Assembly (NCBI RefSeq): GCF_001544515.1
Contig: NZ_FCOL02000004.1
Span: 186,001-250,000 of the forward strand
Direction of reading: 5' to 3'
DNA from: Caballeronia terrestris
GTDB lineage: Bacteria > Pseudomonadota > Gammaproteobacteria > Burkholderiales > Burkholderiaceae
Length of the DNA stretch: 64,000 nucleotides
Part shown: piece by piece, positions 1 through 64,000 of the stretch
Layout: each line of letters opens with the position of its first letter
How positions within the stretch are numbered: position 1 is the first letter of the stretch
Translations under genes and position numbers: made by a program
Notes under the pieces: generated by a model
Database searches by the model: none
Seen by the model: the letters and a program-made list of their open reading frames with translations, nothing else
Told to the model about the DNA's origin: nothing

Positions 1-1
1 T

Positions 2-277
2 ACGGTTTATTTGTTTTGCGCGCTGCTGCCGTTTGGGCTGGTGGATGGCGCGGGGTTGCTGACACCGCTCTTTTCCTTGCTGCTCGCCTACGCGTTCATG
101 GCGCTGGAGGCGATCGCGGCGCAGATCGAGGACCCTTTCGGCGTCGAGGAAAACGATCTCGCGCTGAATACGATGTGCGAGACGCTGGAGATCGCGCTGC
201 ACGATATGGTTGCGGATGCGGGGTTCGTGCGGCCGCCGGTCAAGCCTTCGCAAGCGCCGGGGCATGTGCTGGACTGA
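2..277 (+). CDS. Bestrophin-like channel protein, C-terminal fragment
   Basis: The open frame enters from the left edge, so only the last ~91 residues are visible and the true start lies outside the window. A hydrophobic helix (LFCALLPFGLVDGAG...LLLAYAFMALEAI) is followed by IEDPFGVEENDLALN, typical of the C-terminal end of bestrophin/UPF0187 anion-channel-like proteins of proteobacteria. These are inner-membrane proteins of the pentameric bestrophin fold; the substrate is not known here. It is convergent with the decarboxylase gene, with a shared hairpin between them. Confidence 0.75.
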   Translation, partial: TVYLFCALLPFGLVDGAGLLTPLFSLLLAYAFMALEAIAAQIEDPFGVEENDLALNTMCETLEIALHDMVADAGFVRPPVKPSQAPGHVLD

Positions 278-278
278 A

Positions 279-303
279 ACAAAAACGGCCCCGCGGGGCC
301 GTT
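279..303 (-). terminator. Rho-independent terminator of the decarboxylase gene
   Basis: An 8-bp perfect stem AACGGCCC/GGGCCGTT with a CGCG loop (284-303). Read on the minus strand it is followed by a T-rich run. It lies 25 bases past the minus-strand stop at 329 and probably also limits read-through from the plus-strand bestrophin gene. Confidence 0.75.
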
Positions 304-328
304 GTCGTCTTGAACGAAGCGGGAAAAA

Positions 329-2617
329 TCAATTCCGCACGCAATCCACAAAATACTCGATGCGTCCGTTGATCATCTCCCCGACGAGCCCGTGAATATC
401 CGTATGGAACCCCGGGAAGCGCTCATTGAACTCCCGCGCGAACCGCAGATAATCCACGATCGTCCGGTTGAACCGCTCTCCCGGAATCAGCAGCGGAATA
501 CCCGGCGGATAAGGCGTCAGCAAAATACTCGTCACACGGCCTTCGAGTTCATCGATAGGCACCCGGTCGATCTCCCGGTGCGCCAGCTTCGCGAACGCCT
601 CCGACGGCTTCATCGCCGGCTCCATGCTCGACAGATACATCTCCGTCGTCAGCCGCGCGATGTTATTCGCGCGATAGACGCTGTGAATCTGCTCGCACAA
701 GTCACGCAACCCGATCCGCTCATAAGACGGATGCTGCGCAATGAACTCCGGCAGCACGCGCCACAGCGGCTGATTATTGTCGTAATCGTCCTTGAACTGC
801 TGAAGTTCGGTGACCATCGAGTTCCAGCGACCCTTCGTGATGCCGATCGTAAACATGATGAAGAACGAGTAAAGCCCCGTCTTCTCGACGATGATCCCGT
901 GCTCCGCCAGATACTTCGTCACGATCGCGGCCGGAATGCCCGTCTCGCCGAACTCGCCGTCCACGTCGAGGCCCGGCGTGATGATCGTCGCCTTGATCGG
1001 GTCGAGCATGTTGAAGCCTTCTGCGAGCGGCCCGAAGCCGTGCCAGCGGTCGTTCGGCTTCAGGATCCACTCCTCGCGGTCGCCGATGCCCTCTTCGGCC
1101 AGCGCCTCCGGCCCCCAGACCTTGAAGAACCAGTCGTCGCCGTATTCGGCATCGACCTTGCGCATCGCGCGGCGGAAATCGAGCGCTTCCGCGATCGACT
1201 CCTCCACCAGCGCCGTGCCGCCCGGCGGCTCCATCATCGCGGCGGCGACGTCGCACGACGCGATGATCGCGTACTGCGGGCTCGTCGACGTGTGCATCAG
1301 ATACGCCTCGTTGAAACGATGGCGGTCGAACGTGCTGTTCTCGCTGTCCTGCACGAGAATCTGCGACGCCTGCGAGATGCCCGCGAGCAGCTTGTGCGTC
1401 GAGTGCGTCGCGAACACGAGCGCGCCGGTGCGCGGCCGGCCCGCGCCGATCGCATGCATGTCCTGATAGAACGAGTGGAATTCGGCGTGCGGCAGCCACG
1501 CTTCGTCGAAATGCAGCGTGTCGAGCAGGTCGCCGAGCAGGTCTTTGATCATCTCGACGTTGTAGATCACACCGTCGTAGGTGCTCTGCGTGATCGTCAG
1601 AATGCGCGGCTTGACCTTCGGATTCTTCGCAAGCGCCTCGCGCGCGAACGGATTCGCCTCGATCTTCTTGCGAATGTTCTCAGGCTTGAACTCGTCGCGC
1701 GGAATCGGACCGATGAGGCCGAAGTGATTGCGCGTCGGCGTGAGGAACACGGGGATCGCGCCTGTCATCGTGATCGCGTGGAGGATCGACTTGTGGCAAT
1801 TACGGTCGACCAGCACGATATCGCCCGGCGCCACGGTCGCGTGCCAGACGATCTTGTTCGACGTCGACGTGCCGTTCGTCACGAAGAACAGGTGATCCGC
1901 GCTGAAAATGCGCGCCGCGTTGCGCTCCGACGCCGCGACCGGCCCCGTGTGATCGAGCAACTGGCCGAGTTCGTCGACGGCATTGCAGACGTCCGCGCGC
2001 AGCATGTTCTCGCCGAAGAACTGATGGAACATCTGCCCGAGCGGATTCTTGAGAAACGCAACGCCGCCCGAATGCCCCGGGCAGTGCCACGAATACGAAC
2101 CTTCCTCGGCGTACTGCACGAGTTCCTTGAAGAACGGCGGCGCGAGCGAATCGAGATAGACCTTCGCCTCGCGGATGATGTGGCGCGCGACGAACTCCGG
2201 CGTGTCCTCGAACATGTGAATGAAGCCGTGCAGTTCGCGCAGGATGTCGTTCGGCAAATGGCGCGAGGTGCGCGTCTCGCCGTAGAGGAAAATCGGGATG
2301 TCGGCGTTGCGTCGGCGCACGGCTGTGACAAAAGCGCGCAGCGCGACGATCGCGGCCGCGAGTTCCGGCGTGTCGCCGTCCGCGACCACGACGTTTTCCG
2401 CGTACGGCAGCAATTCGTCGTCGTCGATCGACAGGATGAAGCACGACGCGCGGCTCGACTGCTGCGCGAACGACGTCAGGTCGCCGTAGCTCGTCAGGCC
2501 GAGCACCTCGGCGCCTTCGCGCTCGATCGCCTCGGCGAGCGCGCGAATTCCGGAACCCGAGATGTTCTCGGAGCGAAAGTCTTCGTCGATGATGACGACG
2601 GGAAAACGGAACTTCAT
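329..2617 (-). CDS. Orn/Lys/Arg decarboxylase, PLP-dependent
   Basis: A 762-residue protein of the large biodegradative basic amino-acid decarboxylase family (AdiA, LdcI, SpeF). These release CO2 from arginine, lysine or ornithine in the cytoplasm and serve acid resistance or polyamine synthesis. Residues 1-130 form the response-regulator-like wing domain. The core follows, with WHCPGHSGG (177-185), the substrate/PLP pocket STSNK (251-255), HFDEAW (369-374) and the Schiff-base lysine K409 in ATHSTHKLL. Length matches AdiA (about 755). I start at the ATG at 2617, which has GGAG 9 bases upstream; a TTG five codons earlier has no such site. Which of the three amino acids is used cannot be told from sequence alone. 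It stands as a single gene, downstream of dcd on the same strand with a 110-base gap. Confidence 0.9.
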   Translation of the reverse strand: MKFRFPVVIIDEDFRSENISGSGIRALAEAIEREGAEVLGLTSYGDLTSFAQQSSRASCFILSIDDDELLPYAENVVVADGDTPELAAAIVALRAFVTAVRRRNADIPIFLYGETRTSRHLPNDILRELHGFIHMFEDTPEFVARHIIREAKVYLDSLAPPFFKELVQYAEEGSYSWHCPGHSGGVAFLKNPLGQMFHQFFGENMLRADVCNAVDELGQLLDHTGPVAASERNAARIFSADHLFFVTNGTSTSNKIVWHATVAPGDIVLVDRNCHKSILHAITMTGAIPVFLTPTRNHFGLIGPIPRDEFKPENIRKKIEANPFAREALAKNPKVKPRILTITQSTYDGVIYNVEMIKDLLGDLLDTLHFDEAWLPHAEFHSFYQDMHAIGAGRPRTGALVFATHSTHKLLAGISQASQILVQDSENSTFDRHRFNEAYLMHTSTSPQYAIIASCDVAAAMMEPPGGTALVEESIAEALDFRRAMRKVDAEYGDDWFFKVWGPEALAEEGIGDREEWILKPNDRWHGFGPLAEGFNMLDPIKATIITPGLDVDGEFGETGIPAAIVTKYLAEHGIIVEKTGLYSFFIMFTIGITKGRWNSMVTELQQFKDDYDNNQPLWRVLPEFIAQHPSYERIGLRDLCEQIHSVYRANNIARLTTEMYLSSMEPAMKPSEAFAKLAHREIDRVPIDELEGRVTSILLTPYPPGIPLLIPGERFNRTIVDYLRFAREFNERFPGFHTDIHGLVGEMINGRIEYFVDCVRN

Positions 2618-2727
2618 TGGGCGATTCTCCAAATGGAACGACCGCTGGCCGGGCGTTTCACGTCCGATTCCAGCGGTCTTTCATCAACCGGTGCCGGTTG
2701 CATTGCTTGTCAGCGCGTTCGATTGCG

Positions 2728-3297
2728 TCAGGTTTTCGGCAGCGTCACGCCGCGCTGCCCCTGATACTTGCCGCCGCGATCCGCGTACGACGTCTCGCAG
2801 ATCTCGTCGCTTTCGAAGAACAACACCTGCGCCACGCCTTCGTTCGCGTAGATCTTGGCAGGCAAAGGTGTCGTGTTCGAGAATTCGAGGGTCACGTAGC
2901 CTTCCCATTCCGGCTCGAACGGCGTCACGTTCACGATGATGCCGCAGCGCGCATACGTCGACTTGCCGAGACACACGGTCAGGCACGAGCGCGGGATGCG
3001 GAAATATTCGACCGTGCGGGCGAGCGCGAACGAATTCGGCGGAATGATGCAGACGTCGCCCTTGAAATCGACGAACGATTTCTCGTCAAAATTCTTCGGG
3101 TCGACGATCGTCGAATTGATGTTCGTGAAGATCTTGAATTCGTCGGCGACGCGGATGTCGTAGCCGTAGCTCGACGTGCCGTACGACACGATCTTGCGGC
3201 CGTCCTCGGTCACGCGCACCTGATCGCGCACGAACGGCTCGATCATCTTGTGCTCTTCGGCCATGCGCCGAATCCACTTATCGGACTTGATGCTCAT
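2728..3297 (-). CDS. dcd: dCTP deaminase
   Basis: A 189-residue protein, the length of proteobacterial Dcd (about 190). It deaminates dCTP to dUTP, feeding dTMP synthesis. Typical stretches are visible: [12 protein letters not shown] at the N-terminus, [20 protein letters not shown], the active-site region [11 protein letters not shown] with the conserved Arg and Ser, and the trimer-forming C-terminal [15 protein letters not shown]. The family assignment is certain by sequence. The next gene on the same strand, the SOD-like lipoprotein, lies upstream at 3461-3994. Confidence 0.97.
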
Positions 3298-3460
3298 AGG
3301 GACTCATTTGGGTCGACGCCCTTGGGTGAACGGCTCGGGCCGTGCTTGAATCGGGCATGGCCGGGAGCCTCGAGGCGCCGGCCAAACGAAAGGGCGTATT
3401 TTACTTGAATGATGTGACGGCTCGCGTCTCTCGATCGGGTGGCCGCGGCGGCTGGCGATG

Positions 3461-3994
3461 CTACTGCCGGATCACGCCGCACGCGAGCGCGGGGCCGGCG
3501 CTGTGCGGCGCCATCGCGTAGTGGTCAGAGGCGTCGCGGTGCAGCAGGATCGCACGGGAGAGGACCGAGCGCACGCCGTCGAGCGACACGTCCGGCGCCA
3601 CGATGAAACCAGTGGCCGTGCCGTTCGCGTCGGCGCGGATGTTGGCGAGATCGCCTTCGACGCGCGAGCTCGACTTCTTGCGATCCCCGGCCGTCGCAAA
3701 GACCGGGCCGGCGTCGGGCTGGTTGATGACGATGCAGTCGCCGCGTTCGTGCACCTGCAGCGCGTGTTCGCTGTTCGGCGGCATGCCCGAGATACTGTAA
3801 GAAACCTGCACGCCATCCGAGCGTTCGATGAGCGTGACGCTGCCGCGCGTCGCGTTGCCGGGCGTGGGCAGGAGCGTCGCGTCGGCACGCTTCTCGTGAT
3901 TCTGGAAGATGATGCCGCAGCCGCTCATGAGGAGCGTGGCGGCGGCCATCGCGATCAGGGCGGACAGCGTCCGCCCGTCGAATCTGTGTCTCAT
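3461..3994 (-). CDS. Cu/Zn superoxide dismutase-like lipoprotein with lost metal ligands
   Basis: A 177-residue protein with a lipoprotein signal (lipobox LMSGC, Cys26), so probably membrane-anchored in the envelope. The remainder aligns by eye to SodC: SEHALQVHERGDC (76-87), VEGDLANIRADANGTATG (112-129), SRAILLHRDASDH (146-158) and AGPALACGVI (166-175). The family's first copper histidine is Q80 (canonical FHVHE, here LQVHE). The bridging and zinc histidines of the usual SAGGHFNP...H...RHVGD segment are absent, being replaced by DAGPVFATAGDRKKSSSRVEGD. H82, H152, D115 and the disulfide pair C87/C172 remain. The fold is therefore probably kept and dismutase activity doubtful. Start ATG 3994 has GAGG 5 bases upstream. 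Confidence 0.8.
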   Translation of the reverse strand: MRHRFDGRTLSALIAMAAATLLMSGCGIIFQNHEKRADATLLPTPGNATRGSVTLIERSDGVQVSYSISGMPPNSEHALQVHERGDCIVINQPDAGPVFATAGDRKKSSSRVEGDLANIRADANGTATGFIVAPDVSLDGVRSVLSRAILLHRDASDHYAMAPHSAGPALACGVIRQ

Positions 3995-4104
3995 GCGATC
4001 CTCTTGGCGGCCGCGCACGCCCCATGCATGCGCGCTGCCGCACCAATCGAAGGCGACATGATACCGCGAGCCGCGCCCGCCAAGGCTCCCGCTGGAGGGA
4101 CGCT

Positions 4105-5193
4105 TCAGGTGTTCTGCACGACGATGCTCGGGAACTTCGAGGTCATGTCGCGCTGGCGTTCCGCGATGGCAATCGCGACCTTGCGCGCAATCGCGCGATA
4201 GGTCTCCGCGATGCGGCTTTCCGGGTCCGATACGACCGTCGGAGCGCCGGAATCGGTGCGTTCGCGGATCGCGATGTCGAGCGGCAACTGTCCGAGGATC
4301 TCGACGCCGTATTCCTTCGCCATGCGCTCGCCGCCGCCCGCACCGAAGATGTGCTCTTCGTGGCCGCAATTCGAACAGATGTGCGTGCTCATGTTCTCGA
4401 CAATGCCGAGAATCGGAATGCCGACCTTCTCGAACATCTTGAGGCCCTTCTTCGCGTCGAGGAGCGCGATATCCTGCGGCGTCGTGACAATCACGGCGCC
4501 CGTCACCGGCACTTTCTGCGAAAGCGTCAACTGGATGTCGCCCGTGCCCGGCGGCATGTCGACGACGAGGTAATCGAGGTCCTGCCAGTTGGTCTGCCGC
4601 AGCAGTTGTTCCAGCGCGGACGTGACCATCGGGCCGCGCCAGATCATCGGGTTGTCCTGCTCGATCAGAAAGCCGATCGAATTGGCCTGGATGCCGTGGC
4701 CCGTCAGCGGGTTCATCGACTGGTTGTCGGGCGACTCCGGGCGGCCGGTGATGCCGAGCATCATCGGCAAGGACGGGCCGTAGATGTCGGCGTCGAGCAT
4801 GCCAACCGACGCGCCTTCCGCGGCGAGCGCGAGCGCGAGATTCGCCGCCGTCGTGCTCTTGCCGACGCCGCCCTTGCCCGACGCCACCGCGATGATGTTC
4901 TTCACGTTCGGCAGCAACTTCACGCCGCGCTGGACCGCGTGCGCAACCACTTGCGACGACACCGCCACCTCCGCCTGTTCGACCCCCGCGACCTGCCGCA
5001 GCGCGTCGGTGACGAGCGCGCGGACTGCTTCGAACTGCGACTTCGCCGGATAGCCGAGCACGACGCCCACGCTGACTTTCGCGCCGTCGATCACGACGTT
5101 TCTGAAGCTTTTGGCATCGGCGAACTTGCGATTGGTGTTCGGATCGATCAAGGTAGCAAGTGCGGTGTCGATCCGGGCGCGGTCAATACTCAT
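4105..5193 (-). CDS. apbC: Iron-sulfur cluster carrier ApbC/Mrp, P-loop ATPase
   Basis: A 362-residue Mrp/NBP35-family ATPase that carries and transfers [4Fe-4S] clusters in the cytoplasm. The N-terminal ~90 residues are a DUF59/MIP18-like domain. The ATPase domain then has the deviant Walker A GKGGVGKST, the switch motif VVDMPPGTGD, and the cluster-binding pair C-S-N-C in STHICSNCGHEEHIFG. I start at the ATG at 5193 (MSIDRARID), preceded by CTGGAG. An upstream extension to 5286 has no ribosome site and is unlike the family. Confidence 0.95.
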   Translation of the reverse strand: MSIDRARIDTALATLIDPNTNRKFADAKSFRNVVIDGAKVSVGVVLGYPAKSQFEAVRALVTDALRQVAGVEQAEVAVSSQVVAHAVQRGVKLLPNVKNIIAVASGKGGVGKSTTAANLALALAAEGASVGMLDADIYGPSLPMMLGITGRPESPDNQSMNPLTGHGIQANSIGFLIEQDNPMIWRGPMVTSALEQLLRQTNWQDLDYLVVDMPPGTGDIQLTLSQKVPVTGAVIVTTPQDIALLDAKKGLKMFEKVGIPILGIVENMSTHICSNCGHEEHIFGAGGGERMAKEYGVEILGQLPLDIAIRERTDSGAPTVVSDPESRIAETYRAIARKVAIAIAERQRDMTSKFPSIVVQNT

Positions 5194-5452
5194 CGAAACT
5201 CCAGGGAACGGTGGTTGCTGCGCGAGGCGGCCGCGCGACAACGTGAGAAATTGAAAGGAATTGTTAAGTGCGGTTGCGCAGGTCACGCGCGCATTGCACT
5301 ATCCGTCGCGGCAGGTTTCAGGGACGTATCGCCTGGTCCCGCGCGGGCGACCAACCTCATTGTAGTGTCTGCGGCGCGGGACCGCCGGAAGACCCTTTGC
5401 GCATCACTGAAGGTTCGGCCGGACCGATTGTTGATTACAGGAGAAATTGAAA

Positions 5453-6109
5453 ATGAACGCAAAATTGTTGACCCGTCTGTCCGTTTTCGCCGTGGCAGGC
5501 GCGCTCGTCGCGGGTTGCGCCTCGCAGCAAGGCACCGACACGGCGGTCGGCACGGGCGTCGGCGCGGCGACGGGCGCGGGCCTTGGCGCGATCTTCGGCG
5601 GCGGCAAGGGCGCGGCGATCGGCGCGGGCGTCGGCGCGGCGGTGGGCGGTATCACGGGTTACAACTGGGGTGCCATCAAGGGCAAGCTGTCGAGTTCGAC
5701 AGCGGGCACGGGCACGCAGGTCACCGAGCAGCAGGACGGCTCGCTCAAGGTCAACATCCCGAATTCGATCTCGTTCGACACGAACAGCTACGCGATCAAG
5801 CCGACCTTCGCGCCGGTGCTGAACGAAGTGTCGTCAACCCTGACGCAGCATCCGGAACTGGTGGCATCGGTCGTCGGCCATACGGACAACACCGGCCAGC
5901 CGGCTTACAACCAGACTTTGTCGCAGAACCGCGCGCAGAGCGTTGCGACGTATCTGGCGGGTCATGGCGTGGCGGCGCAACGCCTTTCGGCGCAGGGCAT
6001 GGGCCAGAACCAGCCGATCGCGGACAACGCGACGGAAGCGGGCCGCGCGCAAAATCGCCGCGTGGAAATCTACCTGCGCGCGACGGCGCAGCCGGGTCAG
6101 GTGCAGTAA
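5453..6109 (+). CDS. OmpA-family lipoprotein with glycine-zipper segment
   Basis: A 218-residue outer-membrane lipoprotein. The signal peptide ends in lipobox LVAGC, followed by a glycine-zipper stretch (TGVGAATGAGLGAIFGGGKGAAIG..., roughly residues 30-75). A C-terminal OmpA-like peptidoglycan-binding domain follows (about 95-210), with SISFDTNSYAIKP, VVGHTDNTG, SQNRAQSVATYL and NRRVEIYL. The domain binds diaminopimelate in peptidoglycan and ties the outer membrane to the wall. ATG 5453 is chosen because AGGAG sits 9 bases upstream; a TTG two codons earlier would be only 3 bases from it. Divergent from apbC. Confidence 0.93.
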   Translation: MNAKLLTRLSVFAVAGALVAGCASQQGTDTAVGTGVGAATGAGLGAIFGGGKGAAIGAGVGAAVGGITGYNWGAIKGKLSSSTAGTGTQVTEQQDGSLKVNIPNSISFDTNSYAIKPTFAPVLNEVSSTLTQHPELVASVVGHTDNTGQPAYNQTLSQNRAQSVATYLAGHGVAAQRLSAQGMGQNQPIADNATEAGRAQNRRVEIYLRATAQPGQVQ

Positions 6110-6272
6110 GCGCTTGATCTGAAAGGAGAAATGACGGGCGACCAGGGTGCCGCGCAGGCCGGGTTCATCGGATTGAAAAAAATTTGAAACTTGGCCGCGC
6201 GCCGATTGTCTGTCTTTATGGTGGGTGGCTGGCGATGCCGCCACCTATCATTCTCCTCTTGTCGTTGTTGCT

Positions 6273-6301
6273 CCGGGGCCGATTAAGCCCCGGTTTTTTT
6301 T
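6273..6301 (+). terminator. Rho-independent terminator
   Basis: A perfect 7-bp stem CCGGGGC/GCCCCGG with a 7-base loop and eight Ts. It sits 163 bases past the OmpA-lipoprotein stop, an unusually long 3' distance, which leaves room for a short separate transcript (see findings). Confidence 0.9.
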
Positions 6302-6319
6302 GGGCGGTCGTCTTTTCGC

Positions 6320-6739
6320 TCAGTCGATGGACACGTCCAGCCGCTTGCCGAGTTTGGCAAGCGCAGCTTCGATCGCATCGAGCTTCGATGCGTGCCTGGG
6401 ATTCAGCAGCCGGTCTATTTGCGGCATGTGCAGGTTCAGCCGCCGCGCCAGCTCCGACTTGCGCACACCCTGCCGCACCATTTCATTCGCCAGCAACACC
6501 TTCGCCACGACGAGCGCCGGCAGCGTCACGACACGCTGCGCCCGCTTCGGCTTCGATGGGGCTGGAACTTCGCGCTTTTCGTCGAAATAGATTTCGATGG
6601 CGCTTTCGAGCGCGTCGAGCGCGTTGAGCAACGCTTCGTCCTCGTCGTCACTGACGGACACCGCCTCGGGAATATCCGGAAACGTCACCAGATACGTGTT
6701 GTTGTTATCGCGTTCCAGATTGACTGGATAGGACAACAT
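6320..6739 (-). CDS. hicB: HicB antitoxin
   Basis: A 139-residue antitoxin. The N-terminal HicB domain (MLSYPVNLERDNNNTYLVTFPDIPEAVSVSDDEDEALLNA) folds like an inactive RNase H. A C-terminal helix-turn-helix (about 80-130: VRQGVRKSELARRLNLHMPQIDRLLN) should bind the operon operator. It neutralises HicA in the complex. The start at 6739 has GGAG 9 bases upstream. Another ATG at 6772 would overlap the hicA stop (ATGA) and add 11 residues; I prefer 6739 because family members begin close to ML-YPV. Encoded directly after hicA. Confidence 0.92.
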   Translation of the reverse strand: MLSYPVNLERDNNNTYLVTFPDIPEAVSVSDDEDEALLNALDALESAIEIYFDEKREVPAPSKPKRAQRVVTLPALVVAKVLLANEMVRQGVRKSELARRLNLHMPQIDRLLNPRHASKLDAIEAALAKLGKRLDVSID

Positions 6740-6768
6740 GAGTGTCGGTTCTCCAAAGAGGTTGTGAT

Positions 6769-6948
6769 TCATTTCAGCCCAAGCTGCTTCTTGATCCACT
6801 CGACCAGTCCCGTACCAACTACCTTGCTGCCGTGATCCAGGAAGATCGTTGTCTTGCCGTCAAGTGTGACGCGGAAGTGGCTGCCTTTCACCGGCACGAA
6901 CATGGCGCCCTGATCCTTCAGCCACTTCCTGAACCCGCTGTATTTCAT
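6769..6948 (-). CDS. hicA: HicA mRNA-interferase toxin
   Basis: A 59-residue dsRBD-fold toxin that cleaves mRNA and tmRNA and arrests translation. The family core is intact: MKYSGFRKWLKDQGAMF, then the active-site histidine H24 in KGSHFRV, and a C-terminal DHGSKVVGTGLVEWIKKQLG. ATG 6948 is preceded by AAGGGG. Toxin first, antitoxin second is the usual hicAB order. No truncation or missing key residue is seen, so the module looks functional. Confidence 0.93.
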   Translation of the reverse strand: MKYSGFRKWLKDQGAMFVPVKGSHFRVTLDGKTTIFLDHGSKVVGTGLVEWIKKQLGLK

Positions 6949-6984
6949 TTGCCCCTTCGAATCAGACCGCGAGCAAGAAAAATA

Positions 6985-7034
6985 CAACACACATGTTGCG
7001 CTCAGCAATCTTAAAAAAACAACATATTTGTTGT
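6985..7034 (-). promoter_or_regulatory. Two palindromic operator copies upstream of hicA
   Basis: Two inverted repeats of one pattern, CAACA-N4-TGTTG, lie in the AT-rich region just upstream of hicA. They are CAACACACATGTTG at 6985-6998 and ACAACATATTTGTTGT at 7019-7034 (6-bp arms). Their centres are 35 bases apart, and the region between them is A/T-rich as expected of a promoter. The pattern fits binding by the HTH-type HicB dimer for autoregulation; this is inferred from position and symmetry. Confidence 0.7.
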
Positions 7035-7169
7035 AAATTGTGCCCGCTGGCCCGCGCATCTCAGACTCCCCCCGATTGACCCCCTCCGCGCGCAAACCCC
7101 CACCCCTGCTAGAATCGTGATTCCGTTTTTCATGCAATCACGCAACTCAACCCGCAGGCCCGCGCTTCC

Positions 7170-9314
7170 ATGTCAGCACCGATCTCCGCCACCGCATCCA
7201 CCGCGGCCCCGGCTCAAGCCGGCCGTCGCCAGATTCTCGTCACGTCCGCGCTTCCCTACGCGAACGGCCAGATTCACATCGGCCACATGGTCGAATACAT
7301 CCAGACGGATATCTGGGTGCGGGCGCTGCGAATGCACGGTCACGAGGTCTACTACGTCGGCGCCGACGACACCCACGGCACGCCGGTCATGCTGCGCGCC
7401 GAGAAGGAAGGCATCACGCCGAAAGCGCTGATCGACCGCGTCTGGACGGAGCACAAACGCGATTTCGACAGCTTCGGCATCTCCTTCGACAACTACTATT
7501 CGACCGATGCCGAGGAAAACCGCATCCTCTGCGAGAAGATCTACGGCTCGCTGAAAGAAGCCGGCTTCATCGACGCGCGCGACATCGAGCAGGCCTACGA
7601 TCCGGTCAAGGAAATGTTCCTGCCGGACCGCTTCATCAAGGGCGAATGCCCGAAGTGCGGCGCGAAGGATCAGTACGGCGACAATTGCGAAGTCTGCGGC
7701 TCGACCTACCTGCCGACCGAACTCATCAACCCGTACTCGGTGGTCTCGGGCGCCACGCCGATCAAAAAGATCTCGACGCATTACTTCTTCCGCCTCTCCG
7801 ACCCGCGCTGCGAAGACTTCCTGCGCACCTGGGTGAGCGGCCTCGCGCAGCCGGAAGCGACCAACAAGATGCGCGAATGGCTCGGCGACAAGGGCGACGC
7901 GAAGCTCGCCGACTGGGACATTTCGCGCGACGCGCCGTACTTCGGCTTCGAGATTCCGGGCGCGCCGGGCAAGTACTTCTACGTCTGGGTGGATGCGCCC
8001 GTCGGCTATTACGCGAGCTTCAAGAAGCTGGCCGACGAGCGCGGGATCGATTTCGACGCGTGGGTCGCACCTGATTCGAAAGCCGAGCAGTATCACTTCA
8101 TCGGCAAGGACATCCTGTATTTCCACACGCTTTTCTGGCCCGCGATGCTGCAGTTCTCCGGCCATCGCACGCCGACGAACGTGTTCGCGCACGGCTTTCT
8201 GACGGTCGATGGCGCGAAGATGTCGAAGTCGCGTGGCACGTTCATCACGGCGCAGAGCGTGATCGATACGGGCATCAACCCGGAGTGGCTGCGCTATTAC
8301 TTCGCGGCGAAGCTGAACAACACGATGGAAGACATCGACCTCAACCTCGAGGACTTCCAGGCGCGCGTGAACAGCGATCTCGTCGGCAAGTACGTGAACA
8401 TCGCGAGCCGCGCGGCGGGCTTCCTGATCAAGCGTTTCGACGGCCGCGTGCAGGACAGCGCGATGCATCATCCGCTCGTCGCGCAGTTGCGCACGGCTAT
8501 TCCGAATCTCGCGGCGCTCTACGAATCGCGCGAATACGGCCGGGCGCTGCGCACGACGATGGAACTCGCCGATGCCGTCAATCACTACGTCGATGCCGCC
8601 AAGCCGTGGGATCAGGCGAAGGACCCGGCGAATTCCGTCGCGCTGCATGAGACGTGCAGCGTGAGTCTGGAGGCGTTCCGTCTGTTGTCGCTGGCGTTGA
8701 AGCCGGTGTTGCCGAAGCTGATCGAATCCGTCGAGGCGTTCCTCGGCATCGCGCCGCTCGTCTGGGCCGATGCCGCGAAGCCGCTCAGTTCCGAGCAGCC
8801 CATAAACGCGTACAAGCACCTGACCACGCGCGTCGATCCGCTGCAAATCCAGGCGCTGCTCGCCGCGAACCGCGAGTCGCTGCAGCCGGGGCAGGAAGGC
8901 GCGGCGGCGGCCTCTTCCGCTGCAAAGGCAACGAAGGCTGCTAAGAAAGAGAAGAAAGAACCGGAAGCTGAAGGCGTCATTTCCATCGACGATTTCGCGA
9001 AAATCGACCTGCGGATCGCTAAGATCGTCGATTGCAAGGCGGTGGAAGGGTCGGACAAGCTGCTGCAACTGACGCTCGACGTCGGCGAGGAAAACACGCG
9101 CAACGTGTTTTCCGGGATCAAGGCGGCATATCAGCCGCAGGATCTGATTGGCAAGCTGACCGTGATGGTCGCGAACCTCGCGCCGCGCAAGATGAAGTTC
9201 GGGCTGTCGGAGGGGATGGTGCTGGCGGCTTCCGCGACGGATGAGAAGGCCGAACCGGGGCTCTATATCCTCGAACCGCACAGCGGCGCGAAGCCGGGGA
9301 TGCGGGTGAAGTAA
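7170..9314 (+). CDS. metG: Methionyl-tRNA synthetase
   Basis: A 714-residue class I synthetase charging tRNA-Met. It has the HIGH motif (residues 36-39), a zinc-binding four-cysteine knuckle (C160, C163, C173, C176) and KMSKS (350-354). An anticodon-binding helical domain is followed by a lysine-rich linker (about 590-605). A C-terminal tRNA-binding EMAP/Trbp111 domain ([28 protein letters not shown] onwards) gives the long dimeric form. A -10-like TAGAAT lies at 7110-7115. The ribosome site before ATG 7170 is weak, so the exact start is slightly uncertain. Confidence 0.97.
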
Positions 9315-9337
9315 CGCTTCAGGCCGTCCCAAAAACG

Positions 9338-9368
9338 AAGGGCACGCTCTCAACGCGTGCCCTTTTTT
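9338..9368 (+). terminator. Bidirectional terminator between metG and tamB
   Basis: Stem GGGCACGC/GCGTGCCC (9340-9347 with 9355-9362), extended by AA/TT, with a 7-base loop. A T run follows on plus. An A run precedes it, giving a T run on minus, so it can serve both convergent genes. Confidence 0.9.
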
Positions 9369-9389
9369 ATTTCAGCGGCGCAACGCCTC

Positions 9390-12300
9390 TCAAGGCCCAC
9401 CCCTCCGCGCCCACGAATCAAAGCGCCGCGTATAAGACAAATCCAGCCCCTGGAATGTCCCGCCATAGGCCGTCACCGACCAGAACCGCGACAGTGCGAG
9501 CGTCGCCTTCACCGCGTTGCTCGCCGACTGCAAGCCCTGCTCATAGCCGATCACGAGCCGTTCGTTGATCGCCTTCGAAATCATCACGACTTGCGGATCG
9601 GTCAGCCCGACCTCGCTCGTGCCGATCGAAAATTCGTCGAGCCCGAAAGTCTGCGCGATCCGCTTGCCGCTCGCGCTGCCGAGCAAGGCGAGCGCGTTGG
9701 TCATCGCGCTTTGCTGGCCGATGTTGTTGCCCTGGTCGGTGCCGTGCCCGAACAGCAGCCACGACAGCTTTTCGTTGTCCGGCACGTTCGGCTCGGACAC
9801 GAGCTTCGCGGTCGGCGACTGCACCGTGCCCGTCACCTGCACGCCCGCCTCGATTTCCTGATTGCGCCGCATCGCGAGGATATTGATGCCGGGATTCGCC
9901 ACCGGCCCGTTGAACGTGAAGAAACCGTTCTCGATATTGAGCTTCCGCCCGAACGCCGTGTACGTGGAACCCGGCGTCACGCGGACGTTGCCGATCGCCC
10001 GCAGCGGCATGTTCGGCGCGCTCATCGCGGTGATCGTGCCCGCGAGTCCCAGGTCCGCGCCCGCGCCGCGAAAGCGGAATTTCTGCCCCAGGTCGATGTC
10101 GATATTGGCGCGCGGCGCGAACGTCACCGGCCGCTCGCTGGCCGCGACGACCTTCTGGTCACGGCCCTCGCCCTTCACGGTGCCGTCGGGCCGCACGATC
10201 ACGACGTCGTCGCCGAGGCTCGGCGCGGACTTCTCCGGCAAGTCGAAGAGCGCGTGATCGACCTTGAACTTGCCGTCGATCTTCATGCCGCCCAGCACGC
10301 CGCCGTTCGCGATGCTCGCGCTGCCCGACAGCGAAAGCTGACGATCGGGCGATGCGAACAGCTCCAGCTTGTCGGCGATGACGCTCGCCGTCAGGTCCGG
10401 CTCGTTCTGGTCGAGCCGCACCTTGCCGGTCGCGCGCAGCGTGCCGCTCGCGCCGTGGAACTCGACCTGCTGCAAATCGACGAGATTCTCGGAAAGCGCG
10501 ATGCGAATCACGCCGTCCTTCAGTTGCACGCCCTGCCCGACGAGCGTCGCCGACAGTTCATCGCCCGTCAGCATGCCGGACAGACTCGGTTTCGCGACGA
10601 TGCCCGCGATCGTCAGCTTGAGCGCGATGCGTCCGCCCAGCAGATAGCTCGGGCCGAGGAGACCGCCCGTGGTGCGCAACTGCGGAATGTTCGCGTCGAT
10701 CGCGCCGGTGAGCGGCGATTCGTCGGCGACCGTGAGGAGGCCGTCGCGCACGACGAGCGGCGTGTGCACATTCGCGTCGATCGTGCCGATGCGGTTCGCC
10801 TGCGCGTGAAACGTCGCGTTCAGGCGATTGCCGTTGGTGAAATCGGCGCGCGCGGAAATATCGGAGATGCCGAGCGCCGCCACGCCGCGCGCCGCGTCGA
10901 TCGAGACGTCGCCGCTGCGGCGTTTGATCTCGGCGTAGCCGGTCGCGGTCGTGCCGAGCGTGAAATTCCAGTCGCCGTCGAAGACAAGGTCGGTCTTGAC
11001 CGGCGGCTCGGCGCCCGTCAGTTCCTGGCGGATTTCGAGCAGCCGCAGCACGGAGAGATTGCGCAGCGTGCCCGCCGACTGGATGCGCCCGCCTTCGAGC
11101 GCGAACGACTTGAGCTCCAGCACGGCGCCTTCCGCCGACAGCCGCGTCGCGCCGAGCACGACGCGGTTCGGCGCATAACTCACCGACAGCGGCGATTCCA
11201 TGTTCACCGACGGCGTGCCCTTGTTCGTCAACCGCGTGATCGTGCCGTCCCAGTGCGGGCCGTCGTGGGCGTCGGTGAGCTTGCCGTTCGCCGCGAGCGT
11301 CAGGTTGACCGCCTCGCCGCGCACCTTGCCGGTGGCGCTGGCATCGAGCGTGTGGCGCGCGCGCGTGCCGGTGAGGTTGGCGTCGAGCGTCGCGAGTTCG
11401 ACGCCTTCGGTGCTCAAATCGCGCGCCTTCGTCGTGAAGACGAGCGCGCCGTTCGCGCCGTCGCGCAGTTCCGCGCGGCCTTCCGCGTGGCCGAGGCGGT
11501 TCGCGCCGAACACGACGCCATCGGCCTGATAGTTCGCCGCGACGTTCGGATGCGCGAACGAGCCGGTCAGGTCGCCGTCGGCCTTGACGATCCCAGCAAG
11601 GCCGAAGCCGAGCCTTTCCAGCGCGGGGGCATCGACGCGAAAACGCAGCCGGTCGCTGGGCGCGCCGAAGCTGCCGTTCAGGTCGACGTCGTTGCCCGCT
11701 ACCGACAGATGCGCCTTGCTCGGCAAAATCCGCGTCCCGGCGACCTGCACGGTGCCTTCGCCCGTCAGCGGCAGATTGTCGTAGACACTTTCGCCGAGCT
11801 TGAACTGGGCCTTCGTGGTCAGAATAGGCGCGAGCACGCCGGTCGCGGCGAGCGTGCCGTTCACGCGCGCCTCGATCACGCGCGCGGGGGGCGCCTTTTT
11901 CCCCTTGCCGCCCTTGACCGGCGCGGCGGCTTTCGGCGGCACGAGCAGCAGCGGATTGAACTCGACAAGCTTCGCCTTAACGTCATAGCTCGAATTGACG
12001 TCCTTCTTCAGCGCGCCGCTCAGTTCGATGCGGCCCTTTCCCACCGAGAGCTTCACGCCTTCGAACGCCGTCTGCTTTGCGTCGAGCTTGACCTTGCCCT
12101 GCGCGCGGATCGCGGCTTTCGGGTCGTTCAGGTCGAGCGTGATCGTCTGCGTGTCGCCGGCGAGCGTGACGCCGACCGGTCCCGCGAACTGCGTCGGCAG
12201 GAGGCTCGACTGGATCGCGTGCAGATCGAGTTTCGCGACTTTCAGGTCGAACTGGCCGCGCTCGCCCTTGAGCGATCCGCCGCCCGTCACGGTCGCGTCC

Positions 12301-13424
12301 TTGACGAGCCGCACGTTCAGGTCGCTGATGGTTTGCGCCGACGCGTCGAGGCGCACGTTCGCGCGGGCGTCGATGAGCGGGAGAAGCTGCTGGTCGATCG
12401 AGCCCGGCTTCGCGTTGACGATCGACACCGGTCCGGTCACGACGAACGCGCCCGGCTCGGCCGGCTCGGCGGGCTTCACTTCGGCGCGCACCGCGAGATC
12501 GGCGAACGGCGCGCTCGGGCTGAACGCCTGCGGATTGACGTGATCGACGGTGACGAGCGCGCTTTTCAGCGGCACGTCGCCGAACGGCAGCGCCTCGACG
12601 TGCGCGCGGCCGTTCAGCTTCATGCCGCTCGCCTGGACATCGGCGACGAGGTTTTCCAGCGATCCCGTCAAATGCGCGCCGACCTGCACCGCCTCGCCGC
12701 TCACCTTGCCCGAGTACGTCGCGTCGCCCGTCAGCGGGAACGGCCGCGCGCCGCCATCCATGTTCACCGATGCCGTCACCGCTCCGAACGGCGTGTCGAG
12801 GCGCTGGACGCTCGCTTCGTGATGCCGGCCGTCGCTGCGTCCGTTGAACAGCAGGCGCGAGAGTTCGGTCGTCGTCGTGCCCTGGTGCAGCCGCAACTTC
12901 GCGACACTCACGTCGCGGATCGCGAGCTGGATCGGCAGGCGCAGGTCCTTCGGCAGTTCCGTCTTCGTGGTGTCTTTAGGCGATGGCGCGATCCGCGCGT
13001 CGATCGTCCCGATATGCAGATAGTCGATCGTGAAGCGCCACGGCTCGCGCGTGAGCTCCCAGCGAGCGGAAACGCTGTCGACAGCGACATCGGTGCCTTT
13101 GCCGTCGAGGCTTTTCCAGTGGACGTTGCGCAGGCGCACGCCGGTTGCGACCGCGCCGCCGTCGAGCGTGCCGGTGAGACGTCCGCCGAGCAGCGACGTG
13201 GCCGCCTGCCACACGTAATGCGTTCCGCGCTCGCTCATCAGCGCGTAAAAGATCAGCCCGACGCCGAGCGCGAGGCACAGCACGAGCGCGAGCACGATCC
13301 CGCCGAGCCACTTCGCGAACCGCCGCCAGCCACCGCGACGACGCGGAGGCTTGTCGTCAGGCGCGCCGCTCTCGCCTTCGTGGGCGGGTTCGTCTGCGTT
13401 CGCGGGGACTGTCGGTTCGGTCAT
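9390..13424 (-). CDS. tamB: Translocation and assembly module subunit TamB
   Basis: A 1344-residue AsmA-like/DUF490 protein anchored in the inner membrane and spanning the periplasm. It works with TamA in outer-membrane protein assembly and phospholipid transport. After a basic cytoplasmic start, one membrane helix (about residues 40-65, GGIVLALVLCLALGVGLIFYAL) leads into a long beta-rich body. The conserved C-terminal TamB domain ends with FGLDEFSIGTSEVGLTDPQVVMISKAINERLVIGYEQGLQSA...TYTRRFD-like strands. It lies 46 bases downstream of tamA, clearly co-transcribed. ATG 13424 is used. Length agrees with family members (about 1250-1400). Confidence 0.95.
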   Translation of the reverse strand: MTEPTVPANADEPAHEGESGAPDDKPPRRRGGWRRFAKWLGGIVLALVLCLALGVGLIFYALMSERGTHYVWQAATSLLGGRLTGTLDGGAVATGVRLRNVHWKSLDGKGTDVAVDSVSARWELTREPWRFTIDYLHIGTIDARIAPSPKDTTKTELPKDLRLPIQLAIRDVSVAKLRLHQGTTTTELSRLLFNGRSDGRHHEASVQRLDTPFGAVTASVNMDGGARPFPLTGDATYSGKVSGEAVQVGAHLTGSLENLVADVQASGMKLNGRAHVEALPFGDVPLKSALVTVDHVNPQAFSPSAPFADLAVRAEVKPAEPAEPGAFVVTGPVSIVNAKPGSIDQQLLPLIDARANVRLDASAQTISDLNVRLVKDATVTGGGSLKGERGQFDLKVAKLDLHAIQSSLLPTQFAGPVGVTLAGDTQTITLDLNDPKAAIRAQGKVKLDAKQTAFEGVKLSVGKGRIELSGALKKDVNSSYDVKAKLVEFNPLLLVPPKAAAPVKGGKGKKAPPARVIEARVNGTLAATGVLAPILTTKAQFKLGESVYDNLPLTGEGTVQVAGTRILPSKAHLSVAGNDVDLNGSFGAPSDRLRFRVDAPALERLGFGLAGIVKADGDLTGSFAHPNVAANYQADGVVFGANRLGHAEGRAELRDGANGALVFTTKARDLSTEGVELATLDANLTGTRARHTLDASATGKVRGEAVNLTLAANGKLTDAHDGPHWDGTITRLTNKGTPSVNMESPLSVSYAPNRVVLGATRLSAEGAVLELKSFALEGGRIQSAGTLRNLSVLRLLEIRQELTGAEPPVKTDLVFDGDWNFTLGTTATGYAEIKRRSGDVSIDAARGVAALGISDISARADFTNGNRLNATFHAQANRIGTIDANVHTPLVVRDGLLTVADESPLTGAIDANIPQLRTTGGLLGPSYLLGGRIALKLTIAGIVAKPSLSGMLTGDELSATLVGQGVQLKDGVIRIALSENLVDLQQVEFHGASGTLRATGKVRLDQNEPDLTASVIADKLELFASPDRQLSLSGSASIANGGVLGGMKIDGKFKVDHALFDLPEKSAPSLGDDVVIVRPDGTVKGEGRDQKVVAASERPVTFAPRANIDIDLGQKFRFRGAGADLGLAGTITAMSAPNMPLRAIGNVRVTPGSTYTAFGRKLNIENGFFTFNGPVANPGINILAMRRNQEIEAGVQVTGTVQSPTAKLVSEPNVPDNEKLSWLLFGHGTDQGNNIGQQSAMTNALALLGSASGKRIAQTFGLDEFSIGTSEVGLTDPQVVMISKAINERLVIGYEQGLQSASNAVKATLALSRFWSVTAYGGTFQGLDLSYTRRFDSWARRGGP

Positions 13425-13470
13425 GCGTCGTGGGTCGTCAAAAAAGCCGCGTAAAAATCCGTGTAGATAA

Positions 13471-15252
13471 TCAGAAAGCGATGCCGAGCGTCAGATACGG
13501 CTTGATGCTCTTGTTCTTGAAGCCATAGGCCAGATCGACGTTGACCGGCCCGACCGGACTGCGCCAGCGCACGCCCAAACCCGCGCCCGGCTGGAATACG
13601 CGCTCGCCCCAGGTATCGGTGGCGGTGCCGATGTCGAAGAACGCCGCGCCGCCCCAGTCGTGCGTGAACCAGTGTTGATATTCGGAACTGCCGGTGACGA
13701 GGTACTTCGTCGGCAGAATCGACCCGTCGACGTTGTTACCGATGCTCTGATAACTGTAGCCGCGCACCGAATTCGCGCCGCCCGCGCGGAACAGCAGCGA
13801 CGCCGGAATGCCGTTGGTCGGCCCGCTCGTGAACACGCCGCCGAACTCCGCCCGGAACACGAACAGGTCATTTTTTGTGATCGGCAGGTATTGCAGCAGG
13901 TTCGTGTAGAACCGGATGAACGTCTGCTCGGTCGCGACGCCCTTGACCGCGAAACCGGCCTCGGCGCGGATCAGGTTGCCGCTGCGCGGAAAGAGCGGAT
14001 CGTCGACGTTGCGGCGAATCCATTGCCACGCGGGCACGAGAGCACGCGCATTCGACGGATTCGGCGCGTTTTGCGTCAGGCGATCGTCGTAGAAGATCAG
14101 CGAGTACGTGGTGTCGATGTTCTGCGTCGAGCGCGAGCGCTGCACGCCGACGCGCGCACTGTAGATGCGCGTGTCCGACACGTTCGTGTTCGTGTACGAC
14201 GCGAGCACGCTGTTGACCCAGCCGCGCGCGCCCGGCGGCATCGCGAGCGTCACCTGGCCGTACTGCTGCGTCTGGTCGAGGCGACCGGAGATCGTGAACG
14301 GATACGCCTTGCCGAAGGTATCGAGATAACTGTACGAGCCCTGGATGTGCGGGCCGGTGTCCGTCGCGTAGCCGACGCCGTAGCGCACCGCGTTGTACGG
14401 ATATTCGCTGACCTTCAGGTGAATCGGCGTGTTGTCGGGCTTGGCGACGTCGTTATCGGCGTCGATCGCGACGCTCGCGTAGTACGGCGTGTTCTGCAAC
14501 TGGCGCTGTAGTTCGTTGACGCGCGCGATGTCGTAGATGTCGCCGGGGTGGATCGGATTCACGTTGTGGATGATCTCTTCCGGGTAGCGGCGCACGCCGC
14601 TTACGTCGAGATCGCCGAAGGTGAAGGTCGGGCCGCTGTCGAACGTCACCGACAAATCCGCGATGTGCGTGCGCGGATTCACCCGCGCCTGCGAGCGCGC
14701 GATTTTCGCGCCGAGGTAGCGGCGCGCCTGAAGCGCCTTCAACGCGGCGTTCTTGGCGTCGTTCCAGGCGTCCTGCGAGAACGGATCGCCCTCTTTCACC
14801 GAAAACGCGAAGCGCGCGGCGTTCTCCTGCTTGCGGTCCTCAGTCGTCACGGCGCCCTTGAAAATGAGCGAAACCGACGCGACGGTGGTCTGCGGCCCCG
14901 GATCGACGCTCACGGTGACGGTTTTCTTGCCGTCGGTAACCGAGACGTCGGTGCGCACGACCGGCGTGAAATAGCCGTCGGTCGCGACGAGATCGCGCAC
15001 TTCCTGCGGAGCGGCGGTCACGAGGAACTCGAATTGTTCTTCACTGACGTCGTCGCGCTTCGCAAATCGCGCTAAATCGAGATGGTCTTTCAGCAGGGAA
15101 CGCACGCTGCGCGGAGCGTCGATATCGACGGTGTACTTGGCGAGCGCCGGGCGCGCGGAGGCCAGCAGCAAGAATGCCGCGCCCACGAGCGCGATTCGTC
15201 GGGCGAGCGGCGCGCGCGTCAAGCGTAAAGAGTCGAACAGGCGCCCCGCCAA
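13471..15252 (-). CDS. tamA: Outer-membrane assembly factor TamA (Omp85 family)
   Basis: A ~593-residue Omp85 protein with a signal peptide (ARRIALVGAAFLLLASARPALA), POTRA domains (about 45-270) and a 16-strand beta-barrel. It carries the Omp85 VRGY motif in GGANSVRGYSYQSIG and a C-terminal aromatic strand. It inserts in the outer membrane and partners TamB. I propose the TTG at 15252 as start: a perfect GGAGG lies 6 bases upstream (15259-15263) and the resulting signal peptide has normal length. A longer frame to 15357 would put a hydrophilic extension before the signal. An internal TTG (LTRAPLARR...) is possible but has no ribosome site. Confidence 0.88.
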   Translation of the reverse strand: MAGRLFDSLRLTRAPLARRIALVGAAFLLLASARPALAKYTVDIDAPRSVRSLLKDHLDLARFAKRDDVSEEQFEFLVTAAPQEVRDLVATDGYFTPVVRTDVSVTDGKKTVTVSVDPGPQTTVASVSLIFKGAVTTEDRKQENAARFAFSVKEGDPFSQDAWNDAKNAALKALQARRYLGAKIARSQARVNPRTHIADLSVTFDSGPTFTFGDLDVSGVRRYPEEIIHNVNPIHPGDIYDIARVNELQRQLQNTPYYASVAIDADNDVAKPDNTPIHLKVSEYPYNAVRYGVGYATDTGPHIQGSYSYLDTFGKAYPFTISGRLDQTQQYGQVTLAMPPGARGWVNSVLASYTNTNVSDTRIYSARVGVQRSRSTQNIDTTYSLIFYDDRLTQNAPNPSNARALVPAWQWIRRNVDDPLFPRSGNLIRAEAGFAVKGVATEQTFIRFYTNLLQYLPITKNDLFVFRAEFGGVFTSGPTNGIPASLLFRAGGANSVRGYSYQSIGNNVDGSILPTKYLVTGSSEYQHWFTHDWGGAAFFDIGTATDTWGERVFQPGAGLGVRWRSPVGPVNVDLAYGFKNKSIKPYLTLGIAF

Positions 15253-15718
15253 ACGTGACCTCCGGCATTGGTATTGTTGTCGATGATGGTTCGATCCGCG
15301 GCATCGCGCTGCCTGCCGGCTCTCGACCGAGGCGGTCCGCGCCGCTTCGTTACACACTTCGATCCGACACGAAAACCGCGCAGGCGCTATTTCACCACAT
15401 CGATACGGCCCGCCGTCTCAAAATGGGCGGCGCGCAGCGTGCCTCGGAGCGATCCGAAAACATCGGTGGAAAACCGGCTGCCCGCCTTGGACGGCTGATG
15501 GCGCCTCGGGTTCCGGCTTTCTCACGCGCGCGGCGCACGAGCGCGCTTTTCCGAAGACTCCGATAGGCCGTTCGGCCAATCCGCGGAACAAGCCCGCCGA
15601 TATCGAACCGCGGGCAGTCGCTTGCGGTAAAATTGCGACGAAAATGCGGCGGCAACGGCTGCCCGCAACGAGACGAAAGCTCCCTGATCCCAACGGACTC
15701 AACACCGGAAGTCGAATC
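15253..15718. other. Intergenic region between tamA and the DUF3460 gene
   Basis: About 466 bases without a supported gene, between divergent transcription units. It must hold the promoters of both. The only core-like element I can point to is TAAAAT at 15628-15633, about 90 bases before the DUF3460 start. Open frames here have no ribosome sites and no recognisable product. Confidence 0.6.
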
Positions 15719-15904
15719 ATGTACCAGTCGGACATCACCCAGTTCATCAATCAGTTGAAAGCGCAGAAGCCGTCTCTGGAAGAAGAACAGCGCCGCGGCC
15801 GCGCGCTCCTGTGGGACAAGCAGCCGATCGACCTCGACGAACGCGCGAAGCAAAAAACCTCGCGCGTCGACCAGACGCCTTACGTCTACTACCAGAACTT
15901 CTGA
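15719..15904 (+). CDS. DUF3460 family small protein
   Basis: A 61-residue soluble, charged protein (MYQSDITQFINQLKAQ...LDERAKQKTSRVDQTPYVYYQ). It matches the DUF3460 pattern found in Betaproteobacteria, with the conserved QTPYVYY-like tail. The function is unknown. ATG 15719 has GGAAG upstream. Its stop is only 2 bases from the GTG start of scpA, so the two are translated from one message, probably coupled. Confidence 0.8.
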   Translation: MYQSDITQFINQLKAQKPSLEEEQRRGRALLWDKQPIDLDERAKQKTSRVDQTPYVYYQNF

Positions 15905-15906
15905 GC

Positions 15907-16803
15907 GTGAGCGCCGCCCGCGAGGCGCTGCCGGCAACGGACGCGCCTCCCCAGGACGCGAAGGAACGCCGCGCCGCCGCGCTCGCCGCGCCTGCGACCG
16001 ATTCGACGCCCGATACCATCGACGGCGTCGCTTTTGCGCACCTGTATGGCGAACCTCTCTGGAAGCTGCCGGCGGATCTCTATATTCCGCCGGACGCGCT
16101 CGAAGTCTTCCTGGAGGCGTTCGAAGGGCCGCTCGACCTCCTGCTGTACCTGATTCGCAAGCAGAATTTCAACGTCCTCGACATTCCGATGGCGGACGTC
16201 ACGAAGCAGTATCTCGGCTATGTCGACCAGATTCGCGAATCGAACCTGGAACTCGCCGCCGAATATCTGCTGATGGCCGCGATGCTGATCGAGATCAAGT
16301 CGCGCATGCTGCTGCCGGTGAAGAAAGCCGATACCGGCGAGGAAGCGGAAGACCCGCGCGCCGAACTCGTGCGGCGTCTGCTCGAATATGAGCAGATGAA
16401 ACTCGCCGCGCTGAGGCTCGATCAATTGCCGCAGCTAGGGCGCGACTTCCTGCGCGCCGAGGTCTACATCGAGCAATCGCCGACGCAGAGGTTTCCCGAC
16501 GTCGACGTGATTGACCTGCGCGCCGCCTGGGCCGACGTCATCAAGCGCGCAAAGCTCGTGCAGCATCACAAGATTTCGCGCGAGGAACTCTCGGTGCGCG
16601 AGCATATGAGCGTGATCCTGCGGCGCTTGCAGAACGCGCGCTTCATGGAATTCTGCGAGCTCTTCGACACCGCGCGCGGCGTGCCGGTCGTCATCGTGAA
16701 TTTCATCGCGATGCTGGAATTGTCGAGGGAATCGCTGATCGAGATCACCCAGGCCGAACCGTATGCGCCCATCTACGTGAGACTCGCGTATTCGCCCGCT
16801 TGA
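15907..16803 (+). CDS. scpA: Segregation and condensation protein A
   Basis: A 298-residue kleisin that links the heads of SMC and binds ScpB in the chromosome condensin. The core FEGPLDLLLYLIRKQNFNVLDIPMADVTKQYLGY is diagnostic of ScpA. ScpB is not next to it. The N-terminal ~40 residues are a low-complexity Ala/Asp/Pro-rich extension. No ATG is available near the correct frame start; GTG 15907, just behind the DUF3460 stop, is the best start and implies translational coupling. Frames starting further upstream are only the overlap with DUF3460. Confidence 0.9.
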   Translation: MSAAREALPATDAPPQDAKERRAAALAAPATDSTPDTIDGVAFAHLYGEPLWKLPADLYIPPDALEVFLEAFEGPLDLLLYLIRKQNFNVLDIPMADVTKQYLGYVDQIRESNLELAAEYLLMAAMLIEIKSRMLLPVKKADTGEEAEDPRAELVRRLLEYEQMKLAALRLDQLPQLGRDFLRAEVYIEQSPTQRFPDVDVIDLRAAWADVIKRAKLVQHHKISREELSVREHMSVILRRLQNARFMEFCELFDTARGVPVVIVNFIAMLELSRESLIEITQAEPYAPIYVRLAYSPA

Positions 16804-17733
<930 letters not shown>

Positions 17734-17745
17734 GAGAACGAAGAC

Positions 17746-18132
17746 ATGCAGCGAACCATGCTGAAATCGAAGATCCACCGCGCGACGGTCACGCATTGCG
17801 AATTGCATTACGAAGGCTCGTGCGCGATCGATGAAAACCTGCTCGAAGCGGCGAATCTCGTCGAAAACGAGCAGATCGACATCTGGAACGTGAACAACGG
17901 CGAGCGCCTGACCACCTATGCGATCAAGGGCGAGCGCGGCAGCGGGATGATTTCGCTGAACGGATCGGCGGCGCGCCGGGCGCAACTGGGCGACCTGGTG
18001 ATCATCGCGGCGTTCGCGCAGGTGGACGAGGCGGAATTGAAGGCGGGCTGGAAGCCGGACCTCGTGTTCGTTGATGAAAAGAACCGCATCAAGGGCAGCC
18101 GGGACCACGTGCCGACGCAGAATTGGACGTGA
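17746..18132 (+). CDS. panD: Aspartate 1-decarboxylase proenzyme
   Basis: A 128-residue pyruvoyl enzyme that makes beta-alanine from aspartate for PanC. The self-cleavage site G24-S25 in HYEGSCAID creates the pyruvoyl group. Starting at ATG 17746 (MQRTMLKSK) places this serine at position 25, as in E. coli PanD, which supports that start over the internal ATG at codon 5. Conserved K9 and [19 protein letters not shown] are present. Confidence 0.97.
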
Positions 18133-18142
18133 CTTTGATCTC

Positions 18143-18174
18143 CGCAAAAGCGGGCCGGGCGGCCCGCTTTTGCG
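18143..18174 (+). terminator. Terminator hairpin between panD and the ParA gene
   Basis: A 14-bp perfect stem CGCAAAAGCGGGCC/GGCCCGCTTTTGCG with a 4-base loop. The T run is inside the 3' arm, and the hairpin is nearly symmetrical, so it may act on both convergent genes. Confidence 0.75.
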
Positions 18175-18181
18175 TTGCAGG

Positions 18182-18805
18182 CTACTTCCCCGCCCACTCC
18201 ACGATCGGCTGCCACTGCTCCAGATCCTTTTCCACGCGGCTTTTCGCGACGTCCCAGACGGTGAGCCCGTGCGCCGCAAGCTGCACGTAATTTTGTGTAT
18301 CGCGTAAAAACCCGAGCACCGGCAAATCGAGTCCTTCGACGAACCGATGTAGCTGTTCCGCTGAGCGCGTGCGCGCATCGACCCGCATCCCGACCACGCC
18401 GATCTCGATCGCGCCCTTCTTCACCGCCTTCTCCTTCGACAACTTCTGCAGGAAATCCTGCGTCGCGAGGATGTCGAACATCGACGGCTGCAGCGGCACG
18501 ATCACCTTGTCGGCCAGTTCCAGCGCCAGCGCGAGCCGGTTGCCGTGAACCCCGGCGGGCGTATCGACGACGGCTTTCTCCAGACCTTTCGGCGGTTTCG
18601 AAGGCGTATCGATGTCGATCGACCACTCTTCGATCTTCGGCAACGTGTCCGGCCGCAGCGTCAGCCACGCGTGGGAGGAGCGCTGCTTGTCGAGGTCCGC
18701 GAGCGCGACCCATTCGCCGTTCGCCGCGAAATACCCCGCCAGATTGGTCGCGAGCGTGCTTTTGCCGACGCCGCCCTTTGGATTCGCCACCACGATCACC
18801 GTCAT
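18182..18805 (-). CDS. Orphan ParA/MinD-family ATPase
   Basis: A 207-residue ParA-type ATPase with the deviant Walker A KGGVGKST (residues 10-17), the DLDKQRSS switch region and VVDTPAGVHGNRLALALELADKVIVPLQPS (Walker B region). ParA proteins polymerise or form gradients on DNA to position cargo such as plasmids, chromosomes or protein clusters. No parB, parS-like repeat or plasmid gene is nearby, so it is an orphan and its cargo is unknown. ATG 18805 has GGAAA close upstream. It is divergent from the thioesterase gene. Confidence 0.88.
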   Translation of the reverse strand: MTVIVVANPKGGVGKSTLATNLAGYFAANGEWVALADLDKQRSSHAWLTLRPDTLPKIEEWSIDIDTPSKPPKGLEKAVVDTPAGVHGNRLALALELADKVIVPLQPSMFDILATQDFLQKLSKEKAVKKGAIEIGVVGMRVDARTRSAEQLHRFVEGLDLPVLGFLRDTQNYVQLAAHGLTVWDVAKSRVEKDLEQWQPIVEWAGK

Positions 18806-18958
18806 AGAGTTTCCCGGAAATGTTCTGTCGGACAGCCGGAAAAGTCCAAATCCCGCTGGCCGGTTCGTTGTTTTGGAACCTGCAATGTTCGAGCCGTTGA
18901 TATTATCGGCAAAACCGGCCTGCCGGATATCTTGCAAACAGCCAACGTTCCCCCGCCC

Positions 18959-19378
18959 ATGACGACACTTCGCCCCGACATTACCCTCGATTTCCTGCGC
19001 AATCGCCAGCGCGGCCGGCTGCCGGAACTGCTCGGCGTCGAGCTGATCTCGCTCGAAAGCGGCACGCTCACCGGCGAATTGCCGATCCGGCCCGAGCTGC
19101 TCGCGCCCAATGGCTTCCTTCATGCGGCGAGCGTCATCGGCCTCGCGGATACCTGCTGCGGCTACGCGTGCATCGCGCATCTGCCCGAAGGCGCGAAGAA
19201 TTTCACGACCGTCGAGCTGAAAAGCAATCACGTCGGGACGGCGCGCGAAGGCAGGATCATCGCGAAAGCGACGGCCGTGCACCTCGGGCGCAGCACGCAG
19301 GTGTGGGACGCGCTCGTGACCAATGCCGATGGGAAGACCATCGCGCTCTTTCGCTGCACGCAGATGATCTTGTATTAA
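18959..19378 (+). CDS. PaaI-type hotdog-fold thioesterase
   Basis: A 139-residue single hotdog domain. [21 protein letters not shown] and [24 protein letters not shown] are typical of PaaI/YdiI-like acyl-CoA thioesterases. The natural acyl-CoA is not predictable. ATG 18959 has no clear ribosome site; an in-frame TTG about nine codons earlier is an alternative. Its TAA overlaps the cobQ stop in a shared TTAA, tail to tail. Confidence 0.82.
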
Positions 19379-20844
19379 CCGAACGCTGCGCCGATCGCGT
19401 CCAGGTCGAGCGATTCGGCGAGCGTATCGGCGAGGCGATCCAGCGACGCCTCCCGCAGCGCCGGGTAATCGAGCGCCTCCGCCTGCGTGACACCCGCCCA
19501 TTCGAGCAGCGCAGCGCAGGCTTCCGGCGTATCGAAGATGCCGTGCAGATAGGTCGCGGCGATTTGACCATCGTCCGAGATGGCGCCGTCCGGGCGACCA
19601 TTGTCGAGATGCACAGCGGGCCGCGCCAAAGCCGCGCCGCTCGTGCGCCCCATGTGGATTTCGTAGCCCCGGACCGGCGCCGCGCCGCCGAGCGTCAGCC
19701 TTCCCGTGACGTTTTCCAGCAGCTTGTGCGGCGTAAGCGTTGTCGACAAATCGAGCAGCCCGAGCCCCTTCGCGCGCCCCGGCGGGCCTTCGAAGCCATC
19801 CGGATCGTCGATTTCGCGCCCCAGCATCTGCATCCCGCCGCAGATGCCGAGCACCTTCCCGCCATAGCGCAGATGCCGTTCGATCGCGCGATCCCAGCCG
19901 TTTTCGCGCAGCCAAGCCAGATCGCGCGGCACGCTTTTCGAGCCCGGGAGCACGATCAGGTCGGCGGGCGGCGGCGCGATGCCGGCCCGCACGTACTCGA
20001 AATCGACCTGCGGATGCGCGCGCAGCGCGTCGAAATCGGTGTGATTACTGATGCGCGGCAGCGCCGGGACGATCACCTTCAGCGCACCGCGCGCGCCGCG
20101 CGTGTGCGCCTGGCCCGGCAGCATGTCCTCGGCATCGAGCGTGAGGCCGTGCAGATACGGCACGACGCCGAGCACGGGCTTGCCCGTCTGCGCCTCCAGC
20201 CAGTCGAGGCCGGGCTTGAGCAAGCCGATATCGCCGCGAAACCGGTTGATGACAAAGCCGCGAATCCGCGCCCGCTCGCTCTCCGACAGGCATGCCAGCG
20301 TCCCGACCAGATGCGCGAACACGCCGCCGCGATCGATGTCGGCGACGAGCACCACCGGGCAATCGACGCGTTCCGCAAACCCCATGTTCGCGATGTCGCG
20401 GTCGCGCAGATTGATTTCGGCGGGACTCCCCGCCCCTTCGACGACGATCGCGTCGAACCCTGCCTGAAGCCGCGCGTAGGACGCGAGCACGGCATCGAAT
20501 GCGATGGTCTTGTACTCGTGATACGCCCGCGCATCGAGGTTCGCGTGCGCGTGGCCGTGGATGATGACTTGCGCGCCGCGATCGCTCGTCGGCTTGAGGA
20601 GCACGGGATTGAAGTCGATCTGCGCATCGACGCCGGCCGCGATCGCCTGCAGCGCCTGCGCCCGGCCGATCTCGCCGCCATCGACCGTCACTGCGCTGTT
20701 GAGCGCCATGTTCTGCGGCTTGAACGGCGCGACCCGCACGCCGCCGCGCCGCGCGAGGCGGCACAGGCCGGCGACGAGTGTGCTCTTGCCGGCATCGGAC
20801 GTGGTGCCCTGGATCATCAGAGTGCCGCGCGGGGCGAAATGCAT
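19375..20844 (-). CDS. cobQ: Cobyric acid synthase
   Basis: A 489-residue glutamine-dependent amidotransferase that amidates side chains b, d, e and g of adenosylcobyrinate a,c-diamide. The N-terminal dethiobiotin-synthetase-like ATPase has [17 protein letters not shown] (P-loop) and [14 protein letters not shown]. The C-terminal glutaminase has the nucleophile Cys in [12 protein letters not shown] and the His in [10 protein letters not shown]. It stands alone on minus, 50 bases from and divergent to cobU, and is not in the riboswitch-controlled unit. Confidence 0.97.
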
Positions 20845-20894
20845 GGTGTCGTCGGTTCCTTGGGGAGCCCGCTATCTTAGCCCGCCGTTACAAT

Positions 20895-21446
20895 ATGGCG
20901 ATGACCTCTGCTCCATTGCGGGACCTCACCTTCATCCTCGGCGGCGCGCGCTCGGGCAAGAGCGCGCACGCCGAGCGGCTCGCCGCCGAGAGCGGCCTGC
21001 CCGTCACTTATGTGGCGACCGCGCGCATCGGCGATGCGGAATTCGAGGCGCGCATCGCGCATCATCGCGAGCGGCGGCCCGATCATTGGAAGCTCGTCGA
21101 AGCGCCGCTCGATCTCGCAGGCGCATTGCGCTCGGCGGCGCGCGAAGAACATTGCGTCCTGATCGACTGCCTGACGCTCTGGCTCGCCAACCTGCTCTGC
21201 CCGCCCGATGGCGCCGAACCGCACGCTTTTCCCCAGCAAGCCTTAGACGCCTTCGATTACGTTTTGGCCGAAGCGCCCGGCAAGATCATCGTCGTCAGCA
21301 ACGAGATCGGGCTGGGCGTCGTGCCCCTCGGCTCGGTAACGCGCCTCTACGTCGACGAACTCGGCCGCCTGAACCAGCGCGTCGCCGCCGCCAGCACGCG
21401 CGCGACGCTGATGGTCGCGGGCCTGCCGCTCGCGCTCAAGGGCTGA
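20895..21446 (+). CDS. cobU: Adenosylcobinamide kinase/guanylyltransferase
   Basis: A 183-residue bifunctional enzyme that phosphorylates adenosylcobinamide and then attaches GMP, activating it for CobS. P-loop GGARSGKS, then YVATARIGDAEFEARIAHHRERRP (guanylylated His region) and VSNEIGLGVVPLG. ATG 20895 is used; another ATG at 20901 is equally possible. A -10-like TACAAT directly abuts the start (20889-20894), so a leaderless message from 20901 is conceivable. First gene of a four-gene unit with cbiB, cobD and btuF. Confidence 0.95.
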   Translation: MAMTSAPLRDLTFILGGARSGKSAHAERLAAESGLPVTYVATARIGDAEFEARIAHHRERRPDHWKLVEAPLDLAGALRSAAREEHCVLIDCLTLWLANLLCPPDGAEPHAFPQQALDAFDYVLAEAPGKIIVVSNEIGLGVVPLGSVTRLYVDELGRLNQRVAAASTRATLMVAGLPLALKG

Positions 21447-21452
21447 GCGCCC

Positions 21453-22394
21453 ATGCTCCTCCTCTCCTTCTACACAACGGCGATGCTGGCGATCGCGGGC
21501 GTGGTCGTCGATCGGGTGATCGGCGAGCCGGGCACGCGGCATCCGCTCGTCGCGTTCGGGCGGCTCGCGACGCGTCTCGAAGCGCGCATGAACACCGGCT
21601 TTCGCGCGCGGCCCGCGGGCATTCTCGCGTGGTTCGCCGCGGTCGTGCCGCCGGTCGCGATCGCGTGGCTGCTCGTGAGCTTGCTGCCGTTCGCGCTCGC
21701 GTGCGCCGTGCATGCGGCGCTCCTGTGGTTCGCGCTCGGCGGGAAGAGCCTGCGCGACCACATCGCGCCGATCGCGCGTGCGCTCGGCTTCGGCGACCTC
21801 GCTGCCGCGCGTACGCTGACCGCGCGCATCGTCTCGCGCGAAACCGCCGATGCAGACGAAGCCGCGCTCTCGCGAGCCGCCGTCGAATCGGCGCTGGAGA
21901 ACGGCAACGATGCGATCTTCGGCGCGCTCTTCTGGTTCGCGGTCGCGGGCGGGCCGGGCGCGCTGGCGTTTCGCCTCGCGAACACGCTCGATGCGATGTG
22001 GGGCTACCGCACGCCGCGTTATCTGCGCTTCGGCTGGGCGGCCGCCCGCTTCGACGACGTCCTGAACTTCGTCCCCGCGCGCCTGACGGCGGCGAGCTAC
22101 GCGCTCCTCGGGGACACGCGCACGGCGTGGCACTGCTGGCGCACGCAGGCGCCCTCGTGGGACAGCCCGAACGCGGGCCCGGTGATGGCGTCGGGCGCGG
22201 GCAGCCTCAACGTGCTGATCGGCGGGCCGGCGGTCTATAACGGCACGCTGGAATCGCGGCCGGTGCTCGGCTACGGCATGACGGCGACGCCGCAGCACAT
22301 CGTGGCGGCGCTGCGGCTCGTCGAGCGGACGACATTCCTCTGGCTCGCGCTGTTCCTCTTTCTGGCTTTCATCAGCTTGGGCGCTCATGGCTGA
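21453..22394 (+). CDS. cbiB: Adenosylcobinamide-phosphate synthase
   Basis: A 313-residue inner-membrane protein that attaches aminopropanol phosphate (from CobD) to adenosylcobyric acid. It has several hydrophobic helices and the family stretches DRVIGEPGTRHPLVAFGR, IVSRETADADEAALSRAAVESALENGNDAIFGALFW and APSWDSPNAGPVMASGAGSL-like. It starts 6 bases after cobU and its end overlaps the start of cobD by 8 bases. Named CobD in the Pseudomonas scheme; I use cbiB to avoid confusion with the decarboxylase. Confidence 0.95.
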   Translation: MLLLSFYTTAMLAIAGVVVDRVIGEPGTRHPLVAFGRLATRLEARMNTGFRARPAGILAWFAAVVPPVAIAWLLVSLLPFALACAVHAALLWFALGGKSLRDHIAPIARALGFGDLAAARTLTARIVSRETADADEAALSRAAVESALENGNDAIFGALFWFAVAGGPGALAFRLANTLDAMWGYRTPRYLRFGWAAARFDDVLNFVPARLTAASYALLGDTRTAWHCWRTQAPSWDSPNAGPVMASGAGSLNVLIGGPAVYNGTLESRPVLGYGMTATPQHIVAALRLVERTTFLWLALFLFLAFISLGAHG

Positions 22395-23400
22395 CACCTC
22401 AGACCCGATCCCGATCCGTCACGGCGGCAATCTGCGCGAAGCCGCGCGCCGCTATGCAATCCCTCTCGACGACTGGCTCGACCTTTCGACCGGGATCAAT
22501 CCGCGCGGCTATCCGGTGCCCCCGGTGCCGCCCGACGCATGGCGCCGCCTGCCCGAAGATGACGACGGCATATCCGATGCCGCCGCACGTTACTACGGTG
22601 CACCGGCGGCGCTGCCCGTCGCGGGGAGCCAGGCGGCGATTCGTGCGCTGCCGGCATTGTTGCGGCCGGGCGTGGCTGGCGTCGCGCCGCTGACCTACGG
22701 CGAATACGCGCCCGCGTTCGAACGCGCGGGCCATCGCGTGATGCCGCTCGATATTCGCGCGGGCGAATTGCCCGGCGAACTCGATCACGTCATCGTCGCG
22801 AATCCGAACAATCCGACGACCGAGCGCATCGAACGCGATGTGCTTTTGCGCTGGCATCGGCAGCTCGTGGAGCGCGGCGGGACGCTGATCGTCGACGAAG
22901 CCTTCGCCGATGCCGCTGATCCCAGCGCATCGCTTGCAGACGAAACGGATCGCGAGGGACTCGTCGTGCTGCGTTCGGTCGGCAAGTTCTTTGGGCTAGC
23001 GGGGATTCGCGTGGGATTCGTGCTGGCCGCCGAGCCGCTGCGTCGCGCGCTGGACGACCGGCTTGGCGCGTGGACGGTGAGCGGCCCGGCGCGGCACGCG
23101 GTCCGCGCCGCGTTCGGCGACATCGCGTGGCAACAGGCGATGCGCACGCAACTCGCGACCGACAGCGCGCGCCTTGCCGCGCTGATCGCGAGCCATGGTT
23201 TTGAACCGAAGCCAGCGCCGCTCTTCGTCTGGTTCGAGACGCACGACGCCGCGTCGCTGCAACACGCATTGGCGACGCGCGGCATCTGGACGCGTCTCTT
23301 CGATCGCGCCGGCATGACGCCTAGCCTGCGCCTTGGCCTGCCCGGATCGGAAGGCGACTGGGCGCGTCTTTCACGCGCGTTCGCGGAGATTCACGCATGA
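22387..23400 (+). CDS. cobD: L-threonine-O-3-phosphate decarboxylase
   Basis: A 337-residue class I/II PLP aminotransferase-fold enzyme making (R)-1-amino-2-propanol phosphate for the cobalamin side arm. It has HGGNLREAARRY and DLSTGINPRGYP at the N-terminus, VIVANPNNPTTERI, LIVDEAFAD, and the PLP lysine in RSVGKFFGLAGIRVGF. It overlaps cbiB by 8 bases and btuF by 4 (ATGA), so the three are translationally coupled. Confidence 0.95.
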   Translation: MADTSDPIPIRHGGNLREAARRYAIPLDDWLDLSTGINPRGYPVPPVPPDAWRRLPEDDDGISDAAARYYGAPAALPVAGSQAAIRALPALLRPGVAGVAPLTYGEYAPAFERAGHRVMPLDIRAGELPGELDHVIVANPNNPTTERIERDVLLRWHRQLVERGGTLIVDEAFADAADPSASLADETDREGLVVLRSVGKFFGLAGIRVGFVLAAEPLRRALDDRLGAWTVSGPARHAVRAAFGDIAWQQAMRTQLATDSARLAALIASHGFEPKPAPLFVWFETHDAASLQHALATRGIWTRLFDRAGMTPSLRLGLPGSEGDWARLSRAFAEIHA

Positions 23401-24293
23401 CGTTGCGGTACTTGGCAGCGTCGACAGCGTTGTTGATCGCGATGCAAGCGCACGCCGCGCTCACCGTCACCGACGACACCGGCGCCACCGTCACGCTCGA
23501 TGCACCCGCCCAACGCGTCGTCAGCCTCGCGCCGCACGTCACCGAATTGCTGTTCGCGGCGGGCGGCGGCGCGCGCATCGTCGGCGCGGTGACTTACAGC
23601 GACTACCCGCGCGAGGCGCAATCGATACCGCGCGTCGGCGACAACAAGGCGCTCGATCTGGAGCGCATCGTCGCGCTGAAGCCGGACCTGATCGTCGTGT
23701 GGCGGCATGGCAATGCGGCGCGTCAGACCGAACGTTTGCGCGAGTTGCACGTGCCGCTCTATTTCAGCGAGCCGCAGCACCTCGACGATATCCCTGCCAC
23801 GATCGACAAGCTCGGCACGCTGCTAGGCACGTCGAACACCGCCGCCGATGCATCGAACGCGTTTCGCCGCGACATCGCCACACTGCGCACGCGCTATGCG
23901 GCACGGCCGGCGGTCGGCGTGTTCTATCAGGTGTGGGACGACCCGCTGATGACGCTCAACGGTGCGCACGTCTTCAGCGAAGTGATCGGGTTGTGCGGCG
24001 GGCGCAACGTTTTCGCGGACCTGAAGCCGCTCGTCCCGACGATCTCGACCGAAGCCGTGCTCGCCGTGAACCCTGAAGCGATCGTCACTGCGACGCCGGG
24101 CGCGACGCAAACGGATCATCCGTTGCCAGCGCTCGCTCGCTGGAAACAATGGCCTTCGATGACGGCGGTCGCGCGCAACAACCTGTTCGGCATCGACGGC
24201 GATCTGATCAACCGGCCGACGCCGCGTCTCGCCATCGGCGCGACGCGGCTGTGCGAAGACCTCGAAGCGGCGCGCGCACGGCGGCCGAAGTGA
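23397..24293 (+). CDS. btuF: Periplasmic cobalamin-binding protein BtuF
   Basis: A 298-residue class III binding protein delivering B12 to BtuCD. It has a Sec signal peptide (MTLRYLAASTALLIAMQAHA), then VVSLAPHVTELLFAAGGGARIVGAVTYSDYPREA and VFYQVWDDPLMTLNGAHVFSEVIGLCGGRNVF, both typical of BtuF. Its membrane partners btuC and btuD are in the converging minus-strand operon, so the transporter is split over two transcripts. Its stop abuts the cobC stop with no gap. Confidence 0.95.
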   Translation: MTLRYLAASTALLIAMQAHAALTVTDDTGATVTLDAPAQRVVSLAPHVTELLFAAGGGARIVGAVTYSDYPREAQSIPRVGDNKALDLERIVALKPDLIVVWRHGNAARQTERLRELHVPLYFSEPQHLDDIPATIDKLGTLLGTSNTAADASNAFRRDIATLRTRYAARPAVGVFYQVWDDPLMTLNGAHVFSEVIGLCGGRNVFADLKPLVPTISTEAVLAVNPEAIVTATPGATQTDHPLPALARWKQWPSMTAVARNNLFGIDGDLINRPTPRLAIGATRLCEDLEAARARRPK

Positions 24294-24863
24294 TCACGCG
24301 TTCCAGCGCACGAGCAGCCATTCGTCGCGCACGCGCCTGAGCCACACCATCGCGCCGTAATCGAGCGGCCATTGCAGCACGTTGGCCTGCTGCGCGTTCA
24401 GCAGACGCGCCGTGAGCACGCGGATCACGCCCGCATGCGTGACCGCGTGAACGGGCGCATCTTGATGAGCGCACGTATCGTCGAACCACTGCATCACGCG
24501 CACGTTGAACTGCGCGAGACTCTCGCCGCCATGCGCGCGAGCGTGTTCGAGATCGTCGGCCCAGGCATCGAGCAGCGCGCGATCGATGCTGTCCCACGCG
24601 CGGCTTTCCCATGCGCCGAAGTCGATTTCCTTCAGGCGTTCATCGGTGCGCACTGCGCCGAGCGCTCGCGCAATCAGCGCGCATCGTTGCAGCGGACTCG
24701 CGTGCCACGCGCCTGCGCACGGCGGCACGTTCAACGCACGCATGCGCTCGGAGAGCACACGCGCCGATGTTTCGGCATCGTCTGCGAGCGGCACGTCGGC
24801 TTGGCCGTAGCAGATGCCCGCAGCAATCGCGACGGCCGGATGGCGGATCAGGACGAGATCCAT
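24294..24863 (-). CDS. cobC: Alpha-ribazole phosphatase (histidine phosphatase family)
   Basis: A 189-residue phosphoglycerate-mutase-like phosphatase that removes phosphate from alpha-ribazole phosphate or adenosylcobalamin phosphate. The N-terminal motif is LIRHPAVA (usual RHG/RHP; catalytic His8). SPLQRC supplies the arginine, IDFGAWE the acid, and VTHAGVIRVL the second histidine. ATG 24863 lies inside the end of cobS (16-base overlap). The family is broad; the cobalamin role rests on its place in the cob operon. Confidence 0.88.
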   Translation of the reverse strand: MDLVLIRHPAVAIAAGICYGQADVPLADDAETSARVLSERMRALNVPPCAGAWHASPLQRCALIARALGAVRTDERLKEIDFGAWESRAWDSIDRALLDAWADDLEHARAHGGESLAQFNVRVMQWFDDTCAHQDAPVHAVTHAGVIRVLTARLLNAQQANVLQWPLDYGAMVWLRRVRDEWLLVRWNA

Positions 24864-25609
24864 GCGAGCCCCGTCAGGTAGATCGTCACCTCGAAAAGCT
24901 GTTGCGCAAAGCCGAGACAATCGCCGGTATAGCCGCCGATGCGTCGCACGAAGTATCGGCCGATCGCGAAACGCATCACGATCAGCATGGCGATCGACAA
25001 GCAACCGAGCTGCCAGTCGGGCCAGAAGAGCCACGGCAATCCGCATATCACCGCAAGCCCGAACGCCGCCACGCTCATGCGCTGCGCAACCGGTTTTGCC
25101 TTGCCCTCGTCGCGCACGTAGTCGAGCGTAAGCAGATAACTGATCGCAAACGTGCGGCTCGCGGCATGCGCGGCGATCATGAGCCACACGGCGCGCATCG
25201 GTGGAAGAAAGGCGAGCGCCTGCCACTTCAAAGCCAAAACGACTACCAGCGCGATCGCGCCGAACGCCCCGATGCGCGAGTCGTGCATGATGCGCAGCGC
25301 ATCGTCGCGGGTGAAGGCGCCGCCGAATGCGTCGAAGCAATCGGCGAGGCCGTCTTCGTGAAAGGCGCCGGTGAGGAGCAGCGTCGCGGCCATCGACAGC
25401 AGCACGGCGACGCTCGCGGGAAACACGCGCAACGCCACGAGATAAACGAGCGTCCCGACCCCGCCGACCATCAGCCCGACGAGCGGAAAATAGCGCGCCG
25501 CCGCGTTCAGGTAATGCCGCTCGAAGCCGACCCAGCGCGGCACCGGCACGCGCGTGAAGTAGCCGAGCGCGGTGAAGAAGTAGCGCAGTTCGTCGAGTGG
25601 CCGAAGCAT
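24848..25609 (-). CDS. cobS: Adenosylcobinamide-GDP ribazoletransferase
   Basis: A 253-residue polytopic membrane enzyme that joins adenosylcobinamide-GDP and alpha-ribazole, forming the complete cobalamin. The acidic signature TGAFHEDGLADCFDAFGG and DSRIGAFGAIALV are diagnostic. About six hydrophobic segments are visible. Start ATG 25609 lies 4 bases after the cobT stop. Confidence 0.96.
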   Translation of the reverse strand: MLRPLDELRYFFTALGYFTRVPVPRWVGFERHYLNAAARYFPLVGLMVGGVGTLVYLVALRVFPASVAVLLSMAATLLLTGAFHEDGLADCFDAFGGAFTRDDALRIMHDSRIGAFGAIALVVVLALKWQALAFLPPMRAVWLMIAAHAASRTFAISYLLTLDYVRDEGKAKPVAQRMSVAAFGLAVICGLPWLFWPDWQLGCLSIAMLIVMRFAIGRYFVRRIGGYTGDCLGFAQQLFEVTIYLTGLAWISS

Positions 25610-25613
25610 CGCG

Positions 25614-26663
25614 TCACGCGTCCTTGTTCGACACGCCCGCCGATTCGAAGCTCGCCATTTCATCGACGAACGCGACCGCCGCGCGCAACAGCGGCAACGC
25701 GAGCGCGGCGCCCGTGCCTTCGCCGAGACGCAGGTCGAGTTGCAGCAGCGGCTTCGCATCGAAGTAATCGAGCATGCGCGCGTGCCCCGTTTCGTTCGAT
25801 GCATGCGCGAACACGCAGTAATCGAGCACTTCAGGCGCGATCGCATGCGCGACGATGAGCGCGGAAGTCGCGATGAAGCCGTCGACCAGGATAGTCATGC
25901 TCGCGTGCGCGGCGGCGAGATACGCGCCCGCGATCATCGCTATTTCGAAGCCACCGAACGTGGCGAGCGTATCGACGGGATCGCGGCTTGAAGGATGGCG
26001 TTCCAGCGCGGCCGCGAGCACGTCGCGCTTGTGGCTCACGCCTTCGTTCGACAAACCCGTCCCCCGTCCGACACAGACGTCGATCGGCAAGCCGCACAGC
26101 CGGCTCATCAAACACGCCGCCGCCGACGTGTTCGCGATCCCCATCTCGCCGAAGCCGATCACGTTCGTTCCGAGCGCCGCGTGATGACGCACGCGCTCTG
26201 CACCGCGTTCGATCGCTTGCAGCGCTTCGTCGCGCGTCATCGCCGGTCCGTGCGCGAAGTTGCGCGTGCCACCGCGCCGGATCGCGATGTCGATCAAGCC
26301 ATCGGACGCGGGCAGCGCCGTCGCGACGCCCGCATCGACCACTTCCAGCGTCATGCCGACCGAGCGCGACAGCGCATTGATCGCCGCGCCACCCGCCACA
26401 AAATTTGCGACCATCTGCGCGGTCACTTCCTGCGGATACGAACTCACGCCCTCCGCCGCGATGCCGTGATCGCCCGCAAAGACGATCATCGCGGGGCGTT
26501 CGATGCGCGGCTTCGTCGTCCGCTGGATCAGGCCGATCTGCAACGCGAGCGATTCGAGCCGGCCGAGGCTGCCGGGCGGCTTCGTCTTCGTATCGATGAT
26601 GTGCTGAAGCTCGAGTTCGAGCGAGCGGTCGAGCGGTTGCGGCAGGTCGTGGATGAGTGGCAT
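25614..26663 (-). CDS. cobT: Nicotinate-nucleotide:dimethylbenzimidazole phosphoribosyltransferase
   Basis: A 349-residue enzyme that makes alpha-ribazole phosphate, the lower-ligand precursor, from dimethylbenzimidazole and nicotinate mononucleotide. TKPPGSLGRLE near the N-terminus, FAGDHGIAAEGVSSYPQEVTAQMV, GEMGIANTSAAACL and the C-terminal catalytic segment LDLRLGEGTGAALALPLL all match CobT. It follows btuD by 18 bases on the same message. Confidence 0.97.
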   Translation of the reverse strand: MPLIHDLPQPLDRSLELELQHIIDTKTKPPGSLGRLESLALQIGLIQRTTKPRIERPAMIVFAGDHGIAAEGVSSYPQEVTAQMVANFVAGGAAINALSRSVGMTLEVVDAGVATALPASDGLIDIAIRRGGTRNFAHGPAMTRDEALQAIERGAERVRHHAALGTNVIGFGEMGIANTSAAACLMSRLCGLPIDVCVGRGTGLSNEGVSHKRDVLAAALERHPSSRDPVDTLATFGGFEIAMIAGAYLAAAHASMTILVDGFIATSALIVAHAIAPEVLDYCVFAHASNETGHARMLDYFDAKPLLQLDLRLGEGTGAALALPLLRAAVAFVDEMASFESAGVSNKDA

Positions 26664-26681
26664 CGATTCGTCCAGTGGGGA

Positions 26682-27470
26682 TCAAAGGTCTGGCGTGCGC
26701 ATCACGGGCACGAGCGCCTCGTGATCGCCTTCGCGGATCAAGGTGAGCGGATAGCCGAACGCGGCGCTCGCACGCTTCGCACTCAGCACGTCGCGCGCGG
26801 GGCCGGTGTGCGCGCGGCCGGCGCCGTCGAGTAGCAAAGCGTGCGTTGCGAAGCGGCGCGCGAGGTTCAGGTCGTGGCACGAGAAGATCACCGTGCGCAC
26901 GTCCGGCCGGTCGCGCGTCCAGCGGGTAAGCACTTGCAGGCACTCGATCTGGTGATGCAGGTCGAGATGCGAAAGCGGTTCGTCGAGGAAGAGGAGCGGC
27001 GCGTCCTGACAGAGCGTCGCAGCGAGCGCGACGCGTTGCCGCTCGCCGCCCGAGAGCGACAGCACATCGCGCGTCGCAAACGACGCAAGCCCGAGCGAGT
27101 CGAGCGCGGCCTGCGCCGCGCGACGATCGGCGTCGCTTTCCCAGCCCCAGCCGGTCAGATGCGGGAAGCGGTTGAGCATTACGATTTCGAGGACGGTGGC
27201 GTTGAACGCGTCGTGCGCGCTTTGCGGCATCACCGCGCGGCGTCGTGCGAGATCGGCGGCGCGCCAGCTATTCAACCCGATGCCATCGAGCGACACCGAC
27301 CCCACCGCCGGCTTCGACAAACCGCCAAGCGCCGCGATCAGCGTCGTCTTGCCCGCGCCGTTCGGCCCCGCGATGCACCAAACTTCTCCGGGCGCGAACG
27401 TCTGCGTGAGCGCTGCGATCAGCGTGCGGCTCGCGGCGCGCAAGGTGAGGCCGTCGGCGCGAAGGGTCAT
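26682..27470 (-). CDS. btuD: Cobalamin ABC transporter ATPase BtuD
   Basis: A 262-residue ABC ATPase with Walker A GPNGAGKTT, signature LSGGERQRVALA, Walker B LLFLDEPLSHLD and switch His in FSCHDLNLARRFA. It belongs to the iron/B12 importer class (FecE/BtuD). The B12 role follows from its position between btuC and cobT and behind the riboswitch. Its ATG overlaps the btuC stop (ATGA). Confidence 0.92.
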   Translation of the reverse strand: MTLRADGLTLRAASRTLIAALTQTFAPGEVWCIAGPNGAGKTTLIAALGGLSKPAVGSVSLDGIGLNSWRAADLARRRAVMPQSAHDAFNATVLEIVMLNRFPHLTGWGWESDADRRAAQAALDSLGLASFATRDVLSLSGGERQRVALAATLCQDAPLLFLDEPLSHLDLHHQIECLQVLTRWTRDRPDVRTVIFSCHDLNLARRFATHALLLDGAGRAHTGPARDVLSAKRASAAFGYPLTLIREGDHEALVPVMRTPDL

Positions 27471-28498
27471 CGCGGCCTCCGCAGCAGCATCCACAGGAAC
27501 ACCGGCACGCCGATCAGCGCCGTGATCACGCCGACTGGCAACTGCGCCGGCGCGATCGCCGTGCGCGCGATCAGATCGGCGCCCATCACCGCGACGCCGC
27601 CCGCGAGCGCCGCCGCCGGCAGCAGCATGCGCTGGTCGTTGCCGAACGCGAGCCGCAGCACGTGCGGCACGACGAGCCCGACGAAGCCGATCGTGCCGGC
27701 GGTTGTGACGGCGGCCGCTGCCGCAAGCGACGCCACCAGATAGATGCGCAACCGCAGGCGCACGACCGGCACACCGAGCGCCTGCGCGGCCGCATCGCCG
27801 CGCAGCATGACGTTGAGTTGCGGCGCTACAGGCACGATCGACGCGAGCACGACAATCAGCGCGATCAGCGCCGTCCACGGCGCCGCGACGCCGTTGAGAT
27901 CGCCGGTCAGCCAGAAGACCATGCCGCGCAGCCGGTTCTCCGGCGCGACCGCGAGCATCAGCGTGATCAGCGCGCCCCAGCCCGCCGCGATCACCGCGCC
28001 CGTCAGTAAAAGACGCGGCGACGCGTCTTGCGGCTCGCCGTGCCAGAGCTCGCGGCGGGCCAAGCCGAGCACGAGCAGGATCGACAGGAATGCGCCGGCG
28101 AAAGCGGCGGCATCGACGCTCCACCACGGCAGCGACGCGAGCATCGCGGCGAGCGCGAACGTCGCCGCGCCGCCGGACACGCCGAGCACGTAAGGCTCGG
28201 CGAGCGGATTACGCAAGAGCACTTGCAGCAGCGCGCCGCCCATCGCGAGCAGCGCGCCCGACGCGAAGCCCGCGAGCGCGCGCGGCAAGCGCAGGCTGAG
28301 CACGATTTCATCGATCACATCGGGGGAAGAAGCGCGCGCATGCATCAACGCATCGATCACGCGTGACGGCGAGACCGCGATACTGCCAAGCGCAAGCGAC
28401 GCCACGAACACGACGAGCGCCGCCACGGCAAGCGCAGTCCAGATCGCGGCGGCGCGGCTCACGTTCATGCCGCGCGCGAGCGTCTGTTCAATGCTCAA
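27467..28498 (-). CDS. btuC: Cobalamin ABC transporter permease BtuC
   Basis: A FecCD/BtuC-family permease with about ten hydrophobic helices, including LRLPRALAGFASGALLAMGGALLQVLLRNPLAEPYVLGVSGGA and TIGFVGLVVPHVLRL, which contacts the ATPase. As given (343 residues) it starts at a TTG (28498) that overlaps the btuB stop (TTGA). The alternative ATG at 28468 (MNVSRAAAIW) gives 333 residues. Neither has a strong ribosome site, so the start is open. Confidence 0.92.
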   Translation of the reverse strand: MSIEQTLARGMNVSRAAAIWTALAVAALVVFVASLALGSIAVSPSRVIDALMHARASSPDVIDEIVLSLRLPRALAGFASGALLAMGGALLQVLLRNPLAEPYVLGVSGGAATFALAAMLASLPWWSVDAAAFAGAFLSILLVLGLARRELWHGEPQDASPRLLLTGAVIAAGWGALITLMLAVAPENRLRGMVFWLTGDLNGVAAPWTALIALIVVLASIVPVAPQLNVMLRGDAAAQALGVPVVRLRLRIYLVASLAAAAAVTTAGTIGFVGLVVPHVLRLAFGNDQRMLLPAAALAGGVAVMGADLIARTAIAPAQLPVGVITALIGVPVFLWMLLRRPR

Positions 28499-30339
28499 AG
28501 CTGCCGCCAGCCGAGCGTGATGGTCGCGCCGCGCCGCGGCGTGTTGTACGAATAGGCGAGTTCATAGTCCTTGTCGAACAGGTTGTCGATGCGCGCATCC
28601 ACGTACCATGACTTCGTGATCTCGTAACGCGCCGACAGGTTCACGACGCCATAGCCCGCCAGCGTCGACTCGTAGTCGTTGCGCGCGCCGCTGACGATCC
28701 ACTCGCCGCCGACACGCCAGGCGCCGATCGACCGGTGCGCCGTGAACGACGCGAACCTGCGCGCGCGCCGCGTCAGTTCCTCGTGATTCGTTTCGTCGAG
28801 TGGATTCTGGAACGTGAAGCTCGCGCGGACGTCCGTTGCGCCGACGTGCCCCTCCCACGATCCCTCGATACCCTGAATCTTCGCGCGCCCCACGTTCTGC
28901 GCGATATAGAAGCCGCTGCCGTCGCCCGCGTAATCGATCAGATTCGTATAGCGCGTCTGAAACGCCGTCAGGCGCAGCACGCCGATCTTCCCCGATGCGT
29001 ACTGCAACGCCGCTTCGACCGAATGGCTGCGCTCGGGCTGGATCGACGGATTGCCGCTGAACGGATAGTACAGATCGTCGAAGCTCGGCGCGCGGAACGA
29101 CGCGGCGTAGCTTGCGGTCACCTTCCAGTGCGCATCGAAGTTATAGCCGTAGCCGAGATAGTAGCTGTTCGCGCCGCCGAAATCGGAGTACTGGTCGCGG
29201 CGCACGTTCGCCTGGAACTGGCTCGCGCCGATGCGGCCCACGTAGCCCGCGAACACGGAATTCACGTGGCGATCGGGGGCGGCGAGTTCATCCGAATCGA
29301 GCGACTGGTCGACGTGTTCGTAGCCGAACAGCAGCTTGTGATCGCGCGCGAGCTGGAAGTCGTTCTGCCACACGAACTGGCGGTTCTCCGAATCGAAGCG
29401 GTTCGTCGTGACGCCGTTCTGCTCGATCGCCGCGCGATCCTGTCCCTGCGCCAGCGTGAAGTGCGTGGTCCAGCGATCGGTCAACCTGCCGTTCGCGAAC
29501 ACCGACGCCGAGCGCACACGATCGTGCGATTTATTCAGGTCGGTCGGCACGCCGTATGCATCGTCGAAACTGTTGATGCCGTTCGACTGCAAGAATCGTA
29601 CGCCGCCGTCCCACTTGTCCGTGAATGCGTGGCGCAGCGCCGCCGCGACGCTTTCGTTGAGATAGCCATTCGCGTTCGGATTGGCGTTGGGCGCGACTGC
29701 CGGATCGATCGACGAGAAGCCGTCGGTCTTTTCGCGCGAGACGGTCACGTTGAACGTGGTGCGGCCGTCCTGGTCGAGCGCGCCGTTCGCGCCAAGCTGC
29801 TGGCGCTGCGTGTGATAGCTGCCGTATTCGGCTTCGAAGTTGAAGCGCGGTGGATGGTTGCCACCCTCCTTCGTAAAAATTTGCACGACGCCGCCGATCG
29901 CCCCCGATCCATACAGCGCGGACACGTTGCCGTTCACAACTTCGATGTGGTCGATTTCATCGAGCATGAGCTGCGAGAGCTGCGCGGCGCCGAGCCCCGC
30001 CGACTCGACGCGCACGCCGTCGACCAACACGAGCGACTGCGCCGACGACGCCCCTCGTATGTACAACCCCGACGATGCGCCCGGCCCGCCGTTGCGCGTG
30101 ATCTGCACGCCGGGCGCGAGCGCGACGAGGCCCGAAGCATCGGACGAATTCGTGTCGGCGATGTCCTGCGCGTCGAAGAGCGTAGCTTGTGCGATGGCGT
30201 CGGCGAACGGCTCGGGCGCGCGCGTCGCGGTGACGACGATGGGCTGCAAAGCCTGCTCGGTTTGAGCAAGCGCCGCAAACGGCAGCGCGCCGGCGACGAC
30301 GAGCATCGGCCGGACAACGCGGACGAGGGGATGAAACAT
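28495..30339 (-). CDS. btuB: TonB-dependent outer-membrane cobalamin receptor
   Basis: A 614-residue TonB-dependent receptor. A signal peptide (MFHPLVRVVRPMLVVAGALPFAALAQ) is followed by a TonB-box-like LQPIVVTATR. The plug domain has ITRNGGPGASSGLYIRGASSAQSLVLVDGVRV and IEVVNGNVSALYGSGAIGGVVQIFTK. The 22-strand barrel ends in TLGWRQL. Start ATG 30339 has AGGAAA 10 bases upstream. The frame stays open upstream but there runs through the riboswitch and is not coding. First gene of the riboswitch-controlled B12 operon. Confidence 0.96.
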   Translation of the reverse strand: MFHPLVRVVRPMLVVAGALPFAALAQTEQALQPIVVTATRAPEPFADAIAQATLFDAQDIADTNSSDASGLVALAPGVQITRNGGPGASSGLYIRGASSAQSLVLVDGVRVESAGLGAAQLSQLMLDEIDHIEVVNGNVSALYGSGAIGGVVQIFTKEGGNHPPRFNFEAEYGSYHTQRQQLGANGALDQDGRTTFNVTVSREKTDGFSSIDPAVAPNANPNANGYLNESVAAALRHAFTDKWDGGVRFLQSNGINSFDDAYGVPTDLNKSHDRVRSASVFANGRLTDRWTTHFTLAQGQDRAAIEQNGVTTNRFDSENRQFVWQNDFQLARDHKLLFGYEHVDQSLDSDELAAPDRHVNSVFAGYVGRIGASQFQANVRRDQYSDFGGANSYYLGYGYNFDAHWKVTASYAASFRAPSFDDLYYPFSGNPSIQPERSHSVEAALQYASGKIGVLRLTAFQTRYTNLIDYAGDGSGFYIAQNVGRAKIQGIEGSWEGHVGATDVRASFTFQNPLDETNHEELTRRARRFASFTAHRSIGAWRVGGEWIVSGARNDYESTLAGYGVVNLSARYEITKSWYVDARIDNLFDKDYELAYSYNTPRRGATITLGWRQL

Positions 30340-30437
30340 GTGTGAAGCGTTTCCTGTCGATGGCGAGCGCGGCCCGCTCCCCGCAGGCTTCATGCGCAAA
30401 CGGTGCTGCCCCGTGCGAAGCACGAGCGGCACGTGAC

Positions 30438-30705
30438 CATTGGCCGGTATCCGGGCTGGCGACATCATCGGCCCGCCTTCCCGCGCGAAAACGCGCAGTG
30501 GCATCGACACATTTGTTCGCGCGCCGCGTTTCAGGTGACGAAAAACGCATCACGCATGAACGGCGGCCATCGACCAAACGCATCCGGGACGACTTGCAAC
30601 TTGCGTGGCTGTCGCTTACCGTTGCGGGGGCAGCACAGGTTGGCTCGTCCTCGTCGGACTCTGCTCCCTGTTTCCCGTTTGACTGCGTCCGCATGAATGC
30701 GGGCG
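30438..30705 (-). promoter_or_regulatory. Cobalamin (AdoCbl) riboswitch upstream of btuB
   Basis: Read on minus, the leader contains the conserved core: AAACGGGAA near the 5' end, GTGCTGCCCCCGCAACGGTAA (core GCTGCCCCCGCAAC at 30621-30634), GCCACTGCGCG, GGGAAGGCGGGCCGATGATG, and the B12-box GCCAGCCCGG (30451-30460). Binding of adenosylcobalamin to such elements shuts down expression of the genes behind them. It ends about 100 bases before the btuB ATG; that stretch holds a hairpin (CGTGC-TTC-GCACG) but no clear T run, so control may be at translation. The outer limits are approximate. Confidence 0.95.
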
Positions 30706-30980
30706 CGAGCACCAAAAGTGCGGCAAGTGTAGGAGCGGCACCGGAGGGCGTCAAGAAAGCGGAACGACTGCGCTCATGCATGTCAAAGGTTTGCGCGCGC
30801 ATCAACGCGTATGAACAAGCGACGACGCGCGACAAAAACGCCCCGCTCTTTCCCCACACGAATTGCGCGGCAAACGCGTTTTACGCGCAAGAACGCGTGC
30901 TGTTACGTCTCGAAACGAGACATTTATCGGAAGCCCGGTTGAACCGCGCTAAAATGCGAGGTCTTTAGAGGACGCAGCAC
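30706..30980. other. Intergenic region between the btuB leader and zapB-like gene
   Basis: No gene is supported. It should hold the start of the btuB leader transcript (minus) and the promoter of the zapB-zapA unit (plus). A TAAAAT at 30950-30955 is a plausible -10 for the latter; no convincing -35 is seen. Confidence 0.5.
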
Positions 30981-31373
30981 ATGCTCAACGAACTCGAATC
31001 ACTTTCACAGAACATCGGCCGGCTGATCAAGATCAGCGAACGCCATCATCAAGCGCGCCGCACGCTCGAAGAGCAACTCGAACAGGTGCGTGCCGACTAT
31101 GCCGCCGTGCAGAGCGAACTCTCGCAAGTGCGCGACGAGCGCGATTCGCTGCAAGCGGAACGCGACGGCCTCTCGGCAAAAATCGACGACGCTCAGGTGC
31201 GCCTGAACGCCATCCTCGAAAAATTGCCGCGCGCGAAGGCCGCGCCCGAGCCCGACAATCAACTGGATCTTCTTGGCCCCGATTCGCCGCCGCACTCATC
31301 GTCCGATGCAGAACACGAACCTGCGCATGCAGGTGAGATGCACGGTGAGCACAGCCACGGAGAAAAAGCATGA
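30981..31373 (+). CDS. ZapB-like coiled-coil protein (TIGR02449 type)
   Basis: A 130-residue protein whose residues 1-90 are a continuous coiled coil (LESLSQNIGRLIKISERHHQARRTLEEQLEQVRADYAAVQSEL...). The tail is acidic and His-rich (HEPAHAGEMHGEHSHGEKA). Small coiled-coil genes of this kind sit directly before zapA in many proteobacteria and are described as ZapB- or TIGR02449-like. Their FtsZ-ring role is inferred mainly from the neighbour. Its stop overlaps the zapA start (ATGA). Confidence 0.75.
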   Translation: MLNELESLSQNIGRLIKISERHHQARRTLEEQLEQVRADYAAVQSELSQVRDERDSLQAERDGLSAKIDDAQVRLNAILEKLPRAKAAPEPDNQLDLLGPDSPPHSSSDAEHEPAHAGEMHGEHSHGEKA

Positions 31374-31684
31374 CGACCAAGCAGATCGAAGTATCCATTC
31401 TCGGACAGCAATACCGTCTCGCCTGCTCGGCGGAAACCGAAGACGCGCTGCGCGAAGCCGTGGCCCGCGTCGATGCGGAAATGTCCAAGGTGCGCACTGC
31501 AAGCAACGTGCGCGGTACGGATCGCATCGCGGTGATGGCGGCGCTTTCGCTGGCGTCGGAATTGCTTAAGCTGCAAAACAGCGTGCGTCACGGCGAATCG
31601 TTCCCCGCGGAAGAAATCCGCCACACGATGCACCAGATGAACGAGCAGCTCGGCGCCGTGATTGCGCAATACGAAGCGCAGTAA
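31370..31684 (+). CDS. zapA: Cell-division protein ZapA
   Basis: A 104-residue FtsZ-ring-associated protein that cross-links FtsZ filaments. N-terminal KQIEVSILGQQYRLACSAETEDALREAVARVDAEMSKVR is the characteristic ZapA head, followed by a coiled coil with DRIAVMAALSLASELLKLQ. It directly precedes the 6S RNA gene, the same order as in E. coli. Confidence 0.95.
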   Translation: MTTKQIEVSILGQQYRLACSAETEDALREAVARVDAEMSKVRTASNVRGTDRIAVMAALSLASELLKLQNSVRHGESFPAEEIRHTMHQMNEQLGAVIAQYEAQ

Positions 31685-31799
31685 GCCCTTGAAATAAGCA
31701 GCAAAGTAAAGCGCAAGTTCGCTTTGTGCGGTGGCCGTCCTTAATTCGAGAAAGATTAAAAGTCGTTGCTGCATCCAGCTAACGATTGGTGTAGAGTTA

Positions 31800-31982
31800 G
31801 TACTCCCTGCCTGGTTCGCCAAGGTCATATATTCCTTGAACCAATGCCATTGTGCACGGTTGCGGAAATTTGTAGCACGGGCGCGCGCGTCACTCTGTCT
31901 GATGTACCCGAAGTGCTGCCTACTGCGACCAATCTTGAACCCAGGTTCAGGATGCCGGCCTAGCGGCTAAGGCGGGGACCTT
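31800..31982 (+). ncRNA. ssrS: 6S RNA
   Basis: About 180 nt with the 6S layout. The closing stem TCCCTGCC (31804-31811) pairs with GGCGGGGA (31971-31978) over 8 bp. A large bubble is framed by GGTTCGCC...CCTTGAACC, and the conserved 3' box CTTGAACCCAGGTTCAGG is present. Its position just after zapA agrees with the known synteny. It mimics an open promoter and sequesters the housekeeping RNA polymerase in stationary phase. TAGAGT at 31792-31797 is a likely -10. The ends are estimated from the stem. Confidence 0.92.
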
Positions 31983-31987
31983 ATACG

Positions 31988-32020
31988 AACGGCATCGGTT
32001 TTTCCGATGCCGTTTTTCTT
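31988..32020 (+). terminator. Terminator after 6S RNA
   Basis: An 11-bp perfect stem AACGGCATCGG/CCGATGCCGTT with a five-T loop and a TTTCTT tail. It is 10 bases past the 6S closing stem, just before the EVE gene. Confidence 0.92.
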
Positions 32021-32044
32021 TGCTCTCAACCTTCTCTCTCGATC

Positions 32045-32503
32045 ATGCGCTACTGGCTCATGAAGTCCGAACCGGACGAAGCAAGCATCGATCATCTCGC
32101 GCACGCGGCGAAGAAAACCCTGCCGTGGACCGGCGTGCGCAATTATCAGGCGCGCAACTTCATGCGCGATGCGATGCAGGTCGGCGACGGCGTGCTCTTC
32201 TACCATTCGAGTTGTCCGCAGCCGGGCATCGCGGGGATCGCGAAGGTGTCGTCGACTTCGTATCCCGATCCCACGCAGTTCGACCCCAAGAGCCCCTATT
32301 ACGATGCGAAGTCGACGCAGGAAACGCCGCGCTGGCTACTAGTCGACGTGAAGTTCGTGAAGAAGACGCCGCTCGTGCCGCTCGCCACGTTGCGCGAGCA
32401 CGAAGAACTCGCCGGCATGAAGGTGCTCGCGAAGGGCAACCGGCTGTCGATCACGCCGGTCACCGAAGCGGAGTGGCGCTTCATCACCGAGCATCTCGTC
32501 TAG
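32045..32503 (+). CDS. EVE domain protein
   Basis: A 152-residue single EVE domain. MRYWLMKSEPDEASIDHL, WTGVRNYQARNFMRDAMQVGDGVLFYHSSC and GIAGIAKVSSTSYPDPTQFD match the family. EVE/YTH-related PUA-like domains bind modified bases in nucleic acid; which modification this one reads is unknown. In several bacteria the gene after zapA and 6S is 5-formyltetrahydrofolate cyclo-ligase; here the EVE gene stands there instead. Confidence 0.92.
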   Translation: MRYWLMKSEPDEASIDHLAHAAKKTLPWTGVRNYQARNFMRDAMQVGDGVLFYHSSCPQPGIAGIAKVSSTSYPDPTQFDPKSPYYDAKSTQETPRWLLVDVKFVKKTPLVPLATLREHEELAGMKVLAKGNRLSITPVTEAEWRFITEHLV

Positions 32504-32582
32504 GCACACAGGGAACTTCACGCACACGCGCGCCGCCTAAGTGGCGTCGCGAATCGCGCGATTCATGCCCCGGAGTTTCACG

Positions 32583-33317
32583 ATGATCAAAAAGAACACT
32601 GCGTTCGCACTCGCAGCCGCCGCCATTTCGAGCGCGGCGCTCACGATGTCCGCGAACGTCGCCGCGCAAACCGTCGTCACGCAGCCGCAGCCTTCAGGCG
32701 TGCTCTCGCTTGCAGCGCAAGCGAGCGCCGAAGTGCCGCAGGACACCGTCGACATCACGCTCTTCTACGAGCAGCAGGCCGCGGACGCGTCGTCACTGAC
32801 GACCACGCTCAACCAGCGTGCAGACGCCGCGCTGCGCATGGCGAAGGGCGTCGACGGCGTCACGGCGCGCAGCGGCTCGTTCACCGTCTATCCGTCGACG
32901 GATCGCGACGGCCGCATCTCCGCGTGGCGCGGCCGCACGGAAGTCGTGCTCGAATCGCATGACTTCGAAGCGGCATCGAAGCTTGCGGGCAAGATGAGTT
33001 CGTCGATGCAGGTCGGCAACGTCGCGTTCTCCTTGTCGCCGCAAGCGCAGCGCACGGCTGCGCAAAAGCTCTCGTCGCAGGCGATCGAATCGTTCCGCCA
33101 GCAGGCGCAGGCATCGACGCAGGCGTTCGGTTACAACAGCTATACGATCCGCGAAGTGAGCGTCAATCACGACGGCGGCTCGGCGCCGCGTCCCGTGATG
33201 ATGATGCAGGCGCGCGGCATGAGCGCCGACGCGAAGATGGCCGCGCCGATGGCCTTCGAAGCGGGGACGTCGACGGTGACGGTCAACGTGTCGGGATCGG
33301 TGCAGATGGGGCGTTGA
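32583..33317 (+). CDS. Periplasmic SIMPL-domain (DUF541) protein
   Basis: A 244-residue protein with a Sec signal peptide (MIKKNTAFALAAAAISSAALTMSANVAAQ) and one SIMPL/DUF541 domain. It shows LAAQASAEVPQDTVDITLFYEQQ, VTARSGSFTVYPSTDRDGRISAWRGRTEVVLES and a Met-rich segment (PVMMMQARGMSADAKMAAPM). Members are envelope proteins (YggE, BP26) linked to oxidative stress; the mechanism is unknown. ATG 32583 has GGAG upstream. The Met-rich tail could bind metal, but that is speculative. Confidence 0.88.
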   Translation: MIKKNTAFALAAAAISSAALTMSANVAAQTVVTQPQPSGVLSLAAQASAEVPQDTVDITLFYEQQAADASSLTTTLNQRADAALRMAKGVDGVTARSGSFTVYPSTDRDGRISAWRGRTEVVLESHDFEAASKLAGKMSSSMQVGNVAFSLSPQAQRTAAQKLSSQAIESFRQQAQASTQAFGYNSYTIREVSVNHDGGSAPRPVMMMQARGMSADAKMAAPMAFEAGTSTVTVNVSGSVQMGR

Positions 33318-33338
33318 ACGTAACGCCCTCGCCATGAG

Positions 33339-33375
33339 AAACGCCTCGCTGGGTAAAACCAGCGAGGCGTTTGTT
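33339..33375 (+). terminator. Terminator after the SIMPL gene
   Basis: A 14-bp stem AAACGCCTCGCTGG/CCAGCGAGGCGTTT with a 6-base loop, followed by GTTT. It lies between the SIMPL gene and the convergent lgt. Confidence 0.88.
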
Positions 33376-33383
33376 TAAAATCA

Positions 33384-34289
33384 TCAAGCCGCGTTCGCCG
33401 GCTTCGGTGGCAGGCGCTTGTCGCGCCGGTACGCCCAGATCATGATCCCGATGCCGACGACGATCATCGGCACCGAAAGCCATTGGCCCATCGAAAGTCC
33501 GAAGGTCAGCAAGCCTAGGTAGTCGTCGGGTTCGCGCGCGAATTCAACGGTGAAGCGCGCGAGTCCATAGCCGATCAGAAAGAGCGCCGAGCCCGCGCCC
33601 ATCGGACGCGGCTTGCGCGAGAACGTCCACAGCAGGATGAAGAGCACGAATCCTTCGAGCGCGATCTCGTACAACTGCGACGGATGGCGCGGCAACATGT
33701 GATAGCGCGCAAAAATCTCCGTGAGATGCCACTGCATGTCGGCCTGCGAGTGCTTGGCTAACCAGATCGCATCATCGTTCGCGGCGCCGGGGAACAGCAT
33801 CGCCCACGGTGCGTTCGGATCGGTCACGCGGCCCCACAGCTCGCCGTTGATGAAGTTGCCGAGGCGCCCCGCCGCGAGTCCGAGCGGCACCATCGGCGCA
33901 ACGAAATCGGTCACTTGCAGCCAGGTGCGCTTGCGCTGGTATGCGAAGAGGATCATCGCGAGCGTCACGCCGATGAACCCGCCGTGAAACGACATGCCGC
34001 CTTCCCACACCTTGAAGATGTCGAGCGGATGAGCGAGATACCAGCTCGCCTTGTAGAAGATCACATAGCCGAGCCGGCCGCCCAGGATCGTGCCGAGCAC
34101 GCCGTAGAACAGCATGTCGTCGATGTCGCGCGCAGTCCAGCCTTGCGCCGCGACGTGCGGCAGGCGCAGCCGCAACCGGCCGACGACGACCGCCGAGACG
34201 AACGCCACCAGATACATGAGACCGTACCAGCGCACGGCGAGCGGCCCTAAGTGAATCGCGACGGGATCGAAATTGGGATGAATGAGCAT
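33384..34289 (-). CDS. lgt: Prolipoprotein diacylglyceryl transferase
   Basis: A 301-residue inner-membrane enzyme that adds diacylglycerol to the lipobox cysteine, the first step of lipoprotein maturation. It has the Lgt signature [21 protein letters not shown], the conserved [10 protein letters not shown] near the start, and seven hydrophobic segments. It would process the lipoproteins encoded elsewhere in this window. ATG 34289. Confidence 0.97.
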
Positions 34290-34350
34290 CGTAGGTTGTA
34301 GTAGCGGTTCGAGATGCGCGAACTATAAAGCGTCAACTTATAAGCGCGAA

Positions 34351-35301
34351 CTAGGTAGCAGGCACCGCGGCGCCGTGGGCGCGCACGATGTCGATGAAAC
34401 CGGCGAGCACGGGACTCACTTCCGCCGCGCGCCAGACGAGCCCCGTCTCGACGAACGGCCCGTCGACGCAGAGCGGACGATACACCACTCCCGTGCGGCG
34501 CAGATTCCTGAGCGACTGCGGCACGAGCGCGACGCCCATGCCGGCGGACACGAGGCTCACGATGGTTTGCATCTGGATCGCCTCCTGGCCGATGCGTGGC
34601 GTGAGTCCTGCCGCGCCGTAGCAACCCATAATGATGTCATAGAAACCGGGCGCGAGCCGTCTCGGGAAGACGACGAGCGGAGCCGGGGCCAGTTCCTGCA
34701 GGCTCACCGGCGTATCGGCCCACTCGCAGGCGCCCTGCCCCAGTTGCGTGGCGAGATCGGCGGGCATCGCGGCGACGAGCGGCTCGCGCGCGATAGGCAG
34801 GTACGACAGCGCCGCCGCGTGCCGGGGTGGCAGCGGCGGAATGACGAGGCCTGCGTCGATGCGGCCCGCGACGAGTTCCTCGATCTGCACGTCGCTCGTC
34901 GCTTCGGTCAGCTGCAACCGTACGCCGGGATAACGCGCGCCGAAATCGCGCAATAGCGGCGGCAAAAGCCCGTAATCCGCGGTCGATACGAACGCGAGCG
35001 ACAGCACACCCGCCTCACCGCGGGCGAGCGATTGCGCGAGCGGACGCAGCGCGTCGGCGTCTGCGAGCAGGCGGCGCACTTCCGGCAGCAGGTCCGCGCC
35101 GACCGGCGTAAGCTCGACCGAACGCTTCGTTCTTGCGAAAAGCGCGACGCCGAGCGCGTCCTCCAGCGCGCGGATCGCCTGCGAGAGCGGCGGCTGCGTC
35201 ATCGCGAGGCGCGCGGCCGCGCGGCCGAAGTGCATTTCCTCCGCGACGGTCACAAAATAGCGCAACAGGCGCAGTTCGACGGGCGGATTCCGCTGGTCCA
35301 T
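34351..35301 (-). CDS. LysR-type transcriptional regulator, divergent from ilvD
   Basis: A 316-residue LTTR with an N-terminal winged HTH (VELRLLRYFVTVAEEMHFGRAAARLAMTQPPLSQAIRALEDALGVALFART) and a periplasmic-binding-like effector domain (about 100-300). It is divergent from ilvD across 106 bases. LTTRs commonly regulate the divergent neighbour, so control of ilvD by a branched-chain pathway intermediate is likely but inferred. The effector cannot be read from sequence. Confidence 0.92.
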   Translation of the reverse strand: MDQRNPPVELRLLRYFVTVAEEMHFGRAAARLAMTQPPLSQAIRALEDALGVALFARTKRSVELTPVGADLLPEVRRLLADADALRPLAQSLARGEAGVLSLAFVSTADYGLLPPLLRDFGARYPGVRLQLTEATSDVQIEELVAGRIDAGLVIPPLPPRHAAALSYLPIAREPLVAAMPADLATQLGQGACEWADTPVSLQELAPAPLVVFPRRLAPGFYDIIMGCYGAAGLTPRIGQEAIQMQTIVSLVSAGMGVALVPQSLRNLRRTGVVYRPLCVDGPFVETGLVWRAAEVSPVLAGFIDIVRAHGAAVPAT

Positions 35302-35407
35302 TGATATCTTCCACGACCTAATAAAGCCTGAATAATATATTGGACAGACACTTGCCGACGCTGCATTCTTCCGGCACTAAACGAAAAAATCCTCAAGGAG
35401 CCCCCAA
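35302..35407. promoter_or_regulatory. Divergent promoter region of the LysR gene and ilvD
   Basis: 106 bases, AT-rich around 35318-35342 with the self-complementary AATATATT core, compatible with overlapping promoters and an LTTR site. AAGGAG ends 8 bases before the ilvD ATG. No certain T-N11-A box can be singled out. Confidence 0.5.
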
Positions 35408-37081
35408 ATGGCCTACAACCGCCGCTCGAAAAACATCACCCAGGGCGTGGCGCGCTCACCCAATCGCTCGATGTACTACGCCCTTGGCTACAAGGAAGAA
35501 GACTTCGACAAGCCGATGATCGGCATCGCCAACGGCCACTCGACGATCACACCGTGCAACTCCGGCCTCCAGCGTCTCGCCGATGCCGCCGTCGAATCGA
35601 TCCGCAAATCGGACGCGAATCCGCAGATTTTCGGCACGCCGACCATCTCCGACGGCATGTCGATGGGCACCGAAGGCATGAAGTACTCGCTCGTCTCGCG
35701 CGAAGTGATCGCCGACTGTATCGAAACGGCCGTGCAGGGCCAGTGGATGGACGGCGTCGTCGTGATCGGCGGCTGCGACAAGAACATGCCGGGCGGCATG
35801 ATCGGCCTCGCGCGCATGAACGTGCCGGGCATCTACGTGTACGGCGGCACGATTCGTCCGGGCAACTGGAAGGGCAAGGATCTGACCATCGTGTCGTCGT
35901 TCGAGGCGGTCGGCGAGTTCACGGCCGGGCGTATGTCGGAGGAAGACTTCAAGGGCATCGAGAAGAACGCGTGCCCGTCGAGCGGCTCGTGCGGCGGCAT
36001 GTACACGGCCAACACGATGAGCTCGTCGTTCGAAGCGCTCGGCATGTCGCTGATGTATTCGTCGACGATGGCGAACCCCGATCAGGAAAAGGTCGATTCC
36101 GCCGCCGAATCGGCGCGCGTGCTGGTCGAAGCGGTCAAGAAGGACCTGAAGCCGCGCGACATCATCACGAAGAAGTCGATCGAAAACGCCGTCGCGCTGA
36201 TCATGGCGACGGGTGGCTCGACCAACGCCGTGCTGCACTATCTGGCGATCGCGCACGCGGCCGAAGTGGAATGGACCATCGACGACTTCGAGCGCATGAG
36301 GAAGAAAGTGCCGGTGATCTGCGACCTGAAGCCGTCGGGCCAGTACGTCGCGACCGATCTGCACAAGGCCGGCGGCATTCCGCAAGTGCTGCGCATCCTG
36401 CTCGACGCGGGGATGTTGCACGGCGACTGCATCACGATCACGGGCCGCACGATCGCCGAAGAACTGAAGGACGTGCCGGGCAAGCCGCGCGCCGACCAGA
36501 AGGTGATCTACCCGGTCGATAAGGCGCTCTACGACGAAGGCCACCTCGCGATCCTGAAGGGCAACCTCGCGCCGGATGGCGCGGTCGCGAAAATCACGGG
36601 GCTGAAGAACCCGGTCATCACCGGCCCGGCGCGCGTGTTCGAAGACGAGCAAAGCGCGATGGAGGCGATCCTCGCCGACAAGATCAAGGCCGGCGACGTC
36701 GTCGTGCTGCGCTATCTCGGACCGCAAGGCGGCCCGGGCATGCCGGAAATGCTGGCGCCGACGTCGGCGATCATCGGCAAGGGGCTCGGCGAATCGGTCG
36801 GCCTCATCACGGACGGCCGCTTCTCCGGCGGCACGTGGGGCATGGTGGTCGGGCACGTCGCGCCGGAAGCGTTTGTCGGCGGGACGATCGGGCTCGTGCG
36901 CGAAGGCGATTCGATCACCATCGACGCGCACAAACTGCTGCTCGAACTGAACGTCGATGCCGCGGAAATCGAGCGCCGTCGTGGCGAGTGGAAGAAGCCG
37001 GCGCCGCGTTACACGCGCGGCGTGCTGTCGAAGTATGCGGCACTTGCGCTGCCCGCGAACAAGGGCGCTGTGACGGGCTGA
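35408..37081 (+). CDS. ilvD: Dihydroxy-acid dehydratase
   Basis: A 557-residue IlvD/EDD-family dehydratase, forming the 2-keto acid precursors of valine, isoleucine and pantothenate. Cluster cysteines C50 ([12 protein letters not shown]), C123 ([10 protein letters not shown]) and C195 ([16 protein letters not shown]) fit the [2Fe-2S] type; the C-terminal [20 protein letters not shown] holds the catalytic serine. Product 2-ketoisovalerate also feeds pantoate for PanC in this window. Confidence 0.97.
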
Positions 37082-37106
37082 ATCTCTTCGGCTAACCGCA
37101 AATGAG

Positions 37107-37144
37107 AAGGGGCGCACGACTCAAATCGTGCGCCCCTTTTTTTG
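37107..37144 (+). terminator. Terminator after ilvD
   Basis: A 13-bp perfect stem AAGGGGCGCACGA/TCGTGCGCCCCTT with a 6-base loop and a run of Ts. Confidence 0.94.
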
Positions 37145-37150
37145 CGATGC

Positions 37151-37510
37151 TTAGCCCTTCTTGCGCCGCACCAATTCCTCTTCCACCGCTTCGCGCACCC
37201 AGTCCGTCAGTTCGCTTTCGAGCGCGAGCGCTACTTCGCGCGTGATCTGATTGACGAGCCACGTCGAATGTTCGCGCAGCGCGTCGCGGCAACGCGATTC
37301 GATCAGCTCGCGTCCGTCGCCCGACAGGAAACTCGTGAAGCGCCCATGCAGGCGTTCGGCGAGGAATTCGGCATCGTATTCGTCGTGGGCCGCGTTCGCA
37401 GGCGCGTCCTGCCCCGGCGTGCGTGCATACTCCGGCTTGCCCGGCACTACGACTTCGGTGAGAACGGGGATCGAGGTATCGAAAGCATCTGACGTATTGG
37501 ACACATTCAC
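37151..37510 (-). CDS. DUF2486 family protein
   Basis: A ~119-residue acidic protein with an unordered N-terminal third (PVLTEVVVPG...). A helical C-terminal half follows (FLSGDGRELIESRCRDALREHSTWLVNQITREVALALESELTDWVREAVEEELVRR). It matches the DUF2486 pattern of Burkholderiaceae, where it follows holC. The function is unknown. The start is GTG 37510 or GTG 37504; GGAG fits the latter at 5 bases. Downstream gene of pepA-holC. Confidence 0.78.
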   Translation of the reverse strand: MNVSNTSDAFDTSIPVLTEVVVPGKPEYARTPGQDAPANAAHDEYDAEFLAERLHGRFTSFLSGDGRELIESRCRDALREHSTWLVNQITREVALALESELTDWVREAVEEELVRRKKG

Positions 37511-37568
37511 TCCGTCTCTATAAATATCCGGCCGATGATAGCGCGCTGCATGCGCGCGCTATGTTCGG

Positions 37569-37985
37569 TCACGCGCCCTGCTTGTAATTGTTCAGCGCAT
37601 AGCCGCGATCGCGGTAGAAGCGATACCGCTCGCGCCCCGCGACGAGTTCCTGCTCCTCGTTGCCGACCACTTCGAGCAAACGCTCGAAGCGCGCAAACTG
37701 CGGCGGCACGGTCATCCCGAGATTGACGAGAATGCGGTGATGCGGCACGTCGTCGAGATTTGCGGCGAGCACAACAGGCGTATCGGCCGCGAGCGGGCTG
37801 CCCGCCATGCAGTGCGGCACGAAATCGAGCGGCGAGAAAGTCCACAACTGCTCGTCGAACGCAGCGAGCCGCGCGGGCTCGGCGAGCACGACGATCGGCT
37901 CGCCGCTCAGGTACGCCTTTCGCACGAGACGGCATGCATACGCAATCGAATCGCCGACGTTCGAATGGAAGTCGATGCGCGTCAT
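37569..37985 (-). CDS. holC: DNA polymerase III chi subunit
   Basis: A 138-residue HolC, which with HolD links the clamp loader to single-stranded-DNA-binding protein. MTRIDFHSNVGDSIAYACRLVRKAYLSGEPIVVLAE and LWTFSPLDFVPHCMA are characteristic. It lies 43 bases after pepA, the same order as in E. coli. Confidence 0.95.
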   Translation of the reverse strand: MTRIDFHSNVGDSIAYACRLVRKAYLSGEPIVVLAEPARLAAFDEQLWTFSPLDFVPHCMAGSPLAADTPVVLAANLDDVPHHRILVNLGMTVPPQFARFERLLEVVGNEEQELVAGRERYRFYRDRGYALNNYKQGA

Positions 37986-38028
37986 GCGTGCGCCTCTTGC
38001 ATCTTCGGCGCTGAAGGAAAACGCGCCG

Positions 38029-39549
38029 TCATTGGCCCGCGCGGTCGATCAGGAACTGCGCGAGCAGCGGCACCGGCCGGCCGGTCGCGCCCTTTGCCGC
38101 GCCGCTCTTCCACGCAGTGCCCGCGATATCCAGATGCGCCCACGGATAGTTCTGCGTGAAGCGCGACAGGAAACACGCCGCCGTCACGCTACCCGCCGGA
38201 CGGCCGCCGATATTCGCGACATCGGCGAAATTGGACTTGAGCTGATCCTGATACTCGTCGTCGAGCGGCAAACGCCAGGCCGGATCGACCGCTTCGCGCG
38301 ATGCATCGAGCAATTCGCCCGCGAGCGCGTCGTCCTTCGAGAAGAGACCCGTGTTGTGATGGCCGAGCGCGATGATGCACGCGCCCGTGAGCGTCGCGAT
38401 ATCGACGACCGCCGCCGGCTTGAAGCGTTCCGCATATGTGAGCGCATCGCAGAGGATGAGGCGGCCTTCGGCGTCGGTGTTGAGCACTTCGATCGTCGTG
38501 CCGGACATCGCCGTGATGACGTCGCCCGGCTTGAGCGCATTGCCGGCCGGCATGTTCTCACAAGTCGGCACGATGCCGACGACGTTGAGCTTCAGCCCCA
38601 TCTCCGCGACGGCGCGCAACGTGCCGAACACCGACGCCGCGCCGCACATGTCGTACTTCATCTCGTCCATCGCTTCGCCGGGCTTGATAGAGATGCCGCC
38701 CGAATCGAACGTGATGCCCTTGCCGACGAGCACAACCGGCGCGCCCGCGTTCTTGCCCGCCCCCGCGCCCTGATACTGCATGACGATGAACGCGGGCGGC
38801 TCGATCGATCCCTTCGCGACCGCGAGGAACGAGCCCATGCCGAGCGCTTCGATCTGCTTTTGTCCAAGCACTTCGACCTTCAGCTTCCAGTCGCGGCCGA
38901 GCTTCTTCGCGGTCTGGCCGAGATACGTCGGCGTGCAGACGTTCGGCGGCAGGTTGCCGAGATCGCGCGTCAGGTCCATGCCGTTGGCGAGCGCGGCGGC
39001 CTGCTTCGCCGCGAGCTTCGCGGCCTTCTCGTCGGCCGGGTCGATGCTGAACACGATCTTCTTCAGCGCGCGCGTGCCGTTCTCCGGCTTGCTCTTCATC
39101 TGCGTGAACTTGTAGGTCAGCTCGCGCAGAGCGAGGATCGCGGCGCGCACGGCCCAGTCGCCGCTGCGCTCGAGCACGGGCAGTTGCGCGAGCGTGAACG
39201 TCACTTGCGCGATTTTCGTGCCGAGGATCGCGCGCCATGCGGCACGCACCGCTTCGCCGTAGGCTTTCTGATTGAAGGCATCCTGCTTGCCAAGCCCGAC
39301 CAGCAACAAACGCGATGCGCCGATGCCTGTTACTTCCTGCAGAAAGAGCGTCGTGCCCGCGCGGCCGCTCATGTCGCCGGCCTTCACGACGCGCGTGACG
39401 AGGCCCTTGGTAACCAGATCCATTTCGAGTGCGGCACCCGTCAGCGTCTGCGCTTCGAACACGCCGACCACCACGACATCGGCCTTCCCGGTGAGGAAAC
39501 CATTTGCTGCGCCTTTGCTCCAATCACAGGCTTTTATGCTAAAGTCCAT
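38029..39549 (-). CDS. pepA: Leucyl aminopeptidase (PepA, M17)
   Basis: A 506-residue two-metal aminopeptidase of the M17 family, removing N-terminal residues from peptides; some PepA proteins also bind DNA. The signature NTDAEGRL and metal-binding [26 protein letters not shown] are present. First of pepA-holC-DUF2486, divergent from lptF by 171 bases. Confidence 0.97.
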
Positions 39550-39720
39550 CGCGCTTATCCTCGGATAAAATCTGGGCTGAAGGATGAAAGCCGCAATTAT
39601 CCGCTATTTTTTCCGCGGCGGTCACAGGCGAGAGTCTCCGGGAATGTCACCATCACCCGTCGTCTGTCAAAGCATGCGCATTCGCCTAATGCATCGCCGC
39701 CGGCCATCGGTTTCCAATCA

Positions 39721-40815
39721 ATGATCTTCGAACGCTCCCTACAGCGCGAACTCGCGTATACGGCCGGCGCCGTATTCATGGTGCTGCTCACGATCATGCT
39801 GACGACGATGATGATCCGCATCGTCGGCTTCGCGGCATCGGGCCAGGTCGACCCGCGCGACGTCGTCGTGCTGATCGGGCTCACCGTCATCGGCTATCTC
39901 GCGGTCATGCTGATCGTGACGCTCTTCGTGTCGATCCTCTTCGTGCTCACGCGCTGGTATCGCGACTCGGAGATGGTCGTGTGGCTCGCGTCCGGCGTGA
40001 GCCAGACGCGCCTCATCAAACCCGTCGCCGTATTCTCCACACCGATCATTTTGTTGATCGTGTTCTTCGCCTTCGTCGGCTGGCCGTGGTCGAACCAACA
40101 GAGCAAGCTCATCAAGGCGCGCTTTCAACAGCGCGACGAAGTCTCTCTGCTCGCGCCGGGCCAGTTCCGCGAATCGCCGGCGAGCCATCGCGTGTTCTTT
40201 ATCGAGAAGATGTCGCCGGATCAGGGGCACGTCGAAAACGTGTTCGTGACGAGCACGGAAGGCGGCAAGGTGAACGTGATCGTCTCGAAGAACGGCCACA
40301 CCGAAACGCGCAACGACGGCGATCGCTTCATCGTGCTGGAAAACGGCCGACGTTATGACGGCGAGCCCGGTCAGCCGAACTTCCGCATCATGGAGTTCGA
40401 GCGCTATGGTGTGAAGATACAGAGCCACCAGGTGGTCAACACGCCGACCACGACGGGCATTTACACGCCCGACCTGCTCGCCAATCCGACCAAGGACAAC
40501 CTCGCCGAATTCGCGTGGCGCGCGGGCCTGCCGCTCATCGCGATCAACCTGATGCTGCTCGCCATCCCGCTCTCCTACCAGAACCCCCGCCGCAGCCGCA
40601 CGATCAATCTCGTGATGGCCGTGCTGATCTACCTGACGTATTCGAACCTGCTGAACGTGGTCCAGTCGTGGATCGAGCAAGGGAAGATGTCGTTTGGCGT
40701 CGGCATCATCGGGCTGCACGTGCTCGTGCTGGCGCTCGTCGGCTTCATCTTCTGGCTGCGCGTGCGCAACCGGCCGCTCTTCAAGCTGCCGTCCTTCCGC
40801 TCGAAGGAGGCCTGA
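39721..40815 (+). CDS. lptF: LPS export permease LptF
   Basis: A 364-residue YjgP/YjgQ permease; with LptG and the ATPase LptB it extracts LPS from the inner membrane. It has hydrophobic helices at about 15-35, 50-75 and 95-118. The periplasmic beta-jellyroll domain (about 120-265) is followed by helices 270-350. MIFERSLQRELAYTAGAVFMVLL matches the LptF start. The ribosome site before ATG 39721 is poor. Longer frames upstream are the antisense of pepA. Confidence 0.94.
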   Translation: MIFERSLQRELAYTAGAVFMVLLTIMLTTMMIRIVGFAASGQVDPRDVVVLIGLTVIGYLAVMLIVTLFVSILFVLTRWYRDSEMVVWLASGVSQTRLIKPVAVFSTPIILLIVFFAFVGWPWSNQQSKLIKARFQQRDEVSLLAPGQFRESPASHRVFFIEKMSPDQGHVENVFVTSTEGGKVNVIVSKNGHTETRNDGDRFIVLENGRRYDGEPGQPNFRIMEFERYGVKIQSHQVVNTPTTTGIYTPDLLANPTKDNLAEFAWRAGLPLIAINLMLLAIPLSYQNPRRSRTINLVMAVLIYLTYSNLLNVVQSWIEQGKMSFGVGIIGLHVLVLALVGFIFWLRVRNRPLFKLPSFRSKEA

Positions 40816-40819
40816 GACG

Positions 40820-41968
40820 ATGCGCATCTACGAAAGGTACTTCGCGCGTCAGATCTATCTCGCGTTCATCTTCATCCTGTTCGCGTTCTCGGGTCTGTTC
40901 TTCTTCTTCGACCTGATCAACGAGCTGAACACGGTCGGCCACGGTAATTACAAGTTCGGGCTCGCCGTGCTGCGCGTCGCGTTGCAGACGCCGTCGCGCT
41001 TCTACGAAATCATCCCGGTCGCGGCGCTCATCAGCGCGATCTACGTATTCGCGCAGATGGCGGCGGCCTCCGAGTTCACGATCTTCCGCGTGTCCGGGCT
41101 CTCGACGGGCAGCGCGTTGCGATCGCTCCTGAAGATCGGCGTGCCGCTCGTGTTCATCACGTACATCATCGGCGAAGTGGTCGGGCCGTACTCGGACCAA
41201 CTGAGCGAGCGCGTGCGGCTGGAAGCGCTGGGTTCATCGGTATCGACGAATTTTCAGTCGGGCGTGTGGGTGAAGGACACGCTGACCGCGCGCGACAACG
41301 GCGAGCAGGTCACGCGTTTCGTGAACGTCGGCCAGTTGAATCCCGATACGACGATCGCGAACGTGCGCATCTACGAATTCGATTCGAAGTTTCGCCTGCA
41401 GAACGTGCGGATCGCGAAGTCCGGCGTGTACGCGCCTCCGGGGCACTGGAAGCTCACGGGCGTCACCGATACGCAATTGATCGACGCCGCGCCCCAAGCC
41501 GTCAATCCCGGCGATGCGCTGAACCCCGTGTATCGCGCGCAGCAAACGACGCTGCCCGAGTACTCGCTGCGCTCCGAACTGACACCGCAGATTCTGTCGG
41601 TGCTGCTGGTGTCGCCGGACCGGATGTCGATGTTCAACCTCTTTCGCTACATCCAGCATCTGACCGAAAATCATCAGGACACGCAGCGCTATCAAATCGC
41701 GTTCTGGCGCAAGATTCTGTATCCGTTCGCGGTGTTCGTGATGCTGGTTCTGTCGCTGCCGTTTGCGTATCTGCACACGCGTGCGGGCGTGGTCGGCGTA
41801 AAGGTGTTCGGCGGCATCATGATCGGCATGAGTTTCCAGTTATTCAATACGCTGTTCTCGCACATCGGCAACCTGAACACGTGGCCCGCGCCGGTCACGG
41901 CGGCGGTTCCTGCGCTCGCGTATCTGATCGTCGGGCTGATTGGCTTGAGATGGGTCGATCGGCATTGA
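40820..41968 (+). CDS. lptG: LPS export permease LptG
   Basis: A 382-residue partner of LptF with the same layout: three helices, a periplasmic jellyroll (about 135-290) and three C-terminal helices. MRIYERYFARQIYLAFIFILFAFSGLFFFFDL is the typical start. AAGGAGG 9 bases before ATG 40820 lies within the end of lptF, giving tight coupling (4-base gap). Confidence 0.95.
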   Translation: MRIYERYFARQIYLAFIFILFAFSGLFFFFDLINELNTVGHGNYKFGLAVLRVALQTPSRFYEIIPVAALISAIYVFAQMAAASEFTIFRVSGLSTGSALRSLLKIGVPLVFITYIIGEVVGPYSDQLSERVRLEALGSSVSTNFQSGVWVKDTLTARDNGEQVTRFVNVGQLNPDTTIANVRIYEFDSKFRLQNVRIAKSGVYAPPGHWKLTGVTDTQLIDAAPQAVNPGDALNPVYRAQQTTLPEYSLRSELTPQILSVLLVSPDRMSMFNLFRYIQHLTENHQDTQRYQIAFWRKILYPFAVFVMLVLSLPFAYLHTRAGVVGVKVFGGIMIGMSFQLFNTLFSHIGNLNTWPAPVTAAVPALAYLIVGLIGLRWVDRH

Positions 41969-41981
41969 ACCGGAGCCACGC

Positions 41982-42353
41982 ATGAGCAAGCACGGCATCA
42001 TCCTGTTCGGACACGGGGCGCGCGATCCGCGCTGGGCGGAGCCGTTCGAGCGGCTCGCAACGAAGCTGCGCGCGACGCGCAGCGATCCGGTTTCGCTCGC
42101 GTTTCTCGAACTGATGACGCCCGACCTGCCGACCGCGGTCGCCGCGCTCGCCCTCGATGGTTGCGATACGGTCACCGTCGTGCCGGTGTTCTTCGGCCAG
42201 GGCGGACATGTGCGGCGCGATCTGCCGCTGGTCATCGATCAATGTCGTTCAGCGCATCCGTATCTGACGATTCATTGCGCGACGGCGGTGGGAGAAGACG
42301 ACGGCGTGCTGGATGCGGTCGCCGATTACTGCGTTAGGCAGGTGGGTTCATAG
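41982..42353 (+). CDS. cbiX: CbiX/SirB-type sirohydrochlorin chelatase
   Basis: A 123-residue single-domain class II chelatase (small CbiX form). GIILFGHGARDPRW carries the metal-binding His, and VTVVPVFFGQGGHVRRDLP the second. It inserts cobalt or iron into sirohydrochlorin, for B12 or siroheme. It follows lptG by 13 bases but functionally belongs with cobA, which converges on it. Confidence 0.9.
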   Translation: MSKHGIILFGHGARDPRWAEPFERLATKLRATRSDPVSLAFLELMTPDLPTAVAALALDGCDTVTVVPVFFGQGGHVRRDLPLVIDQCRSAHPYLTIHCATAVGEDDGVLDAVADYCVRQVGS

Positions 42354-42370
42354 GAACCAAGCGCCCAATA

Positions 42371-42400
42371 AAAAACGCACCGTCTCCGGTGCGTTTTTTA
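42371..42400 (+). terminator. Bidirectional terminator between cbiX and cobA
   Basis: A 12-bp stem AAAAACGCACCG/CGGTGCGTTTTT with a TCTC loop. A and T runs at the two ends let it work for both converging genes. Confidence 0.92.
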
Positions 42401-42417
42401 TGTCTGTCGTCGGGCTA

Positions 42418-43170
42418 TCAAGCCGCGATCTGCAGCACCTTCGAAACAGCAGCAGACGCAGACACCCGCTCCGCAAACGCCTCGCCGATCATCAGCAAGC
42501 TCGGCTGCGACGCATCGAGCCAATCCTGCGCTTCACCCTGCGCCATGCGATCGAGCGTAATTGTCAGCGTGCGTTCGCGCGGCGTGCTGCATGCCTCGAC
42601 GATCGCGACCGGCGTCGATCCCGCGCGGCCTGCGTCGATCAATTGCCGCGCGATATCCGGCGCGCTGTCACGGCCCATGTAGAACACGAGCGAATCGGCG
42701 CTGGCCTGCTCGCGAATTTCGTCGCTGTCCGGTGCGCGGCTGTGCGTCGCGAGCGCGACGCTGCGCGATACGCCGCGCAATGTCAGCGAGCGCTTCAACG
42801 TCGCCGCACTCGCCAGCGCCGCCGTGATCCCCGGCACGACCTCATACTCGATACCCGCCGCTTCCAGAGCGCGCATCTCTTCGTCGGCGCGGCCGAACAG
42901 CATCGGATCACCGCCCTTCAACCGCACGACGACCTCATGCTCCAGCGCCGCATCGACGATCTGCTTGTTGATGAAATGCTGCGCAGTCGAGCGCTGGCCG
43001 CACCGCTTGCCGACCGCGATCCTGCGTGCGTTCGGCGCGTAGTCGAGCATCGCCGGCTCGATCAGCGCGTCGTGCAGCACGACATCGGCGCGGCTCAAGA
43101 GCTTCGCGCCGCGAACCGTGATGAGGTCCGCGGCACCCGGCCCCGCGCCGATCAGATAGACCTTGCCCAT
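42418..43170 (-). CDS. cobA: Uroporphyrinogen-III C-methyltransferase (SUMT)
   Basis: A 250-residue SAM-dependent methyltransferase converting uroporphyrinogen III to precorrin-2. Motifs are VYLIGAGPGAADLITVRGAKLL, VVRLKGGDPMLFGRADEE and YEVVPGITAALASAA. It lacks the CysG oxidase/chelatase domains. ATG 43170 has GAAGG 8 bases upstream; a GTG three codons earlier is less well placed. It is the last gene of the sulfate operon, 19 bases after cysN, so it supplies siroheme precursor for CysI. Confidence 0.95.
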   Translation of the reverse strand: MGKVYLIGAGPGAADLITVRGAKLLSRADVVLHDALIEPAMLDYAPNARRIAVGKRCGQRSTAQHFINKQIVDAALEHEVVVRLKGGDPMLFGRADEEMRALEAAGIEYEVVPGITAALASAATLKRSLTLRGVSRSVALATHSRAPDSDEIREQASADSLVFYMGRDSAPDIARQLIDAGRAGSTPVAIVEACSTPRERTLTITLDRMAQGEAQDWLDASQPSLLMIGEAFAERVSASAAVSKVLQIAA

Positions 43171-43189
43171 TGCGCTCACCTTCTCGCCA

Positions 43190-44503
43190 TCAAGCCGAGA
43201 ACGAACGGATCATGCCGGCCGCGACCGTATGATGCGTCGCTTCGTCGATCAACACGAACGCGCCAGTGCCCTGATGCGTGTCGTACGCGTCGGCGACGAG
43301 CGGCTTTTGCAGCGTCAGCGCCACGCGGCCGATGTCGTTCATCGCGAGGTCGTGGCGATCGATTGCGTGCGAAAGCGTATGCACGTCGAGCACTTCCTTG
43401 ATCGCACCGATGCGCGCGAACACCGTGTTCGTCGTCTGCTTCAGCAGATACTTGCGTTGCAGCGAAAGCGGCTCTTCGTCGAACCAGCACAGGTCCGCCT
43501 CGATCTTCTTCGCAGGCTCGATGTTCGACGCGCGCGGCACGAACGTATCGCCGCGCGAGACATCGACGTCTTCCGCGAGACGGATCGTCACCGTCTGACC
43601 CGCGAACGCGCGATCCACCTGCGCGACGCCGCCGGGCACCGGCGCGATGATCTCGGCGACCGTCGCTTCGCGGTTCGCGGGCAGCACGGTAATCGAATCG
43701 CCGATGCGCACTTCGCCCGCTTCCACGCGGCCCATGTATCCGCGGAAGTCGTCGGCCTGGCTGCCGTCCTGGCGCGCGACCCATTGCACCGGGAAACGCA
43801 GCGCCTGATCGGTAGGCTGCGTGACTGGCAGCGCTTCGAGCAGATCGAGCAGCGGCTCGCCTGCGTACCACGGCATGCGTTCGCTCGCGGTCACGATGTT
43901 GTCGCCCTTCAACGCCGACACCGGCACGAAACGCACATTCGAGATACCGAGCTGGCGCGCGAGTTCGACATACGCGTCGCGGATTTCGTTGAAACGCGCT
44001 TCGCTGTATTCGACGAGGTCCATCTTGTTGATCGCGACGATCACATGCTGCAAGCCCAGCAGCTTGACGATCGCGCTGTGGCGCTTGGTCTGCGGCAGCA
44101 GTTGCGCGACGCCGTCGACGAACGTGACACGCGTTGCATCGACCAAAATGATCGCCGCGTGCGCGGTCGATGCGCCCGTCACCATATTGCGCGTGTACTG
44201 CTCGTGGCCCGGCGTGTCGGCGATGATGAACTTGCGCTTGGCGGTCGCGAAATAGCGATACGCGACGTCGATCGTGATGCCCTGCTCGCGCTCGGCCTCC
44301 AGCCCGTCCGTCAGTAGCGACAAATCGATTTCATCGCCGACCGTGCGCTTGTTCTTCGCGCGCGAGAGCGCCGAAAGCTGATCCGACAGCACAGCCTTGC
44401 TGTCGTAAAGGAGGCGGCCGATCAGCGTGCTCTTGCCGTCGTCGACGCTGCCTGCCGTGATGAATCGCAACACGCCGAGGTCTTCCGCTTGATAAATGCT
44501 CAT
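43190..44503 (-). CDS. cysN: Sulfate adenylyltransferase subunit 1 (GTPase)
   Basis: A 437-residue translation-factor-like GTPase driving APS formation by CysD. G1 is GSVDDGKSTLIGRLLYD, G2 EREQGITIDVAYRYF, G3 DTPGHEQY and G4 NKMD. It ends after the beta-barrel domains without a fused CysC kinase, which fits an APS-reducing pathway. Confidence 0.97.
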   Translation of the reverse strand: MSIYQAEDLGVLRFITAGSVDDGKSTLIGRLLYDSKAVLSDQLSALSRAKNKRTVGDEIDLSLLTDGLEAEREQGITIDVAYRYFATAKRKFIIADTPGHEQYTRNMVTGASTAHAAIILVDATRVTFVDGVAQLLPQTKRHSAIVKLLGLQHVIVAINKMDLVEYSEARFNEIRDAYVELARQLGISNVRFVPVSALKGDNIVTASERMPWYAGEPLLDLLEALPVTQPTDQALRFPVQWVARQDGSQADDFRGYMGRVEAGEVRIGDSITVLPANREATVAEIIAPVPGGVAQVDRAFAGQTVTIRLAEDVDVSRGDTFVPRASNIEPAKKIEADLCWFDEEPLSLQRKYLLKQTTNTVFARIGAIKEVLDVHTLSHAIDRHDLAMNDIGRVALTLQKPLVADAYDTHQGTGAFVLIDEATHHTVAAGMIRSFSA

Positions 44504-44528
44504 GATCCGTTTTCCTTTGGCGTGATGC

Positions 44529-45491
44529 TTAGAAATAACCTTGCTTCTTGCGCTGTTCCATCGCGGCTTCCGACGCCTGGTCGTCCATCCGCGTGGCGCC
44601 GCGCTCCGTGATTTCCGTCACGGCGGTCTCGGCGATGATCTTCTCGACGTCGTCGGCGTCGCTTGCGACCGGGCACGTGCAGCTGATGTCACCGACCGTG
44701 CGAAAGCGCACTTGTGCGACTTCGGCGGTTTCGCCGTCGCGCACCGGTGTGAGCGGCGTGACCGGCACGAGCAGGCCATTGCGACGCACGATCTCGCGGT
44801 CATGCGCGTAGTAGATCGACGGCAATTCGAGCTTTTCGCGCGCGATGTATTGCCACACGTCGAGTTCGGTCCAGTTCGAGATCGGGAACACGCGCAGGTG
44901 TTCGCCCGCATGCAGCCGCGCGTTGTAGATGCTCCACAGTTCCGGGCGCTGCGCCTTCGGGTCCCACTGGCCGAATTCGTCGCGGAACGAGAAGATGCGT
45001 TCTTTCGCGCGCGCCTTCTCTTCATCGCGACGCGCGCCGCCGATCATCGCGGTATAGCCGTATTGCTCGATGGTTTCGAGAAGCGTCACGGCTTGCGCGG
45101 CATTGCGCGAATCCGTCTCGCGACGCAGGCGCACAGTGCCCTTCTTGATCGAATCCTCGACGTGGCCGACCACGAGTTCCGCGCCGATTTCCTGCGCGCG
45201 ACGATCGCGGAAGTCGATCACTTCGTCGAAGTTGTGGCCCGTGTCGATATGCACGAGTGGAAACGGCAGTTGCGTCTTGCGACCGCCGCCGAGACCGAAC
45301 GCCTTGAGCGCCAGATGCAGGACGACGACCGAATCCTTGCCGCCCGAGAACAGGAGCGCCGGCTTGCTGCATTCGGCGACGAGTTCACGCAGGATGTGAA
45401 TGGACTCGGCTTCGAGCCAGTCGAGGTGGTCCATCCGGGTCGCCGTGTTGGCGATCGGGGCGGTGACGGTTGAGTCGAGCGTGGTGCTCAT
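44529..45491 (-). CDS. cysD: Sulfate adenylyltransferase subunit 2
   Basis: A 320-residue PP-loop ATP sulfurylase subunit that adenylates sulfate to APS. LLFSGGKDSVVVLHLA is the PP-loop; HIDTGHNFDEVIDFRD, SIYNARLHAGEHLRVFPISNWTELDVWQYI and the C-terminal RGATRMDDQASEAAMEQRKKQGYF are characteristic. Co-transcribed with cysN (25-base gap). Confidence 0.97.
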   Translation of the reverse strand: MSTTLDSTVTAPIANTATRMDHLDWLEAESIHILRELVAECSKPALLFSGGKDSVVVLHLALKAFGLGGGRKTQLPFPLVHIDTGHNFDEVIDFRDRRAQEIGAELVVGHVEDSIKKGTVRLRRETDSRNAAQAVTLLETIEQYGYTAMIGGARRDEEKARAKERIFSFRDEFGQWDPKAQRPELWSIYNARLHAGEHLRVFPISNWTELDVWQYIAREKLELPSIYYAHDREIVRRNGLLVPVTPLTPVRDGETAEVAQVRFRTVGDISCTCPVASDADDVEKIIAETAVTEITERGATRMDDQASEAAMEQRKKQGYF

Positions 45492-45599
45492 ATTCGTCGA
45501 TCCTTTTCTTGGCAGCGCTTTCAGCTTTTGGCGAAGGCGTCGCGTTTCAATAACAGAGGTTTCTTGCTTGCGACGGCGCGTCGTTCGCGCGCCTTGTCG

Positions 45600-46325
45600 T
45601 CAGATCGCCGAGCTGGGTGCTGCCTCGGCGACGATCTTGATGTTCGTGATGTGCAGGCCGCATTCCTTCGTATCGCGCGATTCCCACCACCAGCGTCCGG
45701 CGCGGCTGTCCTCGCCGGGACGAATCGCGCGCGTGCACGGTTCGCAGCCGATGCTCGGATAACCGCGCGCATGCAGCGGATTCACGGGGACGTCGAAGGC
45801 TTTCAGGTAATCCCACACTTCTGCTTCGGTCCAGTCCGCGAGCGGATTGAACTTCGCGATATTGCGCGGCGCGTCGTGTTCTTCTTCGTGCAGCTCGACG
45901 CGCGTCACCGACTGCTCGCGGCGCTGGCCGGTCACCCATGCGCTCACGTCCTTCAACGCGCGGTTGAGCGGCTCGACCTTGCGAATCCCGCAGCAGTCCT
46001 TGCGCAGATCGACGCTTTCGTAGAACGCGTTCAAACCGTGATCGCGCACATAGGCTTCGACCGCTTCCGGCTGCGGATGAAACTGCTCGATGTCGAAGCC
46101 GTAGCGTTCCTTCACGCGGTCGTACATGCCGATCGTCTCAGCGTGCAGGCGCCCCGTGTTCAGCGAGAAGATGCCAATTTTCACGCCGCGCGAAAGAATG
46201 GCATGCGTGAGCAGCATGTCTTCGGCGGCGAGGCTGCTGGCTAGCTTGACGCTCTCGTGGCGTTGCGCGATCGAATCGAGCAGCGCGTCGAGGCGTTCAA
46301 CCTTGGCTTGCAGTTCAGGTGTCAT
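45600..46325 (-). CDS. cysH: Assimilatory APS reductase
   Basis: A 241-residue reductase. The cysteine pairs C111-C112 and C194-x2-C197 bind a [4Fe-4S] cluster, which marks the APS-reducing class rather than the cluster-free PAPS class of E. coli. C222 in KECGLH is the catalytic cysteine that takes the sulfite. It is separated from cysD by 108 bases and overlaps the DUF934 gene by 4 bases. The absence of cysC here agrees with use of APS. Confidence 0.95.
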   Translation of the reverse strand: MTPELQAKVERLDALLDSIAQRHESVKLASSLAAEDMLLTHAILSRGVKIGIFSLNTGRLHAETIGMYDRVKERYGFDIEQFHPQPEAVEAYVRDHGLNAFYESVDLRKDCCGIRKVEPLNRALKDVSAWVTGQRREQSVTRVELHEEEHDAPRNIAKFNPLADWTEAEVWDYLKAFDVPVNPLHARGYPSIGCEPCTRAIRPGEDSRAGRWWWESRDTKECGLHITNIKIVAEAAPSSAI

Positions 46326-46861
46326 CGAGCGGCTCCCGCAGCGAGTGCGGCGCGGCGACGGAACAGGGGTTCAAGATTGTCGGTCGCGCCCTGATAGCGT
46401 TCGGTGAATTCGTCGAAGGCTTTCAGCGCGTCGTTGATGTCCTTGTCTTCGCGCACGGCGAAGGCGTCGAAGCCGCAGCGCGCGTGGAACAGCAACTGAT
46501 CGCGCAGCACGTCGCCGATCGCGCGCAGTTCGCCCGTCCACTGATAGCGCTCGCGCAGCAAGCGGCCGATGGAGAAGCCGCGGCCATCGCGGAACACCGG
46601 GAAGTCGACGGCGATCAGCGCGATCTTGTCGAAATCCGCGACGACGTCCGCAGGTTCATCGTCAGGGGCGAGCCACACGCCGAGTTCGTCTTTCGAACGC
46701 GATGCGATCACAGCGTCCTTCTGCTCTTTCCACAACGAAAAGGGCACGATCACCTTGCCGGCGGGCAACGCATCGACTGCGGGCAGTGCGCCGTCTTCGG
46801 CGGCACGCACGACGGACCAGCCGTCATTGACCACGGCGCGGTTCTTGATAATCAAAGCCAT
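46322..46861 (-). CDS. DUF934 family protein of the sulfate operon
   Basis: A 179-residue protein: MALIIKNRAVVNDGW..., VPFSLWKEQKDAV, FPVFRDGRGFSIGRLLRERYQWTGELRAIGDVLRDQLLFHARCGFDAFAVRED. This is the DUF934 family, found next to sulfite-reductase genes in many proteobacteria. The role is not settled; its coupling to cysH and cysI suggests a helper of sulfite or APS reduction. ATG 46861, 28 bases after cysI. Confidence 0.88.
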   Translation of the reverse strand: MALIIKNRAVVNDGWSVVRAAEDGALPAVDALPAGKVIVPFSLWKEQKDAVIASRSKDELGVWLAPDDEPADVVADFDKIALIAVDFPVFRDGRGFSIGRLLRERYQWTGELRAIGDVLRDQLLFHARCGFDAFAVREDKDINDALKAFDEFTERYQGATDNLEPLFRRRAALAAGAAR

Positions 46862-46889
46862 CTGCAATTTCCTCGATTGGGTCGTGTGA

Positions 46890-48566
46890 TCAAGCGTGCG
46901 CCTGGCGCGACGCGTACACGCGATCCTTGAACGGCGCCATGCCGATGCGGTTGAACGTCTCGATGAAGTGCTCGCCTTCCATGCGGTTCTCAACGAACGT
47001 GTCGATCACTTGCGCCACGACATCGGGCATTTCTTCCGCCGAGAACGACGGGCCAATCACCTTGCCCAGATGCGCGCCGGTCGCGCCCGAACTTTGCTCG
47101 CCGCCGAGGGTCACCTGATACCACTCGGAGCCGTCCTTATCGACACCCAGCACGCCGATGTTGCCGATGTGGTGATGTCCGCACGCGTTGATGCAGCCGG
47201 AGATGTTGAGCGTCAGGTCGCCGAGGTCGTGCACGAAATCGAGATCGTTGAAGCGCGCCTGAATGGCGAGCGCGATCGGGATCGACTTCGCGTTCGCGAG
47301 CGAGCAGAAATCGCCGCCCGGGCACGCGATGATGTCGGTCAGCAAGCCGATGTTCGACGTCGCGAAACCAACCGCCTTCGCGCGTTCCCACACGGCGTAA
47401 AGGTCGCGCTTCTTCACATTCGCGAGGATCAGGTTCTGCTCATGCGACACGCGGATTTCGCCGAAGGAGAATTCGTCGGCGAGATCGGCGACGTCGTCCA
47501 TCTGCTTGTCGGTGGCGTCGCCGGGGGCGATGTTCGACGGCTTGAGCGAGAGCGTCACGGATGCGTAGCCCGACACCTTGTGCGGACGCACGTTGCGCTC
47601 GACCCAGCGCGCGAACGGCTTGCTGTCGATCAGATGCTTCTCATAAGAGGCGTCGGTATCCGGCAGCTTGTCGTAGGCGGGCGGCACGAAGTATTTCGAG
47701 ACGCGGTCGATTTCTTCCTGCGTGAGCGTCGACGGGCCGTCCTTCAGGTGCAGCCATTCTTCCTCGACCTGCTTCGCGAACTTCTCCGGCGAGAGCGCCT
47801 TCACGAGGATCTTGATGCGCGCCTTGTACATGTTGTCGCGGCGGCCGTAGCGGTTGTACACACGCAGCACGGCTTCGCAGTAGGTCAGCAAATGCTGCCA
47901 CGGCAGGTCTTCCTTGATCACCGCACCGACGATCGGCGTACGACCGAGCCCGCCGCCCGCGAGAACGTTCGCGACGACTTCACCGTTCGCGTCCTTCTTC
48001 AGATAGACGCCGAGATCGTGCACTTGCGTGGCCGCGCGGTCTTCGAGCGAGCCGCACACGGCGATCTTGAACTTGCGCGGCAGCCACGCGAATTCGGGGT
48101 GGAACGTCGACCATTGGCGCAGCACTTCGGCCCACGGACGCGGATCGACGATTTCGTCGGGCGCGACGCCCGCGAACTGATCGGCGGTGATGTTGCGGAT
48201 GCAATTGCCCGAGGTCTGAATGCCGTGCATCTGCACCGCTGCGAGCTTTCTCAGGATCTCCGGCGTTTCCTCGAGCTCGATCCAGTTGAACTGGATGTTC
48301 GTGCGCGTCGAGAAGTGACCGTAGCCGCGGTCGTGCTCGCGCGCGATCGTCGCCAGGACGCGCATCTGGTCGCTGCGCAGGTTGCCGTACGGAATCGCGA
48401 TGCGATGCATGTACGCGTGACGCTGCATGTAGAGACCGTTCTGCAGGCGCAGCGGACGAAATTCCTCTTCGCTCAACTCGCCCGACAGCCGGCGGCGGAC
48501 CTGGTCGCTGTATTGAGCGACGCGTTCGTCGACGATGGTCTGGTCGATCTGATCGTATTGGTACAT
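46890..48566 (-). CDS. cysI: Sulfite reductase, siroheme-[4Fe-4S] subunit
   Basis: A 558-residue nitrite/sulfite-reductase-family hemoprotein reducing sulfite to sulfide. Cluster/siroheme ligands are C415-x5-C421 (CPGGDFC) and C458-x3-C462 (CINAC). It has RPLRLQNGLYMQRHAYMHRIAIPYG at the front and HFSTRTNIQFNWIELEE. No cysJ flavoprotein is nearby, so the electron donor is not visible. ATG 48566 (MYQYDQIDQ) is preceded by GGGG. First gene of the operon, divergent from cysB. Confidence 0.94.
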   Translation of the reverse strand: MYQYDQIDQTIVDERVAQYSDQVRRRLSGELSEEEFRPLRLQNGLYMQRHAYMHRIAIPYGNLRSDQMRVLATIAREHDRGYGHFSTRTNIQFNWIELEETPEILRKLAAVQMHGIQTSGNCIRNITADQFAGVAPDEIVDPRPWAEVLRQWSTFHPEFAWLPRKFKIAVCGSLEDRAATQVHDLGVYLKKDANGEVVANVLAGGGLGRTPIVGAVIKEDLPWQHLLTYCEAVLRVYNRYGRRDNMYKARIKILVKALSPEKFAKQVEEEWLHLKDGPSTLTQEEIDRVSKYFVPPAYDKLPDTDASYEKHLIDSKPFARWVERNVRPHKVSGYASVTLSLKPSNIAPGDATDKQMDDVADLADEFSFGEIRVSHEQNLILANVKKRDLYAVWERAKAVGFATSNIGLLTDIIACPGGDFCSLANAKSIPIALAIQARFNDLDFVHDLGDLTLNISGCINACGHHHIGNIGVLGVDKDGSEWYQVTLGGEQSSGATGAHLGKVIGPSFSAEEMPDVVAQVIDTFVENRMEGEHFIETFNRIGMAPFKDRVYASRQAHA

Positions 48567-48779
48567 TCGGGGACCCCAAGTTTTTGTCTCGCGCGACGCG
48601 TGCACACGCCGCACCTCGATTCCCATTGAGTCGAAAGCGGGGAGCGTCGTTCAGACGAAACGCTCATTTGCTAATGACAAATACAGATATGGAAATTGGA
48701 AAAATTGGACAAATCGTAATAAACTTTCTTTATATAGCAAACGACTGAAAAATTACTTTGATATGCGACTGGGTTATAT
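48567..48779. promoter_or_regulatory. AT-rich divergent control region of cysI and cysB
   Basis: 213 bases, distinctly AT-rich against the surroundings between about 48666 and 48779. It contains a direct repeat AAATTGGA at 48693-48700 and 48702-48709 (9-base period), and an AT stretch TTTATATAG near 48730. It must contain both promoters, and CysB-type LTTR sites are expected here; exact sites are not certain. Confidence 0.6.
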
Positions 48780-49721
48780 ATGAACCTGCATCAGTTCCGC
48801 TTCGTCCGCGAGGCCGTGCGCCAGAACTTCAACCTCACCGAGGCGGCGAAGGCGCTGTTTACGTCGCAGCCGGGCGTTTCCAAGGCAATCATCGAGCTGG
48901 AGGATGAGCTGGGCGTCGAAATCTTCACACGCCACGGCAAGCGCGTGCGCTCGCTCACCGAGCCGGGGCGGATCATTCTCGCCTCGGTGGAAAAAATACT
49001 GCAGGAAGTGGAGACGCTGAAGCGTGTCGGTAAGGATTACGCGGCGCAGGATCAGGGCCGGCTCGTGATCGCCGCCACGCACACGCAGGCGCGCTACTCG
49101 CTGCCGGCCGCCATCGCGGAATTCAAGAAGCGCTATCCGAAGGTGCATCTGTCGATTCTTCAGGGCAGCCCGACGCAGGTCGCCGAAATGGTGATCCACG
49201 ATCAGGCGGACATCGCCATCGCCACGGAAGCGATCGCCAACTATAAGGAACTCGTCTCGCTGCCGTGCTTCCAGTGGCAGCACCTCGCCGTGATGCTGCC
49301 GGATCATCCGCTGCTCGAACGCAAGCTCCTCACGCTCGACGATATCGTCCAGTACCCGCTCATCACCTACGACGCTGCTTTCGCCGGTCGCTCGAAGATC
49401 AATCAGGCGTTCGCGCTGCGCAACCTGGCCCCGGATATCGTGCTCGAAGCGATCGACGCCGACGTCATCAAGACGTACGTCGAACTGGGGCTGGGCGTCG
49501 GGATCATGGCCGATATCGCGTTCAATCCCGAGCGCGACAAGCATTTGCGCGCGATGCCCGTCGGCCATCTGTTCGGGACCAACGTGACACGGCTCGCGCT
49601 CAAGCAGGGCGCGTATCTGCGCAGTTACGTGTATACGCTCGTCGAACTGCTTTCGCCGTCGATGAACCGCAAGCTGATCGAGCAGGCGCTTTCCGGGGAA
49701 CACGAAAGCTACGAGTTGTGA
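48780..49721 (+). CDS. cysB: CysB-like LysR regulator of sulfur assimilation
   Basis: A 313-residue LTTR matching CysB/Cbl: MNLHQFRFVREAVRQNFNLTEAAKALFTSQPGVSKAIIELEDELGVEIFTRHGKRV is the HTH, and the effector domain has ATHTQARYSLPAAIAEFKKRYPKVHLSILQGSPTQ. CysB activates cys genes with N-acetylserine and is antagonised by sulfide or thiosulfate. Divergent from the cys operon. CysB and its relatives Cbl/SsuR are hard to tell apart by eye. Confidence 0.92.
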   Translation: MNLHQFRFVREAVRQNFNLTEAAKALFTSQPGVSKAIIELEDELGVEIFTRHGKRVRSLTEPGRIILASVEKILQEVETLKRVGKDYAAQDQGRLVIAATHTQARYSLPAAIAEFKKRYPKVHLSILQGSPTQVAEMVIHDQADIAIATEAIANYKELVSLPCFQWQHLAVMLPDHPLLERKLLTLDDIVQYPLITYDAAFAGRSKINQAFALRNLAPDIVLEAIDADVIKTYVELGLGVGIMADIAFNPERDKHLRAMPVGHLFGTNVTRLALKQGAYLRSYVYTLVELLSPSMNRKLIEQALSGEHESYEL

Positions 49722-49797
49722 GCCTGTTTCGACGGACGCCGCCGGTTTTGGCCGGTAAAAATAACGAATTCAACCCTTCCGCCACGGAGACCAGCCA

Positions 49798-50949
49798 ATG
49801 AAGTTGTTTTGCCAATTTGCCGTTTTGAGCGCTTTAGCCATTGCCAGCGCGGCGGCGCAGGCCCAGTTGAAGGTCGGCATCGATCTGTCGAGCACAGGGC
49901 CGGCCGCCGCCATCGGCATCACGAGCAAGAACGCGATGCTGATGTGGCCGAAAACCATCGCCGGACTCGACGCCGAATACCTGATCCTCGACGATGGCTC
50001 CGACCCCGGCGCCGCCGTGCGCAACGTCCGCAAGCTGATCACCGAGGACAAGGCAGACGTGATCGTCGGGCCGAACATCACGCCGGCGGCGCTCGCGGCG
50101 CTCGATCCGGTCGCCGAATACGAGACGCCGATGATCACGCTGATCGGCTCGGCGTCGGTCGTGGAGCCGCAGGAAGGCAAGAAGGTGTGGGCGTTCAAGA
50201 TGGCGCAGACCGACCGCGCGATGGCTGACGTCATGACGCGCTACATGGCGAATCACGGCGTGAAGACGGTGGGTTTCATCGGTTTCGCCGATAGCTACGG
50301 CGATAGCTGGTTCAACGAATTCTCGAAATTCGCCGACTTGCGGCATATCAAGATAGTCGCGGCGGAACGCTTCAACCGCACCGATGCGAGCGTCACCGGC
50401 CAGATTCTCAAGCTGATGGCCGCGAAGCCGGACGCGGTGCTGATCGCCGGCGCCGGAACGCCGACCGTGCTGCCGCAGCGGACGCTCGTCGAGCGCGGGT
50501 ACAAGGGCGCGATCTACCAGACGCACGGCATCGCGACGCCGGAGTTCATCAAGCTGGGGGGCAAGGACGTCGAAGGGACGCTGTTCCCGACGCAGCCGGT
50601 GGTCGTCGCGCGGACGCTGCCCGCCGATCATCCTTCGAAGAAGGCCGCGCTTGCGTTCGTGAATGCGTACGAGGCGAAATACGGGCCGGGCACCGTGACG
50701 CAGTTCGCGGGCGATGCGGCGGGCGTCTACCCGCGTCTCACGGACGCCGTCGCGCGTGCGCTCAAGGCCGGCCAGCCGGGGACGAAGGCGTTTCGCGTCG
50801 CGCTGCGCTCGGAGCTGGAGCACGCGCAGGAGCTGGTCGTACCGAACGGCGTGGTCAACACGAGCGCGACCGATCACGTCGGACTGGATCAGCGCGCGAG
50901 CGTGATGGGCGTCATCAAGAACGGGCAATTCACGTATCTGAGCCAGTAA
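49798..50949 (+). CDS. LivK-type ABC transporter substrate-binding protein
   Basis: A 383-residue type I periplasmic binding protein with a signal peptide (MKLFCQFAVLSALAIASAAAQAQ). LKVGIDLSSTGPAAAIGITSKNA, DDGSDPGAAVRNVRKLITEDKADVIVGPNI and GFIGFADSYGDSWFNEF are typical of the LivJ/LivK/AmiC group. The ligand may be an amino acid, aromatic acid or amide. It has no adjacent permease, and the liv operon lies 9 kb away on the other strand. It may follow cysB on one message (76-base gap). Confidence 0.88.
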   Translation: MKLFCQFAVLSALAIASAAAQAQLKVGIDLSSTGPAAAIGITSKNAMLMWPKTIAGLDAEYLILDDGSDPGAAVRNVRKLITEDKADVIVGPNITPAALAALDPVAEYETPMITLIGSASVVEPQEGKKVWAFKMAQTDRAMADVMTRYMANHGVKTVGFIGFADSYGDSWFNEFSKFADLRHIKIVAAERFNRTDASVTGQILKLMAAKPDAVLIAGAGTPTVLPQRTLVERGYKGAIYQTHGIATPEFIKLGGKDVEGTLFPTQPVVVARTLPADHPSKKAALAFVNAYEAKYGPGTVTQFAGDAAGVYPRLTDAVARALKAGQPGTKAFRVALRSELEHAQELVVPNGVVNTSATDHVGLDQRASVMGVIKNGQFTYLSQ

Positions 50950-50978
50950 GCGCGGTGCACTGCGGGACTGCGGCGCCC

Positions 50979-51007
50979 TTGCCTCCGTCCCGAATTTCCG
51001 ACATAAT
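50979..51007 (+). promoter_or_regulatory. Possible sigma-70 promoter of tRNA-Leu
   Basis: TTGCCT at 50979-50984 and CATAAT at 51002-51007 with a 17-base spacer, about 65 bases before the tRNA. This is a reasonable match but assigned by eye only. Confidence 0.5.
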
Positions 51008-51072
51008 CGCTGACTTGCTGGCTGTCGTGCCTTTCAACGGTGCGCCGGTCTCGCAAGTCAGTATCTGCGGTT

Positions 51073-51157
51073 GCCCAGGTGGTGAAATTGGTAGACGCAG
51101 GGGACTCAAAATCCCCCGCCGCAAGGCGTGCCGGTTCGATTCCGGCCCTGGGCACCA
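51073..51157 (+). tRNA. tRNA-Leu (anticodon CAA)
   Basis: An 85-base class II tRNA. The acceptor stem GCCCAGG pairs with CCTGGGC and is followed by A-CCA encoded in the DNA. The anticodon loop CTCAAAA gives CAA, reading UUG. A long variable arm and GGTTCGATTCC T-arm are present. Confidence 0.97.
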
Positions 51158-51466
51158 ACTCTCTCGCGTCGTTCCAGACGCACGCTGTAAAAATCCCCTC
51201 CCGCTTTTAGCTTTTCCCTCAGACGAATCCACGCTTTTCCGGCACTGGTCTTAAGAATGTTTCGCTGCCAGAATCATTGCACTCGCCGCTACGAATGCGA
51301 TCGCTGACATCGCATCGCGAAATAACGACAATGGGCCGCGCAACGAGCCTTTTGTTGACTTTTTTGCTGCTCAATACGCCGATTGTTCGGCTTACTGAGT
51401 TATTCTCCGGCGAGAATCGTTGCGCTCGGACGCCGTTCGTCCGGGCCGCACTCCACCGGGTACGGC
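51158..51466. other. Intergenic region between tRNA-Leu and the repeat-protein gene
   Basis: About 309 bases. No gene is supported. A -35-like TTGACT occurs near 51354, but no matching -10 is convincing. GC content is lower than average in the middle part. Confidence 0.5.
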
Positions 51467-53206
51467 ATGATTCGCTCCAAATACTCTCTGCAGCTCGATT
51501 CCGTGATCTGCGCGCGATGCGGCGCAACGTCGAGAAGCGAGGACGATACCTGTCCTTTCTGCGGCGCCGATCGCGAAGGCGCGATCTTCACGTCCGATCG
51601 TCAGACACTCATCGAGGAACTGCCGCGCGCCGGCTGGCTGGTTACGCGGGTGCGCAAAAGCAGCCTCGTGTATCCGAGCCTGCGTGAGCAGGAGCAAGGC
51701 GCGCCCGAGCCTGTCGTCGAGCGGCGGCGCGTGACTGTGCGGATGATCGCGATGGGCGGCGTCGTCGTGGTGGGGCTGGGCGTCGGGTTGATGCTGCATT
51801 CCAATGTGCGTGCGCCAACGCAAGCGCCTGCTTTGACCGCGGCGCAAAGTGCGGGCGGATCGATTGCACCGGCGGGGCAAGCGCCTGACGCGGTCGCTGA
51901 CGGGCGCGGGACGCCGCCGGGAACGCTTGTCGGTTCGTTGCCCGCGGCGAAATCGGCTGGCACGGCTGCGGCGGGTCAAGTCGCGGCGAGCGAGGCGAAC
52001 GCGCAGGCGTCCCGTAGTGCGGTGGTTCAGGCGCAACCGTCGACGACGGTCGCGATGAATTCGCCGTCGGCCGCTGCCAAAGCTACGCCGTCGAGCGCGG
52101 CTTCGGCGCGCACCGCATCCGCTGCACCGACAAACCCGACCTCACCGGCTCGCACCGCCTCCGTGGACATTGCGCGGCAGTCCACTACATCGGCAAGCCC
52201 CGGCGCGCCCGCTCGCATCGCTTCCGCGGAAACCGCGCAGCAGCCTGCCACCCCGGTCAACCCTACTTCAGCGCGCACGGCGTCAGCAGACGCGGTGCAG
52301 CAGTCCGGTACCGCGGCGAGCCCGACCGCCCCCGCTCGCATTGCTTCCGCGGACGCCGTGCAGCAGTCCGTTAGTCGGGCAAGTCCCACCTCTTCGGCGC
52401 GCACAGATTTCGCGGACACCGTGCAGTCTGCGGCCTCAACCAGCCTGAGCGCTCCGGCGCGCACCGCTTCTGCAGACACCGCGCAGCAGACCGCCACCCC
52501 GGCAAGCCCGACCGCACCGGCTCGCACCACTTCTGCAGACACCGCGGAGCAGCCTGCCACCCCGGCAAGCCCGGTCGCTCCGGCTCGCACCGCTTCTGCG
52601 GACACCGTGCAGCAGCCCGCTCCCACGGCAAGCCCCACCGCCCCAGCGCGCACAGCCTCGGCGGACGTCGTTCAGCAGTCTGCACTCGCGGCGAGCCCCG
52701 CCGCCCCACCACGTACCGTCGCCAGCACCCAGCGCCACGCCGCCCCAACCCGCACGGCCTCCGACATCCGCCGCTCGCTCGCGTCCCGCGATCTCGCGAG
52801 CGCCCGCCGGCAGCTCCAGACCGTCCCCGCGAGCCAGCAAGACAGCGCGGAAATCCAGCGCCTCGCCGATCGCCTGACGCGTCTCGAAGGCCAACGCGAT
52901 GCCGCCTTGCAGCGTGCGCGGACGTGCGCGGCGTCGAAGGCATCGACGTGTGTAGTCCGGAACGCGAACCGCGCGCTTGCCATCGACGCACGCAATCCTC
53001 AAGCACTGGCGCTCCTGCTGCACGCGTCCACATGGCCGAAGACGAATCCGGCCGCGCCGCCGCCGAAGACGTACGTCGCAGCGGGTTCCCCGCCGAAGGC
53101 CATCGAACGCCCGCAAGGCGACGATGCCCAGCAAAAGCAGCCCAAGATCACGCTGTTCGGCTGGGGCGTCCCGACGGTATCGAAAGGTCGCGGCGACGCG
53201 CACTGA
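51467..53206 (+). CDS. Zinc-ribbon membrane protein with a tandem 21-residue repeat region
   Basis: A 579-residue protein I do not recognise. A four-cysteine zinc ribbon comes first (C15, C18, C29, C32). One membrane helix follows (about 92-110, RMIAMGGVVVVGLGVGLML). Then comes a long Ala/Pro/Ser/Thr-rich region (112-425) whose second half is nine units of 20-21 residues with consensus PARTASADTVQQ-ATPASPTA. A helical, TPR-like segment follows (about 432-522; RRSLASRDLASARRQLQTVPASQ, C487 and C495), then a basic tail ending GVPTVSKGRGDAH. ATG 51467 has only a weak ribosome site. It is probably an inner-membrane protein with the repeat region as a periplasmic stalk. It stands alone between tRNA-Leu and a decayed duplicate. 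Confidence 0.8.
   Translation: MIRSKYSLQLDSVICARCGATSRSEDDTCPFCGADREGAIFTSDRQTLIEELPRAGWLVTRVRKSSLVYPSLREQEQGAPEPVVERRRVTVRMIAMGGVVVVGLGVGLMLHSNVRAPTQAPALTAAQSAGGSIAPAGQAPDAVADGRGTPPGTLVGSLPAAKSAGTAAAGQVAASEANAQASRSAVVQAQPSTTVAMNSPSAAAKATPSSAASARTASAAPTNPTSPARTASVDIARQSTTSASPGAPARIASAETAQQPATPVNPTSARTASADAVQQSGTAASPTAPARIASADAVQQSVSRASPTSSARTDFADTVQSAASTSLSAPARTASADTAQQTATPASPTAPARTTSADTAEQPATPASPVAPARTASADTVQQPAPTASPTAPARTASADVVQQSALAASPAAPPRTVASTQRHAAPTRTASDIRRSLASRDLASARRQLQTVPASQQDSAEIQRLADRLTRLEGQRDAALQRARTCAASKASTCVVRNANRALAIDARNPQALALLLHASTWPKTNPAAPPPKTYVAAGSPPKAIERPQGDDAQQKQPKITLFGWGVPTVSKGRGDAH
52145..52717 (+). repeat. In-frame tandem repeat, nine units of 60-63 bp
   Basis: Nine degenerate units with arginines at residues 229, 250, 270, 291, 312, 332, 353, 374, 395 and a worn tenth at 416, i.e. 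periods of 20 or 21 codons. Unit core ART-ASAD-xxQQ. Units 6-9 are the most alike, suggesting later local duplication. Confidence 0.9.
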
Positions 53207-53298
53207 GCGCGTCGCGCGCGTAGCCGTCGAGCGCATTGGATCGATCCGCGCGGCCGTCACACACCAGCCGCGTCATTTTTCCTCGCACTCCGCGTTAG

Positions 53299-53403
53299 CG
53301 CATCGAGTGCGCCGCGGAGGCCGACGTCCCGAAGGCAGCCCAAGCACAGTTGTTCAACAAGGGCGTGCCGACGGTCTCGAAAGATCGCGGCGACGCTCAT
53401 TGA
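53299..53403 (+). pseudogene. Decayed copy of the 3' end of the repeat-protein gene
   Basis: The 53336-53444 stretch repeats 53138-53245 imperfectly (offset 198-199). It keeps the frame AQLFNKGVPTVSKDRGDAH followed by TGA, matching ITLFGWGVPTVSKGRGDAH and stop in the intact gene, and the repeat runs on into the 3' flank (GCCGTCGAGC...). A TAG lies upstream at 53296 and there is no start codon, so only the tail of a former gene copy remains. Confidence 0.6.
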
Positions 53404-53798
53404 GCGCGCCGGCCGCGCGTGGCCGTCGAGCACATCGGAGCGATCGCTAGCCGCCGGACACCGCTTGCGTCATGCATCCTCGCGCCACGCGTAAAACAAG
53501 TGGCGCGCATCCAAGGAGCCGACTACACCCAGACCAGGCAGTCCGCACACGTCGAGCGTCGCCGCGCTCCGTGCGGTGGCGCCCAAGCTGATCGCTCCAG
53601 CAGTGCGCAAACGTGCGCGGCCGCTGGGTCGCGGAAAGGATTGTGGCCACCAAGCGCATCGAAGCCATCTTCGCACCCCTCGCACACCACCGCCCCATCT
53701 TTCCTTTCAACCACCTTCCCCCCGGAATAACATCCCACGCGCAAACGTTTAGAGATGACGTAACCACTGTGGGCGCGCATGCGCCGGAGGTCGTCATC
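53404..53798. other. Intergenic region before the TIGR03118-like lipoprotein
   Basis: About 395 bases without a supported gene. The first 40 bases continue the duplicated 3' flank. Near the right end lies an ECF-like promoter, listed separately. Open frames here show no ribosome site and no known product. Confidence 0.6.
53724..53750 (+). promoter_or_regulatory. ECF-sigma-like promoter
   Basis: GGAATAA (53724-53730) and CGTTT (53746-53750), separated by 15 bases, resemble promoters of extracytoplasmic-function sigma factors rather than sigma-70. It is about 50 bases before the lipoprotein start. Confidence 0.5.
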
Positions 53799-54890
53799 AT
53801 GAAATCAGGAGCGATGCGCGGAATTGCCTTTGCCGTCGTGTTGACCGCACTAACCGCATTGAGCCTCGCCTCGTGCGGCGGCTCGGACCATCCGATGGCC
53901 ACGCAATTCAAATCGACGATCCTCGTCTCCGACGGCGCCGTCGCCGCGTCGCACACCGACGCGAATCTCAAAAACGCCTGGGGCGTCGCGTTCAACCCGA
54001 AGGGCTTCGTGTGGGTCGCCAACAACGCCACGCAGACGGCCACGCTCTACGACGGCAACGGCGTCGTGCAGTCGCTCGTGGTGAGCATCCCGGCGACGGC
54101 ATCCGGCCCCGCCAGCCCGACCGGCATCGTCTTCAACGGCAGCACGACGGATTTCATCGCCTCGCAAGGGGGCAAATCAGGCGCTGCGGCGTTCATCTTC
54201 GCGGGCGAAGGCGGCTCGATCACGGCGTGGTCGCCGAGCGTCGATCTGACCCACGCGATCACGGTCTCCGATTCCAGCGCGTCCGGCGCCGTCTACAAAG
54301 GTCTTGCGATCGGCAGCGCGAACGGCGCCGCCCGCCTCTACGCGACTGACTTCCACAACCGCCGCATCGACGTCTTCGACAACGCGTTCAACAAGATCGC
54401 GCTTCCGAACGCCTTCCAAGACCCGCAGATACCGGCGAACTTCGCGCCGTTCGGCATCCAGGCGATCGGCCCGAAGCTCTACGTGACGTATGCGCAACAG
54501 GACAGCGACGCCCACGACGACGTCGCGGGCCCCGGCCTCGGCTTCGTCGACGTCTTCGATACGAGCGGCAACCTGCTGATGCGCCTCGAACACGCGACGC
54601 AGCTCAATGCGCCGTGGGGCGTCACGCAGGCGCCGGGCAACTTCGGCACGCTTTCCAACGACATCCTCGTCGGCAATTTCGGCGACGGCACGATCAACGC
54701 GTTCGATCCGTCGAGCGGCCAGTTCGCCGGCACGCTGCAGAATTCGAGCGGCGCGGCATTCGTGCAGCCCGGACTGTGGGGCATCGCGTTCGGCAACGAC
54801 CTCAACGCGCAGCCGTCGAACACGCTCTTCTTCGCCGCCGGTCCGAACGACGAAAAGGACGGCGTGTACGGGCGCATCGACATGCAGTGA
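53799..54890 (+). CDS. TIGR03118-like beta-propeller lipoprotein
   Basis: A 363-residue protein with a lipoprotein signal (lipobox LASC, about residue 27). NHL/propeller-like repeats follow: LKNAWGVAFNPKGFVWVANNATQTATLYDGNG, PTGIVFNGSTTDF, HNRRIDVFDNAFNKIALP, FAPFGIQAIGPKLYVTYAQQD and APWGVTQAPGNFGTLSNDILVGNFGDGTINAFDPSSGQFAGTL. This is the pattern of the TIGR03118 family, of unknown function. GGAGG 8 bases before ATG 53799 fixes the start. The ECF-like promoter upstream suggests an envelope or oxidative stress response. Confidence 0.87.
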   Translation: MKSGAMRGIAFAVVLTALTALSLASCGGSDHPMATQFKSTILVSDGAVAASHTDANLKNAWGVAFNPKGFVWVANNATQTATLYDGNGVVQSLVVSIPATASGPASPTGIVFNGSTTDFIASQGGKSGAAAFIFAGEGGSITAWSPSVDLTHAITVSDSSASGAVYKGLAIGSANGAARLYATDFHNRRIDVFDNAFNKIALPNAFQDPQIPANFAPFGIQAIGPKLYVTYAQQDSDAHDDVAGPGLGFVDVFDTSGNLLMRLEHATQLNAPWGVTQAPGNFGTLSNDILVGNFGDGTINAFDPSSGQFAGTLQNSSGAAFVQPGLWGIAFGNDLNAQPSNTLFFAAGPNDEKDGVYGRIDMQ

Positions 54891-54945
54891 CGCCGCTTTG
54901 CCTGGGCGCGCGGTCCGAGTAGCCGGAGCGCATCGCCGTGTGGCA

Positions 54946-54977
54946 CGCCGCCCGCATGGCCGGGCGGCGCGTTTCTT
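54946..54977 (+). terminator. Terminator after the propeller lipoprotein
   Basis: A 9-bp stem CGCCGCCCG/CGGGCGGCG with a 6-base loop, followed by CGTTTCTTC. Confidence 0.7.
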
Positions 54978-55027
54978 CGCCGGAACGACGCATTGTTAAA
55001 ATGCGCGCCTCACTTCCGGCGATTCCG

Positions 55028-55735
55028 ATGGATCTCGAACGCATTCTCTTTTCTCAAGGCTTCGGCTCGCGCCGCCAGTGCCGCGCGATCATCGCCGCCG
55101 GACGCGTGCGGATCGGCGGCGAAATCCTCACCGATCCGGCCGCCGGTTTCCCGCTGCTTTCACCGCTCGATTTCGAAGTCGATGGCGAGAGCTGGCGGTA
55201 TCGCGAAAAGGCGTATCTGGCGCTGAACAAGCCCGCGGGCTACGAGTGCTCGCGCGATCCGCAGCATCATTTAAGCGTGTTTCACCTGCTGCCGCCCCAA
55301 TTGACGACGCGCGGTGTGCAGTGCGTCGGCCGGCTAGATCAGGACACGACCGGCCTTCTGCTCCTGTCCGATGACGGCGCGTTCGTCCACGCGTTCACGT
55401 CGCCGAAGAGGAAGGTGCCGAAGGTCTATCTCGCGACGACGCGTCATCCGATCGACGACGCGCAACTCGCCGCCCTGCGCGACGGCGTGTTGCTGCACGG
55501 CGAATCGAAACCGAGCGCGGCGCTCGCGGCGCATCAGCGCGACGAGCGTCTGCTGGAACTGACCGTGCTCGAAGGCAAATACCACCAGGTGAAGCGGATG
55601 GTCGCGGCAGCGGGGAATAGGGTGGAGAAGCTGCATCGCGAGCGCATTGGCGGATTCGAGCTGCCCGCGACGCTCACCGAAGGCCAGTGGTGCTGGCTCG
55701 ACGAGGCGGAACTCGCGGCGCTGCGGCGGGAATAG
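55028..55735 (+). CDS. rsuA: RsuA-type rRNA pseudouridine synthase
   Basis: A 235-residue RsuA/RluB/E/F-family enzyme. The N-terminal S4 RNA-binding domain (MDLERILFSQGFGSRRQCRAIIAAGRVRIGGE) precedes the catalytic GRLDQDTTGLLLLSDDG with the nucleophilic Asp. EGKYHQVKRMVAAAGNRVEKLHRERIGGF closes the fold. It most resembles RsuA (16S U516). A TAAAAT -10-like box lies about 35 bases upstream. ATG 55028 fits the S4 start; ATG 55001 would add nine residues. Confidence 0.88.
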   Translation: MDLERILFSQGFGSRRQCRAIIAAGRVRIGGEILTDPAAGFPLLSPLDFEVDGESWRYREKAYLALNKPAGYECSRDPQHHLSVFHLLPPQLTTRGVQCVGRLDQDTTGLLLLSDDGAFVHAFTSPKRKVPKVYLATTRHPIDDAQLAALRDGVLLHGESKPSAALAAHQRDERLLELTVLEGKYHQVKRMVAAAGNRVEKLHRERIGGFELPATLTEGQWCWLDEAELAALRRE

Positions 55736-55912
55736 TGTTGCTTTTGGTGCGTAACCAGACGGTTCGTGCCACGACTGAATAGAACGATCATGCAAATCGG
55801 TGAAAGCACCTACCGCCAAGCGTTGCAGCGCAGCATGCCTTATTGAAAGGTCACACTTATACTCGAATCACGGGTACTGAAAAACGAACTATCAAAAAAG
55901 CAGGAGGGCATC

Positions 55913-56089
55913 ATGGTCTCCCATTTGACCGTCGCGCTCGTGGCGTTCGTCGCGCTGAGTGCGGTATTGATCGGGGCGTTGGCTTTCACGATGCACAGGC
56001 GTCACAAGTACGAACCGAATCTGATCGGCGCGCTGATCGGCGCTTTGCTCTGCTTCGTGCTGCTCGAAACGATTCCGGCGCTGATCTAG
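55913..56089 (+). CDS. Small two-helix membrane protein
   Basis: A 58-residue frame with an excellent ribosome site (AGGAGG at 55902-55907, 5 bases before ATG). Two hydrophobic segments (LTVALVAFVALSAVLIGALAF and LIGALIGALLCFVLLETIPAL) flank a basic loop, TMHRRHKYEPN, so it should be a helical hairpin in the inner membrane. I do not recognise it. Its TAG overlaps the stop of the converging epimerase-like gene in a shared CTAG. Confidence 0.75.
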   Translation: MVSHLTVALVAFVALSAVLIGALAFTMHRRHKYEPNLIGALIGALLCFVLLETIPALI

Positions 56090-57120
56090 CGGCGCAGGAA
56101 ATCGTCGACGGTGGGATAGCGCAATTCATAACCGAGTTCGCGCTTGAGCCGCGTATTGGTCAGGCGCCGCGATTCCCGCATGAACGAGAGCGTAATCGGC
56201 TCCAGACGCGCCTCCGCTTCCTCCCGCGTGATGCGCGGCACGCGCGGCATGCCTTTCGCGTCGGCGACGCGGTCGAAGTACTCTCCCATCGGCAGATCAG
56301 TATCATCCGAAGCGTTGAGCGCGCGCTGCGGCTTCCCGCGAGAAAGCGCACGCACGAGGATGGCGGCGAGATCGTCGGCGTGAATGTGGTTCGTGAACAC
56401 GTCTTCCTCGGCGACGAGCGCCGGCATGCCCCTTTCGATGCGCGCAAGCGGCAAGCGGTTGCCCGCATAGATTCCCGGAATCCGCACGATCGATATGCGC
56501 CACCCGCCGCGCACGGCCGCACGCCGCAGGTGCGCCTCGGCGCAAACCCGCCGCTTCGCGCGCGCGTTCTCGGGATGTACGGGCCGCGTTTCGTCGATGA
56601 GCGCGCCGCCGCAGTCCCCGTAGACACCCGTCGTGCTCGCGTAGACGAGGCGGATACGCGTGGTCGGAAAAGGTGCGTCGGGTACAATGGATGGCGTTTT
56701 GCGGGCGTTTGGCGGCTGCATCGCATTCGCGTGAAACCACGCGCGCCATGCGCGAAACGGCGCTGTTGCACTCGCCGCACCGCGCGCAACGCTGCGCTTT
56801 CGCGCGGACAATGCAGCGATCAGCGCCTGCGTGCGGCGGTCGGTGTCGCCATCCTTCTGTGGCGGTGCGAGATGCAGCACGGTCGTCGATAATCCGGCGA
56901 GGCGCGCGAGGCTGGCGCGGTCGTCGAGATCGCCGCATATCGGCGTCGTGCCCGCCGCGCGCAGTTCGGCAACACGTTCGCGATGGCTCGTGAGCGCGAT
57001 CACGCGGGGCGCCGCGGCGCGCGCCTTGAAGAGCGGCACGGCGCGCAGCCCGACATCGCCGCAGCCGACGACCAACACGCGCGCGCGGCGCAGGATTCGA
57101 GTGGCAATCATGTCGTGCAT
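56086..57120 (-). CDS. NAD(P)-dependent epimerase/dehydratase-like protein
   Basis: A 344-residue extended SDR-like protein. The Rossmann motif is RVLVVGCGDVGLRAVPLF (GxGxxG near residue 20). It has ALTSHRERVAELRAAGTTPICGDLDD, YASTTGVYGDCGGALIDE (YxxxG active-site region, lacking a clear YxxxK) and VRIPGIYAGNRLPL. The substrate is unknown. ATG 57120 is chosen; ATG 57111 is possible. Divergent from the ferredoxin reductase by 61 bases. Confidence 0.82.
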   Translation of the reverse strand: MHDMIATRILRRARVLVVGCGDVGLRAVPLFKARAAAPRVIALTSHRERVAELRAAGTTPICGDLDDRASLARLAGLSTTVLHLAPPQKDGDTDRRTQALIAALSARKRSVARGAASATAPFRAWRAWFHANAMQPPNARKTPSIVPDAPFPTTRIRLVYASTTGVYGDCGGALIDETRPVHPENARAKRRVCAEAHLRRAAVRGGWRISIVRIPGIYAGNRLPLARIERGMPALVAEEDVFTNHIHADDLAAILVRALSRGKPQRALNASDDTDLPMGEYFDRVADAKGMPRVPRITREEAEARLEPITLSFMRESRRLTNTRLKRELGYELRYPTVDDFLRR

Positions 57121-57181
57121 TGTAGCCGCGGCATGCCGCCTGTCATGAAGCAGGATTGAACACCCCAACTCATAACGATCT

Positions 57182-58213
57182 ATGGCTTTCAACGTAACGC
57201 TCCGGCAAAGCGGCCGGCAGTTTCAAGTGGAACCCGACGAAGCGGTGCTTATCGCCGCCCTCCGCCAGGGCATCGGCCTGCCGTACGGCTGCAAGAACGG
57301 CGCGTGCGGTTCGTGCAAGGGCACCATCGTGAGCGGCGAGGTCGAACAGGCGCCGCACTCGTCGTCGGCGTTGTCGAACGATGAAAAGACGCGCGGCATG
57401 GCGCTTTTCTGCTGCGCGACCGCGCAAACCGATCTCGAAATCGACGTGCGCGAAGTCGCGGGCGTCGGCGACGTGCAGGTGAAGAAGCTGCCCTGCCGCG
57501 TCAACGCGCTCGAACGCAAGGCCGCCGACGTCGTCGAGCTGAAGCTGCAGTTGCCCGCCAACGAGCGGCTGCAATACCTCGCCGGCCAGTACATCGAGTT
57601 CATCCTGAAGGACGGCAAGCGTCGCAGCTATTCGATGGCGAGCCCGCCGCATCACGAAGGCCCGCTCGAGTTGCACATCCGTCACATGCCCGGCGGCACG
57701 TTCACCGACCACGTCTTCGGCGCGATGAAAGAGCGCGACATCCTGCGCTTCGAGGGCCCGCTCGGCACGTTCTTCCTGCGCGACGACTCCGAGAAGCCGA
57801 TCGTGCTGCTCGCGTCCGGCACGGGTTTCGCGCCGATCAAGGCGATCATCGAGCACGCGGTGTTCAAAAACCTGAACCGCCAGATGACGCTCTACTGGGG
57901 TGGCCGTCGCAAGCAGGACCTCTACATGATGGATCTCGCCGAGCAATGGGCGAAGGACGTGCCGAACTTCAAGTTCGTGCCGGTCCTCTCCGAACCCGAC
58001 GCCACCGATGCCTGGACCGGCCGCACGGGCTTCGTTCATCGGGCTGTCATCGAGGATCTGCCGGACTTGAGCGCGTACCAGGTGTACGCGTGCGGCGCGC
58101 CGGTGATGGTCGAATCGGCGCAGCGCGATTTCACGAGTCATCATCGGCTGCCGGAGGAAGAGTTCTACGCGGATTCCTTCACGAGCGCCGCCGATCTCGC
58201 GCATCCGGTCTGA
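57182..58213 (+). CDS. [2Fe-2S] ferredoxin-type NAD(P)H reductase
   Basis: A 343-residue one-component reductase. The N-terminal plant-type ferredoxin has C37, C42, C45 (CKNGACGSC) and C77. The FAD domain has RRSYSMASPP, and the NAD domain GTGFAPIKAIIEHAV and YACGAPVMVESA. It is of the CDP-6-deoxy-glucoseen reductase/phenol hydroxylase reductase type. Its electron acceptor is unknown and no oxygenase is adjacent. Confidence 0.93.
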   Translation: MAFNVTLRQSGRQFQVEPDEAVLIAALRQGIGLPYGCKNGACGSCKGTIVSGEVEQAPHSSSALSNDEKTRGMALFCCATAQTDLEIDVREVAGVGDVQVKKLPCRVNALERKAADVVELKLQLPANERLQYLAGQYIEFILKDGKRRSYSMASPPHHEGPLELHIRHMPGGTFTDHVFGAMKERDILRFEGPLGTFFLRDDSEKPIVLLASGTGFAPIKAIIEHAVFKNLNRQMTLYWGGRRKQDLYMMDLAEQWAKDVPNFKFVPVLSEPDATDAWTGRTGFVHRAVIEDLPDLSAYQVYACGAPVMVESAQRDFTSHHRLPEEEFYADSFTSAADLAHPV

Positions 58214-58223
58214 TCGCAGTAGA

Positions 58224-58250
58224 AACGCGCGGACAGAAAATCCGCGCGTT
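58224..58250 (+). terminator. Hairpin after the ferredoxin reductase gene
   Basis: A 10-bp stem AACGCGCGGA/TCCGCGCGTT with a 7-base A-rich loop, 10 bases past the stop. No T run follows, so termination is uncertain. Confidence 0.5.
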
Positions 58251-58290
58251 AAGGTTTACACGCACAAACGTCGTATCGTATCCTTCGCGA

Positions 58291-58344
58291 ATGATCATCG
58301 AAATCCAGACCAGCCTCCGACGTCGCCGCTCGCCGCTTCCCTAG
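58291..58344 (+). CDS. Possible leader peptide with four consecutive Arg codons
   Basis: 17 codons, MIIEIQTSLRRRRSPLP and TAG. The arginine codons CGA CGT CGC CGC occupy 58318-58329. No Shine-Dalgarno sequence precedes the ATG; if the promoter above is right, the transcript would begin at or next to the ATG and translation would be leaderless. It could be a chance frame; its value lies in its place before argD and its terminator. Confidence 0.4.
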   Translation: MIIEIQTSLRRRRSPLP

Positions 58345-58402
58345 GGATGCCGCTGGCTCGTCACGGATTCGCGCTCATGTTCTGTTCGATGCGCACGAAA
58401 AG

Positions 58403-58432
58403 AAGCCACGGGACCCCGTGGCTTTTGTTTTT
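58403..58432 (+). terminator. Terminator 50 bases before argD
   Basis: A 9-bp stem AAGCCACGG/CCGTGGCTT with a GACC loop and a TTTGTTTTTT tail. It lies inside the leader rather than after a gene, 190 bases past the reductase stop. Confidence 0.85.
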
Positions 58433-58483
58433 TCCGACGCCGTTTTTTCAACCATCCTTGTCGCTTTCGTGGAGCCCGCTGTC

Positions 58484-59668
58484 ATGAATTTCAATGAGTA
58501 CCCCGTCGAATCGCTGATGTTCATCACGAACCGCCCTGAAATCGTGTTCACGCACGGCAAGGGCTCATGGCTCTACGACAACACCGGCAAGCGCTATCTG
58601 GACTTCATCCAGGGCTGGGCCGTGAACTCGCTCGGCCACTGCAACGACGGCATGATCGAGGCGATGGACAGGCAGGCGCGCACGCTCATCAACCCGTCGC
58701 CCGCGTTTTACAACGCGCCGATGGCGCAGCTCGCCGGTTTGCTCACGCAGCACAGCGTCTTCGACAAGGTGTTCTTCGCGAACAGCGGCGCCGAGGCGAA
58801 CGAAGGCGCGATCAAACTCTCACGCAAGTGGGGCAAGAAGTTCAAGGGCGGCGCTTACGAGATCATCACGTTCGATCACAGCTTCCACGGCCGCACGCTC
58901 GCGACGATGTCCGCGAGCGGCAAGGCCGGCTGGGACACGATCTACGCGCCGCAAGTGCCGGGCTTCCCGAAGGCCGAGCTGAACGACATCGCGTCGGTCG
59001 AACGGCTGATCACCGATAAGACCGTCGGCGTGATGCTCGAGCCGATTCAGGGCGAAGGCGGCGTGATCCCCGCGACGCGCGAATTCATGCAGCAACTGCG
59101 CGCGTTGACGAAAAAGCACAACCTGCTTTTGATCGTCGATGAAGTGCAAAGCGGCTGTGGCCGCGCGGGGACGCTGTTCGCGTACGAGCTCTCGGGCGTC
59201 GAGCCGGACATCATGACGCTCGGCAAGGGCATCGGCGGCGGCGTGCCGCTGGCGGCGCTGCTGGCGAAGGCCGAAATAGCGTGCTTCGAGCCGGGCGACC
59301 AGGGCGGCACCTACAACGGCAATCCGCTGATGACGGCGGTCGGCTATTCGGTGATCTCGCAAATGACGGCGCCCGGTTTTCTCGAAGGCGTGCGCGAGCG
59401 CGGCGAGTATCTGAAGTCGCACCTGCTTCAGCTTTCGGAAGAACGCGGCTTCAAGGGTGAGCGCGGCGAGGGCCTCTTGCGCGCGCTGCTGCTCGATTCG
59501 GACAACGGCGCTCAGATCGTCGAGAAAGCGCGTCTGATGGGGCCCGACGGCCTGCTGCTGAACGCGGCGCGTCCGAACCTGCTGCGCTTCATGCCCGCGC
59601 TGAACGTAACGAAGGACGAGATCGACCAGATGATGGCGATGCTGCGCACCGTGCTGGATTCGCTGTGA
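58484..59668 (+). CDS. argD: Acetylornithine aminotransferase
   Basis: A 394-residue class III PLP aminotransferase converting N-acetylglutamate semialdehyde to N-acetylornithine in arginine synthesis; relatives also act on succinylornithine or diaminopimelate intermediates. It has LDFIQGWAVNSLGHCN, FFANSGAEANEGAIKLSRKWG, LLIVDEVQSGCGRAG, the PLP lysine in IMTLGKGIGGGVPLAALL and GTYNGNPL. ATG 58484 has GGAG 9 bases upstream. The N-terminus differs from E. coli ArgD, so the exact substrate should be treated as likely, not proven. Confidence 0.87.
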   Translation: MNFNEYPVESLMFITNRPEIVFTHGKGSWLYDNTGKRYLDFIQGWAVNSLGHCNDGMIEAMDRQARTLINPSPAFYNAPMAQLAGLLTQHSVFDKVFFANSGAEANEGAIKLSRKWGKKFKGGAYEIITFDHSFHGRTLATMSASGKAGWDTIYAPQVPGFPKAELNDIASVERLITDKTVGVMLEPIQGEGGVIPATREFMQQLRALTKKHNLLLIVDEVQSGCGRAGTLFAYELSGVEPDIMTLGKGIGGGVPLAALLAKAEIACFEPGDQGGTYNGNPLMTAVGYSVISQMTAPGFLEGVRERGEYLKSHLLQLSEERGFKGERGEGLLRALLLDSDNGAQIVEKARLMGPDGLLLNAARPNLLRFMPALNVTKDEIDQMMAMLRTVLDSL

Positions 59669-60102
59669 GAATCCGCGTTTTCGACGCGCGCGACGCCGAT
59701 GCGGTGATTGCGCTCTGGCGACGCGTGTTCCCCGAATATGCCGATCCCGCGAAGCCGCAACGCGATCCGCGCGTGTCGATCGCGAACAAGCTCGCGACGC
59801 AGCCGGAGCTGTTTTTCGTGGGCGTTGTCGAGGGACGCCTGATCGGCACGATCATGGCTGGCTACGACGGGCATCGCGGATGGCTGTATTCGCTGGCCGT
59901 CGAGGAAGCCGCGCGTGGTAACGGCTACGGGCGCGCGCTCGTTGAGCATGCTGAACGCGAGCTTGCGAAGCGCGGCTGTCCGAAAGTGAATCTGCAGATT
60001 CTCGCCAGCAAAGCCGATGTGCAGGCGTTCTACGCCAAGCTCGGCTATCACGCCGATGAAGTCGTGAGCTTCGGCAAGCGGCTGCAATCGGCGTCGGCGT
60101 AA
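59665..60102 (+). CDS. GNAT-family acetyltransferase (YpeA-like)
   Basis: A 145-residue single GNAT domain. FVGVVEGRLIGTIMAGYDGHRGWLYSLAVEEAARGNGYGRALVEHAERELAKRGCPKVNLQI holds the acetyl-CoA loop (RGNGYGRAL), and ASKADVQAFYAKLGYHADEVVSFGKRL closes the fold. It resembles YpeA. The GTG start overlaps the argD stop (GTGA), so it is translationally coupled to argD. The substrate is unknown. Confidence 0.88.
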   Translation: MRIRVFDARDADAVIALWRRVFPEYADPAKPQRDPRVSIANKLATQPELFFVGVVEGRLIGTIMAGYDGHRGWLYSLAVEEAARGNGYGRALVEHAERELAKRGCPKVNLQILASKADVQAFYAKLGYHADEVVSFGKRLQSASA

Positions 60103-60105
60103 AAA

Positions 60106-60142
60106 AACCGCATGCGTTTCGAGCGCATGCGGTTCTTCTTTT
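60106..60142 (+). terminator. Bidirectional terminator between the GNAT gene and livF
   Basis: An 11-bp stem AACCGCATGCG/CGCATGCGGTT with a 7-base loop, CTTCTTTT after it, and a run of As before it for the minus strand. Confidence 0.92.
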
Positions 60143-60161
60143 CGACACGGCCTGTCGCGAA

Positions 60162-60884
60162 TCACTCGCCCAGGTAAGCCGCCCGCACCTTCGGATCGTC
60201 GAGCATGGTCTTCGCATCGCCAGTCATCGTGACGAGACCCGAGTCCATCACGTAGCCGCGATTTGCCGCCTGCAACGCAAGCCGTGCGTTCTGCTCGACG
60301 AGCAGCACCGTCAGCCCTTCGCCCGAAATCTCGCGCACCACTTCGAAGATTTTCTCGACCATGATCGGCGAGAGACCCATCGACGGTTCGTCGAGCAACA
60401 GCAGTTTGGGACGCGACAAGAGCGCCCGCGCCATCGCCAGCATCTGCTGTTCGCCGCCCGAGAGCGTCCCCGCGTACTGCGACGCGCGCTCCTTCAGCCG
60501 CGGAAAGAAGCCGAACATGCGCTCGGTATCCTTCTGGATTCCGTCGTTGTCGTTGCGCAGGTACGCGCCCATCTGCATGTTTTCCAGAATCGACATCCGC
60601 GCGAAGATGCCGCGCCCTTCCGGCACCATCGCGAGGCCGCGCTTGAGCAGCTCATGCGTCGGCACGCCCTTGATCGACTGGCCCATGTATTCGATGTCGC
60701 CCGCCGAATACGGCTTGAGACCCGTGATGGCCTTCATCGTCGTGGTCTTGCCGGCGCCGTTCGCGCCGATCAGCGTGACGAGTTCGCCCTGCCCGACTTC
60801 CAGATCGACACCCTTGACCGCCTGAATCCCGCCGTAATTGACCTGCAGGCCCTTGATTTTCAACATCGCGTTAGTCGTCGCCAT
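60162..60884 (-). CDS. livF: Branched-chain amino-acid ABC transporter ATPase LivF
   Basis: A 240-residue ATPase with Walker A GANGAGKTT, signature LSGGEQQMLAMARAL and Walker B LLLLDEPSMGLSP, with the LivF-type VPEGRGIFARMSILENM. It pairs with LivG to drive the LivHM permease. ATG 60884 overlaps the livG stop (ATGA); an internal start MLKIKG is possible. Confidence 0.96.
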   Translation of the reverse strand: MATTNAMLKIKGLQVNYGGIQAVKGVDLEVGQGELVTLIGANGAGKTTTMKAITGLKPYSAGDIEYMGQSIKGVPTHELLKRGLAMVPEGRGIFARMSILENMQMGAYLRNDNDGIQKDTERMFGFFPRLKERASQYAGTLSGGEQQMLAMARALLSRPKLLLLDEPSMGLSPIMVEKIFEVVREISGEGLTVLLVEQNARLALQAANRGYVMDSGLVTMTGDAKTMLDDPKVRAAYLGE

Positions 60885-61660
60885 CAGTGGACCCCTGCTC
60901 CCAGATATGCCTCGATCACCTTCGGGTCCTTCTGCACGTCCTGCGGCAGACCCTCGGCGATCACCTTGCCGTAATCGAGCACCGTCATCCGGTTGCACAA
61001 TCCCATCACCAGTTTCACGTCGTGTTCGATCAGCAGAATCGTCTTGCCGTCGGCGCGGATCTTGTCGAGCAGGCGCGTGAGTTCCACTTTCTCCGTCGCG
61101 TTCATGCCGGCGGCGGGTTCGTCGAGTGCGAGCAGCTTCGGATCGGTCGCCAAAGCACGCGCAATTTCGAGACGCCGCTGGTGCCCGTACGACAGATTGC
61201 GCGACGTGTAATCCGCGTATTGCAGGACGCCCACGTATTCGAGCAGTTCCAGCGCGCGTTCCTTGATCTCGCGCTCTTCACGGCGCTCGGCCGGGGTCTG
61301 GAACACCGCGCCGATCAGGCCGTGCTTCGTGCGCACGTGGCGCCCGACCATCACGTTTTCGAGCGCGGTCATGCCGCCGAAGAGGCGAATGTTCTGGAAC
61401 GTGCGCGCAATGCCCGCCTGCGCCACCTGATAAACGGCAGTCGGCGTGTAGGCCACGCCGTCGAGCTTGAAGACGCCCGAATCCGGCGTGTAGAGGCCCG
61501 TGATCACGTTGAAGAACGTCGTCTTGCCCGCGCCGTTCGGGCCGATCAGGCCGTAAATCTCGCCCGCCTTGATTTCGAGACGGACGTCGGAAAGCGCCTG
61601 CAAGCCGCCGAAGCGCTTGTTGACGCCCTGCACGGACAATCGAGTTTGTTGTTCGCTCAT
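60884..61660 (-). CDS. livG: Branched-chain amino-acid ABC transporter ATPase LivG
   Basis: A 258-residue ATPase with Walker A GPNGAGKTT, ARTFQNIRLFGGMTALENVMVGRH (LivG hallmark), signature LSYGHQRRLEIARAL, Walker B LLALDEPAAGMN and switch LLIEHDVKLVMGLC. It follows livM by 16 bases. Confidence 0.97.
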   Translation of the reverse strand: MSEQQTRLSVQGVNKRFGGLQALSDVRLEIKAGEIYGLIGPNGAGKTTFFNVITGLYTPDSGVFKLDGVAYTPTAVYQVAQAGIARTFQNIRLFGGMTALENVMVGRHVRTKHGLIGAVFQTPAERREEREIKERALELLEYVGVLQYADYTSRNLSYGHQRRLEIARALATDPKLLALDEPAAGMNATEKVELTRLLDKIRADGKTILLIEHDVKLVMGLCNRMTVLDYGKVIAEGLPQDVQKDPKVIEAYLGAGVH

Positions 61661-61676
61661 GTCTGGTTCCCCCGCT

Positions 61677-62846
61677 TTAAGCGCGCACCGGCTTCTTGCC
61701 AGCGCGCTTCGCGATCTTCGCGATCTTGTCTTCGTGTTTTGCGGCGGGCCACAGGCCTTCCGAGCGATACAGCATGATCAGCACCATGGCCAGGCCGTAC
61801 AGCAACTGGCGGATGACTTCGGTATCGACGATCTGATGACCGAAAATGGCGTTTTGCAGCGGGCCCATCGTCGAGCGCAGGAATTCGGGAAACACGGCAA
61901 GCAGCACCGCGCCGAGAATCACGCCGGGAATATGGCCCATGCCGCCGAGCACCACGCACGCCAGCACGACGATCGATTCCCAGAACGTGAACGATTCCGG
62001 CGACACGAAGCCCTGGAACGCGCCGAACATCGCACCCGAGAGTCCACCGAACGACGCGCCCATCGCGAACGCGAGCAGCTTGACGTTACGCGTGTTGATG
62101 CCCATCGCCTTGGCGGCGATCTCGTCTTCGCGGATCGCGGCCCATGCGCGGCCGATGCGCGAGTGCTGCAGGCGCGTACAGACCCAGATCACGAACAGCG
62201 CGCACAGCACGAACAGGTAGTAATACATGTACACGGACGGGAACTTCAGTCCGAAGAACTCGTGCGTCTGCGAAAGATTGAAGCCGGCGACGGTCACCGG
62301 ATCGATACCGGTAATGCCCTTCGGACCGTTCGTGATGTTGATCGGACGATCGAGGTTGTTCATGAAGATCCGGACGATTTCCCCGAAGCCCAACGTCACG
62401 ATCGCGAGGTAGTCACCGCGCAGGCGCAGCGTCGGAGCGCCGAGCAGCACGCCGAACGTGGCCGCGACCGCCATCGCGCAGGGCACGATCAGCAGGAACG
62501 GGACGTGCAATCCGCCGGGCGCGAGGTGCGCGATCCATTCGAACTGATTCGTCAACTGCGGCGACGACAGCAAGGCCGCCACGTAAGCGCCGACCGCGTA
62601 GAACGCGATATAGCCCAAGTCCAGCAGGCCGGCGAAGCCGACCACCACGTTTAGCCCCAGCGCCAGCATCACGTAGAGCATCGCGAAGTCGAGCACGCGC
62701 ACCCAGTAATTGCCGCCGGCCGCGCCGATCACCATCGGCGCCATGATCACGAGCGCGGCGACGAGAATCGTGATCGCGTAGCTTTTTGCGCCTTTTTTCT
62801 CGGGGATGAGCGTCGTCGACGGCTCAATCGGTTGAATCGATGTCAT
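61677..62846 (-). CDS. livM: Branched-chain amino-acid ABC transporter permease LivM
   Basis: A 389-residue permease with about nine hydrophobic helices. LNVVVGFAGLLDLGYIAFYAVGAYVAALL and GRAWAAIREDEIAAKAMGINTRNVKLLAFAMGASFGGLSGAMFG are typical of LivM. The basic tail KIAKRAGKKPVRA is cytoplasmic. ATG 62846 has GGGAG upstream. It is 16 bases from livH. Confidence 0.96.
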   Translation of the reverse strand: MTSIQPIEPSTTLIPEKKGAKSYAITILVAALVIMAPMVIGAAGGNYWVRVLDFAMLYVMLALGLNVVVGFAGLLDLGYIAFYAVGAYVAALLSSPQLTNQFEWIAHLAPGGLHVPFLLIVPCAMAVAATFGVLLGAPTLRLRGDYLAIVTLGFGEIVRIFMNNLDRPINITNGPKGITGIDPVTVAGFNLSQTHEFFGLKFPSVYMYYYLFVLCALFVIWVCTRLQHSRIGRAWAAIREDEIAAKAMGINTRNVKLLAFAMGASFGGLSGAMFGAFQGFVSPESFTFWESIVVLACVVLGGMGHIPGVILGAVLLAVFPEFLRSTMGPLQNAIFGHQIVDTEVIRQLLYGLAMVLIMLYRSEGLWPAAKHEDKIAKIAKRAGKKPVRA

Positions 62847-62862
62847 TTTTTTACGCTCCCTT

Positions 62863-63813
62863 TTATGCGCGGTCAGCCACACGTTCGCCGAGCAAGCCGG
62901 ACGGACGGAACACAAGCACGATGATCAGCACGACAAACGCGAACACGTCCTGGTAGTTACTGCCAAAGACGCCGCCCGTCAGGTTGCCGATGTAACCCGC
63001 GCCCAACTGTTCGATGAGGCCGAGCAGCACGCCGCCGACCATTGCGCCGCCGAGGTTGCCGATCCCGCCCAGCACCGCCGCCGTGAACGCCTTCAAACCA
63101 GGGATAAAGCCCATGTAGAAGTGAGCGTTGCCGTATTCGGACGCGATCATGACGCCGGCGAGTGCGGCAAGCGCCGAGCCGATCATGAAGGTCGCGGAAA
63201 TCACGAAGTTCGGATTCACGCCCATCAGCGACGCGACGCCGGGGTTTTCAGCGATCGCGCGCATCGCGCGGCCGAGACGCGTCTTGTGCACGAGCAGCAG
63301 GAGCCCGCCCATCACGAGGAACGCCACCACGATGATCACGATTTCGGTCATCGAGATCACGGCGCCCGGACGATCGGCGGTTGCGGTGATCACGTTGATC
63401 GGATCGGTCGGGAGGAGCTGCGGGAACGGCAGCGGATTGCGGCCCCAGATCATCATCGCGAGCGTCTGGAGGAGAATCGACACGCCGATCGCGGTGATCA
63501 GCGGGGCGAGACGCGGTGCCTTGCGCAGCGGCCGGTAAGCCACGCGTTCGATCGTGTAACCGACCAGCGCGCACACCACGGCGGCAACCACCAGCGCAAT
63601 GAGCAGCATGATCGGCCCGGGCAAGCCGGGAAAGTGATTCGTCATGACGCCGACGGCGGACAGCGCCACCATCGCGCCGACCATCAGCACGTCGCCGTGC
63701 GCGAAGTTGATGATGCCCAGAATGCCGTACACCATCGTATAACCCAGTGCGATGATGGCGTAGACGCTGCCAAGCACCAGACCGTTCAAGATCTGCTGGA
63801 TGAAAATATCCAT
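62863..63813 (-). CDS. livH: Branched-chain amino-acid ABC transporter permease LivH
   Basis: A 316-residue permease. MDIFIQQILNGLVLGSVYAIIALGYTMVYGILGIINFAHGDVLM is the LivH start, and GRAMRAIAENPGVASLMGVNPN and LGGIGNLGGAMVGGVLLGL follow. ATG 63813 has AAGGAG upstream. It is first of livHMGF in this window; a binding protein gene would be expected upstream beyond the right edge. Confidence 0.97.
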   Translation of the reverse strand: MDIFIQQILNGLVLGSVYAIIALGYTMVYGILGIINFAHGDVLMVGAMVALSAVGVMTNHFPGLPGPIMLLIALVVAAVVCALVGYTIERVAYRPLRKAPRLAPLITAIGVSILLQTLAMMIWGRNPLPFPQLLPTDPINVITATADRPGAVISMTEIVIIVVAFLVMGGLLLLVHKTRLGRAMRAIAENPGVASLMGVNPNFVISATFMIGSALAALAGVMIASEYGNAHFYMGFIPGLKAFTAAVLGGIGNLGGAMVGGVLLGLIEQLGAGYIGNLTGGVFGSNYQDVFAFVVLIIVLVFRPSGLLGERVADRA

Positions 63814-64000
63814 TTAAAGCTCCTTAGCCCGTGCGACCAGATACCGCTTTATCACCGGCCGATAAACCGGTGTGAAGCGAAATCGAGAACGGCACCGCGC
63901 GTACGTGTAAAAAAACCGGTAAGGGTCAATCGCCTCGACCCGCGCCCGCTGCCGGATCTGGCTGCGGACACCTGTCGGACGGATACGGAAACGGCGCCAC
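63814..64000. other. Region upstream of livH to the window edge
   Basis: 187 bases with no gene. Read on minus it contains a -35-like TTGACC (63929-63924) and a hairpin CACCGG/CCGGTG nearer the gene. Either a promoter or an intercistronic stretch after an unseen upstream gene is possible. Confidence 0.4.

Follow-up and report, generated by a model that had tools for sequence, protein, structure and literature searches.

In the window, which here denotes the whole 64,000-nucleotide stretch of DNA analysed, argD is preceded by a compact leader comprising a sigma-70-like promoter, a short open reading frame (ORF) with a run of arginine codons, and an intrinsic terminator (Table 1). The promoter is the sole promoter-like site between positions 57500 and 58700 (mean of 0.1 in shuffled sequences), and its -35 and -10 hexamers are both present in most rows of the leader alignment. 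The leader ORF ends 56 nt before the terminator, whose T run is in turn separated from the argD start codon by 50 nt. A preliminary description of this DNA had proposed an arginine-codon attenuator, and the promoter with its 18-nt spacer, the 17-codon frame with its four Arg codons, the strong terminator upstream of argD and the segment GCCGCTGGCT at 58349-58358 were all recovered as it had placed them.

As judged from protein-family models, the downstream gene is a biosynthetic acetylornithine transaminase; assignment to the catabolic astC was rejected, the astC model scoring 342.8 bits against a cut-off of 609.95. A GNAT acetyltransferase ORF comes next and shares a 4-base overlap with argD (59665-59668), so an attenuator at this position may control both genes. 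In other genera, a GNAT match was not seen in many argD loci within the sequence piece examined.

Table 1 Features of the argD leader in the window (pairing regions are numbered in the order 1 to 4; region 4 is the 3' arm of the terminator).
Feature	Positions	Strand	Details
Sigma-70-like promoter	58255..58284	+	-35 TTTACA 58255-58260, 18-nt spacer, -10 TATCCT 58279-58284
Rfam RF02884 BcKCsr7 match	58278..58428	+	82.9 bits, gathering cut-off 59
Leader peptide ORF MIIEIQTSLRRRRSPLP	58291..58344	+	ATG 58291, 17 codons, stop TAG 58342-58344
Four consecutive Arg codons (putative sensor)	58318..58329	+	CGA CGT CGC CGC
Region 1, inside the Arg codons	58319..58328	+	GACG 58319-58322 and GCCG 58325-58328; predicted pairing with region 2
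Region 2 GCCGCTGGCTCGTC	58349..58362	+	TGGC and CGTC towards region 1; CCG and TGGCT (within 58350-58358) towards region 3
Region 3 AAGCCACGGG	58403..58412	+	Terminator 5' arm; partner of region 2 in the predicted antiterminator
Intrinsic terminator (3:4)	58401..58433	+	Stem 58401-58411/58416-58426, then T run to about 58433
argD, acetylornithine transaminase (putative regulated gene)	58484..59668	+	NF002985 791.2 bits, cut-off 568

Conservation and gene context in the Burkholderiaceae

The leader coincides with a catalogued RNA, RF02884 ("Burkholderia sRNA 7"), which aligned over its full model (1-157) with an E value of 1.2e-16 and a covariance-model score above the gathering threshold. This was the only match in the source genome, and a search of plasmids for the leader gave no match. 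Across the family, RF02884 was matched in 183 of 299 genomes, representing 9 of 25 genera, and five genomes (G020, G137, G164, G203 and G275) held two matches each. In all 131 of the RF02884 loci that were fetched, an argD homologue lay directly downstream on the same strand.

RF02884 loci and loci from argD protein searches together gave 231 argD upstream regions, of which 222 combined a -10 pattern with a terminator and with an ATG lying 4-8 nt beyond the -10; this layout was what the search rule demanded, and the presence of a -10 box there is therefore not independent evidence. As these loci overlap (one genome may recur), the counts used below are of 175 distinct leaders and 119 distinct ORFs. 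The nine loci lacking the layout are of several kinds. L066 does hold a leader (MIRILNTLRRCRSPLP) that the terminator rule missed, L074 has masked bases at its start, L047 is a decayed leader copy and L151 is a 38% identical homologue, while no such leader lies upstream of argD in L133, L134 and L150, and none occurs in the stretch examined of L195 and L215, both titled Candidatus Burkholderia. In one further locus, L178, the layout is present and the Arg run absent. Decayed or missing Arg leaders thus occur in a few genomes (L047, L178, L195 and L215), some of them titled symbionts: either the start or the Arg run has been lost, or the leader is absent from the stretch examined, as if leader control were dispensable in these genomes.

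The leader reading frame and its arginine codons

The motif CGACGY follows the ATG in 173 of the 175 distinct leaders (the other two lack it), and reading frame was no requirement of the leader search. Six distances separate the ATG from this motif (18, 21, 24, 27, 30 and 33 nt), and in 173/173 leaders the distance is a multiple of three. An Arg run is present in 118 distinct ORFs; it comprises four codons in 102, three in 11 and two in five, and is therefore at least three codons long in 113. CGA opens the run in 117 of these 118 ORFs, although across seven ORFs of the window it accounts for 6 of 138 Arg codons; a slow codon at this place may set the timing. Where the first three positions of the run deviate from their commonest codon, the substitute is another Arg codon in 28 cases and a non-Arg codon in five; at position 4 the corresponding numbers are seven and 16. 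In addition, a nearest-neighbour dN/dS-like ratio, computed on 86 distinct sequences of the commonest layout, was 0.575 in frame versus 0.867 and 1.378 in the other frames, and for codons 8-15 alone 0.692 versus 0.866 and 1.443; these ratios point the right way but are modest. In one genus (L142-L148) two or three consecutive Arg residues (RR or RRR) are left of the run, with further Arg codons scattered behind them; for L142, the predicted folds still pair region 1 with region 2.

Arg codons come easily in GC-rich sequence and the Arg run sits in a predicted stem, and hence the ORF could have arisen by coincidence between a promoter and a terminator that are themselves conserved, in sequence kept for RNA structure alone. 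Against this stands the strict spacing described above, with six different ATG-to-run distances all preserving frame, and we consider such a coincidence scarcely credible. On these sequence grounds, the leader frame is a real reading frame.

Diverged leaders in other Burkholderiales families

Order-wide searches with argD at E <= 1e-150 found the gene in 10 of 80 and 33 of 250 genomes, and the order-level loci derive from those matches alone, the second search giving loci for 30 of its 33 matches. Several of the argD genes found in this way are preceded by diverged Arg leaders, for example MNMIRTLLRRRSPLPLPGKPCA, MNPMTSRRRPDVRLSRQGKTRARR, MNTKFNDALRRRITTSGMRSCGRRQP and MHCTNSLRRRDPAREARARR, each with an ATG 6-7 nt after a -10 box and a terminator before argD. 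These leaders follow the same plan in sequence that no longer resembles RF02884. A strict rule, written after the leaders had been seen and requiring a promoter, an ATG 5-8 nt after the -10 box and an Arg-rich short frame, was satisfied by 9 of 29 argD upstream regions (labels f3, f8 and f24), compared with 0 of 29 reverse strands and 1 of 2,900 dinucleotide shuffles. Even with a rule composed afterwards, this excess in distant loci also argues against a chance frame. Looser inspection by eye added two more leaders of f8 and one each of f15, f35 and f39, for a total of 14 of 29; in the remaining 15 order-level loci no leader was seen by rule or eye, and L246 is doubtful.

The diverged leaders also bear on whether the peptide itself could be the sensor. 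Nascent peptides can stall the ribosome by binding an effector, as in SpeFL, and an Arg-rich leader peptide might similarly bind arginine or ornithine, stalling being set by the ligand and not by a shortage of Arg-tRNA. The partial conservation of the peptide within the Burkholderiaceae (LRRRRSPLP), which extends beyond the codons, would be expected of such a sensor; however, residues outside the Arg run differ widely among families, and induction through an effector-dependent stall would fit a gene for catabolism or export, whereas argD here is biosynthetic. A nascent-peptide sensor is accordingly judged very improbable, and the codons of the Arg run are the more plausible sensor.

Start of the transcript and identity with BcKCsr7

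The spacing between the -10 box and the ATG is narrowly distributed, at 6 nt in 54, 7 nt in 118 and 8 nt in three of the 175 distinct leaders, where the rule allowed 4-8 nt. In the window leader this spacing is 6 nt, which places the ATG at the expected transcription start. An ATG 6-8 nt after the -10 box would stand at about +1, leaving no room for a Shine-Dalgarno sequence, and the leader mRNA is probably leaderless, in which case transcription would begin at the ATG itself. The preliminary description had counted the missing Shine-Dalgarno sequence as a weakness; it is indeed missing, as fits a probably leaderless start. Other leaderless transcripts have been described in Burkholderia cenocepacia J2315 (PMC4603805).

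A start at the ATG would also account for the size of a published RNA. Burkholderia-type leaders measure 140-149 nt from the ATG to the end of the terminator stem, which by length alone agrees within a few nucleotides with a 147-nt transcript of J2315 (chromosome 1, 2967641-2967787), known as RIT34, nc5U30, Bc_KC_sr7 and IG1_2967543 (PMC10987360, Table 2); Bc_KC_sr7/RIT34 was equated with RF02884 by name. The transcript is reported to be conserved and expressed in biofilms, with lower levels during Caenorhabditis elegans infection and higher levels with organic peroxide (PMC10987360). In the part of its main text covered here, that review makes no mention of argD. The nc5U label seems to come from a 2017 study that distinguished sRNAs from 82 short 5'UTRs generated by attenuation or processing, and whose main text, as far as it was covered, names neither argD nor nc5U30 (PMC5688073). 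Likewise, no argD attenuator is named in the covered portions of the main texts of Sass 2015, Sass 2017, Pita 2023 and Naville 2010.

Its place in RF02884 and in Burkholderia sRNA lists (RIT34/Bc_KC_sr7) would favour an independent trans-acting sRNA that is merely situated in front of argD. Such an RNA would have no evident call for a same-strand argD downstream in 131 of 131 loci or for an Arg run in frame with an ATG, and the diverged versions preserve the Arg frame and not the RNA sequence; the alias nc5U30 also seems to place the transcript, in the part of that study covered, among short 5'UTRs rather than sRNAs (PMC5688073). We therefore regard a purely trans-acting sRNA as unlikely, and BcKCsr7 is best read as the terminated argD leader. 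The two roles are compatible, as a terminated leader could also act in trans, which is what has been reported for rnTrpL of Sinorhizobium meliloti.

Alternative pairings of the leader RNA

Pairings were counted in 60 leaders obtained by looser clustering and energies were computed for 21 clustered leaders. The terminator was the one structure that RNAalifold recovered from the whole alignment. Its helix is 95.7% paired among the 60 leaders, and the pairs of its core stem hold in 59-60 of them; one pair has changed from A-U to G-C in four leaders, and the top pair accounts for 24 doubly changed cells.

For region 1, the preliminary description had proposed that CCAGC (58310-58314) pairs with GCTGG. 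The CCAGC is present, but it is not conserved: among 174 distinct leaders it precedes the Arg run in five, which are close relatives of Caballeronia type, and this version of the 1:2 pairing was rejected. Folds of the free RNA instead pair the GACG and GCCG of the Arg codons with CGUC (58359-58362) and UGGC (58354-58357), respectively, and place the UAG of the window leader in the loop of the predicted 1:2 hairpin. The 1:2 pairing is thus likely to be that of Arg codons 58319-58328 with 58354-58362. Together, the 1:2 and 3:4 pairings are kept in 87.8% of cells among the 60 leaders, with 45 doubly changed cells where shuffles gave 20.1 and slid controls no more than 14, although the named structures came from folds of the same sequences, which favours them. 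Of the doubly changed cells, 28 belong to the terminator and 16 to the upper 1:2 stem (12 of the latter at one pair), and the number of pairs with any double change (seven) is similar to that in the slid controls (eight and seven). The Arg-codon stem (helices 1-3) is paired in 79-86% of cells yet contains one doubly changed cell, and so shows almost no covariation. In the 21 lineages, 40-84% of the 12 Arg-codon bases are predicted to pair downstream, and the real upstream part leaves the terminator 5' arm freer than the shuffled mean in 21 of 21, this competition being singly significant (p<0.05) in five.

The antiterminator pairing of regions 2 and 3, which the preliminary description had offered as the alternative structure, was retained in 83.2% of cells in the 60 leaders, but covariation was absent (no doubly changed cells); the terminator 5' arm is nearly invariant among the leaders. 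Modelled ribosome positions nevertheless shift the predicted balance towards it. Across the 21 lineages, sequestration of the terminator arm had a median of -1.2 kcal/mol in the free RNA and -3.2 kcal/mol with a ribosome on the stop codon, versus -5.2 to -6.5 kcal/mol with a ribosome on the first three Arg codons (-6.5 on the second). The second-Arg state exceeded the free state by >1 kcal/mol in 21 of 21 lineages and the stop state in 17 of 21. Compared with shuffled sequence, the antiterminator reached p<0.05 in 8 of 21 lineages (the window leader gave p 0.31), with a combined Fisher p of 3e-7 over lineages that are not independent. When complete leaders were folded with a stalled ribosome, the minimum free energy structure was the antiterminator in 4 of 14, the window leader not among them. 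The antiterminator would therefore have to win by timing, regions 2 and 3 pairing before the polymerase has transcribed region 4, as occurs in trp attenuation. On paper, the 1:2, 2:3 and 3:4 pairings are predicted to be mutually exclusive. Many leaders can form a further variable hairpin in 58363-58402 of the window and its homologues (for example GCGTAAC..GTTACGC in Burkholderia-type leaders), which would sit inside the antiterminator loop.

A proposed arginine attenuator in bacteria without detected ArgR

In proteobacteria, arg genes are classically controlled by the ArgR repressor, as the preliminary description had pointed out, but this seems not to apply here: ArgR (PF01316) was matched in none of 120 Burkholderiaceae genomes, the source genome among them, compared with 9 of 14 control genomes. 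A similar leader was not found upstream of argG, argF or an argC-like match in the source genome (the argC-like match falls below its family cut-off and has one internal stop), so leader control seems confined to argD among the genes examined.

A short ORF with a conserved in-frame run of Arg codons and an intrinsic terminator between that ORF and argD, two of the elements expected of a leader-peptide attenuator, are both present. The preliminary description had held that an attenuator would be refuted if relatives kept neither the short ORF nor the alternative structure; the frame, Arg run, terminator and argD context are kept across the Burkholderiaceae, as is the 2:3 pairing in most cells, though without covariation, and the attenuator reading withstood this comparison. 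The element is thus most likely an attenuator of argD transcription that works through the ribosome and senses arginyl-tRNA by its Arg codons, as originally suggested. The parts, their conservation and, on paper, the mutual exclusion of the pairings are what the sequences show, and the start at the ATG, ribosome stalling, read-through and the arginine response itself are inferred.

In the proposed mechanism, transcription would begin at the leader ATG or no more than about 1-2 nt away from it, giving a leaderless mRNA on which a ribosome would load. With ample Arg-tRNA, the ribosome would pass CGA CGT CGC CGC and reach the UAG, the terminator (58401-58433) would form, and an RNA of about 140 nt (BcKCsr7) would be released. 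When Arg-tRNA is scarce, the ribosome would stall on the Arg codons and block their pairing with 58354-58362; this segment, now free, would pair with the terminator 5' arm, allowing transcription to proceed into argD.

Comparison with known systems and implications

The enterobacterial trp, his, leu, thr and ilv attenuators use exclusive 1:2, 2:3 and 3:4 pairings, with sensor codons in region 1 and an intrinsic terminator before the biosynthetic gene. The argD leader resembles them in its predicted pairing plan, its sensor codons and the placement of its terminator, and differs in its proposed specificity for Arg and its probably leaderless start without a Shine-Dalgarno sequence. An upstream frame is also linked to arginine control in the fungal CPA1/arg-2 arginine attenuator peptide, where arginine induces a nascent-peptide stall that acts on translation; unlike the proposed argD attenuator, that system is eukaryotic and translational and relies on the nascent peptide, and homology between the two is not expected. 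No arginine-sensing bacterial leader-peptide attenuator was found in open-licence literature listings.

A closer parallel is the trpLE(G) system of S. meliloti (PMC7298713). Its leader peptide, peTrpL, similarly belongs to an amino-acid biosynthesis gene; the attenuator RNA, rnTrpL, starts at the trpL ATG and is possibly a leaderless mRNA, as is probable for the argD leader; the released attenuator RNA is seen as an sRNA; and the operon is without transcription repression. The two differ in that the S. meliloti system has Trp codons, trpE(G) and a place in the Rhizobiales, compared with Arg codons, argD and the Burkholderiales here. RF02884, in turn, is the same element as the argD leader (82.9 bits); it is filed as an sRNA, and the leader peptide, the link to argD and attenuation are not named in the covered parts of the literature examined.

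More broadly, an ancient leaderless Arg-tRNA attenuator might stand in for ArgR in controlling argD across much of the Burkholderiales, with BcKCsr7/RIT34 as the released leader and maybe a trans-acting signal of Arg status or a tiny leaderless mRNA; we put this forward tentatively, as a possibility with rather less than even chances. The attenuator itself would bring arginine into the set of amino acids to which leader-peptide attenuators of bacteria respond, would give the catalogued sRNA BcKCsr7 a concrete role in cis, and would supply arginine-responsive control in bacteria in which ArgR was not found. Changes in the level of BcKCsr7 RNA under stress may be a readout of the arginine state of the cell rather than of a programme devoted to this sRNA.
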